From assembly GCA_002715965.1 (NCBI GenBank), contig PBAL01000086.1, positions 1 through 64,000 of the forward strand: a stretch of DNA of 64,000 nt. Direction: 5' to 3'. A program made the translations under genes and the position numbers. This DNA comes from Verrucomicrobiales bacterium (lineage in GTDB: Bacteria; Verrucomicrobiota; Verrucomicrobiia; Limisphaerales; JAYPXF01). This document shows, piece by piece, positions 1 through 64,000 of this stretch. Position 1 is the first letter of the stretch, and every line of letters starts with the position of its first letter. The notes beneath the pieces are model-generated. The model did not search any database. It had not been told where the DNA came from and worked only from the letters and a program-made list of their open reading frames with translations.

Positions 1-113
1 ACCAGCCATTCCGCGCCGTCCTCCTCGATTTCATTCTCCACGGACTTCGACCAAAGATAATCGCTGAATCTCTTTGCCGTCTTCTCATCCGGTAAATGTC
101 CCACAGCCCGCAT
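1..113 (-). CDS. Rhomboid-family protein, N-terminal fragment cut by the window edge
   Basis: The first 37 codons of a minus-strand gene are visible and the rest lies beyond base 1. The peptide starts MRAVGHLPDEKTAKRFSDYL and continues with an acidic stretch ending EEDGAEWL. This resembles the small cytoplasmic N-terminal domain that precedes the membrane core of bacterial GlpG-type rhomboid serine proteases (known pattern: M-R-x-I/V-G-x-L-x-x-E-x-x-A-x-R-F). The start ATG is at 113-111 with a purine-rich GGTGGG a few bases upstream. The catalytic GxSG/H dyad would be outside the window, so proteolytic activity cannot be judged. The gene lies 76 bases downstream of the next minus-strand gene and could be co-transcribed with it. 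Confidence 0.7.
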   Translation of the reverse strand, partial: MRAVGHLPDEKTAKRFSDYLWSKSVENEIEEDGAEWL

Positions 114-189
114 TGGCCCACCAGAATGCACAGGGTCATGCTCTCGCGCAATACTATGACCTACGTGGTTCCAATACCGCGCGAGTCGC

Positions 190-849
190 TCAGACCCCCA
201 TTCGGACCTTCCCGCCGGACCAATGACGAGTGTTGTGCCGGCTGCGTTTCTCGTTCCCAGGAATCAGTTCGCCGATTGCGACTTGGCAATCCGGACAGAC
301 GGCGTGGACCAGATTCGGATAAGGGACGCATTCGGATTCCTCCAACTCAAACTGAGCCTCCTCCACCTCCAACCATCGCGTTTCGTCCACCCCGACCTGC
401 TTGCACCAGCTGCACATCGGCAACCAGTAGCTGGAGCGTTCGGCCGTGACGTCCAGCAGGCGCACCCACTCGCGGGGCTCGGCGTCTTGGGTGCTGCATA
501 TGAATTCACACAGGTCGTGGTTGGACCGAAGAATCCGCAGCTTCATGGTTCTGCGCCATCCAGGGGAATCACCCCGAAACGGAACTGTCACTGGCTCACC
601 GGTTTTGAACACATGATCCACCATGGTGTGATACGTGTGAATGAGGAAGGGTTCGGTGAAATACTCCCAGAGAAGCGTATTCACCACGCTGTCAGCCGAA
701 AGCTGAAATGCGTGATTCTCCTCGGCATGAGCGTTCCAATCCCCGCCGATGGAGTGAATGCGGCAGTTCTTCGTAATGAAGTAAACTGTCGTGATGTGTG
801 CGGACGCCAACATATGTAAGCCTTTCCAACACTGCCCATTACCCAACAA
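190..849 (-). CDS. PAS-like protein with paired CxxC motifs
   Basis: This 219-residue soluble protein has no visible signal peptide or membrane segment. The N-terminal ~120 residues look like a PAS-type sensory fold (residues about 18-65 have the pattern V-x-F-x-T-x-x-x-R-I-x-x-I-x-x-x-W-x-x-x-A-x-E-N). The C-terminal part carries C146-S-W-C149-K and C185-P-D-C188, with an intervening W-L-E-V-E-E segment. The same C-x-x-C-K ... H-x-x-C-P-x-C arrangement is found at the end of many PAS-containing signalling proteins and probably binds a metal. No kinase, cyclase or DNA-binding domain is present, so it may be a stand-alone sensor or adaptor. A shorter start at Met13 (813) is equally possible. 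No exact function is recognised. Confidence 0.72.
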   Translation of the reverse strand: MLGNGQCWKGLHMLASAHITTVYFITKNCRIHSIGGDWNAHAEENHAFQLSADSVVNTLLWEYFTEPFLIHTYHTMVDHVFKTGEPVTVPFRGDSPGWRRTMKLRILRSNHDLCEFICSTQDAEPREWVRLLDVTAERSSYWLPMCSWCKQVGVDETRWLEVEEAQFELEESECVPYPNLVHAVCPDCQVAIGELIPGNEKRSRHNTRHWSGGKVRMGV

Positions 850-995
850 GCTAGCACAGCTGTCCGGCTTGTGAAGGGATGCAGGCCATCCCTCAAGCGG
901 TTGGGTTCAATCTCAGCTTGAAACTGAAAAAAACACGCGTCGTTCCTTGAGAACGGCCCCGGTTTTGCATTCGAATGCTTCCGCAAGATCCTCCA

Positions 996-1024
996 TTGAC
1001 AAGATGCTGAATAGGGTTAAAAAT
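996..1024 (+). promoter_or_regulatory. Candidate sigma-70-type promoter for blaI
   Basis: A perfect TTGACA (996-1001) is followed after 17 bases by AAAAAT (1019-1024). If used, transcription would begin only a few bases before the probable blaI ATG at 1034, giving a nearly leaderless message; no Shine-Dalgarno sequence is visible before that ATG. I see no clear BlaI-type TACA/TGTA dyad. Confidence 0.35.
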
Positions 1025-1033
1025 TTAGCCTTA

Positions 1034-1429
1034 ATGACGGCACCTAGCACAGATGATCCCTACAAGAAGCTCAGCCGGAGGGAGCGAGAAATCCTGGAAA
1101 TAATTCACCGGCGACATCAGGCCACCGTCACCGAAATCATCCAGGACATGGAATCCCCTCCGACACGTGCAGCAGTTCGCGCGCTCATGAGCATCATGGA
1201 GAGAAAGGGTTACGTCGGTCACACCAAGTCCGGACGCGAGTTCGTCTATCACCCCTCCCTCGACCGTGACACGGCCGCAAAGAGCATGTTTCGCAACGTG
1301 ATCGACAATTTTTTTGGCGGCTCTCTGAAGAATGCCCTGGCAACACATCTGGCCGAGGAACCCGCCGACTATTCCGAAGCAGACCTGAAAGAACTCACCG
1401 AAATCATCGAACGCGCCCGACGCAAGTAA
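1034..1429 (+). CDS. blaI: BlaI/MecI/CopY-family transcriptional repressor
   Basis: This 131-residue protein starts at MTAPSTDDPYKKLSRREREI and has the BlaI/MecI layout. A winged helix occupies about residues 12-80 (L-S-x-x-E-x-x-I-L-E-I-I, then T-x-x-E-I-I, then A-V-R-A-L-M-x-x-M-E-R-K-G-Y-V and the wing V-Y-H-P). A helical dimerisation tail follows (M-F-R-N-V-I-D-N-F-F-G-G-S). Family members repress target operons until a membrane metalloprotease (BlaR1/MecR1) triggers cleavage. The ATG at 1034 is chosen because the fold begins just after it; an in-frame ATG at 1004 would add ten residues. The next gene, 7 bases downstream, is the expected BlaR1-like partner but is truncated, so the repressor may be constitutive or answer to a different protease. 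Confidence 0.88.
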   Translation: MTAPSTDDPYKKLSRREREILEIIHRRHQATVTEIIQDMESPPTRAAVRALMSIMERKGYVGHTKSGREFVYHPSLDRDTAAKSMFRNVIDNFFGGSLKNALATHLAEEPADYSEADLKELTEIIERARRK

Positions 1430-1436
1430 CCTCCCC

Positions 1437-1817
1437 ATGGAGGATCTTTTCATCCGGTTCAGCGAACCGCTCCCCGCGACAACCGGTTTGATGTTGCTGG
1501 TCTACCTCCTCGCCCGTCGTAAACTCCCCGCCAGCTATCGGCACCTGGCCATTGTCGCCGGCCTGATCCTTCTTGCATGCATGCCGCTCTTCACCGGCTA
1601 TTTGCCCAAGTGGCGAGTGCTCCCCCGGTTCACCGAACTCAGTTCGTCATCGCAGATCCAGTGGTTCTTTTGGCTGGGCATCCTCTGGCTCTCAGGAGTC
1701 CTCCTCTTCCTAATCCGATTCGCAGCAGGCGCAGCAACGCTTCATTGGACGCGCAAAACAGTCTTCCCAGCCGACGAACGCCTCTGGCAAATCACCAGCG
1801 CATACCTTTGCCAATGA
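1437..1817 (+). pseudogene. Truncated BlaR1/M56-type membrane protein
   Basis: The 126-residue reading frame carries three hydrophobic segments (about residues 14-28, 36-54 and 75-100), the start of a BlaR1/MecR1-like membrane region, and sits directly behind blaI, where such genes normally lie. It stops at ITSAYLCQ, before any HEXXH zinc-protease motif. No continuation of an M56 domain is readable in any frame downstream; instead the minus strand reads as an IS5-like transposase remnant that overlaps the last codons. I infer that the 3' part was lost by an insertion or deletion. The remaining piece cannot be a functional sensor protease. It could alternatively be an intact small membrane protein of unknown role. 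Confidence 0.55.
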
Positions 1818-1882
1818 TATCCACCATGGCATCGAGCATCAGGCGATCGTCAATTGGCGGGCGACCCCAACGTTTGCCCGAC
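1796..1882 (-). mobile_element. Possible IS5-family transposase remnant
   Basis: On the minus strand a short open stretch reads GKRWGRPPIDDRLMLDAM and then ...IIGKGMRW before a stop at 1795-1793. This matches the usual N-terminal signature of IS5-group transposases (G-R-P-x-x-D-x-R-x-x-L-x-x-I-L-x-x-L-x-T-G-x-x-W-R-D-L-P), but nothing upstream or downstream of it is transposase-like. A 9-bp palindrome, AACGTTTGC/GCAAACGTT with a 5-base loop, lies at 1869-1891 at its start. It sits exactly where the BlaR1-like frame breaks off. The match is short, so this is a suggestion only. Confidence 0.35.
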
Positions 1883-1909
1883 GCAAACGTTAACGGAGTT
1901 GAGACCTCA

Positions 1910-2134
1910 TCAAATCATTTTTTTTACCCGCTTCCAAAGCGAGTCCGAGAGCGAAAAGCGGTTGGCCTTCATATTTGATTCGTCGTGCAGTTCGACGCCA
2001 CCAATCTCGGTTTTCTTCGGTTGAACTACTTTGAAGGCATGCCCGAGGACGGGGAGGAGTGAAGTCAAGCCGGAGTCGCCGAGATTGACAGGGGCAAGTC
2101 TGGGCGGCTCGAAATGACTGGAGATGGAAACGAT
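1910..2134 (-). other. Intergenic stretch with a 3'-end-like open reading frame, no start
   Basis: Between the truncated BlaR1-like gene and the sulfatase there is no complete gene. On the minus strand a ~74-codon frame without a start ends in a well-behaved hydrophilic tail (...ANRFSLSDSLWKRVKKMI, stop at 1912-1910) with plausible codon use. It could be the 3' end of a lost gene, but I do not recognise it. It lies after the hairpin at 2136-2167 and so is probably not translated from the sulfatase message. Confidence 0.25.
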
Positions 2135-2135
2135 A

Positions 2136-2174
2136 CAACCCTCGCCTCCGGATGGAGGCGAGGGTTGCCTTTTC
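2136..2174. terminator. Perfect 14-bp hairpin, probable terminator
   Basis: CAACCCTCGCCTCC (2136-2149), the loop GGAT, and the exact reverse complement (2154-2167) form a strong stem. On the plus strand it is followed by CCTTTT, on the minus strand by a weaker T-containing stretch. It lies 22 bases beyond the sulfatase stop codon and most likely ends that transcript. Confidence 0.65.
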
Positions 2175-2188
2175 GAACGAATTGTCGT

Positions 2189-3946
2189 TCAGAGTTTATT
2201 CACGTAGGCGTAATACGCACCGCACTCCTTGCCGTCTTTGTCGGAGAACTTGGCCCAGAGTTCATCATTACCGGGCTTGAGCTTGAGCCGGAATTTCACG
2301 TTGGTGGCGCCTTTCTTGATGTTCTTGGTGAGCTTCTGACCTCCCACGTTCAAGTGGGCTTTGACCGCAGCGAAGGACTTGCCCGGACGCGCACGGAATG
2401 CCTGTTGGCCAGGCACGTCGTCCCCGGCTTCAATGGCCGCAACGATCGACTTGTTGAGTGTCTTCGGCCAGCGACGCAATTCGATTTCGTATTCGCCGGC
2501 TTCGATGACTTTCACCGCCCAGAAACCGGTTGAACGAGGATTGGTCACCAGATCACGAATATGACGTTGATTCCAAGGTGTGCTGCCGTCGGTGATCCAG
2601 TCATGGGACGTGAGACGCACTGGATTGGCGTCCGGATGACCAAGGTAGATCTCAGTGGTCAGCTTGAATGAGGGTTCGAGGTCGGCCCACCATCCGTCGT
2701 AAAACTTCGTCAGGCGCTCGACAACTTTCGGGTGTTTGGCGAAGACATCATGCTTTTGACCGGGATCGGCCTTGATGTCGTAGAGCTCCTTGCCGTTGTT
2801 GAGGCGCCATTGATCGGTCATTACCGCGCTCTTTCGCCACTTGATCGGATCGCGCACGCGTTGGGAATCAGTGACAAGGATTCGATCCGGCCAGTTCTCG
2901 TCCTTGCCGTACAGCAGGGGCTTGATGCTCACACCGTCGAACTTCACGCCCTTGGGCGCCGGGACATCACACATGTCCACCAAGGTCGGAACCACATCGA
3001 CGTAAGAGGTGATCATGTCGACATCGCGTCCGCCACCAAGTTTGCCCTTTGGCCAGCTGATGAAGAATGGAACCCGATGACCACCGTCGTACTCGCTGCC
3101 TTTCTTGCCGCGCATGCCGTCGTTGAAAACCTTCGAACCGCTGGATGTTCCGTTGTCGGTGGTGAAGATAAGAATCGTGTCCTCCTCCAGCCCGGTCTTC
3201 TTGAGGAAGCTGCGGAGCTTGCCGACGTTGTCATCGATGTTTGCGATCATGCCGAAGAAGTTCGCAGTGCCCACACCGAGACCCTTGTACGGGAGGCTGT
3301 ATTTCACCGGCGAATGCATGGGGCCATGCGGCGCGTTCATGCAGAGGTAGACAAGGAATGGGTTGTCCTTCTTTTTCTGTTCACGCATGAACTTCATCGC
3401 CTGCCTGAAGAACACGTCCGTGCAGAATCCCTTGGCTGGAACAGGCGTGCCGTTGAACCAGTACGAGCCATCGAAGTAGGCGTTGTCCCAGTAATCCGGA
3501 GTCTGCCCCACCCCACCCCCGCCGTGGCGGTAGACCCATTGAAAGCCGCGGTCTTCCGGGCGATAGGGGTAATTGTCGCCGAGGTGCCATTTGCCGATCA
3601 TCGCGGTCGCGTAGCCGCCGTCCTTGAATATCTGGCCGATGGTGACTTCGTTGACGCGGATCATGGAGCGTCCCATGATCGTGTGCCAGACGCCCGTGCG
3701 ATTGGTCCAACGTCCCGTAATAAGTGCGGCGCGCGTTGGGGAACAAGTTGGAGCGACGTGGTAGTCAGTCAGGCGGACGCTCTCGCCGTGGAGCTTGTCG
3801 AGATGGGGTGTCTTGAGCACGGGGTTGCCGTGGCACGAGAGATCGCCGTAACCCTGATCGTCGGTGATCACGATGATCACGTTAGGTTGTTTGGCGTGGG
3901 TGAGGCCTGCGACTAGAAGCAAGGAGAGTAGGAGGATTCTTTTCAT
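2189..3946 (-). CDS. Secreted sulfatase (formylglycine-dependent, arylsulfatase type)
   Basis: This is a 585-residue protein. It begins with a Sec signal peptide (residues 1-18, MKRILLLSLLLVAGLTHA). The sulfatase signature C68-S-P-T-R-A-A-L-I-T-G-R provides the cysteine that family maturases convert to formylglycine. Metal-site residues D29-D30 and D264-N265, K119 and H121 of GKWHLG, and H207 are all in place, so the enzyme looks catalytically intact. The C-terminal ~130 residues form an additional beta-rich domain beyond the core. Such enzymes hydrolyse sulfate esters on algal or host polysaccharides in the periplasm or outside. The isomerase gene 17 bases upstream on the same strand is probably co-transcribed, which suggests a joint role in use of a sulfated sugar. 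No maturase gene is in the window. Confidence 0.95.
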   Translation of the reverse strand: MKRILLLSLLLVAGLTHAKQPNVIIVITDDQGYGDLSCHGNPVLKTPHLDKLHGESVRLTDYHVAPTCSPTRAALITGRWTNRTGVWHTIMGRSMIRVNEVTIGQIFKDGGYATAMIGKWHLGDNYPYRPEDRGFQWVYRHGGGGVGQTPDYWDNAYFDGSYWFNGTPVPAKGFCTDVFFRQAMKFMREQKKKDNPFLVYLCMNAPHGPMHSPVKYSLPYKGLGVGTANFFGMIANIDDNVGKLRSFLKKTGLEEDTILIFTTDNGTSSGSKVFNDGMRGKKGSEYDGGHRVPFFISWPKGKLGGGRDVDMITSYVDVVPTLVDMCDVPAPKGVKFDGVSIKPLLYGKDENWPDRILVTDSQRVRDPIKWRKSAVMTDQWRLNNGKELYDIKADPGQKHDVFAKHPKVVERLTKFYDGWWADLEPSFKLTTEIYLGHPDANPVRLTSHDWITDGSTPWNQRHIRDLVTNPRSTGFWAVKVIEAGEYEIELRRWPKTLNKSIVAAIEAGDDVPGQQAFRARPGKSFAAVKAHLNVGGQKLTKNIKKGATNVKFRLKLKPGNDELWAKFSDKDGKECGAYYAYVNKL

Positions 3947-3963
3947 GATGGATGGATGTATGA

Positions 3964-4836
3964 TCAGAACTTCACTTTTTCGAGATACTTCAAGGACTTG
4001 GCAATCTGATCACCGGCCCATGGAGACTCGTCTTCGAGGTAGTATTGCTCGACACCAACCTCCTTTGCGGCTTTCAGAACTTCCGGCCAGTTCACCTGGC
4101 CTTTGCCAATCACAACATTGTTCTTCACATCGGTCTTTCCCTTGAGCGAACCGGTCGCGACGCCGTTCTTGAGATCCTTGACGTGCATGAGTTTCCAACG
4201 ATCGGGGTATTTTCGGAGAAGCTTGGCGGGATCCTGTCCCGGGAAAAGTATCCACAGCACGTCCATCTGAAAGCTGACGTATTCCTTTTCGCATTCGCGA
4301 ATCAGCACGTCTGCCAGCGTCTCCTTCTTGTGCGGCTGAAACTCGAATCCGTGCAGGTGATAGAAGAACATGATGCCTTCCATTGCCAAGGCCTTGCCCA
4401 CGTTGTTGAAGACGCGCGCGGCTTCCTTGGTTTCCGCCATGTCCCAGTCGTCTTGGTGAGCAGCCCAGGCACAACCGGCGTATTTGATTCCAAGTGCCTT
4501 GGCTTCGGCGACCACGCCTTTCACGTCATCACGAAGGCGATTGAAGGGGAAGTGGCTGCTGGTTGCGGTCAACCCGCGTTTTTTCAGCAATTTGCGGAAG
4601 ACGGCGGGCTTGTGATTGAAGGTGCTGTAAAGCTCGACGTTCTTGATTCCGTAAGCTGCGACTTTGTCCAGCGTCGCGGGAACGCCACGCGCGGTGAAAT
4701 CACCGCGCAGACTGTAGAGCTGCAAGCCAACCGGTCCTTTGAAACTCTTGCCGGTTCCGGCTCCAGCATAAGAGTGGGTGACAGCCAATCCAAACGCCAA
4801 TGCGCCAATCAAAGTGAAAACTCTCGTGAATTTCAT
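3964..4836 (-). CDS. Exported TIM-barrel sugar phosphate isomerase/epimerase-like protein
   Basis: This is a 290-residue protein. The chosen start, MKFTRVFTLIGALAFGLAVT, gives a good signal peptide (residues 1-24); an upstream in-frame extension has no signal-like character. The mature part begins V-G-L-Q-L-Y-S-L-R and continues with an AP-endonuclease-2/xylose-isomerase-like TIM barrel. Likely metal-binding residues are E (in V-E-L-Y), H (in F-Y-H-L-H), D (in Q-M-D-V), H (in L-M-H-V-K-D) and E (in Y-L-E-D-E). Exported members of this family are numerous in Verrucomicrobiota and usually have no proven substrate. It lies just upstream of the sulfatase in a probable two-gene operon, so a desulfated sugar is a reasonable guess for the substrate. 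Confidence 0.88.
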   Translation of the reverse strand: MKFTRVFTLIGALAFGLAVTHSYAGAGTGKSFKGPVGLQLYSLRGDFTARGVPATLDKVAAYGIKNVELYSTFNHKPAVFRKLLKKRGLTATSSHFPFNRLRDDVKGVVAEAKALGIKYAGCAWAAHQDDWDMAETKEAARVFNNVGKALAMEGIMFFYHLHGFEFQPHKKETLADVLIRECEKEYVSFQMDVLWILFPGQDPAKLLRKYPDRWKLMHVKDLKNGVATGSLKGKTDVKNNVVIGKGQVNWPEVLKAAKEVGVEQYYLEDESPWAGDQIAKSLKYLEKVKF

Positions 4837-4880
4837 CGCGCAGGAGAATAGGGATGAAAGAACGAGAGGCAAGGGAGGAG

Positions 4881-5008
4881 AGCAAGCTCGAAGCCTCAAA
4901 ATCCAAACTCCGGTTGAAGGCATGCCTTTCCTCTCGACGATCAGATGCGGTTGTAGCTTTGAGTTTGAGGCTTTTCTGAGGCTTGAAGTTTGCGGCTTGG
5001 AATTTCCC
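4881..5008. repeat. Dispersed inverted-repeat element, copy 1 of 2
   Basis: This intergenic stretch has imperfect inverted ends. AAGCTCGAAGCCTCAAA at 4884-4900 is mirrored by GAGTTTGAGGCTT at 4961-4973, and GAGGCTTGAAGTTTG at 4979-4993 continues to a right end GGCTTGGAATTTC. The same words in the same order and spacing recur at 20623-20752, so this appears to be a small mobile or REP-like element of about 128 bp. Confidence 0.45.
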
Positions 5009-5017
5009 AATGCGCCA

Positions 5018-5561
5018 CTACTTCTTCCGCTGTTTCCTCAGCCGCGGCTTCCATTCCTTGAACACCATATCCTTGGTGGCAATGAACGTGCGGAAGTGTC
5101 GCTGCTTCTCGTACATGATGAAGAACTTCAGTCTGCCTTCCGTGCCATCAGCGAAAGTGTGACTACGACAATTGATCGGTCCCATGTTGCTGCCTCCACT
5201 CCGCGAAATACGTACCTTCTGCCCGCGTTGGTCGCGGATATTGACCGCCAGTCGATCGGTCTCTCCAATGCCCGAGGTGAAAACCATCAGGAACGGCGTC
5301 TCGCACGAGATCTTCATGGTGGTCACACCCCCGCTGGAACTGGTGCTCCAACGGATCATCGAGGTATTTGCGCAGAATTCGGGGCGCGATGTCCTGGATC
5401 CTTTTGCGCGTGGAAGAGCCACTTAGCCATGTTTCATTGCCGAAGGTGACCATCTCCACCCGGATGGTCCGCCCGTCTGGCAACCTGACTTCCGGTTTGG
5501 TCACAGCTGGGTGCTGGGGCATCAACACAATGACGCAAGACATGCCCACAAAGAAGATCAT
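5018..5561 (-). pseudogene. Membrane-anchored hypothetical protein, frameshifted
   Basis: Two minus-strand frames form one protein. The first (from about 5561) has an N-terminal membrane segment, F-M-I-F-F-V-G-M-S-C-V-I-V-L-M, then R-L-P-D-G-R-T-I-R-V-E-M-V-T-F-G. The second resumes at V-T-T-M-K-I-S-C-E-T-P-F and runs to the basic C-terminus RLRKQRKK. The frames meet in a run of five G (5328-5332 on the plus strand); removing one base restores ...EHQFQRGVTTMKIS... . The start is uncertain: residues upstream (K-D-S-R-K-Q-R) also look like a natural cytoplasmic head. The exported part seems beta-rich; no family is recognised. The homopolymer location means a sequencing error cannot be excluded. 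It follows the DUF6600 gene, which has the same kind of lesion. Confidence 0.6.
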
Positions 5562-5640
5562 GAACAGAGTGAAGCCGATACGTTGCTTCCGGGAGTCCTT
5601 GGGGCGAGCCTGAAGAACCAGCAGGGGAAGGCAAAACGGC

Positions 5641-7360
5641 TCAGCGCCGATTGTAGTAAGACGAAGACCCGGGGTTGTAGCGGAACGTCGAGTTGGTTGC
5701 CGGCTGTCGATACCCAACCGGTTGGGGCGGACCCAAGGGCTGCGGGACGGAAGTGATCGGCCTCGGAGGCGACATCGGCCGAGGGCCGCTTCTCGCCTGA
5801 TTGGGAAGAAAGAAGCCGCTCGATCGTGCCTGTTGAAGGGCGATGTTTTGTGGAATGGGCCCGCCATTTCGTGGAGTGCTTGGGTTGCGAACGGGTTGAG
5901 TAGCCGCGCTCACGTTTGTTCCGTTAATGATGTTATTGATGATGATCGGCGCGGTGCGTTGTGGTCGGGTGGTGTAACCCGTTACGACCGGACGACCCGT
6001 GCTGTGATCAACAACCGGACGACCGGCGATAACCGTTCCATCCGGTGTGCTGGCTGGAACGAGCACTGTTCGGTTCGTTCCATTCTGCGTGATAACAGCA
6101 GGTTTCACCGGAGCGATATGCTGGATGCTAGGGCGAAAGACGACGGTGTGCCCCCCCCTCCTGCCGACTGAGACCGAATTGCCGAAACGAATTGACCGGG
6201 GAGATACGGATGACGCCGAGCGTGATCGGCTGGAGAGAAAGTTGCCTGACACGCTGAATGGAGAAACCGGGGTTACTGATGCTGTTCCCCGTGTTGATGA
6301 CATTGTTGATGACGGTGGTCCGTTGAAAAAACGGACGGACCAGATTGGGGGCGAGAATGTGACCGAAAAGTTGCGGATGAAAGACGCGGCGATAAGGAAC
6401 GAAGCTGTAATGCGCCAAGCCAAGCCCGAAGGCGTAATTCAATCCGACCAGTTGTCCGCGGAAGGAAAGGCCAGCACGTGTGAAGTTGGCTCCGGGCGGC
6501 AATGGAGCCCAGCCCAGATGACGTGCTTCGGAACGAAAGGTCACCCAACTCGGCCCCCAAGTCGTGTCCGGAACCCAATACCAGCCGAGCTTAAGATCGT
6601 GCCCCCAGCGACCGTAGTGAAACACCGCCCAACCCCAGGGTTCATCGGAATGCCAATACCAGCCCTGGTCCGTGGACAGCCACCGGCCATTGTGTGCGTA
6701 GGGCCGCCAGTCACGAATTTGCGCCAACACGTTTGGTTGCCAGATCCAGCCGAGTGTCGCGTGTTGCAGCCAGCTGCCGTGCGGGTTCAACGCAGTGTGA
6801 AACGGTTGAACCTGTGGCGGAAGATTCACAGCCGGAGCCGGACGGTTCCGCGGTTGATTCTGCAAGGCGGTCCGTGCGCGTTGCTCGGCCAGTTCCGCTG
6901 CGAATTGATTTGATTGCGCAGTCAGCAACGCTCGAGTCAGTGCAAGCTCGCGCGATTGCGCCCGGATGCGCGCACGCGCCTCGGCGTTCGCCACGGCCTG
7001 TTGACGCGTCACTTGATTGCTGCGGCTGCGCAACTGCGTGTCGCGCTGGAGGATCGCAAAGATGATGGCTTGGGAAACACCGGCTTCCTTCATGACGAGA
7101 ATCTCTTCCGTCAGAATATTGAAGCGATTGGTGGCCAGGGCAATGTGGGATTCGATGACACCTTGCGCCAAACCCGATTCAGTCATCGCGACAATTGCTT
7201 CGAGCGGTTCGCGCAGTGGAGGACGCGACGCAGGTTGTTCTGCTGGGGCGGCTGCGTGAACTTGATTCGTCTCCGGTGCTGAGACATTGGTTTCAGAACG
7301 ATCCGCGCATCCCGCCATCACCAAGACGGGGAGAACCAAAAAAATGCGACGGAAGTTCAT
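5641..7360 (-). pseudogene. DUF6600 (YXWGXW-type) lipoprotein, frameshifted in a C8 tract
   Basis: The N-terminal 400 residues begin with a lipoprotein signal (MNFRRIFLVLPVLVMAGC, lipid Cys 18). An alanine/glutamine/arginine-rich helical section follows, then the DUF6600 tryptophan-rich repeats (W-I-W-Q-P, W-R-P-Y, W-Y-W-H-S-D-E-P-W-G-W, F-H-Y-G-R-W, W-Y-W-V-P-D-T-x-W-G-P-S-W-V). The frame fails at a run of eight C (6151-6158 on the plus strand). With seven, translation passes from ...GLSRQEGG straight into ...HTVVFRPS and on through a Thr/Pro/Asn-rich tail to SSYYNRR at 5641. The protein is probably on the outer cell envelope; its role is unknown. The tract could be a sequencing error, a phase-variable site, or a true lesion. 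Confidence 0.75.
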
Positions 7361-7470
7361 GGCCGTTCGAACAGTAGGTCATTTGACCGGCTTCGGCCAT
7401 CAGGTATTCGCGCGAGGAGACAAGCGAATAAATTTGACGATTCATCGACGCCTCACGTCCAATCCGGCGC

Positions 7471-8328
7471 ATGAAACTCTCCAAGTTGTTCCTCTGTGTC
7501 GCAGCTGTGCTCGCGCTGACGATGTCCATTTCCTCGCATGCAGCTGTGAAACCCCTTCGTGTTCTGCTCATCACCGGCGGCTGTTGCCATGACTACACAA
7601 AGCAGAAGGACATCTTGAAGAAGGGATTGGAAGCGCGCGCCCACGTAAAGGTCACGCACGCTCATTCGCCTGACAAAAGCACCTCTCCACCCTTGCCAAT
7701 TCTCGGCAATCCCGACTACGGCAAGGGTTACGACGTCATCATCCATGATGAATGCGCCGCAAAGCAGGCGGACAAGAAAATCGTTCAAGGCGTGCTCACT
7801 CCGCACAAGAACGGCATCCCCGGGGTGAACCTCCATTGTGCGATGCACAGTTATCGTGTGGGAGATCATCGCGCGCCGACGAAGCCGGGGAGCGAGGACA
7901 GCATGTGGTTTGACTATCTTGGATTGCAGTCCAGCGGCCACGGCCCCAAGGCAGCAATGGAGATCACATTCACCGCCCAGGATCATCCGATCACCGCCGG
8001 AATGAAACCGTGGACCACCGGCCCGGAGGAACTCTACAACAACGTGCAGGTGCTTCCGGGCACCAAGGCACTGGCCAGTGCGGTGCAGATGCAGAAACCG
8101 CGCGTGAAGAGAAACAAGAAAGGCAAGGCAAAGACACCGGCAGCAGCAGCGAAGGCCAAGCGCGCCGAGGCGGTTGTCGTTTGGGTGAACGAATACAAGG
8201 GAACACGAGTATTCAGCACCTCAGTGGGACACTACAACGAGACCGTTGAAGATGGGCGTTATCTGGATTTGGTGACGCGGGGACTGCTTTGGTCGTGCAA
8301 GAAGTTGAACCAGGGATACCTAAAGTAG
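7471..8328 (+). CDS. Secreted ThuA-like domain protein
   Basis: This 285-residue protein has a signal peptide (residues 1-24, ending SSHAAV). The class-I glutamine-amidotransferase-like ThuA fold follows: P-L-R-V-L-L-I-T-G-G-C-C-H-D-Y, then Y-D-V-I-I-H-D-E-C, then G-V-N-L-H-C-A-M-H-S-Y-R, and the end V-F-S-T-S-V-G-H-Y-N-E-T. A Lys/Ala-rich insert sits at about residues 210-233. ThuA-domain proteins in PVC bacteria are common, exported and associated with sugar catabolism, but their reaction is not established. It stands alone on the plus strand between two minus-strand genes; no operon partner is visible. Confidence 0.9.
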   Translation: MKLSKLFLCVAAVLALTMSISSHAAVKPLRVLLITGGCCHDYTKQKDILKKGLEARAHVKVTHAHSPDKSTSPPLPILGNPDYGKGYDVIIHDECAAKQADKKIVQGVLTPHKNGIPGVNLHCAMHSYRVGDHRAPTKPGSEDSMWFDYLGLQSSGHGPKAAMEITFTAQDHPITAGMKPWTTGPEELYNNVQVLPGTKALASAVQMQKPRVKRNKKGKAKTPAAAAKAKRAEAVVVWVNEYKGTRVFSTSVGHYNETVEDGRYLDLVTRGLLWSCKKLNQGYLK

Positions 8329-8355
8329 CAAACCGCGCTCGGCTCATTTCTATTG

Positions 8356-8417
8356 GGAGCGCCGGACACTGGCCGGCATCGCCCTCCAATCCAATGCCAA
8401 GCAATGCTTGGCGCTCC
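8356..8417. repeat. Short palindromic copy of the GGAGCGCC repeat family
   Basis: This 62-bp element begins GGAGCGCCGGACACTGGCCG and ends with GCAATGCTTGGCGCTCC. The two ~24-base ends are inverted copies of the outer half of the 51-bp unit seen at 37246-37296, 37362-37412 and 45863-45913. It fills the gap between the convergent ThuA-like and DUF1287 genes and may also act as a terminator-like hairpin. Confidence 0.6.
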
Positions 8418-8437
8418 AATGAATTTCCTCGTCCCTG

Positions 8438-9226
8438 TCAATCGGGAATAGTCAGCGTCATTCCTTTGCGAATCACATCCGGATTCGGAATCAGATCGCG
8501 ATTGGCCTCGTGTATGCGACGCCACTGGCTGGATTTTCCGTAAAACAGCTTGGCGATTCCCGATAGTGTTCCTCCATCATTACGTGATCCGACTTGGTAG
8601 ATCCGCACTGCATTGTTGGATGGAGGAGCAACCCTTTCTGGCGTATCACTCAATCGATAGTGCCCCGTCAGCGGAAACCAATACAGACGGTCCTCCTCTT
8701 CCGTTCCAAACCCGATGTTGTGAATGATCAATGGAACGCCTTTGTCCGTCTTTCGATCACTCACGATCATGATATGCGGCAGTTTCCTTGCGACAGTACA
8801 GGTCACAATATCCCCCGGCAGAAAACTGGCGACGTTTGTGTTGATGTTTAGCCGGTAACCCTTCCGTTCGAAATACGCTTTCAGATTGGGAACACGCCGG
8901 TGATCGATATTCTTGTCCGGTCGACTTAAACCCCAGTTGGGCGGGTAGACTGAAAAGTTTTGCTTCATGTCCTCGTGCACCTGCTTCTGCAAATCAATCG
9001 ACATCCCTTTGCGCAGGGCCCGAACAACCACATCGGTGCACACACCGACTTCAATCGGGGGATCTCCGTTTGGATAACTCAACGAACGGTAACTCGAATC
9101 GTAACTTGTGGTCTTCCCAATTTGCGTTTTAGCCGCGTCCACGATCTTCTGGCCGACATCAACTGCAGACATCCGGGTGCTGAAGAGCAGTAGGAGGCAA
9201 AGGCAAACCGATTGCGTGTGGTGCAT
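8438..9226 (-). CDS. DUF1287 protein with C-terminal LysM domain
   Basis: This is a 262-residue protein. The start at 9226 (MHHTQSVCLCLLLLFSTRMS) gives a signal peptide; a longer frame upstream has no such character. DUF1287 spans about residues 25-190 and includes G-V-C-T-D-V-V-V-R-A, V-H-E-D-M, N-I-D-H-R-R-V-P-N-L and P-H-I-M-I-V-S-D. This fold is NlpC/P60-like, and Cys and His in these motifs would fit a catalytic pair, so a periplasmic peptidoglycan-cleaving role is likely but unproven. The last ~50 residues form a LysM module (G-G-T-L-S-G-I-A-K-L-F-Y-G...I-H-E-A-N-R-D-L-I-P-N-P), which binds peptidoglycan. Most DUF1287 proteins I know of lack a LysM. The gene is divergent from speA. Confidence 0.85.
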   Translation of the reverse strand: MHHTQSVCLCLLLLFSTRMSAVDVGQKIVDAAKTQIGKTTSYDSSYRSLSYPNGDPPIEVGVCTDVVVRALRKGMSIDLQKQVHEDMKQNFSVYPPNWGLSRPDKNIDHRRVPNLKAYFERKGYRLNINTNVASFLPGDIVTCTVARKLPHIMIVSDRKTDKGVPLIIHNIGFGTEEEDRLYWFPLTGHYRLSDTPERVAPPSNNAVRIYQVGSRNDGGTLSGIAKLFYGKSSQWRRIHEANRDLIPNPDVIRKGMTLTIPD

Positions 9227-9341
9227 GCAATGTTGGACGGGAAACGACTGCGAATGGTTCCAACAAACTCGTCTTTTTCTTTCCCGCCGTATTGAATTCC
9301 TTGTTACGGTTCTTATAGTGCGCGCGTTTCTGGCACCACGA

Positions 9342-11294
9342 ATGAACGGGCATGCAGGCAATGGCGAATGGTCGATCGATGATGCGCGGAATGTTTACAA
9401 CATCCGGCGCTGGGGATCCGATTACTTCGAGATCAATGACGCAGGCCATGTCGTTTGCCGCCCGGAGCAGAAGCAGGAGAGTGAAGTTGACCTGACTGAT
9501 ATCGTTGCCGAAGCCAGGCAACGCGGACTGAAATTCCCCCTGCTGGTTCGGTTCCAGGACGTTCTTCGGCACCGTGTGCATTCGTTGAACCTGGCGTTTC
9601 GGCAGGCGATCAAGGAGTACGAATACACCGGGATCTACCGTGGAGTCTTCCCGGTGAAGGTGAACCAGTTGCGTGAAGTGGTGGAAGAGATCCTTGATGC
9701 GGGTCACGAGTTCGACTTCGGCCTGGAGGTTGGCAGCAAACCCGAACTCTTTGCCGGGCTGGCGCTGCCTGAATCCGAGAACTGCCTGGTGGTGTGCAAT
9801 GGCTACAAGGATCCGTCCTTCATCCACATTGCGTTGATGGGCGTGAAACTCGGCCGGGAAGTGATCATGGTCGTGGAGAAATTGGAGGAGTTGAGGCAGA
9901 TCATCCGGGTTTCCAAAGAGGTTGGCGTGCGACCCAAGATCGGAATCCGCGCGCGGCTCTTGTGCAAGGGGGTCGGCAAATGGGCGGACAGTGCGGGGGA
10001 AGACGCCAAGTTTGGTCTTTCAACGGCAGACATGGTCGCAGCCGCTGACATTTTGACGGAGGAAGGCATGGCGGACTGTTTCCAGTTGCTCCACTTCCAC
10101 ATTGGTTCGCAAGTGCCCGACATTCTCACTGTGAAGAAGGCTGTCCAGGAAGCCACCCGCATCTATGCCAAGCTGCGAAAGATGAATTTCCCGATCCAAT
10201 ACATGGATTGCGGAGGCGGATTGGGCGTGGATTACGATGGAAGCCGCGCGGTTTTCGAAAGTTCGGTGAACTACACGCTCCAGGAGTACGCAAACGACAT
10301 CGTTTATTACATCGCCGATGTGTGCAACGCGGAGGAAGTTCCGCATCCGGACATCATCACCGAGAGTGGGCGGGCGATTGTCGCGCATCATGCGGTGTTG
10401 CTGGTGGAGGTATTCGGCTCGATTGAAAAGAATCAAGACACCTCGCATCTGGAATTTGGCGCGGATGATTCGCACATCACCAAGGAACTGCTGGAGATTC
10501 GCGACAACATCGAGTCCTTGAACAAGCTTGAAGCCTTCCACGACGCAAAGGAACGCAAGGACGACGCGTTCCAGATGTTCATGGTCGGCGTACTTGGTCT
10601 CGAAGAGAAGGCGAAGATCGAAACGCTTTACTGGCAGATCAGCCAGGCAGTTGTGCGCTCTTACCGGGGCCAGAAATACATCCCGGAAGAAATCCGCGAA
10701 CTGGGTCACAGCCTCGGCGATCAATACCTCTGCAACTTCTCCGTTTTTCAATCACTCCTGGATCATTGGGCGCTCGAACATCTGTTTCCGATTCTGCCGA
10801 TTCAACGTCTGAACGAACGCCCCGACCGCGAAACCACTCTCGTGGACATCACCTGTGATTCCGACGGGACCATCAACAAGTTCATCGATCTTGAAGACGT
10901 GAGTGACACGCTCCTTCTGCATCACCTCAATGGAGTCGCGGACGGCAAGAACGGCTCCCAATACCACCTCGGCCTGTTTCTTATCGGCGCCTATCAGGAC
11001 ATCATGGGCGACCTTCACAACTTGTTCGGACGGGTGAACGAAATCCACGTATTTGTCGATCCGGAAGAATCGAAAGGTTACTACATCGAAGAAGTCATTC
11101 AGGGCACGACTATCGGTCGCGCCCTGGAATACGTGCAATATGATCCGCGTGAACTTAAGCGGCAGATGAAACTGCAGGTCGACCGGGCGGTGAAAGCGAA
11201 TCGACTCCGGCCTTCGGAAGGCATGCAACTGCTCGGCGAATACGAAAACGGACTGGGCACCTACACCTACCTGGATTTTGGAGAAGCAAGCTGA
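9342..11294 (+). CDS. speA: Biosynthetic arginine decarboxylase
   Basis: This 650-residue protein is close to the usual SpeA length. It converts arginine to agmatine plus CO2, the first step of polyamine synthesis by the agmatine route, using PLP and Mg2+. The start is placed at MNGHAGNGEWSIDDARNVYN (9342) because homology begins there; the frame upstream has no SpeA features. The PLP lysine is K106 in Y-R-G-V-F-P-V-K-V-N-Q, and the alanine-racemase-type barrel continues with L-L-H-F-H-I-G-S-Q and D-C-G-G-G-L-G-V-D. The C-terminal domain includes V-D-I-T-C-D-S-D-G. A membrane protein gene overlaps its 3' end by 17 bases, so the two are translationally coupled. No agmatinase or agmatine deiminase is in the window. 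Confidence 0.95.
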   Translation: MNGHAGNGEWSIDDARNVYNIRRWGSDYFEINDAGHVVCRPEQKQESEVDLTDIVAEARQRGLKFPLLVRFQDVLRHRVHSLNLAFRQAIKEYEYTGIYRGVFPVKVNQLREVVEEILDAGHEFDFGLEVGSKPELFAGLALPESENCLVVCNGYKDPSFIHIALMGVKLGREVIMVVEKLEELRQIIRVSKEVGVRPKIGIRARLLCKGVGKWADSAGEDAKFGLSTADMVAAADILTEEGMADCFQLLHFHIGSQVPDILTVKKAVQEATRIYAKLRKMNFPIQYMDCGGGLGVDYDGSRAVFESSVNYTLQEYANDIVYYIADVCNAEEVPHPDIITESGRAIVAHHAVLLVEVFGSIEKNQDTSHLEFGADDSHITKELLEIRDNIESLNKLEAFHDAKERKDDAFQMFMVGVLGLEEKAKIETLYWQISQAVVRSYRGQKYIPEEIRELGHSLGDQYLCNFSVFQSLLDHWALEHLFPILPIQRLNERPDRETTLVDITCDSDGTINKFIDLEDVSDTLLLHHLNGVADGKNGSQYHLGLFLIGAYQDIMGDLHNLFGRVNEIHVFVDPEESKGYYIEEVIQGTTIGRALEYVQYDPRELKRQMKLQVDRAVKANRLRPSEGMQLLGEYENGLGTYTYLDFGEAS

Positions 11295-12015
11295 CGACAA
11301 TCCTCAAGGGGTTGCCCCACTCCGCCCTACCCCTCCGCTTCCGCCGGATCAGGCGAATCTCCTGGCGCCCCTGCGTCGACTCGTCCGCGGCCTCTCTGCT
11401 CTTTTCTGGGGTGTGCCCATCGCGCTCCTCGTCTGCGTGCAAAGCCTGGTCACCGACTGGCTGCGTCCGCTCGGAGCCACCCCTCCTCTGCTGGCCACCG
11501 GCCTGGTGTTGTTCGGGATTCTTGAATCGCGCCACTTCCATCCGCAGGAACGCGTCTGGCAGGAAACACTCAACCGAGCCCGCATTTTCGCGACGGTGAA
11601 CTTCGGTCTCGCGCCATTCGTGTTCTTCTGGAGTCGATTTCCACACGATGATTACTACCGCTCAATCATGGTGATGATGATCGTTTCCACCGTGCTCTTC
11701 ATCTATCATCTGAACCTCTGCCTTCGCTACCTCGCTCGAATGCTTCCGGACCAGACCTTACGAGAAGACACCGAATTATTCACCGGAATGAACATCCTGT
11801 TGATTGTTGTATTGCTGGTGTCGATCGCGGTTTATCGCTTTCTTCAGGAAATTGAAACCCTTCCCATCTTCGTGATCTACATTCTCGAACTGATCGAAGA
11901 ATCCGGAAGATGGTCGGCGATCTTCCTGGTGCTGCTGCCCATTGCCATGACGATGTCCCTGATCTGGAAGATCAAAGAGACGGTGATGAGCGGGATCTTT
12001 GGCGGGGTGAGATAG
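11278..12015 (+). CDS. Multi-pass membrane protein overlapping speA
   Basis: This 245-residue protein of unknown function has about six hydrophobic helices (roughly residues 35-60, 66-84, 100-118, 127-150, 172-190 and 218-235). The proposed TTG start (11278) lies within the last codons of speA, a 17-base overlap typical of coupled translation; no ATG is suitable without removing the first helices. A proline-rich cytoplasmic head of ~30 residues precedes the first helix. It may be a transporter or channel subunit, but no family signature is visible and the link with polyamine metabolism rests only on position. Confidence 0.75.
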   Translation: MEKQADDNPQGVAPLRPTPPLPPDQANLLAPLRRLVRGLSALFWGVPIALLVCVQSLVTDWLRPLGATPPLLATGLVLFGILESRHFHPQERVWQETLNRARIFATVNFGLAPFVFFWSRFPHDDYYRSIMVMMIVSTVLFIYHLNLCLRYLARMLPDQTLREDTELFTGMNILLIVVLLVSIAVYRFLQEIETLPIFVIYILELIEESGRWSAIFLVLLPIAMTMSLIWKIKETVMSGIFGGVR

Positions 12016-12159
12016 GGGCCACCAGCAGGCCAGGGCTATGCTGTCCATCCAAGGGTGGCGTCTCTCAGTTTCCCGGTAGAATCTTGGTCCGAGTCCGGGT
12101 CGAAGAATTTGCGTGCCTTCTTGCTGAACGAGCAGCGAATCGCTCTGGCGAAAGTTCGA

Positions 12160-13303
12160 CTACTCCTCGTCAGTAACAGCATCGCTGCGCTTGGTCGGAC
12201 ACCCCGCCCGCAACCAGCCGTTTACGAACTGATCCAGGTCGCCGTCCATGATTCCCTGGACATTTCCATTCTGAACACCGGAGCGCAGGTCTTTCACCAT
12301 CTGATAGGGTTGAAAGACGTAACTCCGAATTTGGTTCCCCCAAGCGACCGCGCCTTTTTCACTGTAGAAGCGATCCATCTCGGCTTTCTTTTCATCTTCG
12401 CGCATGGCGTAGAGTTTGGCCTTGAGAAGCTTCATCGCGTTAGCACGATTCTGGTGCTGGGAACGTTCGGTCTGGCACGCAGCCACGACTCCGGTGGGAA
12501 GGTGAGTGTAGCGAACGGCAGTCTCCACCTTGTTCACATTCTGTCCGCCTTTGCCGCCCGAGCGATAGGTGTCTTCGCGCAATTCGTTCTTCGGAATCTC
12601 GATGTCCAGATCTTCGTCCTCGATCTCCGCGATGACATCGACGCTGGCGAAACTGGTGTGGCGACGGGCGTTTGAATCAAACGGTGATATACGGACGAGG
12701 CGATGCACCCCGCGCTCGGCCTTGGTGTAACCAAAGGCCATCTCGCCCTTGATGATCAGAGTTGCGCTCTTGATACCAGCGACTTCCCCTTCGGTCATTT
12801 CCGAGACCTCGATCGACCAGCCGCGTTTCTCGGCCCACCGTTGATACATGCGGAGAAGCATGTCCGCCCAATCGCAAGACTCCGTTCCTCCCGCACCGGC
12901 GTTGATGCTGAGAATACAGTTGGCCTTGTCGTGTGCGCCGTTCAACCAGAGCTGCAGTTCGAGATCGTCGAGGGCGGTTGCAATCGCTTCGGCCTCGGCC
13001 TTGGCTTCTTCCAGAACGGGCGGTTGATCCGCTTCTTCCTCAGCCTCGCCAAGTTCCACCAAGACCTTGAGGTCTTCCACACGTTGTTCGGCCGCAGCGA
13101 GCGGTTCGAGTCGGCGTTTGATGGAATTGGATTCCTCGACGGTTTTCTGGGCGGAAGCCTGGTCGTTCCAGAAGGTCTCCTGCGACATGGCGACTTCGAG
13201 TTCCGCCAGCCGCTTGGTCAGCTTGGGGACGTCAAAGATACCTCCGCAGGTGGGCGAGTTTGTCCACTGCTTTGGCGATGGCGGTCTTGACGTCGTCAAA
13301 CAT
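12160..13303 (-). CDS. prfB: Peptide chain release factor 2 (programmed +1 frameshift)
   Basis: RF2 reads UGA and UAA stop codons and releases the finished protein. The gene starts at ATG 13303 (MFDDVKTAIAKAVDKLAHLR) and reaches an in-frame TGA after 23 codons (13234-13232). The main frame then runs from GAC (13233) to 12160. Sequence CGG-AGG-TAT-CTT-TGA-C is the classic RF2 autoregulatory slip site, so the product is ...RRYL-DVPKLTKRL... . The decoding tripeptide S-P-F (in RISPFDSNARRHTSF) and the GGQ motif (RSGGKGGQNVNKVET) are both present, as expected for an active RF2 of about 381 residues. Annotation that ignores the slip would give a wrong N-terminus. It is preceded by the dead Nudix gene on the other strand. 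Confidence 0.96.
13231..13246 (-). promoter_or_regulatory. RF2 programmed frameshift site
   Basis: Reading the minus strand: CGGAGG (internal Shine-Dalgarno-like), TAT, CTT slippery codon (13237-13235), TGA (13234-13232), then C. Low RF2 slows termination at TGA and lets tRNA-Leu slip +1 from CTT to TTT; decoding resumes at GAC. This is the known feedback control of prfB. Confidence 0.93.
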
Positions 13304-13418
13304 AGCGCGCGTAAGTTACTCAGATTGTTGGATTTGCCTAGGAGATTTGTGCAGAAATCACTTCTCCACCCTGACGCGGATTGTCCTTCACCTCACCTGC
13401 TGTATCCTAGCCTCATCG

Positions 13419-13865
13419 ATGCCACGCGGACCGATTCCAACTTGGTTCTTTGTCCTTGTTCTGGTGAAGAAAGGGGATCGCTATCTTCTCGTGCATGAGC
13501 GGAAACACGGACAGAAGTGGCATCTGCCAGCGGGACGCGTCGAATCGGGAGAGACGCTGGTGGAAGCTGCTCTGCTCGAGACCCTGGAGGTGAGTGGTGT
13601 GCCGATTGAAGTGAACGGTGTCTCACGGATGTAACACACGCCATCTCGCGATGGGAAGCGGGTAAGACTGGTGTTCACCGGCATTCCTGTCGATGATGCC
13701 GCACCGAAATCAGAGCCAGATGATAATTCGCTCGAAGCGGGTTGGTTCTCAATCGAGGAGATCGTGTCGATGGATGTTCGGAACGAGGAGGTGTTCGAGT
13801 TGGTAAAGCAACTCCCCAGAGGCGCACAGGTGGCACCATTGGATCTGCTTGGTTCGGAGGAATAA
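13419..13865 (+). pseudogene. Nudix hydrolase, inactivated by a nonsense codon and Nudix-box changes
   Basis: One frame reads MPRGPIPTWFFVLVLVKKGD...H-E-R-K-H-G-Q-K-W-H-L-P-A-G-R-V-E-S-G-E and stops at TAA (13632-13634) after NGVSRM. The same frame then continues H-T-P-S-R...R-L-V-F-T-G-I-P-V-D-D to its natural end at 13865, so a single codon change (probably GAA to TAA) splits the gene. The Nudix box GxxxxxExxxxxxxREUxEExGU appears as G-R-V-E-S-G-E-T-L-V-E-A-A-L-L-E-T-L-E-V-S-G-V: the Arg is Leu and one metal-binding Glu is Val. Both features point to loss of function rather than sequencing error. An internal start at 13671 could still make a non-catalytic C-terminal fragment. Confidence 0.82.
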
Positions 13866-13895
13866 CGTGCTCGGACAGCCGCCGACGTGTTTTGA

Positions 13896-15230
13896 TTACA
13901 CGTTCTTGGGGATGACGAACGGATTCCGATAGTCTCGGCCCAGCATCGCGTTGGCCTGCTTGTCATCGATGACGCGCTGGGTCTTGGTGTCGATGTCGAG
14001 CGTGCGGCCAAGCCGGTAGGAGATGTTTGCGTAGTGAATCAGAGCGCAGGTGAGATGGCCTTCGGTGATATCACCTTCGAGCATGGAACGGTCGTCAGCG
14101 CGGATTGAGTCCACGAAGTTTGCCCACATGTCACCCATTCCTTCACCGCTGGGACCGGGTTCGCGTTTTTTGCCCATGAAGGTCTTCCACGCACCATTGC
14201 CGTCCATCGTCATGTAACCCTCGGAGCCGTAAAAGATGTTGCCGATGTTGTTTCCGGGGGCTTTGCCCAAGTCGCCTTCGTAGTTGGTCATCCAGTGGCG
14301 GACTTCAAATTGCATGAGCTTTTTCTTGTCTCCGCCCCCATTGGGATTCGGAAACTCATAAAGCGCGGTTTGCGTGTTCGGTGTTTCCTGATCATCATCG
14401 AACATGTAGTGACCGCCCATTGATGAGACTCTGGTGGGCAGGCCCACACCGAGCCCCCATCGCGCGATGTCCATCTGGTGGGCACCTTGGTTGCCCAGGT
14501 CGCCATTCCCGTAATCCCAGTGCCAATGCCAGTTGTAGTGAAAACGATTGTCGGTGAAGGGACGTCCGGGAGCCGGGCCAAGCCAGAGATCGTAGTTCAC
14601 GCCGGTGGGCGGAGTGGATTCGAGTTTGCGGCCAATGGTATCGCGCCATTTGTAGCAAAGCCCCTTGGCCATGTAGACCTCGCCCAGTCCGCCCTCTTTC
14701 AGGAATTTGATCGCGGATTGGCAACCGGTGAAACAACGACGCTCAGCATGATGTTGTATCAACTTCCCGTAGCGTTTGGCGGCCTTGATGAGTTGTTGTC
14801 CCTCGTAAACGTTGTGCGTGCCGGGTTTCTCAAGCGTGGCATGTTTCCCGGCTTGGACGGCCCAATAGCCTGCCAGGGCATGCCAGTGGTTCGGCGTAGC
14901 CACACTAATGGCGTCGATGTTCTTGTCTTCCAACATGCGGCGCACATCCACGTAGGTGTCAGGCTTCTTGATCTTCAACTTTTCCATGTCCGCGACGCGT
15001 CGGCGGATGATCGCATCGTCAACATCGCAAATGGCCGCAACTTCCACATCGGCGAGCTTGGCGTATCCGCGAACGTGGCCAAATCCCATGCCGCGAACAC
15101 CGACGACACCAGTTCGCACCCGATTGTTCGCGCCCGGAATTGATGCGTAGCTCTTGGCGGACATGGCCATGGCGCTGGTCGCGAGCGTTGAGTTCTTGAT
15201 GAAGGAACGTCGAGAGGCGGATGAATTCAT
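13896..15230 (-). CDS. Exported Gfo/Idh/MocA-family oxidoreductase
   Basis: This 444-residue protein starts at MNSSASRRSFIKNSTLATSA, a twin-arginine (Tat) signal (S-R-R-S-F-I-K), so it is exported folded, probably with its NAD(P) cofactor. The Rossmann part has V-G-V-R-G-M-G-F-G-H; the first Gly-rich loop is slightly unusual (G-V-R-G-M-G). The family E-K-P motif is present (T-L-E-K-P-G), followed by the substrate domain with W-H-W-D-Y-G-N-G-D-L-G-N-Q-G-A-H-Q-M-D. Family members oxidise, reduce or hydrolyse glycosides by an NAD-dependent route; the substrate is not evident here. The gene stands alone on the minus strand and is divergent from the acyl-CoA synthetase gene. Confidence 0.93.
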   Translation of the reverse strand: MNSSASRRSFIKNSTLATSAMAMSAKSYASIPGANNRVRTGVVGVRGMGFGHVRGYAKLADVEVAAICDVDDAIIRRRVADMEKLKIKKPDTYVDVRRMLEDKNIDAISVATPNHWHALAGYWAVQAGKHATLEKPGTHNVYEGQQLIKAAKRYGKLIQHHAERRCFTGCQSAIKFLKEGGLGEVYMAKGLCYKWRDTIGRKLESTPPTGVNYDLWLGPAPGRPFTDNRFHYNWHWHWDYGNGDLGNQGAHQMDIARWGLGVGLPTRVSSMGGHYMFDDDQETPNTQTALYEFPNPNGGGDKKKLMQFEVRHWMTNYEGDLGKAPGNNIGNIFYGSEGYMTMDGNGAWKTFMGKKREPGPSGEGMGDMWANFVDSIRADDRSMLEGDITEGHLTCALIHYANISYRLGRTLDIDTKTQRVIDDKQANAMLGRDYRNPFVIPKNV

Positions 15231-15413
15231 GATGTTTGGAGGTTCGAGGAAGGTAGTTGGGGAGTCAACACAGTTCGGAGCCATGGACTACACACATTCG
15301 AGAATTAAGCAGTCAGACCTGTCCGACACACGTCCAAGCAGACCCTGAGAACCGGACACGAACCGCGTAGGTTAAAACTTCCCCGTTGCAGACTGGTACG
15401 CATCATCCCGCCC

Positions 15414-16901
15414 ATGAATCTCTTCACCAAGTTTGCCGAGACGGCTGAATCGCGTCTGGATGAAACCTCGATTTGCTGGGGAGACGAGCTTTTGACCTAC
15501 GGTTGGGTTCGCGAACGGACGAACGGCCTGGCGAAGAAACTGGTTGAAGATTTCTGCATTCAGCCCGGTGATCGGGTGGCGGTCTGGTTGAAGAACCAAC
15601 CTGAGTTCAACGCGACCTTGTTCGGCGTCTGGCAGGCGGGCGGAGTTGTGGTGATGGTGAACAATTTCCTCAAGCCGGACGAAGTTGATTTCATCCTCTC
15701 CGATTCCGAGGCCAAGGTGGTCATCACCGACTCCAGCCTGGAGGAAGCGCGCAAGGATCTGGAATCACGCGGCAAGGGATGGACCTTCATCCAGGTGGAG
15801 GAATACAACGGCTTGGCCACGAGCGAGGAGTTTCCACCAGCTGAGCGTGCAGAGGATGAACTGGCCGCACTGCTCTACACCTCAGGCACAACGGGCAAAC
15901 CGAAGGGCGCAATGCTCACGCACGGAAACTTCCTTCACAACGTATCCAGCTGCGTTGAAGCACTTGAGATCGGTTCGGAAGATCGCATGGTGGTAATCCT
16001 GCCGCAGTTCCACAGCTTCATGTTCACGGTGGGAACTTTGGCGCCCATGTTGGCGGGAATTGGAATCATACTATTGAAATCATTGAACCCCTTCAAAAAC
16101 GTCCTCATCGAGGTGATCAAGCACAAGGGGACGATCATGCCGGCTGTTCCAGCGCTATGGCGCTCATTGACGCAGGCGCCGGAAGTGCCTCCCCTGCCCT
16201 TACGAGTTTGCATCAGCGGAGGCGCGCCATTACCGGTGGAGGTTCTGAAGGAGTTCCAGGAGAAGTTTCCTTACACGCTGCTCGAAGGATACGGCCCGAC
16301 CGAATCCAGCCCCGTTGCTTCGGTAAATCCCGTTCGTGGAGAGAAGCGTCCCGGTTCAATCGGCCTCGCCTTACCTCGAGTCGACTTGAGCGTGCGCAAT
16401 GACGCGGGCGAAGAACTGCCGATTGGTGAAACTGGTGAGATTTGCATTCGTGGTGGAAATGTCATGCAGGGTTATTGGAAACAACCGGAAGAGACGGCCA
16501 AGGCCATCCGCGACGGCTGGTTGTATTCCGGAGACATCGGCCATCAGGACGCTGACGGGTATTTCTTCATCACCGACCGCAAGAAAGACATGCTGCTGGT
16601 CAACGGCATCAACGTCTACCCGCGCGAGATTGAGGAAGTGATCCATCAGTTTCCCGGAGTGAAGGAAGCCGCGGTCATCGGCATCAAGGATCGTCGAAAA
16701 GGCGAGCAACCGATCGCGTACGTCGCGCCCTTGGAAGACACGGAAATCGACCCGAAAGAACTCCGGACATTCGTGAAGGAGCGCATGGCCGACTACAAGG
16801 TTCCTCGAGAGGTCCGCCTGATGGACGCCCTCCCCCGCAGCGCCACGGGCAAGATTCTTAAAACGAAATTGCGGGAAATCACGTCAGAACAAGAGAGTTA
16901 A
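15414..16901 (+). CDS. Acyl-CoA synthetase (AMP-forming, FadD type)
   Basis: This 495-residue soluble enzyme is predicted to activate a fatty or other carboxylic acid to acyl-CoA via an acyl-adenylate. The ANL-superfamily motifs are complete: phosphate loop Y-T-S-G-T-T-G-K-P-K-G (residues 155-165), L-L-E-G-Y-G-P-T-E-S-S-P, Y-S-G-D-I-G-H-Q-D-A-D-G-Y-F, hinge I-T-D-R-K-K-D-M and C-terminal lysine in R-S-A-T-G-K-I-L. The length fits short FadD-like enzymes rather than acetyl-CoA synthetase. The start ATG follows an intergenic stretch of ~180 bases shared with the divergent oxidoreductase gene. The substrate could be long-chain fatty acid or an aryl acid; chain length cannot be read from the sequence. 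Confidence 0.93.
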   Translation: MNLFTKFAETAESRLDETSICWGDELLTYGWVRERTNGLAKKLVEDFCIQPGDRVAVWLKNQPEFNATLFGVWQAGGVVVMVNNFLKPDEVDFILSDSEAKVVITDSSLEEARKDLESRGKGWTFIQVEEYNGLATSEEFPPAERAEDELAALLYTSGTTGKPKGAMLTHGNFLHNVSSCVEALEIGSEDRMVVILPQFHSFMFTVGTLAPMLAGIGIILLKSLNPFKNVLIEVIKHKGTIMPAVPALWRSLTQAPEVPPLPLRVCISGGAPLPVEVLKEFQEKFPYTLLEGYGPTESSPVASVNPVRGEKRPGSIGLALPRVDLSVRNDAGEELPIGETGEICIRGGNVMQGYWKQPEETAKAIRDGWLYSGDIGHQDADGYFFITDRKKDMLLVNGINVYPREIEEVIHQFPGVKEAAVIGIKDRRKGEQPIAYVAPLEDTEIDPKELRTFVKERMADYKVPREVRLMDALPRSATGKILKTKLREITSEQES

Positions 16902-16944
16902 TGGTTGCCTGCGACCTAAATGACTCCAAACTTTCAAAAATACT

Positions 16945-19209
16945 ATGAATCCTAAGAAATTGATCGGGTTTCTCTGTCTGGCGCTGATTAGTCAGACCGC
17001 GTCGGGTGTAAAATTCAACGAGCGCCAGCTGGAAGCGATTTCGCAGAAGGTCAGCCAGATTCTCGACGGCGCGCACTACGCGGATCGGTCCATCGACGAT
17101 GAAACCAGCCGCATGCACCTGGATTTCTACATCGATTCCTTCGACTACTTTCACATGTTCTTCATCCAGCCGGATATCGACGAATTTCGGAGCCGGTACG
17201 GCAAGGTTCTCGACGAAAAGACCCTCAGCGGGGACGTCTCGCCGAGCAAGGTCATTTTCAAGCGCTTCCTCCAGCGTTTGAAGGAAGCCAACGGCCGGAT
17301 CACTGAGCTGCTGGAAACGGAATTTGATTTTACGGAGGAAGAACGTTTCCAACCAAACCGCCACGAACTCGGCTGGCCGAAGGATGAAACTGCGGCTGAA
17401 GATCTCTGGCGCAAACGCATCAAGTGGGAGCTATTGGGCGATGTGCTCCGTGTCAAGAAAGACGCAGGCGACGAAAAGCGCACCGAGGCGATTGAGAAAG
17501 CCAAGGAACGAATTGGAAAACGCTACCAGAGACTCGTGCGCATGTATGAGAAATGGGACACATCGGAAGTCCTTCAAAACTATCTCTCAGCCTTGGGCCG
17601 AACCTTCGATCCGCACAGCATCTACATGGCACCGGCCGACGCGGAGAACTTCGACATCCACAACGTGAAAATGCAACTCACCGGCATTGGTGCGGTGCTG
17701 CGTGAAGAAGACGGCTACACCCGCATCGTCAGTCTTTCCCCGGGCGGTCCCGCGCTGAAGAGCAAACAGCTGAAACCCGAAGACCGGATCATCGCCGTCG
17801 GACAGACGAACAGCGAACCGGTGGACGTGGTCGACATGAAATTGAGCGATGTCGTGCAACTCATCCGCGGCCCGAAGGGAGCCGAAGTCCGATTGACGGT
17901 GATTCCCGCAGCCGGCGATGAAGCGGACACCAAAATCGTGAAAATCATTCGTGACGTCATCAAAATCCAGGAAGGCCTTGCACGTGGATTTATCATCGAA
18001 AACCCGGATCAATCTGGACGTGCCCGCAAGCTGGGCATCGTGGATCTCCCCAGCTTCTACGAACACGCCGGCCGCGATGTCGCCCGCCTGATCGCGCGGA
18101 TGAAGAAAGAAAATATCGGCGGTCTCGTTCTGGACCTTCGCCGAAATGGAGGTGGACTTCTGGACCAAGCCGTGGAACTCGCAGGACTTTTCATCGAACA
18201 AGGTCCCGTGGTGCAAGTTCGGGCCTACACAGGCCAAACACGGCGACTCCATGACACCGACAAATCCGTCGCCTACGACGGCCCATTGCTGGTACTAGTC
18301 GGCAAGCATAGCGCTTCTGCATCTGAGATTGTGGCCGGTGCGCTGCAGGATTACGGACGGGCGTTGATAGTAGGTGACATTCACACGCACGGCAAAGGGA
18401 CGGTCCAAACACTTTACCCACTCAGCGGGGCGATCGACCGCAGAATCATAAGCGACCCGGGCAAGCTGAAATTCACCGTTCAGAAGTTTTACCGAATCGC
18501 CGGCAACTCCACACAGAAAGATGGTGTCACACCTGACATCATTCTTCCCAATGTACTAAATCACCTCGAATCCGGTGAAGCCTTTCTCCCCAACGTCATG
18601 GAATCCGATTCCATCAAGGCCGCCAAATACGAGAACCAACACCGCATCTCACCTTACCTGAACCGCCTCCGCGTCATGTCCGAGGAACGACGCCTCGAGG
18701 ACAAGGATTTCAAATACATCGACGAGGACATCGAGCAGGTAAAAGCACAACAGGCGGACAAAACAGTGTCTCTGAATGAGGCCGAACGCCGTGCCGAGAG
18801 CAAGCAACGGAAGGACAGCATCGACAAGCGAATCGCCGAACGCCGCACCCGCAATCCTATCGAGGAAAAAGTGACGCTCCTCAAATGGAAGAAACAGGAC
18901 GAAAAGGAGACCATCGAGGTGATCACCAAGCCCGGTGCCGATCCCTATCTGCGCGCTCCGGACGAAGAGGAAGAAGAGTCTGAAGACAAGGACGCCAAGT
19001 TCGAGGTCAAAACTGAGAAAGACAAGAAGGACGACAAGCCCAAGGAATCCAAGAAGCCTGAAAAGGCAGACGACGAAGAGGAAATTGAGCCAACCGTTCC
19101 TGCCATCATGCGCGACATTCACCTGCGCGAAGCAGTTGCCATCTTGAAAGACTTCGTCGTTTTGTCCGAATCGGCCCACCTGGCTGCAGAGAAGAGAATT
19201 GCGAAGTAA
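16945..19209 (+). CDS. prc: Tail-specific (carboxy-terminal processing) protease, S41 family, Prc type
   Basis: This is a 754-residue periplasmic protease with an N-terminal signal (residues 1-21). A helical domain like E. coli Prc is followed by a PDZ domain (about 235-345, L-T-G-I-G-A-V-L...S-P-G-G-P-A) and the S41 core. The catalytic Ser is in K-H-S-A-S-A-S-E (S458 by analogy with Prc) and the Lys is K484 in T-H-G-K-G-T-V-Q. The C-terminal part has an unusually charged, Lys/Glu/Asp-rich linker (residues about 610-710) before a final helical segment. Prc enzymes trim or degrade envelope proteins and control peptidoglycan hydrolases. The stop codon at 19207-19209 directly abuts the 3' end of the convergent tRNA gene. 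Confidence 0.95.
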   Translation: MNPKKLIGFLCLALISQTASGVKFNERQLEAISQKVSQILDGAHYADRSIDDETSRMHLDFYIDSFDYFHMFFIQPDIDEFRSRYGKVLDEKTLSGDVSPSKVIFKRFLQRLKEANGRITELLETEFDFTEEERFQPNRHELGWPKDETAAEDLWRKRIKWELLGDVLRVKKDAGDEKRTEAIEKAKERIGKRYQRLVRMYEKWDTSEVLQNYLSALGRTFDPHSIYMAPADAENFDIHNVKMQLTGIGAVLREEDGYTRIVSLSPGGPALKSKQLKPEDRIIAVGQTNSEPVDVVDMKLSDVVQLIRGPKGAEVRLTVIPAAGDEADTKIVKIIRDVIKIQEGLARGFIIENPDQSGRARKLGIVDLPSFYEHAGRDVARLIARMKKENIGGLVLDLRRNGGGLLDQAVELAGLFIEQGPVVQVRAYTGQTRRLHDTDKSVAYDGPLLVLVGKHSASASEIVAGALQDYGRALIVGDIHTHGKGTVQTLYPLSGAIDRRIISDPGKLKFTVQKFYRIAGNSTQKDGVTPDIILPNVLNHLESGEAFLPNVMESDSIKAAKYENQHRISPYLNRLRVMSEERRLEDKDFKYIDEDIEQVKAQQADKTVSLNEAERRAESKQRKDSIDKRIAERRTRNPIEEKVTLLKWKKQDEKETIEVITKPGADPYLRAPDEEEEESEDKDAKFEVKTEKDKKDDKPKESKKPEKADDEEEIEPTVPAIMRDIHLREAVAILKDFVVLSESAHLAAEKRIAK

Positions 19210-19284
19210 TGGTGCGCGATGCTGGGTTCGAACCAGCGACCCCTTCGGTGTGAACGAAGTGCTCTACCACTGAGCTAACCGCGC
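19210..19284 (-). tRNA. tRNA-Val (anticodon CAC)
   Basis: The minus strand folds into a full cloverleaf. The acceptor GCGCGGT pairs with ATCGCGC (one G-U), the D arm has AGCTCAGTGGTAGAGC, the anticodon stem CTTCG/CGAAG holds the loop TTCACAC (anticodon CAC, valine codon GTG), and the T arm contains GGTTCGAACC. The 3' CCA is encoded (19212-19210). A weak TTGCGT-N17-TAGTTT promoter-like pair lies upstream. Confidence 0.95.
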
Positions 19285-19339
19285 ATCCAAGCGGGGCGCG
19301 AAACTAGTTCCTACCTCTCCCCGACGCAAGCGTTTTGAC

Positions 19340-19765
19340 TCACCCGCCGGCCAACGAACGAATGCGTTCCGACATGGAAAACAGACCGTTCCTCCGGCTG
19401 GTGCTCAGGTGATTCGCCAAGTCCAGCTTCTCCAGCGCACCCTTGATGTCGACGTCGAGGATTTCTGGTGCGGTCTTGTTTGAGTAAAGAGACAACAGGA
19501 CGGTGACCAACCCCTTCACAATCGCAGAGTCGCTGTCGCCTTGGAACACGAAGCGTTCTTCTGCGTCCTGCGTAAAAATCAACCACACACGCGACGTGCA
19601 GCCCTGCACCCGATTCGCCTCAGTCTTCACGTCCTCCGGGAGTTCCGGGAGCTTCTTCCCGATATCGATGAGGAAGCGATACCGGTCTTCCCAATCATCG
19701 AAAACCTCGAACGCAGTCTCAATCTTCTCAAATGTTGGCAGCGCCGAAGCTGACGTTGAACTCAT
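19340..19765 (-). CDS. sufE: SufE-family Fe-S cluster assembly sulfur acceptor
   Basis: This 141-residue soluble protein accepts persulfide sulfur from a SufS-type cysteine desulfurase and passes it to the SufBCD scaffold. The acceptor cysteine is C56 in V-Q-G-C-T-S-R-V-W-L, and the flanking L-P-E-L-P-E-D-V-K and G-D-S-D-S-A-I-V-K-G-L-V-T-V-L-L motifs match the family. The start at 19765 gives the normal length. It lies behind the tRNA gene on the same strand and is divergent from the next gene, whose probable start is 105 bases away; no other suf genes are in the window. Confidence 0.94.
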   Translation of the reverse strand: MSSTSASALPTFEKIETAFEVFDDWEDRYRFLIDIGKKLPELPEDVKTEANRVQGCTSRVWLIFTQDAEERFVFQGDSDSAIVKGLVTVLLSLYSNKTAPEILDVDIKGALEKLDLANHLSTSRRNGLFSMSERIRSLAGG

Positions 19766-19869
19766 CGGCGGAGTTTTGGCATGGCAACCCGAAGTGGAAA
19801 ATCAAATTCTTCACCGGACTGTCTTGGTCGCCATACACGTCAGATTTGACCAAACAATCCCTTGAAACG

Positions 19870-20616
19870 ATGAATCGCAAATCTGTCATCATGTTGATCG
19901 TCTGCCTTGTGGCGACCCTGCTGCTGATCATCACCGGATCAAGGGGGCAACTCGGCAGGCGTTCATACGACGCCAAGTCAAGCAGGCGAATCGGACTCGG
20001 TCCAGCCGACGGTTCCGACCAATGGACCGGACTCAGCACCGACTACGACACTCAGAAAGACCACCTCAGTTTCGCGGTGAACATCTCCCGCAACGTCGCG
20101 CTTTCCGCACCCAAGACCGACGGCGAGGCCACCGGAAAGACAACCCTGTCCGGCGTAGGGCTCTACGGGCCTGGAAACGACGAAGCCATTCTCGTCGGGC
20201 AGGAACAGCCGGCTGATCGCGCGGCAATTACTTTTCAAAGGGAAGGACCAGTGGTCACCACCCAGGGAACTCCCGCACAAAAGCTGGCCGCCGTTTTCGG
20301 CACCTCAGCTGAAGCCAAGCCAATCGCCCCCAATGATCCCACCTGCCTGACCGCCAATGGCGCGATCGGACTCCCAGCCGATCGCATCGGGGCGATCGCC
20401 AAAGGACCTGCTGCCCACATCACCGGTGTGGCCATGGTTGATGGAAATGGAATCACCATCAAGGACTCCGCGGTTCAGATCGACAACACCGTGGCATGGA
20501 ACCCCGATGGTGCTGCGTGGCTGACACCGAACGGCTCCCCCTCAAGGATTCTCTGGACTGCCAAGCGAAGCACGCCTTCCATCCTCGGAGGAGGCTTGCC
20601 GCCGGGTTCGCCGTAG
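19870..20616 (+). CDS. Hypothetical protein with N-terminal membrane anchor
   Basis: This 248-residue protein has one N-terminal hydrophobic helix (residues 6-24, V-I-M-L-I-V-C-L-V-A-T-L-L-L-I-I) followed by R-G, so it is either anchored in the inner membrane or exported. The rest is low in charged residues and rich in Gly, Ala, Thr and Pro; short turns such as G-L-Y-G-P-G-N-D-E and I-T-G-V-A-M-V-D-G-N-G-I-T-I-K suggest a beta-rich domain. The ATG at 19870 is preferred because it sits directly before the helix; an in-frame start at 19732 would add a polar head and overlap sufE. No family is recognised. The reading frame ends in a repeat-rich intergenic region. Confidence 0.6.
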   Translation: MNRKSVIMLIVCLVATLLLIITGSRGQLGRRSYDAKSSRRIGLGPADGSDQWTGLSTDYDTQKDHLSFAVNISRNVALSAPKTDGEATGKTTLSGVGLYGPGNDEAILVGQEQPADRAAITFQREGPVVTTQGTPAQKLAAVFGTSAEAKPIAPNDPTCLTANGAIGLPADRIGAIAKGPAAHITGVAMVDGNGITIKDSAVQIDNTVAWNPDGAAWLTPNGSPSRILWTAKRSTPSILGGGLPPGSP

Positions 20617-20622
20617 GCGGAT

Positions 20623-20752
20623 GAAGCTCCAAGCTCGATACGAGCCTCAAACGCCAAGTCACAATCAATCCAGCAACCGATAGCCTGTAGCCACGCGTTC
20701 GAATAGACTTCTACGCTCTGATCGAGGCTTGAGTTTTGGAGCTTGGAGTTTT
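20623..20752. repeat. Dispersed inverted-repeat element, copy 2 of 2
   Basis: The left end AAGCTCCAAGCTCG (20624-20637) with GAGCCTCAAAC is mirrored on the right by GAGGCTTGAGTTTTGGAGC and GCTTGGAGTTTTC, ending near 20752. The same blocks in the same order occur at 4881-5008. The total length of ~130 bp and the terminal complementarity (CTCCAAGCTC against GAGCTTGGAG) fit a small non-coding element just upstream of the M1 peptidase start. Confidence 0.45.
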
Positions 20753-20777
20753 CCTCCCCTCAGTTTCTGATTCCCCC

Positions 20778-23114
20778 ATGAAGTCCGTCCTAATGCTGCT
20801 GACGATCGCCACGTTAATCGCGATCTCCCCTGCCCACGCGCAGGATTTCTCCAAGGACAAGTTTCGGCAACTGGAGGAAATTCTCCCTTCCCCGAATGAA
20901 ACCCGCACCGCTTCAGGCGCGCCCGGACATCGGTATTGGCAGCAACGCGCTGATTACCAAATCAACGTCGAACTCGACGACGAGAAACAGCGCATTGTCG
21001 GCAGCGAAAAGATCACCTACCGCAACAACTCACCGGACACGCTTCGCTACCTTTGGGTCCAATTGGATCCCAACCTGATGCGCCCCGACTCGGAACACGT
21101 GTCAATGTCCACCGCGCCGGACATGAAGAATCTCTCATACAAGACGGTGGATCGCTGGCTGACACAGGAGGAGTTCGACGGCGGGGTGAAGATCAAATCG
21201 GTAAAGGATTCCGCAGGGAAGCCGCTGAAGCACCAGGTCGTGAAGACGATGATGCGCATCGATCTGCCCAAGCCTCTGAAACCGGGGGGCACCACAAGCT
21301 TCTTCATCGATTGGGAATACAACATTAACGACGCGACGGTGATCTGGGCGCGCACGGGCTATGAGTATTTTAAGAAGGATGACAACTACATCTATGAGAT
21401 TGCGCAGTGGTTTCCGCGCATGGCGTCCTACACGGATTACACCGGCTGGCAGCACAAACAGTTTCTCGGGCGCGGCGAGTTCACGCTCGAGTTCGGCGAC
21501 TACGAAGTGAACATCACCGCACCGGAAGACCATGTCGTTACAGCGACGGGCGTGCTTCAAAACGAGAAGGATGTTCTATCGAAGACTCAGTTGGAACGCC
21601 TGAAGAAATCCAAAGACGCGGATGAACCGGTGTTCATCATCACGCCAAAGGAAGCCAAGGCGAACGAATCGAAACGCGGGAAGGACAAGAAGACCTGGAG
21701 ATTCAAAGCTGAGGACGTGCGTGATTTTGCGTTCGCATCTTCGCGCAAATTTATCTGGGACGCGCAGGGACATAAGGTTGGTGGAAAAACTGTGATGGCC
21801 ATGTCCTTTTATCCAAACGAGGCAGAACCGCTCTGGAGCAAATACTCAACCCACTCGATCGTTCACACGCTCGACGTGTATTCAAATTTCACCTTTGACT
21901 ATCCCTACCCCGTTGCGATCTCTGTCAACGGTCCGGTGGGAGGCGGGATGGAGTATCCGATGTTGTCCTTCAACAAACCGCGACCGGAGGAGGACGGCAC
22001 CTATGACGCTCGTACAAAGTATTTCCTCATCACCGTCGTCATTCATGAGGTCGGACACAACTGGTTCCCCATGATCGTCAACTCGGACGAACGGCAATGG
22101 ACTTGGATGGACGAGGGCATCAACACCTTCCTGCAATACCTCGCTGAACAGGAATGGGAGGAGGACTACCCGTCCCGCTCAGGCGATCCCGAAAAGATCA
22201 CCAACTACATGAAGAGCGAATTCCAAGTGCCGATCATGATGAACAGCGAATCCATTTTGCAGTTCGGCCCCAATGCCTACGCCAAACCAGCCACCGCACT
22301 GAATATCCTGCGTGAAACCGTGATGGGCCGGGAGCTCTTCGATTTCGCGTTCAAGGAGTATTCACAACGCTGGCGATTCAAACGTCCTAATCCGGCCGAC
22401 CTCTTTCGAACGATGGAAGACGCCAGCGGCATCGATCTGGACTGGTTCTGGCGTGGCTGGTTTTTCACCACCGACCACGTGGACCTGTCGATCGAGAAGG
22501 TCAGCCTTTACCAGGTCGACACCGGTGATCCGGTCGTGGACAAGCGCAACCGCAAGCAGGACCGCGATGAACATCCCAAGACCGTCTCCTCCACCCGCAA
22601 CAAGGAACTGCACAAGCGCGTGGATCGTTTTCCGCACCTGAAGGACTTCTACAACACCTACGATGAGCTCGACGTCACCCAGGCAGACCGTGATCGCTAC
22701 GAACGGCTGCTGAAGGACCTCAGCGATCGTGAAAAAGATCTTCTCAAATCCGGCCGCCATTTCTACGTCGTGGACTTCAAGAATCATGGCGGATTGGTCA
22801 TGCCCATCATTCTCGAAGTAGAATACGTCGATGGATCAAGGGAAGAACTTCGCTATCCGGCGGAGATCTGGGTGAAGAACGGCGAGAATACGTCAAAAGT
22901 CATGCTCACCAAGAAGGAGATCAAGAGCATCACGCTTGACCCACATCTTGAAACGGCCGACTGCGATCTGGAGAACAACCACTTCCCGCGACTGCCGGTG
23001 AAATCCCGCATTCAGCTCAAGCGCAGCAGCAAGGGCAAGAACCCGATGCAGCGTGCGCGCGACGCAGAGAAAAAGAAGAAAGCAGCAGCAAAGAAACCCG
23101 CGACCAAGAAGTAG
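20778..23114 (+). CDS. Secreted M1-family metallopeptidase
   Basis: This is a 778-residue protein. The start is at MKSVLMLLTIATLIAISPAH (20778), which gives a clean signal peptide ending near AHAQ. The catalytic part has H423-E-V-G-H427 with the third zinc ligand E446 in W-M-D-E-G-I-N and the substrate-binding loop G-G-G-M-E-Y-P (M1 GxMEN equivalent, with Tyr for Asn). It belongs to the gluzincin/M1 aminopeptidase-like group common in Bacteroidota and Verrucomicrobiota and probably degrades peptides in the periplasm. The C-terminus is very basic (K-K-K-K-A-A-A-K-K-P-A-T-K-K), which is unusual for an exported enzyme and may bind polyanions. The upstream region is occupied by a repeat element. 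Confidence 0.9.
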   Translation: MKSVLMLLTIATLIAISPAHAQDFSKDKFRQLEEILPSPNETRTASGAPGHRYWQQRADYQINVELDDEKQRIVGSEKITYRNNSPDTLRYLWVQLDPNLMRPDSEHVSMSTAPDMKNLSYKTVDRWLTQEEFDGGVKIKSVKDSAGKPLKHQVVKTMMRIDLPKPLKPGGTTSFFIDWEYNINDATVIWARTGYEYFKKDDNYIYEIAQWFPRMASYTDYTGWQHKQFLGRGEFTLEFGDYEVNITAPEDHVVTATGVLQNEKDVLSKTQLERLKKSKDADEPVFIITPKEAKANESKRGKDKKTWRFKAEDVRDFAFASSRKFIWDAQGHKVGGKTVMAMSFYPNEAEPLWSKYSTHSIVHTLDVYSNFTFDYPYPVAISVNGPVGGGMEYPMLSFNKPRPEEDGTYDARTKYFLITVVIHEVGHNWFPMIVNSDERQWTWMDEGINTFLQYLAEQEWEEDYPSRSGDPEKITNYMKSEFQVPIMMNSESILQFGPNAYAKPATALNILRETVMGRELFDFAFKEYSQRWRFKRPNPADLFRTMEDASGIDLDWFWRGWFFTTDHVDLSIEKVSLYQVDTGDPVVDKRNRKQDRDEHPKTVSSTRNKELHKRVDRFPHLKDFYNTYDELDVTQADRDRYERLLKDLSDREKDLLKSGRHFYVVDFKNHGGLVMPIILEVEYVDGSREELRYPAEIWVKNGENTSKVMLTKKEIKSITLDPHLETADCDLENNHFPRLPVKSRIQLKRSSKGKNPMQRARDAEKKKKAAAKKPATKK

Positions 23115-23123
23115 CATTCTGCG

Positions 23124-23783
23124 TCATGCCCGCTTTATCAGCAGGGCAAACTCCTCCAGGCACCGATGCTGAACTGCGCTCATTTGGAGACGCGGTCTGT
23201 CCGATTGTAGTTTCTTCAATCCTTCCTCCACCGAGGGAACGACCCCGCGATGCAGTAACATAGCGATCGCGAACAGCCCGGTCCGGCCAGGTCCTTGGGC
23301 ACAATGAACGCAGATACGTCCGACTGCTACACTCCTGACCATTTCCAACAGTTCAGCTGCCGAGGGTGCGCTTCGGTCGGGGAGTGGATAGCATCGGTAT
23401 CCTCCAGTTTTTCGAACTGCGCGAGGTTCCATGAACTCGAACGTGAGATCGATCACGGTGTCGAATTCCCGGCAAACTTCTCCGCCCATCAGGCGACGAC
23501 CGATCACGAGATTGTCAGTCACAGTGTCCTGCTTGGATTCGCTGCTCAGCCTACAAGTCAAATGCCAGAGCAGATGCGTGCAAAGATGAAGCGGAAGAAA
23601 GAATATCCAACTCCACGCCGGCAGCGTTCCGTCGAGGCGATTGCCGAAGAGTTTTGGCGCTCCCAACGCCCAACACGCCAAAGTTCAAGCCCAGCCAGCC
23701 AAGCAACTGCTGCCATTCCCCACCCCCAAGCCTTGATGGACAAACGATCCTCCCAGCAGGAGCATTACCACGCCGTAATTCAT
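23124..23783 (-). pseudogene. Dual-specificity (tyrosine) phosphatase with N-terminal membrane helices, in-frame TGA
   Basis: The start ATG at 23783 overlaps the Imm53 gene by four bases (ATGA). It reads M-N-Y-G-V-V-M-L-L-L-G-G..., a membrane region known from this phosphatase group, until an in-frame TGA (23687-23685) that interrupts S-C-L-A-G-W-A-stop-T-L-A-C-W-A-L-G. The frame then continues without shift through a second hydrophobic part to the phosphatase domain with active site H-C-A-Q-G-P-G-R-T-G. If TGA were TGG (Trp) the protein would be complete at 219 residues. Either the gene is dead, or a TTG at 23681 starts a shorter form that still has the active site. The general acid loop region reads L-T-F-E-F-M-E-P. 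Membership in an operon with mmcQ and Imm53 is clear. Confidence 0.65.
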
Positions 23784-24109
23784 GCGGCCCCGTTTGCCAC
23801 TCTAAGAAAAGCGTCAATCAAGCGCGGAAGTCGTCTGGGATCGCAGGCGCCCCGGAATTTCTGGCTCTCGATTTCGCAATGAATCCAGTTCGGTGACACC
23901 GGATTGCCAGATGGTGCGCAACCTTCAGATAACGGATGCATTGATTTGCCGTCGAGATCTGTTCCTTGCAGATCACCCGTAAGCAGCCACCCCGGATTGC
24001 CGAGAGTCTCCGATCGAATCCCCATGTCATGTTCCCGTTCACCGTCGCACTGCGCCAGATACCAGGCCGACAGCTTGTTCAGCGGGCCTTCCGCACAATT
24101 CGAATTCAT
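23780..24109 (-). CDS. Imm53-family protein
   Basis: This 109-residue soluble protein carries the Imm53 pattern W-Y-L-A-Q-C-D-G-E-R-E-H-D-M-G-I-R-S-E-T-L near the start, then N-P-G-W and W-I-H-C-E-I-E-S-Q-K-F-R-G-A. The family is annotated as immunity proteins of polymorphic toxin systems, where each protects against a cognate toxin. No toxin gene (RHS, CDI or WXG-like) is nearby, so this is an orphan copy, or it has another role. Its ends overlap both neighbours by ATGA: the mmcQ stop upstream and the phosphatase start downstream. That indicates a tightly coupled three-gene operon. Confidence 0.8.
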   Translation of the reverse strand: MNSNCAEGPLNKLSAWYLAQCDGEREHDMGIRSETLGNPGWLLTGDLQGTDLDGKSMHPLSEGCAPSGNPVSPNWIHCEIESQKFRGACDPRRLPRLIDAFLRVANGAA

Positions 24110-24444
24110 CGCGATTCAAATTCAGCCAAATCCTTCTTCCGAGCCACCCGTTTCCACTCGGTTAACACGATCTCCCGAAAGTCCGACATGGCAATCGATC
24201 TCCTCACCAGGACCGCAGCGTATCCCTCGTAGTGAGGCGTGATGTAATAGGTGTCAGGATCTTCCGAAATCAACTTTTCCTGCTGTTCAACGGAATCCAG
24301 AAAAACCACCACTGCATCTTCTTTGTCGTGCACCCTCAGAAAGATCTTCCGGGCGACCCGAAACGCCGGCGTCCCATACGCAGTCCCTTCCACACTGCCA
24401 GGAAGTTCCCCGGCCACACGACGGATTTGATGCAGAGTGATCAT
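24106..24444 (-). CDS. MmcQ/YjbR-family DNA-binding-like protein
   Basis: This 112-residue protein has the MmcQ/YjbR (CyaY-like fold) pattern: I-R-R-V-A-G-E-L-P-G-S-V-E-G, then Y-G-T-P-A-F-R-V, then D-S-V-E-Q-Q-E-K-L-I, Y-Y-I-T-P-H-Y-E-G-Y-A-A-V-L-V-R and the helix F-R-E-I-V-L-T-E-W-K-R-V-A. YjbR binds DNA in vitro, but the biological role of the family is unclear. It is the first gene of a minus-strand operon with Imm53 and the phosphatase, each overlapping by 4 bases, and is divergent from folE2 (85 bases apart). Confidence 0.88.
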   Translation of the reverse strand: MITLHQIRRVAGELPGSVEGTAYGTPAFRVARKIFLRVHDKEDAVVVFLDSVEQQEKLISEDPDTYYITPHYEGYAAVLVRRSIAMSDFREIVLTEWKRVARKKDLAEFESR

Positions 24445-24529
24445 GGAATTCCTCCACAGATTAAGGTTTTCACAGAAGTCATTGTGCCACTGCTTTGCAT
24501 TCTTGACGAGAAGCCGCTATGCTCGCCGG

Positions 24530-25336
24530 ATGCTTTCAGAAGCAGAACAGACTGCTGCCACAACTGCGCTGCACGATGTGCAAAGCGGACGCGACCATCG
24601 CGAACTGCGCATCGACAAGGTCGGCGTGCGCGGTATGCGCTTTCCCATCCAGATCCGGGACAAGGCCCATCTTGTTCAGAACACCGTGGCCACCATCGGC
24701 ATGTATGTAGACCTGCCCAAGGAATGCAAGGGGACGCACATGAGCCGCTTTGTCGAAGTGCTAAATGCGCACGGAGAGATTGTTCACGTTGAAAACATCC
24801 CTGATATCCTGAGCGCGATGCAGCAACGGCTTAAGGCGGACACCGCTCATATGGAAATGGAGTTTCCGTTCTTCCTCACGAAGAAAGCTCCGGTAACCGG
24901 TATGGAAGGCGTGCTCGACTACACCGCGCGATTTGAGGCGAATGCCATTGGCAAGGAGGCCGATTTTGTCCTCACGGTGATCGTTCCCGTAACCACACTA
25001 TGTCCTTGTTCGAAGGCAATCTCTGAACATGGAGCCCACAATCAGCGTGGCCACGTCACAGTCCAGTTGCGCAGCAATGAGACAGTGTGGATCGAAGAGG
25101 TGATCGACCTGGTCGAACAATCGGCCAGCAGCGAACTTTACTCGCTTTTGAAACGGCCCGATGAAAAACACGTCACCGAACGCGCCTACGAAAATCCTGT
25201 CTTCGTGGAAGACCTCGTTCGAAACGTCGCCACACGGTTGAACAATCATCCGCACGTGGTTTGGTACAAGGTGGAAGCCGAGAATTTCGAAAGCATTCAC
25301 AACCACAATGCTTACGCCTGCATCGAGAACGGTTGA
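24530..25336 (+). CDS. folE2: GTP cyclohydrolase FolE2 (type IB)
   Basis: This 268-residue enzyme converts GTP to 7,8-dihydroneopterin triphosphate, the entry step for folate and, in many bacteria, queuosine. The family signature L-C-P-C-S-K (C158, C160) with the following E-H-G-A-H-N-Q-R-G-H is present. FolE2 does not strictly require zinc and often backs up or replaces FolE under zinc limitation; I see no zinc-uptake (Zur) box in the 85-base upstream region. The start MLSEAEQTAATTALHDVQSG at 24530 is chosen because the longer frame upstream is not conserved-looking. A terminator hairpin for the convergent gene follows at 25381-25414. Confidence 0.94.
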   Translation: MLSEAEQTAATTALHDVQSGRDHRELRIDKVGVRGMRFPIQIRDKAHLVQNTVATIGMYVDLPKECKGTHMSRFVEVLNAHGEIVHVENIPDILSAMQQRLKADTAHMEMEFPFFLTKKAPVTGMEGVLDYTARFEANAIGKEADFVLTVIVPVTTLCPCSKAISEHGAHNQRGHVTVQLRSNETVWIEEVIDLVEQSASSELYSLLKRPDEKHVTERAYENPVFVEDLVRNVATRLNNHPHVVWYKVEAENFESIHNHNAYACIENG

Positions 25337-25380
25337 GAAATCTCCCTACGCTGAACCGCCTCACTCCGTTTTCCATCGCA

Positions 25381-25414
25381 CAAAAAACGACGCGCGAATT
25401 CCTTCGCGCGCCGT
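25381..25414 (-). terminator. Rho-independent terminator after the CBM48 gene
   Basis: On the minus strand, ACGGCGCGCGAA-GGAA-TTCGCGCGTCGT (12-bp stem with one G-U, GNRA-type loop) is followed by a run of six T. It lies 19 bases beyond the CBM48 stop codon. The plus strand has no T-run after the hairpin, so it serves the minus-strand gene. Confidence 0.85.
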
Positions 25415-25432
25415 CCTTCAGGTTAATTCGTT

Positions 25433-25756
25433 TCAAACGTAATCCACGGTCACCCGGGAGACGCGATGATTTTCAATATCGTGCGCCTTCCCATGGGCGT
25501 GGGGATCAAGTTTCGGTTTTCCGTCGACGAGAAACCAGTAGTGGTGTTCGCCGGGGTTGAGCTGCACCTTGCTCTGCCAGGTTCCGTCGGGCATTCGTTT
25601 CATGGGATGCGCATCTGGATCCCAATCATTGAAATCACCGCACAGAAATACGGTTTTCGCGTCGGGAGCGTCGCAGGTGAAGTGTATCGGATCGATGGTC
25701 TGCTGTGCCGAGAAGTTCTTTGGCCTGCTCGGAGCGGGAACGGTTGCGGTATGCAT
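25433..25756 (-). CDS. Isoamylase early-set (CBM48/AMPK glycogen-binding) domain protein
   Basis: This 107-residue protein consists almost entirely of one early-set Ig-like glycogen-binding module: I-H-F-T-C-D-A-P-D-A-K-T-V-F-L-C-G-D-F-N-D-W, then M-K-R-M-P-D-G-T-W, L-N-P-G-E-H-H-Y-W-F-L-V-D-G-K-P. The W and D-G-T-W positions match AMPK-type glycogen-binding domains. Small stand-alone proteins of this kind are common in bacteria, with unclear function, possibly as glycogen or starch adaptors. The start at 25756 (MHTATVPAPS) is preferred over an upstream in-frame Met. It is transcribed toward folE2 and closed by a strong terminator; no glycogen gene is adjacent. Confidence 0.88.
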   Translation of the reverse strand: MHTATVPAPSRPKNFSAQQTIDPIHFTCDAPDAKTVFLCGDFNDWDPDAHPMKRMPDGTWQSKVQLNPGEHHYWFLVDGKPKLDPHAHGKAHDIENHRVSRVTVDYV

Positions 25757-25835
25757 TGTTCGACTCAGTTCGTGGCGGAGGAAACTCCGACCACACAAGA
25801 GAAGAGGTAATCACAGGAGCGGAACTCCATCAAGG

Positions 25836-25869
25836 TTACCAGCGCGAAAATAGTTGTTATAATTTCGCG
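25836..25869 (+). promoter_or_regulatory. Candidate lepB promoter with an overlapping palindrome
   Basis: A perfect TATAAT (25858-25863) has a TTACCA 16 bases upstream (25836-25841). The 7-bp inverted repeat CGCGAAA (25843-25849) / TTTCGCG (25863-25869) brackets the -10 region and could be an operator. The transcript would have a ~130-base leader before lepB. Confidence 0.4.
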
Positions 25870-25999
25870 TCAATCACCAACCGTGGCCTGTCCGATGCTG
25901 TTCAGAAACAATGCCAACTTTGGTTGGAGGCACAGATCCAGCCAACTCCTTCGGACGTGACTTTGAACGTTTCAGGCGTTCCTCTATCCAACAAGACCA

Positions 26000-26728
26000 G
26001 TGAGTTCAGAAGAATCCCAGCAAGAGAACAATGAGAAGAAACAACCTCGCTCGACTAGGCAGGTCTGGAACGAATGGGGCAAACCATTGCTGTGGTTCTT
26101 TGCGATCATGTGCGTCGTGCGCTCCGCCGTGGCGGATTGGAACGATGTTCCGACCGGATCGATGAATCCCGCGATTTTCGAAGGCGACCGGGTGTGGGTG
26201 AACAAGCTTGCCTACGATCTCAAAATTCCCTTCACCAAGGTTCAAATCGCCACATGGGATTCCCCGCGTCGGGGAGACGTGGTGGTGTTCTTTTCCCCGG
26301 AAGATGGCACACGCATGATCAAGCGCGTCATCGGATTGCCTGGTGACGAGATCGCACTGTTTCACAACACGCTCGTCATCAACGGCGAACGCGCCACCTA
26401 CAAACGAGTGCCTCCGAACGAATCCCCCCTGCCCCCGAACAAGCAGAACCACTGGCGTGAATTTGCGGTGGAGACAATCTTCAACAATGAGCGCGTCGTC
26501 ATGGCCACTCCGAGGACCAAAGCCCACCACACCTTCCAACCGGTGAAAGTCCCTGACGGACACTATCTCATGCTCGGTGACAATCGGGATCTCAGCGCGG
26601 ACTCCAGATACTTCGGATTCGTCCCGGAGGATCACATTGTCGGCCGGGCGACGACGATCGTGCTTTCATTCGACCGCGAGAATTCGTGGAGCCCGCGCTG
26701 GGACCGGTTCTTCACGGACCTCAAATGA
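26000..26728 (+). CDS. lepB: Signal peptidase I
   Basis: This 242-residue inner-membrane enzyme removes signal peptides from Sec- and Tat-exported proteins, of which this window encodes many. It has one N-terminal membrane helix (residues 29-46). The catalytic Ser54 is in V-P-T-G-S-M-N-P-A-I and the general base Lys108 in R-M-I-K-R-V-I-G-L-P-G-D. Box E, G-D-N-R-D-L-S-A-D-S-R-Y-F-G-F-V, is complete. The start is a GTG (26000), chosen because the hydrophilic head M-S-S-E-E-S-Q-Q-E fits type-I peptidases and the frame has no earlier start. A promoter-like site lies about 140 bases upstream. Confidence 0.94.
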   Translation: MSSEESQQENNEKKQPRSTRQVWNEWGKPLLWFFAIMCVVRSAVADWNDVPTGSMNPAIFEGDRVWVNKLAYDLKIPFTKVQIATWDSPRRGDVVVFFSPEDGTRMIKRVIGLPGDEIALFHNTLVINGERATYKRVPPNESPLPPNKQNHWREFAVETIFNNERVVMATPRTKAHHTFQPVKVPDGHYLMLGDNRDLSADSRYFGFVPEDHIVGRATTIVLSFDRENSWSPRWDRFFTDLK

Positions 26729-26739
26729 AGACAGCACAG

Positions 26740-27750
26740 CTAACGCGCCGACGGTCTCTCGAGATCGGGAACTCTCTCCAACACCTCCGCGAACAGCTTC
26801 GCAATCGCTTCACTGATTTGCCAGAGCGCATGTCGAAAATTTGCCTGCTTCGCCAGCTTCTGCATATCGGGATAGTGCAATCCCAGTGAACGTCGCGTCA
26901 GTTCAGGATGACAGTCCCATCCATGCCTGGTCTCAATCAGTTCAAGCTGCTTGATGATACGAGGAGTTCGAATCACCTGATACCTCCGGTTCTCCTTCAA
27001 GACGGCTCGCGCCAGGTCTTCATGGTTGGGATTCCATGCGTTGGTGAATTCCTCTGCGAGTGCTCCACTTGGCGCGACCGCACGCATATAGTGAAGTTGA
27101 ATATCCTCAACAGGTGTGCGCGCTGCTTCCATGAGGATCTTGTTCCAATCCAGCTTTAATTCCCTTCGGCCCACTTCATGAAAGGCAATCATATCCTGAA
27201 TCGGCCGATTGGCCGGCGTGTATTTGCCCCCGTGCAGCTGAAGATCGACTCCCGGTTGAACGGACTTGATCAGGCTATCGCCAACAATGTGCGCGATCCA
27301 GCCAAGCAGATATGCGAGCGCTCTTTCGTTGCCGGGATGCATTCGCCGGCAATCCTTCACCACTGCCGCACAATAATCGGCAAGGTGATCCCAAGGGACG
27401 GTGTGTTCGCGATCTTCACTTCGCCAACCAAAAACCAGATGCGCGCGACCATAGAAGAGCCGGTGAATTTCACGTGGACGATACCCCTTTCCTCCGTGCT
27501 CCAGCGACCAGAGACGAATCACGCCCCCGGTAATCGGACTCTTCTCCATGCTGGCAGTCCCGTATCCCACTTCGCTGCCAGTATCGACACAGATCGCTTC
27601 CGGCATGGTCTGGACATCGCAACCCAGGTAAGCACCACAGTGATAGCTCGGTTGATTGCGCTCGATGAGCGCTACAATTGGGAGCTTGCGTTTCCTGGCT
27701 GAATCCACGGCCAGAATCGCATACATGGTGTGACCAATCACTCCGCTCAT
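26740..27750 (-). CDS. Uncharacterised helical protein, possibly zinc-dependent phospholipase C-like
   Basis: This 336-residue, mostly helical protein has no signal peptide. His/Asp-rich motifs are spaced as in the S1-P1/zinc-dependent phospholipase C superfamily: G-H-T-M-Y near the N-terminus, F-Y-G-R-A-H-L-V-F-G-W, then D-H-L-A-D-Y, and A-Y-L-L-G-W-I-A-H-I-V-G-D-S-L followed by M-I-A-F-H-E-V-G-R. A metal site is plausible but I cannot align it confidently, so the function is open. It converges with lepB (11 bases between stops) and heads the same way as the GNAT and threonine aldolase genes upstream, with 30- and 24-base gaps, so the three may be one transcript. Confidence 0.6.
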   Translation of the reverse strand: MSGVIGHTMYAILAVDSARKRKLPIVALIERNQPSYHCGAYLGCDVQTMPEAICVDTGSEVGYGTASMEKSPITGGVIRLWSLEHGGKGYRPREIHRLFYGRAHLVFGWRSEDREHTVPWDHLADYCAAVVKDCRRMHPGNERALAYLLGWIAHIVGDSLIKSVQPGVDLQLHGGKYTPANRPIQDMIAFHEVGRRELKLDWNKILMEAARTPVEDIQLHYMRAVAPSGALAEEFTNAWNPNHEDLARAVLKENRRYQVIRTPRIIKQLELIETRHGWDCHPELTRRSLGLHYPDMQKLAKQANFRHALWQISEAIAKLFAEVLERVPDLERPSAR

Positions 27751-27780
27751 TAGTCAGAAGATCCAACGAATCTTGGAAGA

Positions 27781-28251
27781 CTACAAGGCGCGTTCAAAAC
27801 GAAATTCCGAGTAAGGCACTGCGCCGTCATCCATGTCGCGCGTCTCACCTTTCACAAATCCGAAACGGCGGAAGAATTCATGCGCGTGAGCGAATCGGGT
27901 ATCCGACCAAAAGACCACGCGTTCGAATCCCTTCGCGATCGCTTCATCGATCGCCCATTGCATCAGGCGTTTTCCAACGCCATGACCCCGCATGTCTTTG
28001 CGCACATAAAGCCGACGAAACGTTGCCGTCCCGTTTTCCGATGTGGGAAGCACGGCATGAGTGCCGGTGATTCCCGTATCGTCCTCCATGAAAACAAATG
28101 CGCCACCTCGGCCGGCATAAGACGCCTCAGGGTTCATAAGATCCTGGCCTTCTCCCTCCGGGAATACCCGGTCACCAATCTCGCGGAGGCATGAGTCGAT
28201 CAGCTCAACGACTGCTGCAGAGTCTGCATCGGTTACTGGTCGAAGCTTCAT
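27781..28251 (-). CDS. GNAT-family N-acetyltransferase
   Basis: This 156-residue protein starts at MKLRPVTDADSAAVVELIDS, a typical GNAT opening; an upstream Met (28275) would add eight residues. The acetyl-CoA-binding motif A is R-L-Y-V-R-K-D-M-R-G-H-G-V-G-K-R-L (R-x-x-G-x-G pattern), and the final strand F-R-R-F-G-F-V matches motif B. The substrate cannot be deduced. It follows the threonine aldolase gene by 24 bases and probably shares its transcript. Confidence 0.9.
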   Translation of the reverse strand: MKLRPVTDADSAAVVELIDSCLREIGDRVFPEGEGQDLMNPEASYAGRGGAFVFMEDDTGITGTHAVLPTSENGTATFRRLYVRKDMRGHGVGKRLMQWAIDEAIAKGFERVVFWSDTRFAHAHEFFRRFGFVKGETRDMDDGAVPYSEFRFERAL

Positions 28252-28275
28252 TTTGATTCGACGCGCGGCCAGCAA

Positions 28276-29361
28276 TCACAGCTTCCTCGGATCAACGTCG
28301 CTCAAATCGATATCACGAGGTGCCTCAACCAGCAGGCGTTTCGCGTCCGCAATGAACTCGCTCACATCATCTTCTGTCGTGTCCCACGAGCACATCAGCC
28401 GCGCACCGCCTTGTCCGATGAAGGTGTAAAACTTCCATCCCGCCGAACGCATCGCATGCACCAGCCAAGGGGGCATCTCGACAAAAACGGCATTGGCCTG
28501 AGTGGGCCACATGATCTTCAACTCTTCAATCGCTGCCAAACCGTCATGAAGCGCTTTGGCCATCGCGTTGGCATGCCCCGCCCGCCGGATCCATGCGCCG
28601 TCCTGCAACATCCCCACCCAAGGCGCGGACAAGTAGCGCATCTTGGAAGCAAGTTGTCCGCTTTGTTTGCAACGGTAATCAAAATCTTCCGCAAGTTCGC
28701 GATTGAAGAAAACAACCGCATCACCAACAGCGGTTCCGGCCTTCGTTCCCCCAAAGCAGAGAACATCAACACCAACCTGCCAAGTGACTTCCTTCGGCTT
28801 GCATCCGAGTGAAGCAACCGCATTGGCGAAGCGCGCACCGTCCATGTGAAGCTTCAAGTTGAATTGCTTGGTCTTCGTCCAGATCGCCTTCAGGTCATCG
28901 GGCGTATAAACCGTACCCAGTTCAGTCGCCTGAGTCACGCTCACGGCCCTCGGTTTCGGATAGTGAATATCCGTCCGCTTCTTCACCATCTTCTCAATCC
29001 CGGCCGGATCGATTTTCCCTCGCTCGCCTTCAATGAGCAGGACTTTCATCCCGTTGGAAAAGAATTCCGGCGCACCGCATTCATCGGTTTCAACGTGGGC
29101 GGTTTCGTGACAGAGGATACTGTTGTAACTCTGTCCGGTCGAAGCGAGTGAAAGCGAATTGGCCGCAGTTCCGTTGAACACGAAGAACACCTCGCATTCC
29201 ATCTCGAAAGTCTCGCGCAGCAGATCGGCAGCCTTGGCCGTCCATTGATCGTCGCCGTAAGAAACGGCATGTTCCGGATTGGCCTTCTCAAGCGCCGCCC
29301 AAGCTTCGGGACAAACCCCCGAGTAGTTGTCGCTGGCAAAATGCCTGGAGCGTTTTTCCAT
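28276..29361 (-). CDS. ltaE: Low-specificity L-threonine aldolase-like PLP enzyme
   Basis: This 361-residue member of PLP fold type I is expected to cleave L-threonine or allo-threonine to glycine and acetaldehyde. It opens with F-A-S-D-N-Y-S-G-V-C-P-E-A-W, the family N-terminal signature. Further motifs are C-H-E-T-A-H-V-E-T-D-E-C-G-A-P-E, L-H-M-D-G-A-R-F-A-N-A, and F-G-G-T-K-A-G-T, where the Lys binds PLP. It matches the beta-eliminating-lyase family, whose other members act on tyrosine or tryptophan, but the D-G-A-R motif and length favour threonine aldolase. It is probably the first gene of a minus-strand group with the GNAT and helical protein. Confidence 0.9.
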   Translation of the reverse strand: MEKRSRHFASDNYSGVCPEAWAALEKANPEHAVSYGDDQWTAKAADLLRETFEMECEVFFVFNGTAANSLSLASTGQSYNSILCHETAHVETDECGAPEFFSNGMKVLLIEGERGKIDPAGIEKMVKKRTDIHYPKPRAVSVTQATELGTVYTPDDLKAIWTKTKQFNLKLHMDGARFANAVASLGCKPKEVTWQVGVDVLCFGGTKAGTAVGDAVVFFNRELAEDFDYRCKQSGQLASKMRYLSAPWVGMLQDGAWIRRAGHANAMAKALHDGLAAIEELKIMWPTQANAVFVEMPPWLVHAMRSAGWKFYTFIGQGGARLMCSWDTTEDDVSEFIADAKRLLVEAPRDIDLSDVDPRKL

Positions 29362-29449
29362 GCGCGGATTTAAGCGAAGTTATCGAAATTACCGAAGGCA
29401 AAACAACTTGCCAACAATTGCCGATCGAAAATCCTTCGAAAACCGTGTC

Positions 29450-30130
29450 ATGAAACGTGATGAAGGAGATCCCATTCCAGCCTTTGTTCCCGCACTTGCG
29501 GGCCTGTTAATCAAGGCCGAAGACGACAAGGGCGAACCGCTCACCCCGACGAAGTGATCGAACTTCGGGGCAATTCTCACTGCATCATGATGGCGCCTGC
29601 CCGAGCTCGAAAAATGGAGGAAAGCCGGAGCCGTGACATCGAACCCTAAAACATCTGGTACGAATGGCAGCTATTGCGCCGTGAACTGAGCCGCAAACCC
29701 GGCCTCGATCCCGGCCCGAATTTCAACCAGATTCGCAGCACTGATCCGGCTTACCAAAAGTCCATTGAAGATGCCCACGCCACGCTGGATCGGTTCCGCA
29801 AGATGCTCCCAGCCGATGGAAGTCCCGGTATGGGGGGCCATGGTCAAAACGACGGTGATTGAAGGCGAACACAAAGCCTTTATGTGGCTCTTCAATGCCC
29901 GCATCTCGGGCAAGAACTTCGTCGGCACGTTCGTTGAAATCTTAGAGGCCTTCAAACAATACCTGGTCGGAGACGATCTGGAAATTGCCGAAGAAGATCT
30001 CCCGGATTGGTCGTTCAACGACGGTGGTGTGCTGCATGGCGGTTATTCGCTCCGCTACTATCGCTCAATGCTACCGGAGGACGAACGCGCCCAATATAAC
30101 GAGTATATTGGAGTGAAGGAATACGCATGA
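29450..30130 (+). pseudogene. DUF2314-type protein, broken by two frameshifts and a nonsense codon
   Basis: Read in sequence, the gene begins MKRDEGDPIPAFVPALAGLL and needs one extra base in CCCC (near 29548) to pass into D-E-V-I-E-L-R-G-N-S-H-C-I-M-M. It meets an in-frame TAA (29648-29650) within D-I-E-P-stop-N-I-W-Y-E-W-Q, where family members have Glu. It continues to M-L-P-A-D-G-S-P, needs a frame change at GGGGGG (29832-29837), and ends with the DUF2314 domain (E-G-E-H-K-A-F-M-W-L-F-N-A-R-I-S-G-K-N-F-V-G-T...D-G-G-V-L-H-G-G-Y-S-L-R-Y). A substitution nonsense plus two indels indicates real decay. It was probably a cytoplasmic stress- or immunity-type protein; no function is known. Confidence 0.72.
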
Positions 30131-30249
30131 GCGAAGACCCGGGTCTTGCGAACAGTCCGGACCGCCGGCTCGGCATGAGATATGTCCGAAAGTTATGGAT
30201 GAGCGGTTGTGATGGGCAGCCATCAGGGAATGCATTGATTTGATTATGC

Positions 30250-31036
30250 TGTATTTATGACTGCCATCCCGCTTGCTGCGTTCCTCCTGCGCTGCGAAGA
30301 ATTCCGCAATCAGTTTATCCTTCTTCGTTGGATCGTATTCAGGGTGTATCACGTTGAACTTGGGCACGTGTTTCGTGATGTAGCCCTTAAACTTTTCGGG
30401 GTAGTAACGAACCAGCTCGGAGCGTTCGCTCTTCACCGGAACGGTCCATTGGGGAAGAACGTTCGCAGATGATAACCCTTGTCCAGCCAAGCGGTAAATT
30501 CGTACCAACGTTGCACGTCGTCCTCCACTTCGAACTCAGCCAGTTTCACGTCTGAATTATGCAACGCAGTCAGGTCAGACATGCCTGCCCTCGTCGCGAC
30601 CACGCCCAGTCGCAGTGATCTTCCTTGGGCACCTTTATACGCTTCTCAGGATACGGGTAGTTTCGACCAATCGCCGTCGCACTGATGCGTATCCGGTATT
30701 TTCCTTTGTCAGGGACACCGTTTCTGAAGCGGCTGATACCAAGAAACCCTCCCTGATCATGGTGATTCTTGCGCAAGTGCTGGCAGTGACCCGGTTTATC
30801 CAATCCATCGAGCCGGTTGCCGATCCGGCAGAACGGTGCGTTGAACAGCAGCTTTCCCCTTCCCGGCTGCCTGCTCGGATGAACTGCATGCCTGAGATAT
30901 CGATCGGAACCCTTCAGGTAGCGGGCGAGCATCAGCCGCCGACCGCGCGGTCACATCACGTTCCAACAAAGGCAGCGCCATCAGATACACTCAGACCGCG
31001 CAGGAATGTCCGGCGATGAATCAAAGGAGCTTTCAT
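30250..31036 (-). pseudogene. Mosaic remnant of a DUF1552 N-terminus and a DUF1592-type PVC protein
   Basis: From 31036 the minus strand reads M-K-A-P-L-I-H-R-R-T-F-L-R-G-L-S-V-S, the Tat-like start typical of DUF1552 proteins, and after a frame change A-L-P-L-L-E. Then, across further frame changes, it reads Q-G-G-F-L-G-I-S-R-F-R-N-G-V-P-D-K-G-K-Y-R-I-R-I-S-A, then R-L-G-V-V-A-T-R-A-G, then Y-E-F-T-A-W-L-D-K-G-Y-H-L-R-T-F-F-P-N-G-P and R-Y-Y-P-E-K-F-K-G-Y. This resembles the beta-sandwich carbohydrate-binding-like part of DUF1592 proteins. DUF1592 and DUF1552 genes are usually adjacent in this phylum, so the remnant may be a collapsed pair. At least three frame changes are needed; the 3' boundary near 30250 is approximate. 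Confidence 0.6.
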
Positions 31037-31271
31037 GGGATGAGCATTTATTGCCGACGGAGCATCGGATGAAAGATTTGAAATCTGTCTGCGCATTGAC
31101 CTTCCGAGGGCTCGCAATCGCAACGTATTGAACGATGCCACTACGCCCAGTCGAATCGACGCATTGTGTGTCAAATTGTCGCTTTCCCAGACGATTGCTT
31201 CCAACAATCATCCCAAAAAAACCATAAAACACCAGATTCTAGGTGGTACATCCTCTGCATTGAAGTTTCCC

Positions 31272-33866
31272 ATGACTATCGAAAAACTGACGAACAATGC
31301 CCAAACGGCCGTGCGTGACGCACAGTCCCTATCCAACGAACTCCAACATCAGGAACTGGACTGTCCCCACCTACTCATCACCCTTCTTCAACAACCTGAG
31401 AGCCTCACCTCTGTTCTACTCAAGCGCCTGGGCACGGATACCGATTCACTGTTGAGCGACCTGAGAACGCTGTTGGATCAACGCCCAAGAGTCCAAGGCA
31501 GCAACGACACCTACATCAGCAACAATCTCAGGGAGGCATTTGCTGCAGCTGAAAAGGAGGCAAAACAACTCCAAGACGAATACCTCAGCAACGAGCATCT
31601 GCTTCTTGGAATCGTAGCGTCGAGCGACGACAAGACTTCCTCTCTCCTGGGCAATTCCCGAATCACCCGCGAAGCAATCATGCCCGTGCTGACCGAACTT
31701 CGAGCCGGTCAACGGGTCACCGATCAGGACCCTGAATCCAAGTTCCAAACACTTGAGAAATATGGCCAGGATCTCACCGCTCTCGCCCAGTCAGGCAAGA
31801 TTGATCCGGTCATCGGTCGTGACGATGAGATCCGGCGATTGATGCAGGTACTGACACGACGCACCAAAAACAATCCGGTGCTCATCGGCGAACCTGGTGT
31901 CGGGAAGACCGCAATTGTAGAAGGCCTGGCTCGGCGCATCGTCAGCGGAGACGTTCCTGAATCTTTGAAAAACAAACGTCTCGTTGCGATGGATCTGGGT
32001 GCAATGATTGCCGGTGCGAAGTATCGCGGTGAATTCGAAGATCGTTTGAAGGCGTTTCTGAAGGAGGTGACCTCGAGCGAAGGCCGCATCATCCTCTTCA
32101 TCGACGAGTTGCACACCATCGTCGGCGCAGGGAAATCTGAAGGAGCGGTCGATGCAGGCAACCTTCTCAAACCACAACTGGCGCGTGGAGAACTGCGCTG
32201 TGTCGGAGCAAGCACGCTCGACGAATACCGACAACACATTGAAAAGGACCCCGCCCTGGAGCGCCGCTTCCAACCCGTTCATGTGGCCGAACCAAACGTT
32301 GAGTCCACCATCGCGATTCTCCGCGGCCTGAAAGAACGCTACGAGGTCCATCACGGTGTTCGTATCCAGGACGCGGCCATCGTCAGCGCTGCCACACTGT
32401 CCAACCGCTATATTTCCGATCGATTTCTCCCGGACAAGGCCGTCGATCTGATGGACGAAGCCGCATCCCGATTACGCATGGAAATGGATTCCATGCCTAC
32501 CGAAGTGGACCAACTAGAGCGCCAGATCATGCAGCTTGAGATCGAGCGGACTGCATTGAAGAAAGAGAAGGACGACGCCTCCAGAAAGCGACTGGATCTG
32601 CTCGAAAAGGACTTGGCTGACTTGAAGGAAACTGCGACTCGTCTGAAGGCCCAATGGCAAAACGAAAAAGCCGGATTGAACGCCATCGGCATCCTGAATG
32701 AGCGACTGGAACAGGCGAAGCAGGAGATGGAAAACGCCCAGCGCGATGGGGATCTTCAACTGGCCGCTGAGATCCAGTACGGACAGATCCCAGAGCTGCA
32801 GAAGAAGGTCGAGTCCGCTGAAGCCGCCCTCGAAGCCGAGCCGCAAAACTCCCGCCTGCTCTCGCAGGAGGTTACCGACGAGGATATCGCGCGAGTTGTT
32901 GCTTCGTGGACCGGCATCCCAGCCAACAAGATGCTCGAGGGCGAACGCGAAAAGCTCGTCCGCATGGAGAATCGCCTTCAGGAACGTGTGGTTGGCCAGT
33001 CTGAAGCCATCACCGCAGTTTCAAACGCCGTCCGGCGTGCGCGGAGCGGATTGCAGGATCCCGACCGGCCCATCGGTTCGTTCATTTTCCTCGGCCCAAC
33101 CGGTGTTGGAAAAACCGAACTCGCACGCGCCCTCGCTGAATTCCTCTTCGACGACGAGCAGGCCGTGGTTCGCATCGACATGAGCGAATACATGGAGAAA
33201 CACTCCGTCGCGCGCCTGGTCGGCGCCCCTCCCGGATATGTCGGCTACGAAGAAGGCGGACAACTCAGCGAATCCGTTCGTCGTCGCCCGTACTCGGTCG
33301 TGCTGTTCGATGAAATCGAGAAAGCACACCCGGACGTGTTCAATATCCTGCTGCAACTCCTCGACGATGGGCGCCTCACCGACGGCCAAGGCCGCACGGT
33401 GGATTTCCGAAACACCATCGTGATCATGACCAGCAACATCGGCTCACCTGTCATCCAGAACTTCTACGCCAACGGCGAACCAACCGGGAAGCTTCTCGCA
33501 GAGTTGGAAGCCCGTGTAAGCGAGGAACTACGGCAGAGCTTTCGCCCCGAGTTCATCAATCGCATCGACGACAACATCATCTTCCACAGCCTCAATGAAG
33601 GGCACTTGGAGGAGATTGCGGGAATCCAATTGCGACTCATCGAATCGCGGCTGGCTGATCAGAATCTGCGGATCGAAGTCACCGATGACGCTCGCGAACA
33701 CCTTGCCCGCGAAGGCTATGATCCCCAGTTCGGAGCGCGGCCGCTCAAGAGAACGCTTCAGGAACGCATTCTCGATCCGCTCGCCTCGAGATTGCTTGCA
33801 GGTGAGTTCAACACTGGAGACTCCATTCGCATCGACGCAGACCCAGACGGCCTTCAGTTCTCGTGA
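31272..33866 (+). CDS. clpB: ATP-dependent chaperone ClpB
   Basis: This 864-residue disaggregase works with DnaK to rescue aggregated proteins after stress. The start at [20 protein letters not shown] is standard for ClpB; a longer in-frame extension upstream is not conserved-looking. Domains in order are: Clp N-domain (1-145), AAA1 with Walker A G-E-P-G-V-G-K-T (206-213) and Walker B F-I-D-E-L-H, the coiled-coil M-domain (about 400-530, rich in L-E-K/E-R), AAA2 with Walker A G-P-T-G-V-G-K-T (608-615) and [11 protein letters not shown], and the C-terminal D2-small domain with F-G-A-R-P-L-K-R. No CIRCE operator or heat-shock sigma promoter is obvious in the 235 bases upstream, which I find otherwise featureless. 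Confidence 0.97.
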
Positions 33867-33887
33867 AACGGTGCACGTCTCAACGAT

Positions 33888-34250
33888 CTACAGCCTCGGC
33901 TTGGGTGGCTTGCCCACCTCCGCGCAGGGACGAACGCCGCACGCGTTAACCTTGCGCTTGAAGACCTTTTCACCACAAGTCACGACTGACTCGCCGAGAT
34001 TCGGTCCGGCAAACACCACATTGGACAGAGGTCCGCGCTGCGGCTTGTTGATGATCACGTTCACGCGCCCCGGTTGATCACAGACCTGTAGCCCAACCTC
34101 CGTCGCGACATACAGACGACCGCTGCGATCCACGGTCATGCCATCGGCGAAACTGCCAGTTTTGGTATCCGGCAGGTGCAGGTGATGGAACGGCTGCTTG
34201 TATCGCAAGGAACCGACGGGCTTGATCTGGTAAGACCAGACGAATCGACC
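33888..34250 (-). pseudogene. SMP-30/gluconolactonase C-terminal fragment
   Basis: About 120 codons from R-F-V-W-S-Y-Q-I-K-P-V-G-S to the stop at 33888 match the last third of SMP-30/gluconolactonase/LRE-type propellers: H-L-P-D-T-K-T-G-S-F-A-D-G-M-T-V-D-R-S-G-R-L-Y-V-A-T, L-G-V-like Q-V-C-D-Q-P-G-R-V and V-V-F-A-G-P-N-L. The N-terminal two thirds of the propeller are missing; at about 34250 the sequence changes directly to a DUF58 fragment. A single deletion event joining two different genes is the simplest explanation. The fragment alone cannot fold into a full propeller. Confidence 0.75.
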
Positions 34251-34520
34251 GCGACGCACCCATGGCAATGTTCGCACGCAGGTTGCTCTCGTCTTCAAAG
34301 CGCTTGATGTAGAAGCGATCCAACCGGGCGTACACGCGCCAGTCGAGGTTTTTGATGTCATCACCTGCCGTCTGCTCGCGATAACCCGAGAACTCGGGAG
34401 AAAGTCCATGCAGGGAGTGCGATGCAGGCCGGAAATGGCCCCCTGCATCACCCGCACGGTTCGCAGTCCGAGACTGCGGATCTGCGCCAGCAGCTCAGGC
34501 TGCAAATACCCTTTGGACAT
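34251..34520 (-). pseudogene. DUF58 protein N-terminal fragment
   Basis: The start at 34520 (M-S-K-G-Y-L-Q-P-E-L-L-A-Q-I-R-S-L-G-L-R) overlaps the 3' end of the MoxR fragment by 26 bases, the normal arrangement of a moxR-DUF58 pair. A one-base loss near 34418 shifts the frame, after which L-S-P-E-F-S-G-Y-R-E-Q-T-A-G-D-D-I-K-N-L-D-W and Y-A-R-L-D-R-F-Y-I-K-R-F-E-D-E-S-N-L-R follow. These are the DUF58 signature. The von Willebrand-like remainder is lost at the junction with the SMP-30 fragment near 34250. Confidence 0.75.
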
Positions 34521-34830
34521 CCTTGTTGCGAGCCGACTTGGACTTGTGGGCGGGGACGTGATCAATCAGCTTCGCGATGATGGAATCCGAATCTTCGCCT
34601 TCAGCCTCTATCGTGTAATTCAAGACCAGGCGATGGCGAAGGACCGGAGTAGCGCGCGCCTGGACGTCTTCCAAGGCAACCTCCTGACGACCGTTCAAAG
34701 CGGCACGCGCCTTGGAAGCCTGGATGAGCGACTGACCGCCACGGGGACCGATGCCCCAAAGCACCAGGCGCTTCACGAAGTCCGGGGCGGCCGGGCTGTC
34801 CTTGCGCGAGGCGCGCACTGCCGCCCGAAC
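34495..34830 (-). pseudogene. MoxR-type AAA ATPase C-terminal fragment
   Basis: The frame reads A-A-P-D-F-V-K-R-L-V-L-W-G-I-G-P-R-G-G-Q-S-L, then A-K-A-like S-K-A-R-A-A-L-N-G-R, V-A-L-E-D-V-Q-A and P-V-L-R-H-R-L-V-L-N-Y. This is the lid domain at the end of MoxR proteins. Walker A and B are absent; homology fades upstream of about 34830 and nothing MoxR-like is found before the next gene. With the DUF58 fragment downstream, this is what remains of a moxR-DUF58 operon after loss of both flanks. Confidence 0.78.
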
Positions 34831-34969
34831 TGTAGGAGTATCGAATGCCACCCTCAGGTATGCGACAGATTTCAAGATATCGAACCGCCCGTTGAATCGT
34901 GGACTTCGGCACGGTGTTTCGAACGCCTCAAGCCCCGGAATACTTCAACAAAAATGGAAGCGCCTCGAA

Positions 34970-36031
34970 CTATTCTTCGGGTGCGCTGCAATTCAGGCTA
35001 TTTGCCAGTGCTTTCAGATCCACCCGCGTGTGTTCGGCGGAGATTGCGAAGCGAAAGAAGCCACCTCTTGCACCGCCGGGGTAGTTGATGAACGGAGGGT
35101 GAATCCCGTTTTTTTGTAGCGATTCTTTCAATCGATTTACTTCATGGAGAGATTCAAATGAACGATTGATGATCGGAAACGGAAGTTCCTCGCCGATCAA
35201 TGATCCTAGGAATTCGCAATTGCGCTTCAATTTTCGACGACACGCCCCGCGTCGGATCAAATCTACGGAAACCTCAATCGCCTTTGCCTGATAAGGGGCA
35301 ATGGGCGTGCTCGCAATTACAACCCCGGTCCGCTCCATCATATTCTTTCGCACTTTCCTCGCTGCCAACACTGCACCGCCGGCCACTCCGAAAGCCTTGC
35401 TGAACGTGATGGTCTGGATCACCCGGTTCATCTTCGCGCCTGCGTATTCAACGGTGCCCCGGCCATTGGCACCAAGCACACCCGCGCCGTGCGCATCATC
35501 CACGAGCAGCCAACTTCCCCCGGGCATCACCTGCAGGTACTTGGCGATGGGAGAAATCGCACCGTCTGGGGCAAATACGCCATCAGTGGCGACGAGCGCC
35601 GGACGTCCGCGGAGTTTTCGTTCGAGACCCGTAACATCTGCGGACTTGAAGCGAACTGTCGGCACTCCCAGCACCCGGGTCGCGTCGACCAAGGAAGGAT
35701 GCGCGCGTTCATCAAGCGCCACACGAGGAACATCCAGAGCCTGCATGGCGGCCAGGTTCGTCAGGTAGCCGGTTGGAACCAACGTCGCTGACTGGACCTG
35801 AAAGAAATCTGCGAGTTTCTCTTCCAAGCGGGGATACGCCGGATTGTTCCCCGTGGTCGTGCGGGAGGCAGATGCACTTGCCCCACCCGCGTTCAATCCG
35901 CGAATCAAGGTCGAGCGAACCCGCTTGTTCCACGACATCCCCAGATAATCGCACCCGCCAAAGTAGAGCCACTCCCTGCCCTTCCACTTCACCGTGGTTG
36001 CAGAACTTCGAGTGAGCGGGTCAGGGAGCAT
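34970..36031 (-). CDS. bioF: 8-amino-7-oxononanoate synthase-like PLP enzyme (alpha-oxoamine synthase)
   Basis: This 353-residue enzyme is somewhat shorter than E. coli BioF (384). Family hallmarks are present: Y-L-G-M near the N-terminus, T-T-G-N-N-P-A-Y substrate loop, D-D-A-H (residues 178-181), and PLP lysine K212 in T-F-S-K-A-F-G. It condenses an acyl-CoA with an amino acid. For BioF this means pimeloyl-CoA (or ACP) with alanine for biotin synthesis, but other members (Kbl, serine palmitoyltransferase-like) share these motifs and no other bio gene is nearby, so the substrate is not certain. It lies 17 bases after the sugar-binding lipoprotein gene on the same strand, which may be coincidental. 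Confidence 0.78.
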   Translation of the reverse strand: MLPDPLTRSSATTVKWKGREWLYFGGCDYLGMSWNKRVRSTLIRGLNAGGASASASRTTTGNNPAYPRLEEKLADFFQVQSATLVPTGYLTNLAAMQALDVPRVALDERAHPSLVDATRVLGVPTVRFKSADVTGLERKLRGRPALVATDGVFAPDGAISPIAKYLQVMPGGSWLLVDDAHGAGVLGANGRGTVEYAGAKMNRVIQTITFSKAFGVAGGAVLAARKVRKNMMERTGVVIASTPIAPYQAKAIEVSVDLIRRGACRRKLKRNCEFLGSLIGEELPFPIINRSFESLHEVNRLKESLQKNGIHPPFINYPGGARGGFFRFAISAEHTRVDLKALANSLNCSAPEE

Positions 36032-36048
36032 AAACCTGACGAGCCGAG

Positions 36049-37068
36049 CTACTTCAGCTCGGGGTCTTTCATCGCGTCTTCCTTCTTGTAGAGCTTGGTT
36101 GGAATCAGCGTTTGAGCCGGAACTTCTTCACCCATGGAATGAGCCACGAGGGCCTCCACCATCTTGATGCCCATCACATCGGGAAACTGAATCGGGTCGG
36201 CGTAGATCTTGCCTTCCTTGATCGCCTGCTTGCCCTCCGGTTGGCCGTCGAATCCAACGATCATGACCTGGTCGGCCTTCTCCGCCTTCTCAAGTGCTGC
36301 GCGTGCGCCGAGCGCGGCTGGATCATTGATGGCAAAGATTCCGCGAAGATCTGGATGTGACTGCATGACGTCCTCAGCCGCCTTATAACCAACGTCCTTC
36401 GCACCACCGCTCTCCAAGGTGGCCACCACCTGGATCACACCTTTGCCCGCAGCCTTCTTGTTGTGTTCCGTGATCACTTCCATGAATCCCTTCACACGCA
36501 GGATGCACGACTCGGCCTGGGGGAAGTGCAACACGGCCACCTTGCCACCCGCCTCGCCCAGGGCCTCAATCATCGCATGGCCGGCTTCCTTGCCACCACC
36601 GTAGTTGTCCGTTGCGATTTGGGTCACAATTTCCACGCCTTCCTCGTTACAGGGAATATCCACGGTGAAGACCGGGATGCCAGCCTTGTTCGCCTCCTGA
36701 ATCACCGGAACGATCGCCTTGGATTCACAGGGGCTCAGCACGATCGCGGCAACCTCTTGCGCGATAAAATCCTTCACCTGATTGCTCTGCTTGGCGACGT
36801 CCTTGTCCGCACTCACGACGACCGTCTTGTAACCGAAGTCCTCCCCCTTGGCCTTGATGTTGTCGCCAATGACCTTGAAGAACGGATTGTCGAGCGTCAG
36901 CAGGGAAACTCCGATGGTTCCGCGCGCCTGTTGCTTGGGATCCGCGTCCGCGAGCGCCGGATCCGATCCACCGGTGCTGGTCGTTGGAGTTGTGCCCTTG
37001 TCCTGATTTCCACAGCCTACGAACGCGAGCGCACAAAAGAGTCCGAGAAGAGAAGCGAGTTTTTTCAT
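36049..37068 (-). CDS. Sugar-binding lipoprotein, RbsB type
   Basis: This 339-residue protein has a lipobox signal (MKKLASLLGLFCALAFVGCG, lipid Cys 19). A short Thr/Ser/Gly linker follows, then a type-1 periplasmic-binding fold: T-I-G-V-S-L-L-T-L-D-N-P-F-F, V-S-A-D-K-D-V-A-K-Q-S-N-Q-V-K-D-F-I, F-T-V-D-I-P-C-N, and a hinge region G-F-D-G-Q-P-E-G-K-Q-A. It resembles D-ribose/galactose/xylose-binding components of ABC importers. The ATPase and permease genes are not adjacent in this window, so the partner transporter must be encoded elsewhere, or the protein acts as a sensor. Confidence 0.9.
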   Translation of the reverse strand: MKKLASLLGLFCALAFVGCGNQDKGTTPTTSTGGSDPALADADPKQQARGTIGVSLLTLDNPFFKVIGDNIKAKGEDFGYKTVVVSADKDVAKQSNQVKDFIAQEVAAIVLSPCESKAIVPVIQEANKAGIPVFTVDIPCNEEGVEIVTQIATDNYGGGKEAGHAMIEALGEAGGKVAVLHFPQAESCILRVKGFMEVITEHNKKAAGKGVIQVVATLESGGAKDVGYKAAEDVMQSHPDLRGIFAINDPAALGARAALEKAEKADQVMIVGFDGQPEGKQAIKEGKIYADPIQFPDVMGIKMVEALVAHSMGEEVPAQTLIPTKLYKKEDAMKDPELK

Positions 37069-37245
37069 TTGGAGTGCGAGTGGTGTAAGGGCTGGATGCG
37101 GGAATTCAAGGGAATTCAGTGGAGCTGCCCACTAAACACACGAAAGACACGAATTAAAGCGAGCCTGACGGCTGTTCGAGGGATACCACCAACCAGTGCA
37201 GAGAGCTTCCAGCTCCAGCTAATAGATAGGCTCTGTTCGAATTCT
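37069..37245. other. Intergenic region without a gene
   Basis: I see no open reading frame of interest between the sugar-binding lipoprotein and the repeat element at 37246. The only notable text is AAACACACGAAAGACACGAA near 37136-37155, a tandem-like AC/GA-rich motif resembling short intergenic repeats seen in related genomes. Confidence 0.4.
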
Positions 37246-37412
37246 GGAGCGCCGGGCACTGGTCGGCATGCCACTACAATCCAATGGTGCTCGCTCCGGA
37301 GTTTTCAAGGAATTCGGCTCTAAGCCAATATCGGAGCTTCCAAGAGCTCCTGAATAGGACTGAGCGAGCACCATTGGCAAGGCCACCTATGCCGAGCATT
37401 GCTGGGCGCTCC
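37246..37412. repeat. 167-bp element with 51-bp terminal inverted repeats
   Basis: The left arm (37246-37296) begins GGAGCGCCGGGCACTGGTCG and ends CCAATGGTGCTCGCTC. The right arm (37362-37412) is its imperfect reverse complement of exactly the same length, sharing the outer 8 and inner 16 bases perfectly. The 65-base centre contains a further palindrome, GGAGCT...AGCTCC. Related units are at 8356-8417 and 45863-45913. It is MITE- or REP-like and has no coding capacity. Confidence 0.8.
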
Positions 37413-37456
37413 ACAGTGCATTTGGCGTGCAGGGCGGAAAGCAAAGCCCTCAACAA

Positions 37457-38884
37457 TCACCCAATCACATCATGCACCACATGGCCGTGAACATCGGTCA
37501 GCCGATAATCGCGTCCTGAGTAGCGATAGGTGAGCTTCTCGTGATCGAGCCCCATAAGATGCAGAATGGTCGCGTGTAGATCATGCACGTGCACGCGGTT
37601 CTCGACCGCACTGCAACCAAAACGATCCGTCGCGCCGTAACTGGTACCGGGCTTCACCCCCCCGCCCGCCATGAAGATTGTAAACCCATAGTGATCGTGA
37701 TCGCGGCCAAGCTTGCCTTCAGAGGTTGGCGCGCGACCAAACTCACCACCCCAGATCACCAGTGTTTCATCCAGCAATCCGCGCTGCTTCAAATCACGGA
37801 TCAACGCAGCAATCCCCTGGTCGCTTGCCTCGGCCAATACCTTGTGCCCGGTGGGAATGTTATTGTGCCCTGTGTCCCAGGAAATGTCGTAACCGTTGAT
37901 CGAGTGGGAAAGCTGAACGCAACGCACGCCACGTTCCACGAGTCGACGCGCGAGAAGACAGCCTTTTCCGTATTCACTGTCCCCATACAACTCCTTCACG
38001 TATGCCGGCTCCTTCGAGGTATCAAAGACGTCCGGCACGGAAAACTGCATCCGAAAGGCCATCTCCATCGCCTCAATGCCGGCTTCAACGTTTTGATCCT
38101 GAACGCGACGATCCAAATAACGCTGGTTCAACATCGTCAGCAAGTCCGCTTCGCGACGCTGTTCCTCCCGCTTGAGCGATGCGTTGCGCAGATTTGGAAT
38201 GACCGCGTCCGGTTTCATCTGCGCAACGTTGACGTAGGTTCCCGCATATGCCCCGGGCAGGAATGAATTCCCCCAGTTCGCCAACTTGTTGCGGGGTTGT
38301 GCGCGCGGAGACATTGCGACAAATCCGGGAAGATCCTTGTTCTCCGTGCCCAAGCCATAGCAAAGCCAGGCGCCCATGCTCGGACGATTCGGCTGCAGAT
38401 GCCCGACATTCATCATCATGATAGCGCCGGCATGCTCGGGAATGTCCGTATGCATTGAGTGAATGAACGCGATGTCATCCACGCATTGCGCCGTGTGAGG
38501 GAAGATGTCACTCACCCACTTGCCGGTCTGGCCGTATTGCCGGAATTCGAAGGGGGAAGGCATCAATCCCATCTTGGTGTTTCGCAGCGTTTTACGATCG
38601 ACCAATTGCGGACGCTGGCCTTCGTATTTCTTCAGATCGGGCTTGTGATCGAACGTATCCACCTGCGAGGGGCCGCCCGGTTGAAAGAGCTGGATGACAT
38701 GCCTCGCCTTGGGAGCAAAGTGGCCAAGCTTTGGAGCCAAGGGATCGCTCCCCCGCGCACCTTGGGTCGCAGCCGCCAATCCGATCGATCCGAATCCGGC
38801 TCCCAGACGACGCAACATATCGCGCCGGCTCTGCGGTTGAGCCAATGCCTGTTTTACCGCAGCTTCATGTTCGGCAAATTTCAT
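37457..38884 (-). CDS. DUF1501 secreted protein (sulfatase-superfamily-like)
   Basis: This 475-residue protein starts at MKFAEHEAAVKQALAQPQSR and carries a Tat-like region, S-R-R-D-M-L-R-R-L-G-A-G-F-G. DUF1501 motifs follow: H-V-I-Q-L-F-Q-P-G-G-P-S-Q-V-D-T-F-D-H-K-P, H-S-M-H-T-D-I-P-E-H-A-G-A, V-I-W-G-G-E-F-G-R-A-P-T-S-E-G, and the end D-L-H-A-T-I-L-H-L-M-G-L-D. The fold is related to alkaline phosphatases and sulfatases. DUF1501 genes in this phylum are usually paired with a DUF1549/DUF1553 cytochrome-type gene, but none is adjacent here. The natural function is not established. Confidence 0.92.
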   Translation of the reverse strand: MKFAEHEAAVKQALAQPQSRRDMLRRLGAGFGSIGLAAATQGARGSDPLAPKLGHFAPKARHVIQLFQPGGPSQVDTFDHKPDLKKYEGQRPQLVDRKTLRNTKMGLMPSPFEFRQYGQTGKWVSDIFPHTAQCVDDIAFIHSMHTDIPEHAGAIMMMNVGHLQPNRPSMGAWLCYGLGTENKDLPGFVAMSPRAQPRNKLANWGNSFLPGAYAGTYVNVAQMKPDAVIPNLRNASLKREEQRREADLLTMLNQRYLDRRVQDQNVEAGIEAMEMAFRMQFSVPDVFDTSKEPAYVKELYGDSEYGKGCLLARRLVERGVRCVQLSHSINGYDISWDTGHNNIPTGHKVLAEASDQGIAALIRDLKQRGLLDETLVIWGGEFGRAPTSEGKLGRDHDHYGFTIFMAGGGVKPGTSYGATDRFGCSAVENRVHVHDLHATILHLMGLDHEKLTYRYSGRDYRLTDVHGHVVHDVIG

Positions 38885-38997
38885 GTAATGCAAGCAGAGT
38901 AAATCGGAATCAGCCGTCCGTCATTGGGAAAATCATATCATTCGTTCGTCGGAGCAAATGTGTTTTTTTCCGCCACCCGCTCTGGCAGCATCCATCC

Positions 38998-39696
38998 ATG
39001 TCAAGTGAGCCAAGTCCGCTCAGACCCGGAACGCTCTATCTCGTGGCAACCCCCATCGGCAACCTCGAGGACATCACACTGCGCGCACTCCGCGTGTTGG
39101 AGGAGTGCGACCGGATCGCTGCTGAGGACACACGTAGGACCGGACAACTTCTGAAACACTTCGAGATCAAGAAGCCGCAATTCAGTTATTTCCAACACAA
39201 CGAGGCCAAGCGCAGCCAGGAGATCGTTCAATATCTGCAAAATGAAGAAACGATTGCCCTGGTAACCGACGCGGGTACGCCTGGCATCAGTGATCCGGGC
39301 GAAAGGGTAGTGCGGGAAGTCGTCCAAGCCGGCCTTCGGGTTGAATCCATTCCCGGTCCGTGCGCGTTGATATCAGCTCTGACCACCAGCGGACTTCCGA
39401 CCGGTGAAATCCACTTCGTTGGCTTCCTGCCGAACAAGTCAGGTCAGCGTCGAAAAAGGCTCGAATCGCTGCGCCATGTTCCCGGCACCTGGGTTTTCTA
39501 CGAATCGCCTTATCGTATTCAGAAGCTGCTTGCCGATGTCGCGGAGCTTTATCCGGGAGCAATGGTTGCTGTTTCGCGCGAACTGACGAAGAAATTCGAG
39601 GAAACCATCCGCGGGAGTGCCGCTGAGGTTGTCGAGGCGTTCGAAGGGAGGTCGGCGAAGGGTGAGTTCGTGGTGTGTGTGTGGAAACACACGTAG
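38998..39696 (+). CDS. rsmI: 16S rRNA (cytidine-1402 2'-O)-methyltransferase
   Basis: This 232-residue SAM-dependent enzyme methylates the ribose of C1402 in the decoding centre of 16S rRNA. The start at MSSEPSPLRPGTLYLVATPI is chosen because the conserved region T-L-Y-L-V-A-T-P-I-G-N-L-E-D-I-T-L-R-A begins there. Other motifs are A-A-E-D-T-R-R-T, V-T-D-A-G-T-P-G-I-S-D-P-G and F-V-G-F-L-P. The C-terminal ~50-residue extension of E. coli RsmI is absent, as in many phyla. It is divergent from DUF1501 and convergent with the ceramidase-like gene (8 bases between them). Confidence 0.94.
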   Translation: MSSEPSPLRPGTLYLVATPIGNLEDITLRALRVLEECDRIAAEDTRRTGQLLKHFEIKKPQFSYFQHNEAKRSQEIVQYLQNEETIALVTDAGTPGISDPGERVVREVVQAGLRVESIPGPCALISALTTSGLPTGEIHFVGFLPNKSGQRRKRLESLRHVPGTWVFYESPYRIQKLLADVAELYPGAMVAVSRELTKKFEETIRGSAAEVVEAFEGRSAKGEFVVCVWKHT

Positions 39697-39704
39697 CGCC
39701 CGAC

Positions 39705-41051
39705 TCACTCCGACAACACTTTCCGAATGGCAGCTTTGAACGGCTCCTCCGAACCGCGGGCAACCCAGCACCACCCGTTCAGGTTTGAGTCGTTCTCTTC
39801 CCAGTGCATTTCCAAGGGAATGTAACCCGTTCCCGATTCGCCATAACCCGCAACCATCAAGAAATTGTTCGGGCGGAGGGACTGCGCATAGAGCTGATAC
39901 TCAACGTAAGACTCCCCTGGGAGCAGCAGGAACGCGGCCTTGCCAAAATCGATCACCGGCAAATCGATGGGCTGCTTTCTGACTTTCATGCGTTCCAGCC
40001 AACTGAGGCCTAGAGCCGCCCGGCTCTGGTACTTCCGATCGTTCACTGTCTTCAGTTTGCGCAACTGATCCTCCCGGGAATATCCATCCGATTCGCGTGG
40101 CTTTAACACCAATGGCACGGATCGAAATTCCATTTCGGTCAAGGGTGATCGTTTGGTGTCTTTCCAGGCGGCCACCATGCCAGCCAGCAGCCGGCGCATC
40201 AGCACAGGACGATTTGGAGGGTCGCCTTTGTTGTACTTTCCAGCGGTCACATTGCCGGCCGCACCGGAGAAATAGATCTGCGTCGAATCCGGCACTTCCT
40301 TCTGAAGTTCCGCGCGAGCGTAGCCGGGGAAGTCCGGATTCACCTTGCCCGTTCGGTAGAAACTCATCGGATGCGTCGCGTAGGAATAGAGCACGGCAAT
40401 CGCCTTGTCCCCGTTCCAGAAACTCAACGCTTTCACGAACGGATCAATGACTCCTTCGGGAGCTTGCCGCGCAAAGACGTTCTTCGTTGCGCTGCCGCGG
40501 TCATAACGCGGCTTGCCGTTGGGACCGATGTAACGTCGGTTCGAGGCGATTTTCTCCACCTTCGCCTGTCCCATGCCGAGGTGAGTGATCGGCTGGGTGC
40601 TTGCCATAGCTCTGCGAACGGCCTGGCCTACATCCGCGACGACCCGGTTATGAAACGTGGCGTCGACGATGTTGCTCATGATGCCATGCTCCTCGAGGAT
40701 CTCTTGTGCCCGCAAATCCGTAAGAGGGGTGTCGTGCTGGTGAACGCAACTGAGCAAAACCCGTTCGCGAGTCGTGCCGGCAGCCTCGGCGAGTCCATCC
40801 CGCCATTGGTCATAGGCATCGTTGCGAATCTCACACCAGTCGACAGACACAACGACGATCGGCTGCTTATCACCCGTGAGCACGATTCCCTTTGCCCAAA
40901 GCTTCGCCTCGATAGACCGGGCCGGCGGCATGCTGCTGGCCAGAAGCGGATGTCCGATCGGCGGGGTTACATCTGCTTCGATGGTGGCGACACGATACTC
41001 AGCGCCGGACGCAACGGAAGCTACAGCAATGAACAGACTAAGACGGATCAT
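39705..41051 (-). CDS. Neutral/alkaline ceramidase-like secreted hydrolase
   Basis: This 448-residue protein has a signal peptide (residues 1-17, MIRLSLFIAVASVASGA). The ceramidase N-domain starts I-E-A-D-V-T-P-P-I-G and carries the zinc motif V-H-Q-H-D-T-P (H104, H106; consensus T-H-T-H-x-G-P, here with Q and D changes). A further His lies in A-T-H-P-M-S-F. Neutral ceramidases hydrolyse the amide bond of ceramide; most bacterial homologues in PVC genomes act on unknown amides. It is the last gene of a minus-strand operon after the two small envelope proteins (22-base gap). A second homologue forms the N-terminus of the giant protein at 47455. Confidence 0.85.
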   Translation of the reverse strand: MIRLSLFIAVASVASGAEYRVATIEADVTPPIGHPLLASSMPPARSIEAKLWAKGIVLTGDKQPIVVVSVDWCEIRNDAYDQWRDGLAEAAGTTRERVLLSCVHQHDTPLTDLRAQEILEEHGIMSNIVDATFHNRVVADVGQAVRRAMASTQPITHLGMGQAKVEKIASNRRYIGPNGKPRYDRGSATKNVFARQAPEGVIDPFVKALSFWNGDKAIAVLYSYATHPMSFYRTGKVNPDFPGYARAELQKEVPDSTQIYFSGAAGNVTAGKYNKGDPPNRPVLMRRLLAGMVAAWKDTKRSPLTEMEFRSVPLVLKPRESDGYSREDQLRKLKTVNDRKYQSRAALGLSWLERMKVRKQPIDLPVIDFGKAAFLLLPGESYVEYQLYAQSLRPNNFLMVAGYGESGTGYIPLEMHWEENDSNLNGWCWVARGSEEPFKAAIRKVLSE

Positions 41052-41073
41052 GTATCCGCGAATACTCCAGACC

Positions 41074-41697
41074 TTAAAACGGATCGTCCAGCATCTTGAT
41101 CGCCTGATCGAGGACCTCTTCGGCTTCCTTGTATTTGGCAGCATTGATCAAGGGCTGAAATTTGGCAGTAACCTTGGAAATATTCTCCGGATTGACGCCG
41201 ATCTCGACCATCTCCCGCATCCCCTTCTTCAGTTTCTCGATCTTGGCCTGGAGACGCTTCTCGACCTCTTCCGACGGACCGATCTTTTTGGGATTAAAGT
41301 CCTTCATCAATTCACGAAGCTGCTTTCGTTGCTCGACGCTCAGCTGGTTCTTGACCCGGATCAGCAATTTCAGGTTCGCCATCTTCAACGCGTTTTCGAC
41401 TTCGAAGAGCCGCTTGATCTGCTTCTCCGCTTCTTCCTCACCGGTGATGGTTTTGTCCAGGAGTCGTCGCAATTTCGCCATCTCAACATTCAGCCGATAC
41501 TTGTCTTCCCTCGCCGAATCCTTGGCCGTCGTGACTTCTGACACGATGAATTCCCGTTGCTCATCGGTAAGGCCGATCTTGTCGCCGAAGTAAATGACGA
41601 TTTCCGGCTGGAAGACCTGTTCCGGATACGAACTGGCAGCGATGCACCACAACGGTGCGGCGAGGAGGAATGCGAGGAGGGTGGCTTTCGTCTTCAT
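41074..41697 (-). CDS. Periplasmic Spy/CpxP-like helical protein
   Basis: This 207-residue protein has a signal peptide (MKTKATLLAFLLAAPLWCIA). It is almost entirely helical and charged, with paired repeats like the LTxxQ motif of Spy/CpxP: I-G-L-T-D-E-Q-R-E-F-I and L-S-V-E-Q-R-K-Q-L-R-E-L. Such proteins act as chaperones or metal sensors in the periplasm; here the heptad pattern suggests a coiled-coil dimer. Its start overlaps the upstream membrane gene by 4 bases (ATGA, 41694-41697), so the pair is co-translated. Confidence 0.75.
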   Translation of the reverse strand: MKTKATLLAFLLAAPLWCIAASSYPEQVFQPEIVIYFGDKIGLTDEQREFIVSEVTTAKDSAREDKYRLNVEMAKLRRLLDKTITGEEEAEKQIKRLFEVENALKMANLKLLIRVKNQLSVEQRKQLRELMKDFNPKKIGPSEEVEKRLQAKIEKLKKGMREMVEIGVNPENISKVTAKFQPLINAAKYKEAEEVLDQAIKMLDDPF

Positions 41698-42068
41698 GGT
41701 TTAAGTGGTTTCTGTTTGTTAGCGGGTTTGAAGTCAAGATCACCGAAGGCATCCAGGCTCGGTGCAATGTCGGTCAAAAGAAAATCACTTGGCGCATCCC
41801 AACTGGAGGCGAGGACCACCTCCGTTTCGTTCAACTGAGGAATCACGCGTTTGGTCTCCGCAGCAAGTGCCCGCCGATCGGGTGTCCGAACGAAAAACAG
41901 AACGGCCACCGCAGTGAATGCCAGGCCGATCCTGAGCAGATTCACCACTTGCGTGGATCTGGCGGAGACAAACATTCCCGACGTCATGCCCCGGTAATTC
42001 GGCTGCGATTCCAAGTCCGCCTGCCGTAGTTGGCGGAACGCATCTTTGATTTCGGCATCAGAGTTCAT
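41694..42068 (-). CDS. Small membrane protein (anti-sigma-like topology), first gene of the operon
   Basis: This 124-residue protein starts at MNSDAEIKDAFRQLRQADLE. It has a cytoplasmic head of ~45 residues rich in charges, one membrane helix (V-V-N-L-L-R-I-G-L-A-F-T-A-V-A-V-L-F-F-V) and a periplasmic tail. The order small head/one helix/tail, followed by a Spy-like gene, resembles operons in which an anti-sigma factor and a periplasmic sensor are paired, but no sigma-factor gene is present upstream and no zinc-binding anti-sigma motif is visible. The function is therefore unknown. Confidence 0.7.
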   Translation of the reverse strand: MNSDAEIKDAFRQLRQADLESQPNYRGMTSGMFVSARSTQVVNLLRIGLAFTAVAVLFFVRTPDRRALAAETKRVIPQLNETEVVLASSWDAPSDFLLTDIAPSLDAFGDLDFKPANKQKPLKP

Positions 42069-42134
42069 GCTTAAGGAGATTGATGGAACGGCAGTCCGGC
42101 TTATATGACGCGGAAAACATTCCGCTCTGAATTC

Positions 42135-42285
42135 AACCACGGATGGACACGGATAGACACAGATGTTCAAAGTGGAATCTGCGCTTCAGGTGATATTTGC
42201 CAATTCGTTGAGCCGGGAGTCACCTTCGAGCACCGGCAATGTGATTGACTCTGAAATCTGTGTCTATCTGTGTCCATCTATGGTT
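42135..42285. repeat. 151-bp element with 30-bp terminal inverted repeats
   Basis: The left arm AACCACGGATGGACACGGAT... (42135-42164) and right arm (42256-42285) are reverse complements at 27 of 30 positions. Each arm contains two tandem GATRGACAC-type units. It lies in the 276-base gap between the divergent anti-sigma-like operon and cysS; the rest of that gap shows nothing. Confidence 0.75.
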
Positions 42286-42344
42286 TTACCCAGAATTGAC
42301 TTCCCGCAATTCGCTGCAATTCCTAGTTTCCCCGCGCAAGAAAC

Positions 42345-43754
42345 ATGGGCTTGAAGATCTTCAACACCCTCGAACGCGAAGTCGTGGAGTTCGTCCCGCT
42401 GGACCCGGCCGGCAAGAAAGTCGGCATGTATTGCTGTGGCCCGACGGTCTATGACTTCGCGCACATCGGCAATTTCCGGACATTCGTTTTCACCGACCTC
42501 GTCCGCCGTTATCTCGATTTCAAGGAATTCGACGTGACCCACGTGATGAACATTACGGACGTGGAAGACAAGATCATCCGCACTGTTCGCGAATCGGATA
42601 CTTCGCTCAAGGAATTTACCCGGCGCTTCGAAAAGGCCTTCTTGGAAGACATGGATGCGCTCGGCTGCAAGGCTCCCACGAAAAAGCCCCGTGCGACCGA
42701 ATACATCGGTCCCATTATCAAGCTCATCAAAAAGCTCGTGGATCGCGGGGTCGCATACCAAGCGAGCGACGGTTCGGTCTATTTCAGCATCGAGAAGTAT
42801 CGCGGTTGCGGTTGCCACTACGGGCAATTGGTCAATCTCAACTTCGGCGAGATGCGGACGGGTGAACGCGTCGCCGATGACGAATACGAAAAGGAGTCCC
42901 TTGCGGACTTTGCGCTCTGGAAGGCGCGCGTTCCGGAAGACGGCGAGGTGTTCTGGAAAAGCCCTTGGGGTGAAGGCCGCCCCGGCTGGCACATTGAGTG
43001 CAGCGCCATGAGCACGGAATTGCTGGGCAAGAGTTTCGACCTGCACCTGGGTGGAGAGGACCTCAAGTTCCCTCATCACGAAGATGAAATTGCGCAAAGC
43101 GAAGGAGCTTTCGAATACGGTGACGGAGAGCACTTCGTGAAGTTTTGGATGCACGGTTCGCACCTCCTCGTGGAAGGCAAGAAGATGCAGAAACGACTGG
43201 GCAACTTTTTCACCCTTCGCGATCTGACATCAAAGGGCTATCAGCCACGCGAAATCCGCTACCTGATGTTGAGTGCGCATTATCGCGAGCAATTCAACTT
43301 CACATTCGACGGGCTCGACGGAGCCCGCTCTGCGCTGGGCCGGTTGGACGACTGCCTGCTGAAACTTGGTGAGACGGCCGCCGGAGAAGGCACAGCGGAC
43401 TCCGATGTCATTTCGGCATTTGAGAGAGAACTGGATGACGACTTCAACGTCGCCGGTGCCTGGCGGGTCGTGTTCGATTGGATCAGAGACCGCAACAAGG
43501 AATTGGCAGACGAGTCTGTCACCGCTGAATCTGCTGCCAATGCGCTGGCGACCTGGGAAAAGATCAACTCCGTGTTTGGCATCGAGAACGTCGAAGCTCC
43601 CGTGCCTCCTGAAATCCAATCCCTCGCGGAAGAACGACAGGCCGCGCGCAAGGCAAAGGACTTCCAACGCTCCGACGAAATCCGTGACCAGCTCGCGGCT
43701 CAAGGCTGGGTGATTGAAGACACGCCCAAGGGTCCGCGCGTCAAGAAAGCCTGA
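42345..43754 (+). CDS. cysS: Cysteinyl-tRNA synthetase
   Basis: This 469-residue class-I synthetase charges tRNA-Cys. It has M-Y-C-C-G-P-T-V-Y-D with the zinc Cys (C31), the H-I-G-N motif (40-43), G-W-H-I-E-C-S-A-M with the next zinc ligand, and H-L-G-G-E-D-L-x-F-P-H-H-E-D-E. The KMSKS loop is K-M-Q-K-R (280-284) followed by L-G-N-F, differing at two positions from the consensus. The anticodon-binding helical domain and K-G-P-R-V-K-K end are present, so length and layout are normal. tmk follows after 2 bases, an operon. Confidence 0.96.
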   Translation: MGLKIFNTLEREVVEFVPLDPAGKKVGMYCCGPTVYDFAHIGNFRTFVFTDLVRRYLDFKEFDVTHVMNITDVEDKIIRTVRESDTSLKEFTRRFEKAFLEDMDALGCKAPTKKPRATEYIGPIIKLIKKLVDRGVAYQASDGSVYFSIEKYRGCGCHYGQLVNLNFGEMRTGERVADDEYEKESLADFALWKARVPEDGEVFWKSPWGEGRPGWHIECSAMSTELLGKSFDLHLGGEDLKFPHHEDEIAQSEGAFEYGDGEHFVKFWMHGSHLLVEGKKMQKRLGNFFTLRDLTSKGYQPREIRYLMLSAHYREQFNFTFDGLDGARSALGRLDDCLLKLGETAAGEGTADSDVISAFERELDDDFNVAGAWRVVFDWIRDRNKELADESVTAESAANALATWEKINSVFGIENVEAPVPPEIQSLAEERQAARKAKDFQRSDEIRDQLAAQGWVIEDTPKGPRVKKA

Positions 43755-43756
43755 TC

Positions 43757-44398
43757 ATGACCGGCCTCTTCATCAGCTTCGAGGGCACGGAAGGGGGTGG
43801 GAAATCGACGCAGATCGAACTGCTCGCGAATTGGCTGCGAGAACATGGCCACGAAGTCGTCGTTCATCGCGAGCCAGGCGGAACGCCCATCGGTGAAGAG
43901 ATCCGACACCTCCTGAAGCACAGCGACGCCAACGTCAACATGACCCCCGAGGCGGAGCTTTTGTTGATGAACGCCAGCCGCGCCCAGCTCGTACGCGAAG
44001 TGATTCGTCCCAGGCTCGAGCAAGGGTGCGTCGTTCTCTGCGATCGTTTCCACGATTCCACGGTGGTTTACCAAGGCTACGGCCGGCAACTCGACCTTGA
44101 GTCCGTTCGCGCCGTCATTCATCACGCTGTTGGCGAAACCCAGCCAGACATCACGTTGCTTCTGCGAGTACCGGTATCTGTCAGTGAAGAACGAAGGCGC
44201 GCCCGCGAAGAAAGTGAGCCGACGCAACGCGACCGATTCGAAGAAGCCGACCGCGAATTCTTCGAACGGGTGGAGGCTGGCTACGATCAAATTGCCGCGA
44301 GCGAGCCGGAACGAATTCGCACCATCGATGCGACGAAATCCGTCGATGAGATCCAGGCGGAAATTCGATCAGAAATCGGCCCGCTCCTATCTCCATAA
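43757..44398 (+). CDS. tmk: Thymidylate kinase
   Basis: This 213-residue enzyme phosphorylates dTMP to dTDP. The P-loop F-E-G-T-E-G-G-G-K-S-T is at residues 8-18, and the D-R-F-H-D-S-T-V-V-Y-Q-G-Y-G motif (residues about 95-108) positions dTMP. The lid region R-R-R-A-R-E-E-S-E carries extra Arg residues, which fits E. coli-type (type II) TMPK. The gene starts 2 bases after the cysS stop codon, so it is cotranscribed. The next gene follows at 52 bases. Confidence 0.95.
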   Translation: MTGLFISFEGTEGGGKSTQIELLANWLREHGHEVVVHREPGGTPIGEEIRHLLKHSDANVNMTPEAELLLMNASRAQLVREVIRPRLEQGCVVLCDRFHDSTVVYQGYGRQLDLESVRAVIHHAVGETQPDITLLLRVPVSVSEERRRAREESEPTQRDRFEEADREFFERVEAGYDQIAASEPERIRTIDATKSVDEIQAEIRSEIGPLLSP

Positions 44399-44449
44399 AG
44401 ACCGCAAACAACCCTTCCCTTTCCGAAACCGCGATGCTACCGATTCCGC

Positions 44450-45616
44450 GTGGCGTGGCGAATCCATGAATCCGTGATCCGCGGAGAGATCGACAATCGC
44501 GAAAAAGATCGCGTGGTCGGCAAGCTGTGGATTGAGGGTTACGACGACCCGGTGGAACTGGATCTCGTGGGCAATGCGCACCCCGATCTCGCCGGTTGCC
44601 TCCTTAAGTTTTCCAACTCCAGTGAACCCGTTCGAGTGCACCCTGAGGATGGCGTCGCGCCAATTCAGAAGGGCACGGCCGGCGACATGACTGCTTCGCG
44701 AAAGGTCCGTGTCTTCGACATCCCGGTCGAGGAAGCCTATATCATGGCCAAGCGCGGGGAAGCTCCCCCCGAACACATGGCCAACTCGCTCTACCTGGAG
44801 TGGTTCAGTGATTTCAACGGGCGCGTGGTGGTTGAGAGCGCTGACTACGAGCTTGAGATTTCCGCACCCGAATGGCGCCTGACCGAGAAGGAAAATGAGG
44901 AGCGTGCCCAGGCCGCAAGCGAAGGGATGTCCAACTTCATGGGACAACTGACCGATGCCCTTGAACACGCGCAATCCAAGGTGAATTACGAGAAGGATGA
45001 TTGGGACGAGTTCGACTACGAGAAGTTCATGCAGGAATCCGACGCCCGCACGGACAAATACATGGAGCTGCTCGACAAATATGGCGACTCCGAGGAAGGC
45101 GAAAAGATCATCGCCAAGGAAATGAACTGGGACAGCGAAGAGGAAGCTGAAGCAACCGATGCCGTTTTCGATTTTGACGAGGACGAAGCTCATGAGCTGG
45201 AGCCGATGGCAGAAACCGAAGGCGTCGATTGGATTCGCAACGACGAAGGACACGTCGTTCATCCACTGCAACACCGTTGTTTCAAGGACGCCATGAGGCT
45301 CTGGGACGAGGCGGACGATGCAGAATCTAACGATCAGTTCTCCGACCTGATCACCGGATACCAGATCCTCAGCGCCAAGCTCGCCGGCGCGCTGAACAGT
45401 CTTGCCTATGGCATCCACGACGACGACAGCGCGTTCACGGTCGCCTGCCTCAAGCGTGCCTTGAATGTCCTCCACAAGACCCAGGAAGCTTTGGAAACCC
45501 CGGCGGTGACCTCCTCCCTGCCGGACGAAATTGTGACTCGTGTGCGCAAGGAACTCTTTCAATTGCGCGAGGACATCATCGCCCTCATGAATCGTTTCCG
45601 CGGGCGGGCCGATTGA
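44450..45616 (+). CDS. Acidic hypothetical protein
   Basis: This 388-residue, very acidic cytoplasmic protein has no signal or membrane segment. The start is a GTG (44450), which gives M-A-W-R-I-H-E-S-V-I-R-G-E-I-D-N-R. The N-terminal ~140 residues are beta-rich and mention of E-L-D-L-V-G-N-A-H-P-D-L-A-G-C recalls domains of conserved Verrucomicrobiota proteins of unknown function. The middle (150-260) is a Glu/Asp-rich helical linker and the C-terminus is helical (A-L-N-S-L-A-Y-G-I-H-D-D-D-S-A-F-T-V-A-C-L-K-R). It follows cysS-tmk and may share their transcript. I do not recognise a family. Confidence 0.75.
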   Translation: MAWRIHESVIRGEIDNREKDRVVGKLWIEGYDDPVELDLVGNAHPDLAGCLLKFSNSSEPVRVHPEDGVAPIQKGTAGDMTASRKVRVFDIPVEEAYIMAKRGEAPPEHMANSLYLEWFSDFNGRVVVESADYELEISAPEWRLTEKENEERAQAASEGMSNFMGQLTDALEHAQSKVNYEKDDWDEFDYEKFMQESDARTDKYMELLDKYGDSEEGEKIIAKEMNWDSEEEAEATDAVFDFDEDEAHELEPMAETEGVDWIRNDEGHVVHPLQHRCFKDAMRLWDEADDAESNDQFSDLITGYQILSAKLAGALNSLAYGIHDDDSAFTVACLKRALNVLHKTQEALETPAVTSSLPDEIVTRVRKELFQLREDIIALMNRFRGRAD

Positions 45617-45862
45617 GATGCCGATCTCACGGCCTTTCACCAACGACTCACCCTCCGCAATCACACACTCAAGCACGCGCTTACGGATCCGCAACTTTTC
45701 AGCGGAATCGGAAGCGCCTACTCAGACGAGATTCTGCATCGTGCACAATTGTCGCCCGTCGCGCTCACACAGAAATTGTCCGGCGAGCAGCGTCACGCAA
45801 CTGCACGACGCAACACAGTTCATCCTCAATGAGTGGACGGAACGACTTCGACAAAATGCCTA
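45617..45862 (+). pseudogene. Formamidopyrimidine-DNA glycosylase/Nei fragment
   Basis: Directly after the previous stop codon the same frame reads [19 protein letters not shown], then [20 protein letters not shown]. This is the helix-two-turn-helix part of Fpg/Nei DNA-repair glycosylases (N-K-like T-L-K, G-I-G-N-x-Y-x-D-E-I). After a frame change the next frame gives [12 protein letters not shown]. The N-terminal catalytic Pro/Glu and the C-terminal zinc finger are missing. The fragment ends within three bases of the repeat unit at 45863, suggesting that repeat-associated rearrangement cut the gene. Confidence 0.75.
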
Positions 45863-45913
45863 AGCGAGCACCATTGAATGTTAGTGGCCATGCCGACCAG
45901 TGTTCGGCGCTCC
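45863..45913 (-). repeat. Single 51-bp unit of the GGAGCGCC repeat family
   Basis: On the minus strand it starts GGAGCGCCGAACACTGGTCG and ends CAATGGTGCTCGCTT. The length is exactly that of one arm of the element at 37246-37412, with the same outer and inner blocks. It lies at the truncated end of the Fpg/Nei remnant. Confidence 0.75.
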
Positions 45914-46079
45914 ACAATTCCTACCCTCCACTTCTGCCAATTATCGTCCCACTCAATAACCCCATCCGGACTATCGATTCAGCAATTTCCGCGCAGCGGG
46001 CTATTCGTTTCCTACCAGCCGTTCACACAATCACGCATTGCACTTGAACCCCACACACGCACACTCACCCCATGCCGAC
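45914..46079. other. Intergenic region upstream of the MFS gene
   Basis: These 166 bases between the repeat unit and the MFS start hold no recognisable gene, terminator or promoter with good spacing. The text is AC-rich (several CACACAC-like runs just before 46080). Confidence 0.35.
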
Positions 46080-47354
46080 ATGACCGCCGACGCTTCCAAC
46101 ACCCCGCCGACAAATTGGAAACGCGGATTCTGGAGTTTGTTCATCGTGCAGTTTCAAGGCGCGTTCAGCGACAACGTCTTCAAATTCCTGGTCGTGTTCC
46201 TGGTCAGCGCCTCACTCGCGCCGGAAGTTCGCGATCAATACATCCCGCTCATCCTCGCGCTGTTCTCGCTGCCATTCCTCCTTTTCTCAATGGCCGCCGG
46301 TTACCTCGCCGACCGCTATCCGAAACCAAGGGTGATTATTGGGACGAAGTGGTTGGAGGTCGGCATTATGTGCACCGGCACTATCGGGCTCTTCTTCCAG
46401 AATCCTATCGTGCTCGCAACGGTCTTGTTCTTCATGGGTGTTCAAAGCGCGTTCTTTGGACCGTCGAAATACGGCATACTTCCCGAACTCCTGCCGGAAT
46501 CGCGATTGGTCTGGGGCAACGGCTTCCTTGGCTTGGGAACCTTCATGGCCATCATCACCGGTGGCGTGCTGGCGGGTGTCCTCTCCGATCAACTCGGCGG
46601 AGAACGTGCCTGGATCGCCGGGTTTGTTCTGATCGGGCTTTCCTTCGTCGGCCTGTTTGCCTGCAAAGGTATTCCAACCATGAAACCTGCAAATCCGGAA
46701 AAGAAACTTCGGATCAATTTCCTCGCCGAACTCTGGGTAAATCTCCAGGCATCCCGCAAGGATCGGATCCTCAAACTCGCCCTTCTGGGCAGTGTCTACT
46801 TCTGGTTCCTAGGCGCGCTCTTCGGTGAACCCGCCATCCTCGTCTACGGTGAGGACATCCTCGATCTTGAAGACACGAAGATCGCTCTCCTCCGGGCCTT
46901 CCTCGCGATCGGAATCGCAATTGGTTGTGCTGCAGCCGGCTATCTATCCCTCGGAAAGATCGAATACGCCCTCATCCCCATTGGTGCTCTGGGAATGGCC
47001 GGCGCAGCGCTCTACATGGGACTGCCAGGACACGATTTCAAATCCATCGCGATCGCACTCTTCGTGCTCGGCTTCTTCGGTGGATTCTACGACATCCCGA
47101 TCAACGCCCTGCTACAGCACCGCCCTGATCCGAAGGACAAAGGCTCCATCATGGCCACCAATGGATGGCTCACCTCAGCCGGCGTCTTCGCAGCCGCCGG
47201 TGTCTTCTGGGTGCTCAAATCGCTGCTCGGTCTTTCCCCGACTCAGATCTTCATAGTCGGCGCAGCGGTGACCGCGTCACTGGGGTTCTACGCGCTCTTC
47301 GTCGTGCGGAAGTCCTTCGGCGAATTCGTCTTCCGCATGACCGGCAGGCAATAG
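46080..47354 (+). CDS. MFS transporter (lysophospholipid-transporter-like)
   Basis: This 424-residue protein with twelve predicted membrane helices starts at MTADASNTPPTNWKRGFWSL. The N-terminal motif F-W-S-L-F-I-V-Q-F-Q-G-A-F-S-D-N-V-F-K resembles LplT and the MFS half of fused acyltransferase-LplT proteins, which move lysophospholipids. The MFS loop motif G-Y-L-A-D-R-Y-P-K-P-R is complete. No acyltransferase gene follows, so substrate assignment is tentative; a general metabolite exporter is possible. It has its own transcription unit after a decayed region. Confidence 0.85.
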   Translation: MTADASNTPPTNWKRGFWSLFIVQFQGAFSDNVFKFLVVFLVSASLAPEVRDQYIPLILALFSLPFLLFSMAAGYLADRYPKPRVIIGTKWLEVGIMCTGTIGLFFQNPIVLATVLFFMGVQSAFFGPSKYGILPELLPESRLVWGNGFLGLGTFMAIITGGVLAGVLSDQLGGERAWIAGFVLIGLSFVGLFACKGIPTMKPANPEKKLRINFLAELWVNLQASRKDRILKLALLGSVYFWFLGALFGEPAILVYGEDILDLEDTKIALLRAFLAIGIAIGCAAAGYLSLGKIEYALIPIGALGMAGAALYMGLPGHDFKSIAIALFVLGFFGGFYDIPINALLQHRPDPKDKGSIMATNGWLTSAGVFAAAGVFWVLKSLLGLSPTQIFIVGAAVTASLGFYALFVVRKSFGEFVFRMTGRQ

Positions 47355-47454
47355 AAGCAGCATCGACTGCCAGTCGATGCATGCGAAGCGCATTCTGCGA
47401 GAAGTCGCACGCTCACTCGCTTGCATTCAAACCCCAGCGGCAGATAATCCACCA

Positions 47455-50400
47455 ATGGATTTCCCAAGAAGAGCACTCGCAGTCCTGCTGGTCATTCTCT
47501 CGGTTGCGCAGTCCAAAGCAGCCAACCCAATCCACGCCGGTGTCGCGCGCACAGACATCACTCCCACCGAACCCATTCGATTGAACGGCTATGGTGGCCG
47601 CAACAAGCCTTCAGAAGGAGTCGCTCAAGACCTCTGGGCCAAGGCGCTCGCAATTGGTGAAGACCAACCAGTGGTCATCATCACCGCAGACCTGATCGGA
47701 GTGCCGGACTGGATCACCACGGAGGTCGCAAAACGCATTTCCAAAGAAATCCGTTTTGATCCATCTCGACTCGCGATCTGCGCAACGCACACCCATACCG
47801 GCCCAACGATCAAAGGCGTGCTGGAAAACATCTTCATGAGCGACATTCCCGCAGATCAGATGAAGGTGATCACCGATTACTCAAACGCGCTCGTCGGCCA
47901 ACTCGCCAAGATCGCGTTGGAAGCATTGCGCAATCGCAAACCTGCCGTGATCGAATGGGGACAGGGCAAGGTGGATTTCGCAATCAATCGTCGCACATTG
48001 AAGAACGGCGTGTGGAGCGGCTTTGGCGAAGTTCCCGATGGTCCGGTGGATCACTCTCTTCCACTGATGCGGATCGCAATCGATGGAAAAACCAGGGCGC
48101 TGCTCGTCAACTACGCATGCCACTGCACGACCTTGGGTGGAAACTTCAACCAGATCCACGGCGACTGGGCGGGCCGGGCTGCCGAGTTGATCGAACAGAA
48201 CCATCCTGGCGCAAGCGCCCTCATCGCAATTGGCTGTGGAGCCGATGCCAATCCCAAGGCACGCGGCAAATTCGAATCCATCGAACCACACGCTCAATCA
48301 CTGGCCGCAGAAGTCGAACGGCTTCTAAAGACCCAGCTCAAACCCATCTCGCAAACTCCAAATACGGATCTTCACCGGATCGAACTCCCCTTCGATCCCA
48401 TGCCCTCGAAGGGCGTGTGGCAGAAACGGGCCGATGAGAACAGCCGACTTTCCTACTACGCCAAAAAGATGGTCAAGCGGATCGAATCCGGCACGAAGAT
48501 CCGGGAGCCGCTCTCCTATCCCATTCAGACCTGGACCTTCGGCGACGACCTCGCCATGGTGTTCCTTCCCGGCGAAGTCGTGGTCGACTACAGCCTGCGT
48601 CTCAAGAAGATCTTCGATTCCAAGCGCATCTGGATCAACGCCTACGCCAATGACATCCCATGCTACATCGCCTCACGTCGCCTCTACGACGAAGGCGGCT
48701 ACGAAGTCGATAAATCGATGTGGTACTACGATCAGGGGCGTCGTCTTTCCAAGGACACCGAAGAACTTGTTCTCGACGAAGTGACCCGACAACTGCCGCA
48801 CGAATTCTACTCTCCCGGAACGCTGCGCCAAATGCCTGCCCCAGTTTCCAAGGAAGCTGCGGCCGAAACGATCAAGGTTCGGCCCGGCATGAAGGTCGAA
48901 CTGGTCGCAGCCGAACCGCTCACCATGGATCCCATCGACGTTGCCTGGGGACCGGATGGAAGAATGTGGGTCGTCGAAATGGCCGATTATCCCAACGGCA
49001 TTGATGACATGGGCGCGTCAGGAGGACGCGTGCGATTTCTCGAAGACGATAACGGGGATGGAATCTACGATCGCTCCACACTGTTCCTCGACAAGCTCAA
49101 TTTCCCCAGCAGTGTCGCACCCTGGCGGGATGGCGTCTTGATCACGGCCGCGCCAGACATTCTCTTCGCCCGTGATACGAACGGTGATGGCCGAGCCGAC
49201 TCGGTTGAGAAACTCTTCTCCGGTTTTGGCGAAGGCAATCAGCAACACCGAGTAAATGGACTCCAATGGGGCCTGGACAACTGGATTCACTGCGCCAATG
49301 GCGACAGCAACGGCAAGATCAAGTCGCACAAGACCGGCAAGGTCGTCGATATCAACGGAATGGACTTCCGCATCAAGCCCGACACCGGCGAAATCGAAAC
49401 CGAGTTCGGCCGCACCCAACATGGCAAGAGCCGCGACGACGTGGGCAATTGGTTCGGCTGTAACAACTCCTGGCCCGGCTGGCATTTCGCCCTGGAAGAC
49501 CGCTTCCTGAAACGCAATCCACACGTCCGCTATCCGTCCCCCAAGGTCTACCTGCAAACACCGCCAAGCGCCGGTCCCGTGTATCCCGTCAGCCGCACGC
49601 TCAATCGCCTCAACGATTACTCCAAGGCCAATCGTTTCACCTCAGCCTGTGGATTCGTCATCTACCGTGACGATTTCCTCGGCACCAATTTCCAGGGAAA
49701 TTCCTTCGTCTGCGAACCGGTCCACAATCTTGTGCGCCGCGAGATCCTGACACCGAAAGGCGCGACCTTCAGCAGCCGCCAACCTGACGATGAAAAGGGC
49801 AAGGAGTTCTTCGCCTCCACCGACAATTGGTCGCGCCCCACCTCCGTCCGCACCGGCCCCGACGGCGCACTTTATGTCGTGGACATGTATCGTTTTCTCA
49901 TCGAGCACCCGCAATGGGTTCCCGCCGACTGGCAGCGCAAACTCAAGCTCCGCGACGGTCACGACAAAGGCCGCATCTACCGGGTGTACCCCGATGGCAA
50001 ACGCCCCCGACCCTTTACGCGCCTGGACAAGATGAACACCAGGCAATTGGTGAAGTCACTGGAAACTCCCAACGGCTGGCAACGTGACATGGCTCACCAA
50101 TTACTGCTCTGGCAAAAACATGCCGAATCATCGAAAGCTCTTGCGACATTGCTCAAGGAATCCACCAACGCATTGGCGCGAATGCACGCGCTCAGCATTC
50201 TCGACGGACAGAACGCGCTCGCCAGATCGCACCTGGAATCCGGCGTCGAAGATGATGACTGGCGCGTCCGAAGAATCACCGCTCGCCTGACTTCACGTTT
50301 CCCCGGCTTCCTCAATGACGAACGAAACGTATTCCGACTGGCGCGCACCAGGAATCTGCAGATCGCGATCCAGGGTGCCTACGCACTTCGAGAGTCGGGA

Positions 50401-52029
50401 ATAGATGACCTGGACTGGCTTGGGTCTATCGCATTCGCAGGCGCAACCGATGATTTCATTGCCGCTGCATTCCTGTCTTCCATGACAAGTTCATGGGACC
50501 CCACCTATCTTGTCCCACTCCCACGACACGGCGGGAATCTACTCTTTGCCGGGTTCCTGGGCACGGCAATCGGGGAAGGAAACATTAAGGCACTCCGCCA
50601 AGCTGCAAATCTCTGCACTCCTTACAAGGACGACAATTACAATCACATGAAGATCTTCTTTGAGGAATTGAAACGCAGGAACACCTCGATGAAGAAACTC
50701 GGATTGGATACTGATCCCGGTGTCTCGAAAACCTTTCGCGAAGCACTGTTCAAGGCCTTAAAAGTCGCTGAAGATCCGTCTCAATCTGATGAGCGACGGT
50801 CCAATGCGATTCGCATCCTCGGCATGGCCAATCCGCCATTCGATGTTTCCGCACAACTGACGGCGCTCCTCACACCCCGCAACTCCGATCGCATGCATAC
50901 GGAAGTCCTCACCGCGTTGACACACGCCCGAGGCCGCGTCTTGCCGGACGCCTTGTTCAGCCGATGGAATGGACTATCGCCATCGACCCGCCGGGCGGGC
51001 ATTTCCCACCTCGTGCGCAGATCAGATTGGTCCACGCGATTGATTGAAGAAGCTCGAGACAATCCTGCCGTTCGCCGAAGCATCAGTCCGCCTCAGCAAA
51101 TTCAGTTGAAGAATCACCGCAGTCAGACACTTCGCGAAGCAGCGCGGACGCTATTCGGCCTCACCTCAACCTCTGCCCGATCAGATCTCATCGCCCAGTT
51201 TCAACCCGCATTGAATCTGAGGGGTAGTGCGGAAAACGGCCGGGCACTGTTCGCCCTCGCCTGCTCGGTCTGCCACAAGATTGGTGATATTGGGAACGCT
51301 GTCGGCCCCGATCTGACCGCGTTAACCGACCGATCCAAACCAGCGATGCTCGCGGCCATCATCGATCCCAATCGCGCAGTCGAAGACAAGTACCTCAGCT
51401 ACACAATCGCCACCTCCACTGGAGCGGAAATCGCGGGACTCCTGGCTGAGGAATCGAGCACGGCGGTTCGACTGGTCGATGCCACCGGCTCATCGCATTC
51501 GATCGCGCGAGACCAGATCAAGACGATGAACAGTTCCGGCATGTCTCTTATGCCCGAGGGGCTGGAATCAGCCTTCAACCACCGGCAAATGGCGGACCTT
51601 CTTGCGTATCTCAAGGGCATTGGCACGCCTCAGTACATCAGCGCGGAATCGGACGGATCGATTCGACTCATGGTATCGAATGGTTCCGCATCACGTCCTG
51701 AAATCCGGGGTGACGGCGCGTTTACCGGAATCACCACCAACGACAAAGTCAGTTGGCAGGTGGAGCAGATGCCTGCCGGTGGCTACGACATCATGGCTTT
51801 CTCGGCAGTGGATAGGACCTACTGGGGGAAACCGTTTCATCTGCAGGTAGGAACTCGAACGGCGGATGGAACATTCGAATCCACCGGTGGCCTCCATCGC
51901 TTCCGCAGCCGGAAATTCGGGAATATCCGTTTGGACGCACCACAATCAAAGACGACCATCACGCTCAGGCACAGCGCGACCAATGTGCAGATTGCGATCA
52001 AGGAGATCGTGCTGATTCCAAACGAGTAG
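47455..52029 (+). CDS. Giant ceramidase-like / PVC propeller / HEAT / cytochrome c fusion protein
   Basis: This is a 1524-residue exported protein (signal peptide 1-23, M-D-F-P-R-R-A-L-A-V-L-L-V-I-L-S). Residues ~25-440 are a ceramidase-like domain with the full zinc motif A-T-H-T-H-T-G-P (H112, H114) and A-C-H-C-T-T-L. Residues ~480-830 are the PVC-type glucose-sorbosone-dehydrogenase-like propeller (W-G-P-D-G-R-M-W-V-V-E-M-A-D-Y-P, R-V-N-G-L-Q-W-G-L-D, G-P-D-G-A-L-Y-V-V-D-M-Y). A HEAT-like helical section (~880-1230) is followed by cytochrome c with C1270-S-V-C1273-H1274 and a C-terminal beta domain. Two enzyme types that are usually separate genes are joined in one uninterrupted frame. It probably couples amide or glycan hydrolysis to oxidation in the periplasm; the substrate is unknown. 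Confidence 0.9.
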   Translation: MDFPRRALAVLLVILSVAQSKAANPIHAGVARTDITPTEPIRLNGYGGRNKPSEGVAQDLWAKALAIGEDQPVVIITADLIGVPDWITTEVAKRISKEIRFDPSRLAICATHTHTGPTIKGVLENIFMSDIPADQMKVITDYSNALVGQLAKIALEALRNRKPAVIEWGQGKVDFAINRRTLKNGVWSGFGEVPDGPVDHSLPLMRIAIDGKTRALLVNYACHCTTLGGNFNQIHGDWAGRAAELIEQNHPGASALIAIGCGADANPKARGKFESIEPHAQSLAAEVERLLKTQLKPISQTPNTDLHRIELPFDPMPSKGVWQKRADENSRLSYYAKKMVKRIESGTKIREPLSYPIQTWTFGDDLAMVFLPGEVVVDYSLRLKKIFDSKRIWINAYANDIPCYIASRRLYDEGGYEVDKSMWYYDQGRRLSKDTEELVLDEVTRQLPHEFYSPGTLRQMPAPVSKEAAAETIKVRPGMKVELVAAEPLTMDPIDVAWGPDGRMWVVEMADYPNGIDDMGASGGRVRFLEDDNGDGIYDRSTLFLDKLNFPSSVAPWRDGVLITAAPDILFARDTNGDGRADSVEKLFSGFGEGNQQHRVNGLQWGLDNWIHCANGDSNGKIKSHKTGKVVDINGMDFRIKPDTGEIETEFGRTQHGKSRDDVGNWFGCNNSWPGWHFALEDRFLKRNPHVRYPSPKVYLQTPPSAGPVYPVSRTLNRLNDYSKANRFTSACGFVIYRDDFLGTNFQGNSFVCEPVHNLVRREILTPKGATFSSRQPDDEKGKEFFASTDNWSRPTSVRTGPDGALYVVDMYRFLIEHPQWVPADWQRKLKLRDGHDKGRIYRVYPDGKRPRPFTRLDKMNTRQLVKSLETPNGWQRDMAHQLLLWQKHAESSKALATLLKESTNALARMHALSILDGQNALARSHLESGVEDDDWRVRRITARLTSRFPGFLNDERNVFRLARTRNLQIAIQGAYALRESGIDDLDWLGSIAFAGATDDFIAAAFLSSMTSSWDPTYLVPLPRHGGNLLFAGFLGTAIGEGNIKALRQAANLCTPYKDDNYNHMKIFFEELKRRNTSMKKLGLDTDPGVSKTFREALFKALKVAEDPSQSDERRSNAIRILGMANPPFDVSAQLTALLTPRNSDRMHTEVLTALTHARGRVLPDALFSRWNGLSPSTRRAGISHLVRRSDWSTRLIEEARDNPAVRRSISPPQQIQLKNHRSQTLREAARTLFGLTSTSARSDLIAQFQPALNLRGSAENGRALFALACSVCHKIGDIGNAVGPDLTALTDRSKPAMLAAIIDPNRAVEDKYLSYTIATSTGAEIAGLLAEESSTAVRLVDATGSSHSIARDQIKTMNSSGMSLMPEGLESAFNHRQMADLLAYLKGIGTPQYISAESDGSIRLMVSNGSASRPEIRGDGAFTGITTNDKVSWQVEQMPAGGYDIMAFSAVDRTYWGKPFHLQVGTRTADGTFESTGGLHRFRSRKFGNIRLDAPQSKTTITLRHSATNVQIAIKEIVLIPNE

Positions 52030-52102
52030 CCGCAAAGGTTGTTTGGTCCATCACGTCCATGGGAGTTGGAGTTTGAGCGAATTCACGTTCGCTGCTACGT
52101 CC

Positions 52103-52984
52103 ATGAGGAACGTGCCGAAGCGACACCACAATACCGCACAGAAGACACACTTTCGTGGTTACGCCATTCCTGGCCCAACCGTTCCGCAGATCTCAACGAG
52201 CGGAGATCTGGACGTCCCTGAAGGTGAAACACTCGACGCTCTTTGCGGACACTTTCGAATCATTCAGCTTCGCAAAGGACATCGATATTCCACAGACGAC
52301 ATTCTCACAGCTTGGTATGGAACGTCGTGGTGCCCGACTGTCTCAAGCATCCTCGACCTAGGATCCGGCATCGGCACGGTGGCTATCGTCGCAGCCTGGC
52401 GTTGTCCGGGTGCGAAGGTCGTCACCATCGAGGCCCAACCCGAGAGCGTCACACTCGCCCGCAAGTCGGCGGATTGGAACGGATTGTCTGGGCGATTCGA
52501 TATACGCGAAGGTGATCTGCGAGATCCTGCGATACTGGGCGAGGATGAACGTTTCGACCTGGTGCTCGGCAGCCCGCCATATTTTCCGCCCGGAAGCGGT
52601 GTGGAAGGAGATCACCCGCAGAAGATTGCCTGCCGCTTCGAGATGCGAGGAACGATTCACGACTATTGCCAGACCGCGTCAGCACATCTCAACAACGGGG
52701 GCATGTTCGCCTGCGTGTTCCCGGTCAATCCGCTCGCCCAGGCCGAACGCATTGCCGACGCAGCTCAAGATGCAGATCTGACCATCGTTCGCAAACGTGA
52801 GGTCATTCTTCGAGAAGGCGAGGCGCCGCTGCTGGGGTTGTTCGCGATGATTCGTTCGGCAGATCTCCCGGAAGAATCACGCGGCCAGACCTGGGAGGAG
52901 CCGCCACTCACCATCCGTTGCAACGACGGCTCAGTACATCCTGAGTATTCCGCAGTGAAGCTCAGTTTTGGGTTTCCTCCGTAG
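52103..52984 (+). CDS. TrmN6-like tRNA1(Val) adenine methyltransferase
   Basis: This 293-residue SAM-dependent class-I methyltransferase is close to TrmN6 (YfiC), which makes m6A37 in tRNA1(Val). Motif I is I-L-D-L-G-S-G-I-G-T-V-A and the catalytic motif is G-S-P-P-Y-F (N/D/S-P-P-Y). Upstream of motif I, G-H-R-Y-S-T-D-D-I-L-T-A-W fits the family's Y-x-x-D-x-x-L-L pattern. The N-terminal ~40 residues are not clearly conserved; I place the start at ATG 52103, but TTG 52043 is possible. It starts 73 bases after the giant gene and could be read through from it. Confidence 0.82.
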   Translation: MRNVPKRHHNTAQKTHFRGYAIPGPTVPQISTSGDLDVPEGETLDALCGHFRIIQLRKGHRYSTDDILTAWYGTSWCPTVSSILDLGSGIGTVAIVAAWRCPGAKVVTIEAQPESVTLARKSADWNGLSGRFDIREGDLRDPAILGEDERFDLVLGSPPYFPPGSGVEGDHPQKIACRFEMRGTIHDYCQTASAHLNNGGMFACVFPVNPLAQAERIADAAQDADLTIVRKREVILREGEAPLLGLFAMIRSADLPEESRGQTWEEPPLTIRCNDGSVHPEYSAVKLSFGFPP

Positions 52985-53031
52985 TCAACCACTACCCGGT
53001 CAGCGATGAATTGACTGGTTGCCTCGTTCCT

Positions 53032-53113
53032 AATCATTGTCCCAACTCATCTCAATCTCAGATTCGTGATGGAAATCGAGACAATGATTGAGAACAACCC
53101 ACCAAATCACGAA
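53032..53113. repeat. Interleaved inverted repeats between trmN6-like and pepP-like genes
   Basis: AATCATTGTC (53032-53041) and GACAATGATT (53080-53089) are exact reverse complements, and ATTCGTGAT / ATCACGAAT (about 53062-53113) form a second, interleaved pair. The two genes around it converge, so a bidirectional terminator or a small repeat is possible; there is no T-run. Confidence 0.4.
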
Positions 53114-53142
53114 TGACGCATCGCCAGAGATTCACCCTTCGC

Positions 53143-54432
53143 CTATTTCCGCTTCATCCGATCCTCAATCTCATCCGCCTCGATCGGGATGTGTGACATC
53201 AGGTCCACATTGCCGTTCTTCTTGATCAAGATGTCGTTTTCCAATCGGATCCCGAATCCCTCTTCAGGAATATAGATCCCGGGTTCCACAGTCATCACCC
53301 AGCCCTCAGCAAAGGCAGACGGAACGCAAGCGACGTCGTGCACGTCGAGACCGATTGGGTGCCCCAGTCCGTGCGGAAAATACTTCTTGCTGGCGAGATG
53401 TCGTGGCTTGGCCTTTCGCACGTCCTTCTGCGTGATCAGGCCGAGTTTGAGTTGCTCTTCGACCATCATCTCCTCGCACTCGCGCTGCCAGTCCTTCGGC
53501 AGTTTCCCCGGAACGGCCGCGTCGCACATCGCACGAAAGACACGGAGGACTGCATTGTAGACCTGCTTCTGCCGGCGCGTGAACTTGCCACTGACGGGAA
53601 TGGTGCGGGTCATGTCCGATGCGTAGTTTCCGTACATCGCGCCGACGTCCAGCAGCAGCACATCACCTTTCTTTACTTTCTGGTCGTTCACCAGGTAATG
53701 CAGACAGCACGAATTGGCGCCACCGGCAACGATCGGCGAGTAGGCAAACTTCGCACGATTGCGCACAAACTCGTAGGCGAATTCGGCTTCGACCTCATGT
53801 TCGTAAACACCGGGCTTGGTCTTCTTCAGCGCCCGCAGAAAACCTTTCCGCGTGATGTCACAACCTTTCTTGATCAGATCGACTTCCGCCTTCGACTTCA
53901 CCGGACGCAACTCATGAAGAACGCGTGCCAGGCGTTCATAGCGATGCAGCGGATACTGTTTCTGGCAATCCTCCACGAAACGCGCGTCCCGGCTTTGAAC
54001 ATCCACGACCGCGCGCCGGTGTTCGTTGCTGTTCAGGTAGGCGGTGTCCGATTCGCACATCAGCATGCGGAAGAACACCGGAAAGTCAGACAACCACTTG
54101 ATCTCCTGGATGCCGCTGATCTTGCGCGCTTCCTCCTTGGAATGCTTGTGGCCTTCCCACAAGGCGAGATGCTCGTTCGGTTCACGGAGAAAGAGGATCT
54201 CGCGCAGCTTCTCGTCCTGTGCATTTGGCACGATCAGAAGAATGGATTCCTCCTGCTCGATTCCACTCAGGTAAAACAGGTCGGAGTTGGGCCACATCAC
54301 CAGCGTGCCGTCGGCGTTTGTCGGCGGGGTATCGTTGGCATTGACGACGGCCACTGAATTCGGCGCGAGTTTCGCGGCGAGACGTTGTCGGTTCGCAACA
54401 AAGAGACTGGATGGAATCGGCTGGTGACGCAT
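53143..54432 (-). CDS. pepP: Aminopeptidase P (Xaa-Pro aminopeptidase), M24B family
   Basis: This 429-residue soluble metallopeptidase removes N-terminal residues before proline. The start at MRHQPIPSSLFVANRQRLAA (54432) is normal; a longer frame upstream is unrelated. The N-terminal creatinase-like domain has D-L-F-Y-L-S-G-I-E-Q-E-E. Metal ligands are in D-V-G-A-M-Y-G-N-Y-A-S-D-M-T-R (two Asp), H-G-L-G-H-P-I-G-L-D-V-H-D (His), and the two Glu in V-E-P-G-I-Y-I-P and I-R-L-E-N-D. All are present, so the enzyme should be active. It is divergent from the Tat-exported isomerase gene with ~170 bases between starts. Confidence 0.94.
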   Translation of the reverse strand: MRHQPIPSSLFVANRQRLAAKLAPNSVAVVNANDTPPTNADGTLVMWPNSDLFYLSGIEQEESILLIVPNAQDEKLREILFLREPNEHLALWEGHKHSKEEARKISGIQEIKWLSDFPVFFRMLMCESDTAYLNSNEHRRAVVDVQSRDARFVEDCQKQYPLHRYERLARVLHELRPVKSKAEVDLIKKGCDITRKGFLRALKKTKPGVYEHEVEAEFAYEFVRNRAKFAYSPIVAGGANSCCLHYLVNDQKVKKGDVLLLDVGAMYGNYASDMTRTIPVSGKFTRRQKQVYNAVLRVFRAMCDAAVPGKLPKDWQRECEEMMVEEQLKLGLITQKDVRKAKPRHLASKKYFPHGLGHPIGLDVHDVACVPSAFAEGWVMTVEPGIYIPEEGFGIRLENDILIKKNGNVDLMSHIPIEADEIEDRMKRK

Positions 54433-54604
54433 GGTTGGCAAGTTTATCGCACACCGCGCTCGTTGTGCCCAAACTTCTTTCATCAACTCCTCGCTGACCT
54501 CGCCACGCTCGTCGCTCACTTCGGCGTTTCTTATCAATCCAGATCCGCGTTCGGCACCCCAGAAACCCCTTGAACCCATCATCACCTCACGCCTTAATCC
54601 GCCC

Positions 54605-55486
54605 ATGCAATCCACCATTTCACGACGCGCATTCATCAACCGCACCCTGACCGCGGCCGCAGCAGCCGGCGCCACCTGGTTTGACGTTCCGGACATTCTC
54701 GCCAAAAACGCAACCACCCGGGCGGAGTCCATCAAGAAGTTTGGCGGATTCCAAATGGGCATCCAGAGCTACTCACTCCGTGCGTTTGGCGTGGAAGGTG
54801 CGGTGGAGAAGATCGCGGATCTTGGACTGCATTGGGTGGAGTTTTTCCGCGCACACTACCCGCAAACCGGCGATCGCAAGAAGGTCAACGAGATGAACGC
54901 CTTGCTGAAGAAGTTCGATATCTCCATCTCCGCACACGGTGTGCAGAGCTTTACGAAGGATCACTCGAAGAACGAGGCCTTCTTCAAGTTCGCCAAACTG
55001 GCGGGCATCCGAAACATCAGCGCCAATCCCCAACCGGATTCATTTGAGAGCCTCGACAAATTGGTAAAGGCATACGACATCCGCATCGCCATTCATAACC
55101 ACGGCCCCACGCATCTGTATGACAAGGCCAAAGACGTGCACAAAGCGGTGCAGAAGTGGGACAAGCGCATCGGATTCTGCGCCGATCTCGGCCACTACAT
55201 TCGCTCAGGTGATGATCCCGTGGAAGTGGTTCATCTGCTCGGTGAACGGCTTTACGGAATGCACCTGAAAGACGACGTGAACATCGGTCAACGTCGTGGA
55301 AAGAGTGTCGTGTTGGGCACGGGGCACTTGGATGTGCTTGGAGTGATGAAGGCCTTGAAGAAAGTGAAGTTCCCCGCCGATGGTGCGCTTTCGTTGGAAT
55401 ACGAAGAGAATCCGGAAGACCCGATCGAGGACATCAAGAAGTGTCTGGATATCGCTTCCGAAGCCGCCCTGAAGGCGAAGGGCTGA
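54605..55486 (+). CDS. Tat-exported TIM-barrel sugar phosphate isomerase/epimerase-like protein
   Basis: This 293-residue protein starts at MQSTISRRAFINRTLTAAAA, a clear twin-arginine signal (S-R-R-A-F). The barrel begins Q-M-G-I-Q-S-Y-S-L-R and contains W-V-E-F-F, I-A-I-H-N-H-G-P, F-C-A-D-L-G-H, M-H-L-K-D-D-V and L-E-Y-E-E-N-P, the metal-binding series of this family. It is a paralogue of the Sec-exported protein at 3964-4836. Tat export hints that it carries a metal or folds before export. The gene is followed by a strong terminator, so it is a single-gene unit. Confidence 0.92.
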   Translation: MQSTISRRAFINRTLTAAAAAGATWFDVPDILAKNATTRAESIKKFGGFQMGIQSYSLRAFGVEGAVEKIADLGLHWVEFFRAHYPQTGDRKKVNEMNALLKKFDISISAHGVQSFTKDHSKNEAFFKFAKLAGIRNISANPQPDSFESLDKLVKAYDIRIAIHNHGPTHLYDKAKDVHKAVQKWDKRIGFCADLGHYIRSGDDPVEVVHLLGERLYGMHLKDDVNIGQRRGKSVVLGTGHLDVLGVMKALKKVKFPADGALSLEYEENPEDPIEDIKKCLDIASEAALKAKG

Positions 55487-55502
55487 TTCCCCTGTCTTCA
55501 TC

Positions 55503-55539
55503 GCCCGATTCGTCAGTGTCGAGGAATCGGGCATTTTTT
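55503..55539 (+). terminator. Rho-independent terminator
   Basis: GCCCGATTC (55503-55511) pairs with GAATCGGGC (55524-55532), a perfect 9-bp stem with a 12-base loop, followed by A and six T. It lies 17 bases after the isomerase stop codon. Confidence 0.9.
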
Positions 55540-55653
55540 GTTTCAAGACTCGACACTGATTCCGGTCGATACAGCAACAGCAAGAAACGGATGGGTTGGA
55601 TGCGACTCTCCCTCCGTGCAAACCGAATTGAACAAACGCACGCTGACGGGCGA

Positions 55654-56556
55654 ATGAAACTGACGGACCTCATCCGTCTGATTGTGCTATCCATGATCTG
55701 GGGAGGTTCGTTCCTCTTCATGCGGATTGCGGCCCCGGAGTTTGGACCGATGGCGTTGATCTTCGTGCGGATATTCGGAGCCGCTCTACTGCTCGGACCG
55801 ATTCTTTTGATCGGCGGCTTCGGCAAGACATTCGTCAAACGATTGCCGCACTTTCTCGTGCTGGGCGTGCTTGCGTCCTCGCTGCCATTCAGCCTGTTGG
55901 CCTACTCGACTCTCAGTCTCGAGGCAGGATTCACTTCATTGCTGAATGCGACGACGCCGATCTTCACCGCGATCATCGGCGTGCTTTGGTATCAATCAAA
56001 GTTCACCCGGATTCAGTACCTTGGATTGCTCATTGGCCTCCTGGGAGTGGCAGTCCTGTCTTGGGACAGGCTCTCGTTCAAGGAAGGCGGGGATGGTTGG
56101 GCGATCATTGCCGCGTTACTGGCCTCAGCGGCTTACGGCCTCGGAGGAAACTTCACCCGACACAAGATGCAGGATCTGCCCCCGCGAATCGTCGCGGCTG
56201 GATCAACGGTTGCCGGTTCACTCCTCATGCTTCCCCTCGGGCTGCTGACCTGGCCACACACCAATCCGTCTCCCAAAGCGTGGATCTGTGCGGTGACACT
56301 GGCGATCCTATGCACGGCGATCGCTTACCTGCTGTTCTTCAAGATCATCAGCAGCGCGAGCGCAATGGCGACCTCAACCGTGACATTCCTCATCCCCGTG
56401 TCCGCAATTCTGTGGGGTTATCTGGCACTAGGTGAAACGCTTTCGCTTCAGATCATCATCGGAACTGCGATCTCGTTTCTTGGAACGGCCTTGGTAATCG
56501 AACTGCTCGGAAAACCAGTCGAGAAAGCGGATGCGAATCAATCTGCGCGGACATGA
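55654..56556 (+). CDS. EamA/DMT-superfamily exporter
   Basis: This 300-residue membrane protein has ten predicted helices in two EamA repeats. The start at MKLTDLIRLIVLSMIWGGSF is preferred because the EamA signature W-G-G-S-F-L-F-M-R-I-A begins there. The second repeat includes P-V-S-A-I-L-W-G-Y-L-A-L-G-E. Such proteins (RhaT/YdcZ/RarD-like) usually export small metabolites such as amino acids or nucleobases; the substrate is unknown. It ends 15 bases before the convergent DUF1552 gene. Confidence 0.9.
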   Translation: MKLTDLIRLIVLSMIWGGSFLFMRIAAPEFGPMALIFVRIFGAALLLGPILLIGGFGKTFVKRLPHFLVLGVLASSLPFSLLAYSTLSLEAGFTSLLNATTPIFTAIIGVLWYQSKFTRIQYLGLLIGLLGVAVLSWDRLSFKEGGDGWAIIAALLASAAYGLGGNFTRHKMQDLPPRIVAAGSTVAGSLLMLPLGLLTWPHTNPSPKAWICAVTLAILCTAIAYLLFFKIISSASAMATSTVTFLIPVSAILWGYLALGETLSLQIIIGTAISFLGTALVIELLGKPVEKADANQSART

Positions 56557-56571
56557 TCCGCCGAGCCGCGA

Positions 56572-57951
56572 TCAAATCCGGAGCTGCCGTTTCGGTTGTG
56601 TTGATCCGATAACTTCCAACCTGCCTGTGCTGTCCGCAAAACGCTGTTCCTTCACCCCCAAGCGATCCAGCATCGAGAGGTGCAGATTGGACATGGGGGT
56701 ATGCGCCGATACCTTCACATGCTGCCCCGTACGAATGCTGCCACCTCCCCGCCCGGCAAGGATCAGTGGAAGGTTATGGTGATCGTGGCGATCTCCATCG
56801 GCCAGGCCCGATCCGTAGGAAATCATGCAGTTGTCGATGAGACGGTCATTGCCGTCCGGCGTGGATTTCAGTTTCTCCACAAACTCCGCGAACAAACCCA
56901 CGTGGTAATGATCGATCTTCGCAATTCGTCCTAACTTCTCCCGGTCGCGTCCGTGGTGCGAGATTCGGTGATGCGCATCGCGGACACCAATAATCGGATA
57001 GCTCCGGTCGCTGCCGTCGTGAGCCATCAGGAACGTGGCAATGCGCGTGGTGTCCGTCTGAAAGGCGAGCGTCATCAGTTCGAACATCATCCGAACATGA
57101 TCGGCAAAATCTTCACCTTCGCTGATGGCCTTGCGTCGATCTGCAACCGACAGGGATTGATCAAACTTGCTGCTGTTCTCGATTCTCACCTCCACGTCAC
57201 GCACCGCTGTCAAATATTCCTCCAACTTCCGGCGATCGGTGGCGCCCAGATTCTTCTGGAGCCGTTTGGCATCCTCCATGACAAAGTCGAGAATGCTTCC
57301 GGTATACGCATGATCGCGCGCGCGTTTCTTTGGATCCTTGGATTCGTCGCCACTGCCGAAGAGCCTATCAAAGGCCAGCCGAGGGCTGGATTCGGGCGCC
57401 ATCGGGGTCGTCGCTGACGCCCATGAGAGATTGTACTGATAGGCGCAACTGTACCCGGAGTCACATCGCCCCGACTGACGAGCGCGATCGCAGCTCAACT
57501 CCAGGGACGGCAGACGCGTCAGATGCCCGATCTTGTTTGCGGCCACCTGATCGATTGAAATCCCCAAGCGAATATCCGAGCCAGCCGTCTTCCGTGCACG
57601 CACACCAGTGAGGTAGGTCGCATTGGCACGAGCATGATCCCCTGCTCCGTCCCGCCCGGGCGTGCCAGCTCGCTGTGCGAGACCGCTCAGAACCAGAATG
57701 TCATCACGGTGCTTCTCGAGCGGCTTCAGCGTTTTGGAAAAACGAAAACCGGGTCCGGTTGCATCGGGATACCACTGGCTCATGTTCATCCCGTTGGGAA
57801 CGTAAACGAAGGCGAGTCGCGTGGGACGATTCACTGCGGCCGCAGCACGAGGGACCATCGCATCAAGAAACGGGAGAGCGATCGAGGCGCCCATGCCCTG
57901 CAACATCGTGCGTCGGTTCAAGTGCCATCGATTGGTCAGGATATTAGCCAT
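56572..57951 (-). CDS. DUF1552 exported protein
   Basis: This 459-residue protein starts at MANILTNRWHLNRRTMLQGM, with the Tat-like N-R-R-T-M-L-Q-G-M-G-A-S-I-A-L-P-F-L-D-A-M signal characteristic of DUF1552. The fold is alkaline-phosphatase-like: F-V-Y-V-P-N-G-M-N-M-S-Q-W, S-G-L-A-Q-R-A-G, D-H-A-R-A-N-A-T-Y-L, D-H-V-R-M-M-F-E-L-M, I-S-Y-G-S-G-L-A-D-G-D-R-H-D-H-H-N-L-P. The usual DUF1592 partner gene is missing; an IS3-family element starts only one base before the ATG and must have removed the native upstream region. The gene body itself is complete, so expression may depend on the insertion sequence. Confidence 0.9.
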   Translation of the reverse strand: MANILTNRWHLNRRTMLQGMGASIALPFLDAMVPRAAAAVNRPTRLAFVYVPNGMNMSQWYPDATGPGFRFSKTLKPLEKHRDDILVLSGLAQRAGTPGRDGAGDHARANATYLTGVRARKTAGSDIRLGISIDQVAANKIGHLTRLPSLELSCDRARQSGRCDSGYSCAYQYNLSWASATTPMAPESSPRLAFDRLFGSGDESKDPKKRARDHAYTGSILDFVMEDAKRLQKNLGATDRRKLEEYLTAVRDVEVRIENSSKFDQSLSVADRRKAISEGEDFADHVRMMFELMTLAFQTDTTRIATFLMAHDGSDRSYPIIGVRDAHHRISHHGRDREKLGRIAKIDHYHVGLFAEFVEKLKSTPDGNDRLIDNCMISYGSGLADGDRHDHHNLPLILAGRGGGSIRTGQHVKVSAHTPMSNLHLSMLDRLGVKEQRFADSTGRLEVIGSTQPKRQLRI

Positions 57952-58020
57952 CTGGTTGGGCCCCCAAGAACTGGTCCATTGAGAATGAGATGGTTTTCGG
58001 CCAAAGAAAGGAAACCATCG

Positions 58021-58290
58021 ATGAAGAAGAAGCATCACACGACCGAGCAGATCATCCGCATCTTGCGGGAAGCTGAAGGCAGCCAGATGAAGGCGGAGGA
58101 GGTCTGCCGCAAGCACAGCATCAGTCCGCAGACCTACTACCGTTGGAAGAGCAAGTATGGCGGCATGGACCTCAAGGAGGCCCAGCGCCTGCGGGAGCTG
58201 GAGCGGGAGAACGGTGAACTCAAGAAGCTGTTGGCCGACCAGCTGCTCAAGACGAAGGCGTTGGAGATGGCACTGGAAAAAAACCTCTGA
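58021..58290 (+). CDS. IS3-family OrfA (helix-turn-helix transposase subunit)
   Basis: This 89-residue protein starts at MKKKHHTTEQIIRILREAEG. It has the IS3 OrfA pattern with a helix-turn-helix (E-V-C-R-K-H-S-I-S-P-Q-T-Y-Y-R-W-K-S-K-Y-G-G-M) and a leucine-zipper-like tail (L-R-E-L-E-R-E-N-G-E-L-K-K-L-L-A-D). It binds the terminal repeats and, through -1 frameshifting at its end, gives the fused OrfAB transposase. It ends K-N-L at the A7 slip site. Confidence 0.92.
   Translation: MKKKHHTTEQIIRILREAEGSQMKAEEVCRKHSISPQTYYRWKSKYGGMDLKEAQRLRELERENGELKKLLADQLLKTKALEMALEKNL
58278..58284 (+). promoter_or_regulatory. Programmed -1 frameshift heptamer of the IS3 element
   Basis: Seven bases A-AAA-AAC in the OrfA frame (GAA AAA AAC CTC TGA) fit the slippery heptamer of IS3 elements. 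A -1 slip joins OrfA to ...K-K-P-L-S-P-E-R-Q-R-R-L-A and on into OrfB without a stop. Confidence 0.75.
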
Positions 58291-58334
58291 GCCCGGAGCG
58301 GCAGCGTCGCCTGGCCGATCGGATCAAGGCGCAG

Positions 58335-59228
58335 TTGTCGTGTTCCGGGCGGGCGCTCTGTCGCTGGCTGGGGATCCACCGCAGCACGCTGCGCTACCGC
58401 CCCAAGCCAAAGCCGGACCGCAAAGAGAAGCTGGAAGCGGAGATCGTTCGCATGTCGCAAGCGCACCCAACCCTGGGGTACAAGAAGATTGCCGGCAAAC
58501 TGCGCGAGCAGGGCTTCGCGGTGAACAAGAAGCAGGTGCAGCGGGTGCGCCGGGAGGAAGGTATGCAGGTGCCACCGCCCAAGCCGCGAATCCGTCGTCG
58601 AGGCCTGACTACAGGCCTTCCGCAGCAGGCCGGGCATCGCAATCATGTGTGGGCGTGGGACTTCGTGAGCGACTACACGCAGCGCGGCGGGGCGCTGCGG
58701 ACGTTCAACCTAGTGGACGAATACACGCGGGAGTGCCATTGCATTCATGCCGACCGCCGAATCCGAGCGACCGATGTCCTGGCGTTGTTGCAGGAGGTGA
58801 TCGAGCAGCACGGCGCCCCAGAATATATCCGCAGTGACAACGGACCGGAGTTCATCGCCAAGGCGATCCAGAAATGGCTCCGGGAGAACGAGATCAAGAC
58901 GATCTATATCGATCCGGGCTGCCCGTGGCAGAACGGCTACGTGGAGAGCTTCAATAGCCGGTTTCGGGCCGAGTGTCTGAACCGTGAGCTGCTCTACACG
59001 CTGAGCGAGAGCCGGGTGGTCTTCGAGGACTGGCGGCACTACTACAACCGCGAGCGACCACACCGGTCGTTGGACTTGCAAACACCCGAAGAGTTCGCCA
59101 AAAAAGCGGCGACCCAAGGTTCAGCCTGCGGTCGGGCTACGCCCTCCCTCCGGCAGAACCTTGGGAAGAGAAAGCAGAGCAAAGACAAACCGAAACCAAC
59201 GGAAACTGTCTCATTTGCTTTGGGCTAA
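58335..59228 (+). CDS. IS3-family OrfB (DDE integrase)
   Basis: This 297-residue open frame from the first usable ATG to 59228 is in the -1 frame relative to OrfA, and open further upstream as expected for an OrfAB fusion. The HTH_21-like part (P-T-L-G-Y-K-K-I-A-G-K-L-R-E-Q-G) precedes the rve core. The catalytic triad is D109 (W-A-W-D-F-V), D168 (R-S-D-N-G-P-E-F) and E204 (N-G-Y-V-E-S-F-N-S-R), with the D(35)E spacing. The chain then carries the usual Y-N-x-x-R-P-H-R-S-L-D motif. All key residues are intact, so the element may be active. Confidence 0.92.
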   Translation: MSCSGRALCRWLGIHRSTLRYRPKPKPDRKEKLEAEIVRMSQAHPTLGYKKIAGKLREQGFAVNKKQVQRVRREEGMQVPPPKPRIRRRGLTTGLPQQAGHRNHVWAWDFVSDYTQRGGALRTFNLVDEYTRECHCIHADRRIRATDVLALLQEVIEQHGAPEYIRSDNGPEFIAKAIQKWLRENEIKTIYIDPGCPWQNGYVESFNSRFRAECLNRELLYTLSESRVVFEDWRHYYNRERPHRSLDLQTPEEFAKKAATQGSACGRATPSLRQNLGKRKQSKDKPKPTETVSFALG

Positions 59229-59408
59229 ATCGCGGGGTCCAACCAATGATCTGCATGGGCGACAGCTCCACACTCATTGAGCGATTGATACTGCGGGTGG
59301 GGACGGAGTTTAAAGTTTCTACAGCCGGGGATTTAACGAGACATTGAACACCCAGAATTGCTCCTTGGTCCCAATCCCGTTCTGTCATAAGTTCCCGCTC
59401 CTTTGGCA

Positions 59409-60770
59409 ATGCCAAGCGTATTTATCAAAACCTACGGTTGTCAGATGAACGAGCGCGACAGCGAGGCGGTCGCTGCGCAGCTCGTGGCCAAGGGTTATTC
59501 GCTGGCGGGTTCGGAGGATCTGGCCGACGTGGTTTTGCTCAATACCTGCAGCGTCCGGGACATGGCCGAGCAGAAGGCGATCAACAAAATGGGCGCTTTG
59601 ATCGGCAACGCGCGCAAGCGGAAGACGAACCAGAAATTCGGGTTCATGGGCTGTATGGCGCAAAGCCGCGGCAAGGAATTGATCGACCGTCTCCCGGACG
59701 TGGATCTCGTCCTTGGCACGCAGAAATTTCATCGCGCGGGCGAATACATTGACGCCCTCCTAGCCGGCAACAGCAAGCAGGTTGTGGACACGGAAGCGGA
59801 GAAAGGGAGCGAAGCAGCCATCCGCGAGCACATCAACGACGGACAATCCGCCAAGAAGGCAGTCACGGCCTTCGTCAGTATCATGCAGGGCTGCAACCAA
59901 TACTGCACCTTCTGCATCGTGCCTTATACCCGCGGCAAGGAACGCAGCCGCACAATCGAAGACATAGTCAAGGAATGCCGCCAACTCGTGGATCAAGGGG
60001 TGAAAGAGATCACCCTCCTCGGACAGATCGTCACCAGTTTTGGCAGGCGCGAAATCGGCTCCAAGGACGACAAGTCAGCCTTCGTTCAACTGATTGAGGC
60101 GGTTCACGAAATCGAAGGCCTTGATCGCATCCGCTTTACTTCACCGCATCCCAAAGGTTACGGCGATGACCTCGTGCAAGCCTTCGTTGATCTGCCCAAG
60201 CTGGTTGAAAGCGCACACCTTCCCCTGCAGAGCGGGAGCAATAGAATGCTCAAGCTTATGCATCGTGGCTACACGCGGGAACGCTTCGCCGAGATCATTC
60301 AAAAACTCCGTGCCGTGAAGCCTCACATGGGAATCGGCACGGACATCATCGTTGGGTTCCCCGGCGAGACCGAGGAGGACTTCCAGGAAACGATGAGCCT
60401 TTGCCAGGAACTCCAATTTCAGAACGCCTTCATCTTCAAATACTCCCCCCGAAAAAATACGCCAGCCGCCAAGATGCCCGATCAGCTTCCCGAAGAGTTG
60501 ATTGAGGAACGTCATGCGCGATTGCTGAATGCCGTGGATGAACTCCGCGGTGGCATGTATCAGGATTACGTCGGGCAGGAAGTTGAAATCCTGGTAGAAG
60601 GTCCGAGCCGCAAGAATGCGGAGCGTCTCGAAGGCCGCACGCGCTGCAACAAGATTGTCATATTCGACGGCGGACAACGCCACATCGGCCAGTTGATGAA
60701 CGTCCGCGTCACCTCCGCCAGTCCAACCACCCTTTACGGCGATCCCGCGATCGTGAACCTGACCGAATGA
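59409..60770 (+). CDS. miaB: tRNA-2-methylthio-N6-dimethylallyladenosine synthase
   Basis: This 453-residue radical-SAM methylthiotransferase makes ms2i6A37 in tRNAs that read UNN codons. The N-terminal [4Fe-4S] cluster Cys are C11 (T-Y-G-C-Q-M-N), C47 (N-T-C-S-V-R) and C82 (G-C-M-A-Q-S). The radical-SAM cluster is C162-N-Q-Y-C166-T-F-C169. The TRAM domain at the end has R-L-E-G-R-T-R-C-N-K. The ATG at 59409 is preferred over the TTG two codons earlier because the fold starts directly with V-F-I-K-T-Y-G-C. The next gene overlaps its stop by 4 bases. Confidence 0.95.
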   Translation: MPSVFIKTYGCQMNERDSEAVAAQLVAKGYSLAGSEDLADVVLLNTCSVRDMAEQKAINKMGALIGNARKRKTNQKFGFMGCMAQSRGKELIDRLPDVDLVLGTQKFHRAGEYIDALLAGNSKQVVDTEAEKGSEAAIREHINDGQSAKKAVTAFVSIMQGCNQYCTFCIVPYTRGKERSRTIEDIVKECRQLVDQGVKEITLLGQIVTSFGRREIGSKDDKSAFVQLIEAVHEIEGLDRIRFTSPHPKGYGDDLVQAFVDLPKLVESAHLPLQSGSNRMLKLMHRGYTRERFAEIIQKLRAVKPHMGIGTDIIVGFPGETEEDFQETMSLCQELQFQNAFIFKYSPRKNTPAAKMPDQLPEELIEERHARLLNAVDELRGGMYQDYVGQEVEILVEGPSRKNAERLEGRTRCNKIVIFDGGQRHIGQLMNVRVTSASPTTLYGDPAIVNLTE

Positions 60771-61312
60771 ACTTCGCAAACATCTGCATTGGCCTCGGAG
60801 TGGGCTACGGATTCCTTCAGCTCTACGCACTGATGCAACCCGATGCGTTCAAGGCCCGGCTAAAGAGCTTTCCGCGCGCGACCGAAATCGGCTGGGTGCT
60901 CATGATCGGCGCCACTGCCTGGTTCCTTTACAACGTCAACCAGGAGAACATCGCGGACTTTGCCCCCTACAAGAAACTCATGCTCTTCGGCTTCGGCGCG
61001 TTGGGCGTCTGCTCGTGCATCTACTTGAAGGACTTCCTCCCCGTTCGCGGGCTTGCGGTCCTGCTTCTGCTCCTCGGAAAGCTCGTGTGTGATACCGGGC
61101 GTTGGGTGGAATCCCCTCTTCGCCTGATCGTGATCACCTGGGCCTACATTTGGATCTGCGCCGGCATGTGGTGGACCGTGTCTCCGTGGCGCGCACGTGA
61201 TTGGTTCGCCTGGAACATCGCTGATGACGCACGCTTCCGCATGCTCACCATCGCCCGGTTGATTCTCGCGACGACCTTGATCGGATTGGGTGCATCGGTA
61301 TTCAGGGGCTGA
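60767..61312 (+). CDS. Small multi-pass membrane protein coupled to miaB
   Basis: This 181-residue protein has five to six predicted helices (about residues 5-22, 42-60, 73-90, 95-112, 118-140 and 160-178). Its start overlaps the miaB stop (ATGA, 60767-60770), so translation is coupled. The loop R-W-V-E-S-P-L-R-L and the W-rich segment W-A-Y-I-W-I-C-A-G-M-W-W are distinctive but match no family I know. A role in membrane or tRNA biology cannot be inferred from position alone. Confidence 0.75.
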   Translation: MNFANICIGLGVGYGFLQLYALMQPDAFKARLKSFPRATEIGWVLMIGATAWFLYNVNQENIADFAPYKKLMLFGFGALGVCSCIYLKDFLPVRGLAVLLLLLGKLVCDTGRWVESPLRLIVITWAYIWICAGMWWTVSPWRARDWFAWNIADDARFRMLTIARLILATTLIGLGASVFRG

Positions 61313-61323
61313 CAATAAAGCTC

Positions 61324-61688
61324 TCAATGCCGAGTCGGCTCAAGTGCATCGCACTTGGACAGGGCCAATGCCGCATAAGCCGTCCCACTAAACGAAACAT
61401 AATGAAAGCGTGAAGTCGTGTTCAGCGACTTCGTCCACCAACGACCCGACTCGCGTTGATTTGTCCGCAACCACTGAACCGCTTTCTGAATCCGCGCGTC
61501 CTTGGCAGACACACCCGCCGTGCTGGTGTCGGTGGTGGTGCTGGACCTGGTGCAAAACCCGCGGGGGATTCAGGTGCGAGCGTCGGTTGCTCAAGCAATA
61601 CGCGTGCATCGCAATGCGGGCAAAGTGCATCCGTTCCCACGTCTTCCGGTGGGTATTTGATCCGGCGGTCGCATTCCGGACAGAGCAT
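61324..61688 (-). pseudogene. Collapsed zinc-ribbon / prenyltransferase-repeat protein
   Basis: The first frame reads M-L-C-P-E-C-D-R-R-I-K-Y-P-P-E-D-V-G and C-P-H-C-D-A-R-V-L-L-E (zinc ribbon with two CxxC), then a Pro/Ala-rich linker. Another frame continues with V-S-A-K-D-A-R-I-Q-K-A-V-Q-W-L-R-T-N-Q-R-E-S-G-R-W-W-T-K and G-T-A-Y-A-A-L-A-L-S-K-C, a prenyltransferase/squalene-oxidase repeat that ends naturally. Full-length proteins of this family have several such repeats; here only one remains, joined out of frame. An internal deletion is therefore likely. A second ATG (61709) would add seven residues. Confidence 0.6.
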
Positions 61689-61877
61689 ACGCAACAGATT
61701 GTCTCCCATGTCGGCTGTGTGCGTCCCTTATAATGCTCCATTTCCAACAGCCAATAAAAAGGTCAAAGGCGACGAAATCGTAAACGTGGCGGATCGAAGC
61801 TCCTGCTGAACCAACGTATCTTCACCTCGGTTGTGATCGGGTCTCCTGATCCGATCACTTACCTGACCAAACGCCGG

Positions 61878-64000
61878 CTACTTCACCACCCCAAGCGGGC
61901 AGCCACTCACATTTACGTTCTCCTTCGTGATTCGGATCTGCGTCCAATGTCCGTCGATTGGAAGCCGGATTTCCATCCAATCCCAGGCGTCGGGCATGGC
62001 GGGCTTGACGGTGAGTTGCTTGTCCGGGATGGAGTATTTCAATCCGGCCAATCCTTCGAGGTAGAGCAGGATCTTGCCGGCATTGAAGTTTGAGTATTGG
62101 TCGCCGAACAACTTGAGATCGCGCTCGTAGGCTTCCGGGGCGACGGCCGCCTGCCATTCGTCATGGTAGTTGTAGTTGGCAAGGTGGTTCAGGGTGAGGT
62201 CGGCTGCCTCTTTCACTTCCTGGCGAAACATGCCATCGAGCGTGAAGTAGGCGGTATCGGGCGTGTAACCAAAGGAGTGATCCACCGGCGTGGCAAACTT
62301 CTTCATCGACTGCTTGGACAAGGCCAGCGGGAAGAATTCGCCGAAGAAACCCTTGTCCTTGTCAATCGCCCAGGATTCGACCATTGGCCTGACATACTCA
62401 TCGGGAAACTGCGGATAGCGCATGGCCCAGAAGCCGGGCGTCCCGATTCTGCCATTGGATGGTGCGCTGAAGTAGTGCTTCACTCCATTCGCTTCCCAGC
62501 GTTGGTCATACATCAGGCGGACATGTTTTGGGTCGCGGCGCACCAACTTTTGCCAGCGAGCGACGTCCGCTTCGTGACCGGTAAGGCGGGCGATTCGTTC
62601 AAGTGCATTGGCAACCTCGAAATCGTTCAGCGCGAACCCTACGAGCTTCTCGCGAAACAGTTTTTCGAAATGATCCTCGTAACATTCCTTGAGGAACTCC
62701 ACGTCTCCGGTGTGCTCGTAGATCTGCCAGGCGCCCAGCACGTGTTCGGCAGTTTCCGGACCATACGCCCCACTGTGCCAGGTCGTGCCCTTGTTGTCGG
62801 AAAGCATGAGCAGGCCATTCCAACGTTTGCGATATTGATCGTTTTTGGTGAGGTGTTTCCACGTAAGGACGTTGCCGTAGGCGAATCTGCGTTTGTCGGT
62901 CGTCCACGCGCCGACCTTGATCTGGAAGGCCGCGTCGAATCGATGCATGCCGAGGAAATTATTCACGGCTGTTTGCGTGTGATTCTCCTGCTCCCAACCT
63001 TCTCCCACGTGGATGTAATACATGAGGTAGATCGACCAGAGGTAGTAGTAGATATCGACGAACTTTTCATCCGGGCAACGGAACCAGGGAATCTCCTCGT
63101 TCAGTTGCCGGTTCATCTCGCTGGTCTTTTCGGCGAGCCGGGTGTGATTGTGCAGAATGATGTCGCGGGCGGACTTGATTGCGACTTTGCGTTCGTCGTG
63201 CATCGCCCAGGAAACGGTGGTGCCTTCGCTGTCACAAGGAACGGTGAAGTTGTACTGCTGCACACCCTTATCGTCGCGTTCGATGGTGACCCGCTCCAGA
63301 TCCCGCGAGGCACTCAACACCGTGATCATGTCTTCGTAAACGCAGGGCCCGATTCGTTCACCCTGGTCTGGGTCCGGGCGCGATTTCACCGTTCCCCCTT
63401 CGGTGATCACCAACGCGTTGTGTCCTCGGTCATGCTTGATCGACGCGGTGGAAGAGACGCTCTTGCGATGGTAAAAGCTGTGACCGGAGAACTCCAGTGT
63501 TACCGGTTTGGAAGCGGTGATGATCGACGCAGCCGCATCATTGGCTGCGATGAACTTCTCTTCCTTGATCGTCACCCCGCCAAGCTCGTATTCGCAGATC
63601 ATCTTGTCCGGCCGCCACCGCATGCTTTTCGGCTTCGGATTTTCGTAGGTCTCTCCATCAACTACGACGCTTCCGTAAAGAACGCGGGTGTCCTTGTAGA
63701 ACTCCCAACCGTTGTAGTCGTTGCCAGTCCCCGTGTGCTCCGTTCCGCGAATCTCGCTCTCAAGCAGGCCCACGCCACGGCTGCGAAGGTCGTGATGAAA
63801 GGGATGCGTCAGACCAATAGTCTCGTCTTCGTAGAGCTTCCAACTCGCATGAAAGCCACCCACGTAATAGGTAACATTGCCGGCGAGGAAACCGTGCTTG
63901 CGTCCCTGAACCTCGTGTTCGAGCCTACGGCAATAGTCGGTGAACTCCGGCTTGTCTCCGGTGGGGACGAGAGGAACTTTCTTGGGAACAGATGCGGCTT
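61878..64000 (-). CDS. Glycoside hydrolase with six-hairpin-type barrel, 5' end outside the window
   Basis: At least 707 residues are visible; the 5' end is beyond base 64000 (the visible frame begins A-A-S-V-P-K-K-V-P). An N-terminal beta-sandwich (G-F-H-A-S-W-K-L-Y-E-D-E-T-I-G-L-T-H-P) is followed by an (alpha/alpha)6-type barrel with W-S-I-Y-L-M-Y-Y, F-L-G-M-H-R-F-D-A-A-F-Q-I-K and S-G-A-Y-G-P-E-T-A-E-H. Later motifs include S-W-A-I-D-K-D-K-G-F-F-G-E-F and F-G-Y-T-P-D-T-A-Y-F-T-L-D-G-M-F-R. Acidic residues D in H-R-F-D-A and E in G-P-E-T-A-E lie where GH63/GH65-like enzymes have their catalytic acids, but I cannot assign a family. The likely role is breakdown of an oligosaccharide. Confidence 0.8.
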   Translation of the reverse strand, partial: AASVPKKVPLVPTGDKPEFTDYCRRLEHEVQGRKHGFLAGNVTYYVGGFHASWKLYEDETIGLTHPFHHDLRSRGVGLLESEIRGTEHTGTGNDYNGWEFYKDTRVLYGSVVVDGETYENPKPKSMRWRPDKMICEYELGGVTIKEEKFIAANDAAASIITASKPVTLEFSGHSFYHRKSVSSTASIKHDRGHNALVITEGGTVKSRPDPDQGERIGPCVYEDMITVLSASRDLERVTIERDDKGVQQYNFTVPCDSEGTTVSWAMHDERKVAIKSARDIILHNHTRLAEKTSEMNRQLNEEIPWFRCPDEKFVDIYYYLWSIYLMYYIHVGEGWEQENHTQTAVNNFLGMHRFDAAFQIKVGAWTTDKRRFAYGNVLTWKHLTKNDQYRKRWNGLLMLSDNKGTTWHSGAYGPETAEHVLGAWQIYEHTGDVEFLKECYEDHFEKLFREKLVGFALNDFEVANALERIARLTGHEADVARWQKLVRRDPKHVRLMYDQRWEANGVKHYFSAPSNGRIGTPGFWAMRYPQFPDEYVRPMVESWAIDKDKGFFGEFFPLALSKQSMKKFATPVDHSFGYTPDTAYFTLDGMFRQEVKEAADLTLNHLANYNYHDEWQAAVAPEAYERDLKLFGDQYSNFNAGKILLYLEGLAGLKYSIPDKQLTVKPAMPDAWDWMEIRLPIDGHWTQIRITKENVNVSGCPLGVVK

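Follow-up and report, generated by a model that had tools for sequence, protein, structure and literature searches.

A ceramidase-like zinc hydrolase joined to a PVC propeller–cytochrome c protein: a conserved fusion in a bacterial order and a candidate glycan-processing enzyme

We examined if one long reading frame from a Verrucomicrobiales bacterium encodes a single genuine protein and, if so, what work a zinc hydrolase, a propeller and a heme domain might do together in one chain. Coordinates refer to the window, i.e., the whole 64,000-nucleotide stretch of DNA that was analysed. The frame is open from 47455 to a stop codon at 52027-52029. With a second in-frame ATG, at 47377, as its start the protein would be 26 residues longer; the start at 47455 places a stretch judged by eye to be signal-peptide-like, MDFPRRALAVLLVILSVAQSKA, at the N-terminus. 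The features of the gene are as follows.

47455..52029, + strand: complete fusion gene, 1524 aa plus stop, one open frame
47455..47520, + strand: signal-peptide-like N-terminus, residues 1-22 (by eye: RR, hydrophobic run, small residues)
47536..48789, + strand: ceramidase-like Zn hydrolase domain, residues 28-445 (PF04734; neutral ceramidases 4wgk and 2zws; Foldseek)
47788..47796, + strand: HTH of THTHTGP, Zn ligand region (H112, H114), aligned with H97/H99 of 2zws
48121..48123, + strand: H223, predicted second Zn ligand, aligned with H204 of 2zws
48574..48576, + strand: E374 of a PGE motif, probable third Zn ligand (from invariance; equivalence to Pseudomonas Glu411 is by motif order only)
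48664..48666, + strand: Y404, predicted fourth Zn ligand, aligned with Y448 of 2zws in a weak local stretch
48847..49992, + strand: PVC propeller DUF7133/TIGR02604, residues 465 to about 846 (Pfam, NCBIfam, GSDH profile, Foldseek)
49246..49248, + strand: H598, aligned by profile with the catalytic-base His of GSDH-family dehydrogenases
50032..51189, + strand: HEAT-like helical solenoid, residues ~860-1245 (sub-threshold HEAT_2, alphaRep profile matches, all-helical model)
51223..51615, + strand: cytochrome c domain TIGR02603, residues 1257-1387 (NCBIfam; Kustd1711 homology)
51262..51276, + strand: heme c attachment motif CSVCH (CxxCH), residues 1270-1274
51550..51552, + strand: M1366, predicted distal heme ligand, aligned with distal Met292 of Kustd1711
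51625..52026, + strand: C-terminal beta domain with a CBM6/CBM35-like fold, residues 1391-1524 (Foldseek)

Pfam returned Ceramidase_alk at 66.6 bits (cut-off 32.1), DUF7133 at 544.6 bits, Cytochrom_C at 29.2 bits (cut-off 21.3) and a sub-threshold HEAT_2 at 15.4 bits; NCBIfam returned TIGR02604 at 274.1 bits (cut-off 122.2) and TIGR02603 at 122.7 bits (cut-off 68.15). The Ceramidase_alk match spans residues 28-253, and relatives align on to ~445. AlphaFold models the HEAT region as helices, and the profile of the fusions matched designed HEAT-like alphaRep structures there; the structure models were of modest confidence (pLDDT 62 and 69). The first-pass annotation, made from the DNA letters, had described one uninterrupted frame with a Zn motif, a propeller, a helical region, CSVCH and a C-terminal beta domain, and the frame, the family matches and the models bear this out. 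Chance resemblance is excluded because domain E-values were as low as 1e-163 and the domain order recurs in more than 30 other genomes.

That recurrence also decides if the join is real. Separate relatives of both halves are common, as would be seen if two genes had been run together by a lost stop codon or a misassembly; such an artefact is ruled out, its probability being negligible, since the same join is present in more than 30 independent assemblies from two phyla, with the catalytic residues intact in both halves. The possibility that homologues are always two genes, raised in the first-pass annotation, thus did not apply. Nor is the fusion unique to one genome: the window's genome carries a second full copy (G000:C87:144063-148181; 39% identical), a genome of the same family has a whole-length relative that is 56% identical (L024), a Verrucomicrobiales MAG has another at 44% (L141), and there are ~30 other whole-length relatives. 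A search for proteins holding both the ceramidase domain and the PVC propeller/cytochrome found a ceramidase-through-propeller match in one frame in 35 of the 196 genomes of the order, in 20 family groups (counted from search rows, leaving out the partial matches G053 and G056); a Planctomycetota MAG (L142) has it as well, placing the fusion in two phyla. In a separate 289-genome sample of the phylum, the window's own genome alone passed E 1e-220. The window's genome also has an EUB338-III probe site, a hallmark of Verrucomicrobia, in keeping with its placement there. Domain maps of ~32 fusions gave a single domain order with short linkers of roughly 8-33 residues, and mean column identity among fusions was 68% for the propeller vs 63% for the Zn domain. 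The fusion is a genuine, conserved architecture and not an accident. The expectation of a one-off new architecture was not upheld, given this spread and the general habit of joining described below; no named family spanning ceramidase, propeller and cytochrome was found in Pfam, NCBIfam or the searchable literature, and as far as these sources go the conserved architecture has no name.

The propeller tree united the window protein with L024 and L141 (100/98) and placed these three with Planctomycetota propellers of other architecture (98/88); the other 31 fusions form a separate group (100/97). The same three proteins were again one clade in the ceramidase tree (98/90), so both halves of the window clade were inherited together. 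Two separate fusion events would explain these trees; a single clade of fusions was not rejected by the AU test (p 0.15-0.18). The window lineage has His at residue 598 and the CBM-like tail (a tail also found in L027 and L029), and the larger lineage has Ala at 598.

The N-terminal domain resembles neutral/alkaline ceramidases (PF04734; Pseudomonas 2zws, human 4wgk) in fold and in its Zn-binding His/His/Tyr positions; its profile matched both structures, and the best Foldseek match was 2zws (E 4.5e-17). The THTHTGP motif lies at residues 111-117, and all 32 fusions compared share H112, H114, H223, E374 and Y404; we take H97, H204 and Y448 of the Pseudomonas neutral ceramidase to be its Zn ligands. 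Position 265, in the motif of what is presumably the catalytic Ser (Ser274 of the Pseudomonas enzyme), is Ala in the window protein and Ala, Ser or Gln among the fusions, the HMMER alignment ending before it. The fusion also differs from ceramidases in having a propeller where these have their own C-terminal region, and it scored 19.5 bits vs a cut-off of 1200 with the ceramidase equivalog NF041649. With this shortfall 'ceramidase' is a fold label; ceramide hydrolysis as such is unlikely, and an amidase or esterase acting on some other acyl substrate seems likelier. Of the proposed ceramidase-like hydrolase, the fold and metal site held.

The propeller is truly, if remotely, related to the PQQ sugar dehydrogenases and has a six-bladed GSDH-type fold. 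DUF7133 matched the GSDH family PF07995 by hhalign (probability 98, E 5.7e-14, using a 31-row GSDH profile), and the modest-confidence model matched the PQQ sugar dehydrogenases 2ism, 5min, 2g8s and 6jt5 in Foldseek, with HHIP also among the matches; the propeller profile matched no solved structure when compared by sequence. Thus the fusions are like the PQQ sugar dehydrogenases (GSDH PF07995, sGDH, Asd, AA12) in propeller fold, in remote profile homology and in the column of His598, and differ in features of the active site. Of 34 fusions, the window protein, L024 and L141 have His at residue 598 and the other 31 have Ala; opposite the PQQ-binding Arg-Asn stand R653-T654, which are not conserved among relatives. 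(The roles of the catalytic-base His and of Arg-Asn are presumed to be as in sGDH.) D608, D790 and D810 are nearly universal in the family.

No PqqC scored above cut-off in the window's genome or in any of the 35 fusion-bearing genomes; it did so in five of the 196 genomes of the order, none of them fusion-bearing, so the PqqC test works. In the PqqE search all 14 controls matched too. GSDH-type genes are common in the order (30 of 40 genomes) though PqqC is rare (5/196), and the order may hold PQQ users that are not makers, or GSDH-type proteins with another cofactor. The lack of PqqC is by itself weak evidence, because GSDH genes are common in the order and PQQ from outside could serve; the propeller cofactor is probably not self-made PQQ. 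A canonical PQQ enzyme was set aside, with Arg-Asn missing and no PqqC in fusion-bearing genomes, and with Ala598 in most fusions the architecture cannot have sGDH-type oxidation as its general function. The oxidising propeller that had been proposed stands as to its dehydrogenase-like fold and not as to the PQQ pair, the His (lost in most fusions) or PqqC.

The heme site proposed from CSVCH is complete, distal Met included. C1270, C1273 and H1274 were present in all 30 fusions covering the site, and M1366 was kept in 30 of 31. The domain is homologous to the C-terminal heme domain of the diheme cytochrome Kustd1711 (PDB 7zs0, E 1.3e-21), a protein that has neither hydrolase nor propeller; two solved Met292 mutants differ from Kustd1711 at exactly the position aligned with M1366, confirming the alignment. 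Met292 is the distal heme ligand of Kustd1711, whose heme domain has potentials of ~+350 mV with Ca (PMC11791136). The tail (residues 1391-1524) had no match in Pfam when searched alone; its nearest solved folds are CBM6/CBM35 (Foldseek 2cdo/2cdp/2vzp/2w1w, target TM 0.61-0.68). Relatives of the tail occur in L024, L027, L029 and L141, and a weak Golvesin_C match in that of L027 agrees with a beta-sandwich. Cry-toxin and karyopherin Foldseek matches of the second model were rejected as solenoid plus jelly-roll look-alikes (query TM <=0.2).

The first-pass annotation had the halves down as normally separate genes, and they mostly are: in the window's genome alone, some twelve or more ceramidase-like genes and many PVC propeller genes stand on their own. 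Some of these are neighbours. In L027 (Planctomycetota) a propeller–HEAT–cytochrome–tail gene is followed ~107 bases on by a ceramidase-like gene on the same strand; in L032 a ceramidase-like gene precedes a propeller-cytochrome gene; and in the window's genome (L073, C20) a DUF1028-GSDH-cytochrome gene (5900-11122) directly adjoins a ceramidase-like gene, a pairing which resembles the fusion but is built from a different propeller family. The neighbouring separate forms and the joined form agree with a functional link. A check for conserved neighbours of the fusion itself gave no substrate hint: none was common to more than 4 of 22 loci, and the most shared were DUF1501/PSCyt/sulfatase genes, which are common in these genomes anyway.

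Residues 465-1387 match the PVC-type heme-binding CxxCH proteins (TIGR02604 + HEAT + TIGR02603; DUF7133) in the same domain order. The window protein has, in addition, a complete ceramidase-like hydrolase before this set, and members of its clade have the CBM-like tail after it. Elsewhere in the window's genome the propeller is joined to GDSL lipase/esterase, lectin-like, F5/8 and DUF6807 domains, and propeller-HEAT-cytochrome proteins of Planctomycetota have FG-GAP repeats in front (L030:6111-11303, L031:1-5100, L027:6048-11294), with a weak polysaccharide-deacetylase match as well in L030 and L031. The fusion is thus one case of a general habit, in which GDSL, DUF6807, DUF1028 and polysaccharide-deacetylase-like domains are joined to propeller-cytochrome proteins, and the window protein belongs to a mix-and-match class in which a hydrolase comes first, then the propeller and lastly an electron carrier. 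A GDSL-propeller protein of the window's genome (L067:447-5081, C8) ends in plastocyanin/azurin instead of the cytochrome c of its relatives, so that one electron carrier seems to have been exchanged for another. The Planctomycete-specific cytochrome (PSCyt1-3/PSD) proteins share the PVC habit of joining cytochrome c to other domains; they belong to different families (DUF1549/DUF1553) and are neighbours of some fusions, not the same protein, and have been suggested to act on carbohydrates (PMC5615132). The one tested homologue is Lac161_ORF7 (AGW45552), a beta-galactosidase from a Chthoniobacter-like cosmid which was purified and hydrolysed lactose with a Km of 1.8 mM (PMC5342196). It is given the same TIGR02604-HEAT-cytochrome set, the likeness being by the authors' annotation and not by sequence, and no ceramidase domain is reported (PMC5342196).

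What, then, might the protein do? Our tentative answer, which falls somewhat short of probable, is a modular enzyme for glycan processing, secreted and probably periplasmic, which has two catalytic sites and brings its own electron carrier, deacylation being followed by oxidation in the propeller. The N-terminal Zn domain would use a metal-bound water to hydrolyse an amide- or ester-linked acyl group of a substrate that contains sugar; the propeller, with His at the dehydrogenase catalytic-base position, would oxidise the exposed sugar; electrons would pass to the c-type heme (His/Met ligated, its potential expected to be high) and from there to a respiratory acceptor; and the CBM-like tail would hold the substrate while the HEAT solenoid set the spacing. 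For this glycan enzyme speak the retention of the Zn-site residues, CxxCH and distal Met, with both ends of the protein intact; the kinship of the propeller with sugar dehydrogenases, H598 included; the CBM-like tail; the ceramidase-like genes next to propeller-cytochrome genes in L027, L032 and L073; the plastocyanin/azurin of L067, which is expected if the C-terminal end is an electron carrier; and the GDSL, DUF6807, lectin-like and deacetylase-like partners of the propeller, all fitting glycan work. Against it stand Ala598 in most fusions, the missing PQQ Arg-Asn, the lack of PqqC in fusion-bearing genomes, the lack of shared neighbours that hint at a substrate, the weak models, and the lactose hydrolysis reported for Lac161_ORF7, which supports a sugar substrate and questions oxidation (PMC5342196). 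The mechanism as a whole is plausible but not established, and the channelling of an amide or glycan product to the propeller, put forward in the first-pass annotation, is speculative. A stronger form, in which a serine-independent Zn deacylase is followed by oxidation in a PQQ-independent GSDH-derived propeller that passes electrons straight to its own heme, is a long shot; if true, both its redox cofactor arrangement and its coupling of deacylation to oxidation would be new chemistry, spread across two phyla.

The lactase report also bears on the reading in which the propeller is a glycoside hydrolase or lyase, so that deacylation would be paired with cleavage of a glycosidic bond, the heme being structural, regulatory or vestigial. 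The three nearly universal Asp residues, set beside a dehydrogenase His that is not universal, point the same way, and we regard this reading as unlikely but worth taking seriously. Essentially every fusion retains the full heme site with its distal Met, and plastocyanin substitutes for cytochrome in L067, both of which argue for redox work; the lactase result comes from a single study, in the available text of which we found no heme-content test (PMC5342196). The varied N-terminal partners of the propeller, and the fact that ceramidase-like and propeller genes lie mostly apart and are only sometimes neighbours, would suit domains that serve unrelated substrates, with the fusion giving co-secretion and equal dosage and no hand-over between active sites. 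A join kept over 20 families with short linkers, and the joint inheritance of the halves in the window clade (CER 98/90, PROP 100/98), make this decidedly unlikely. Loss of the His in most fusions and of the Arg-Asn, together with the HHIP match, could instead mean that the propeller is an inactive platform for binding, like that of Hedgehog-interacting protein, which has the same fold, leaving the Zn hydrolase, heme and tail alone with tasks; this is very improbable given that conservation of the propeller equals or exceeds that of the Zn domain and that it has many invariant polar residues.

PVC genomes carry dozens of propeller–cytochrome proteins each, and the fusion is a testable clue to their role: a propeller attached to a hydrolase of recognisable kind, and in the window's lineage also to a tail that resembles sugar-binding modules, hints at hydrolysis plus redox on glycans outside the cytoplasm. 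The window-type His598 vs the Ala598 of the larger clade offers a natural test of the propeller as a redox enzyme.

Some smaller observations were made on related genes. An 1848 aa protein of the window's genome (L065:2449-7992, C7) has ~890 residues before its propeller that gave no Pfam match at E 0.001. The window itself holds a separate ceramidase-like gene of 480 aa at 39708-41147 (-), ~6 kb from the fusion (PF04734, 36.5 bits), whose protein is only ~21% identical to the fusion N-domain. In two related genomes a shorter ceramidase-like frame, which may represent a second copy, immediately adjoins the fusion gene (L061:3-938, L062:3448-4383).
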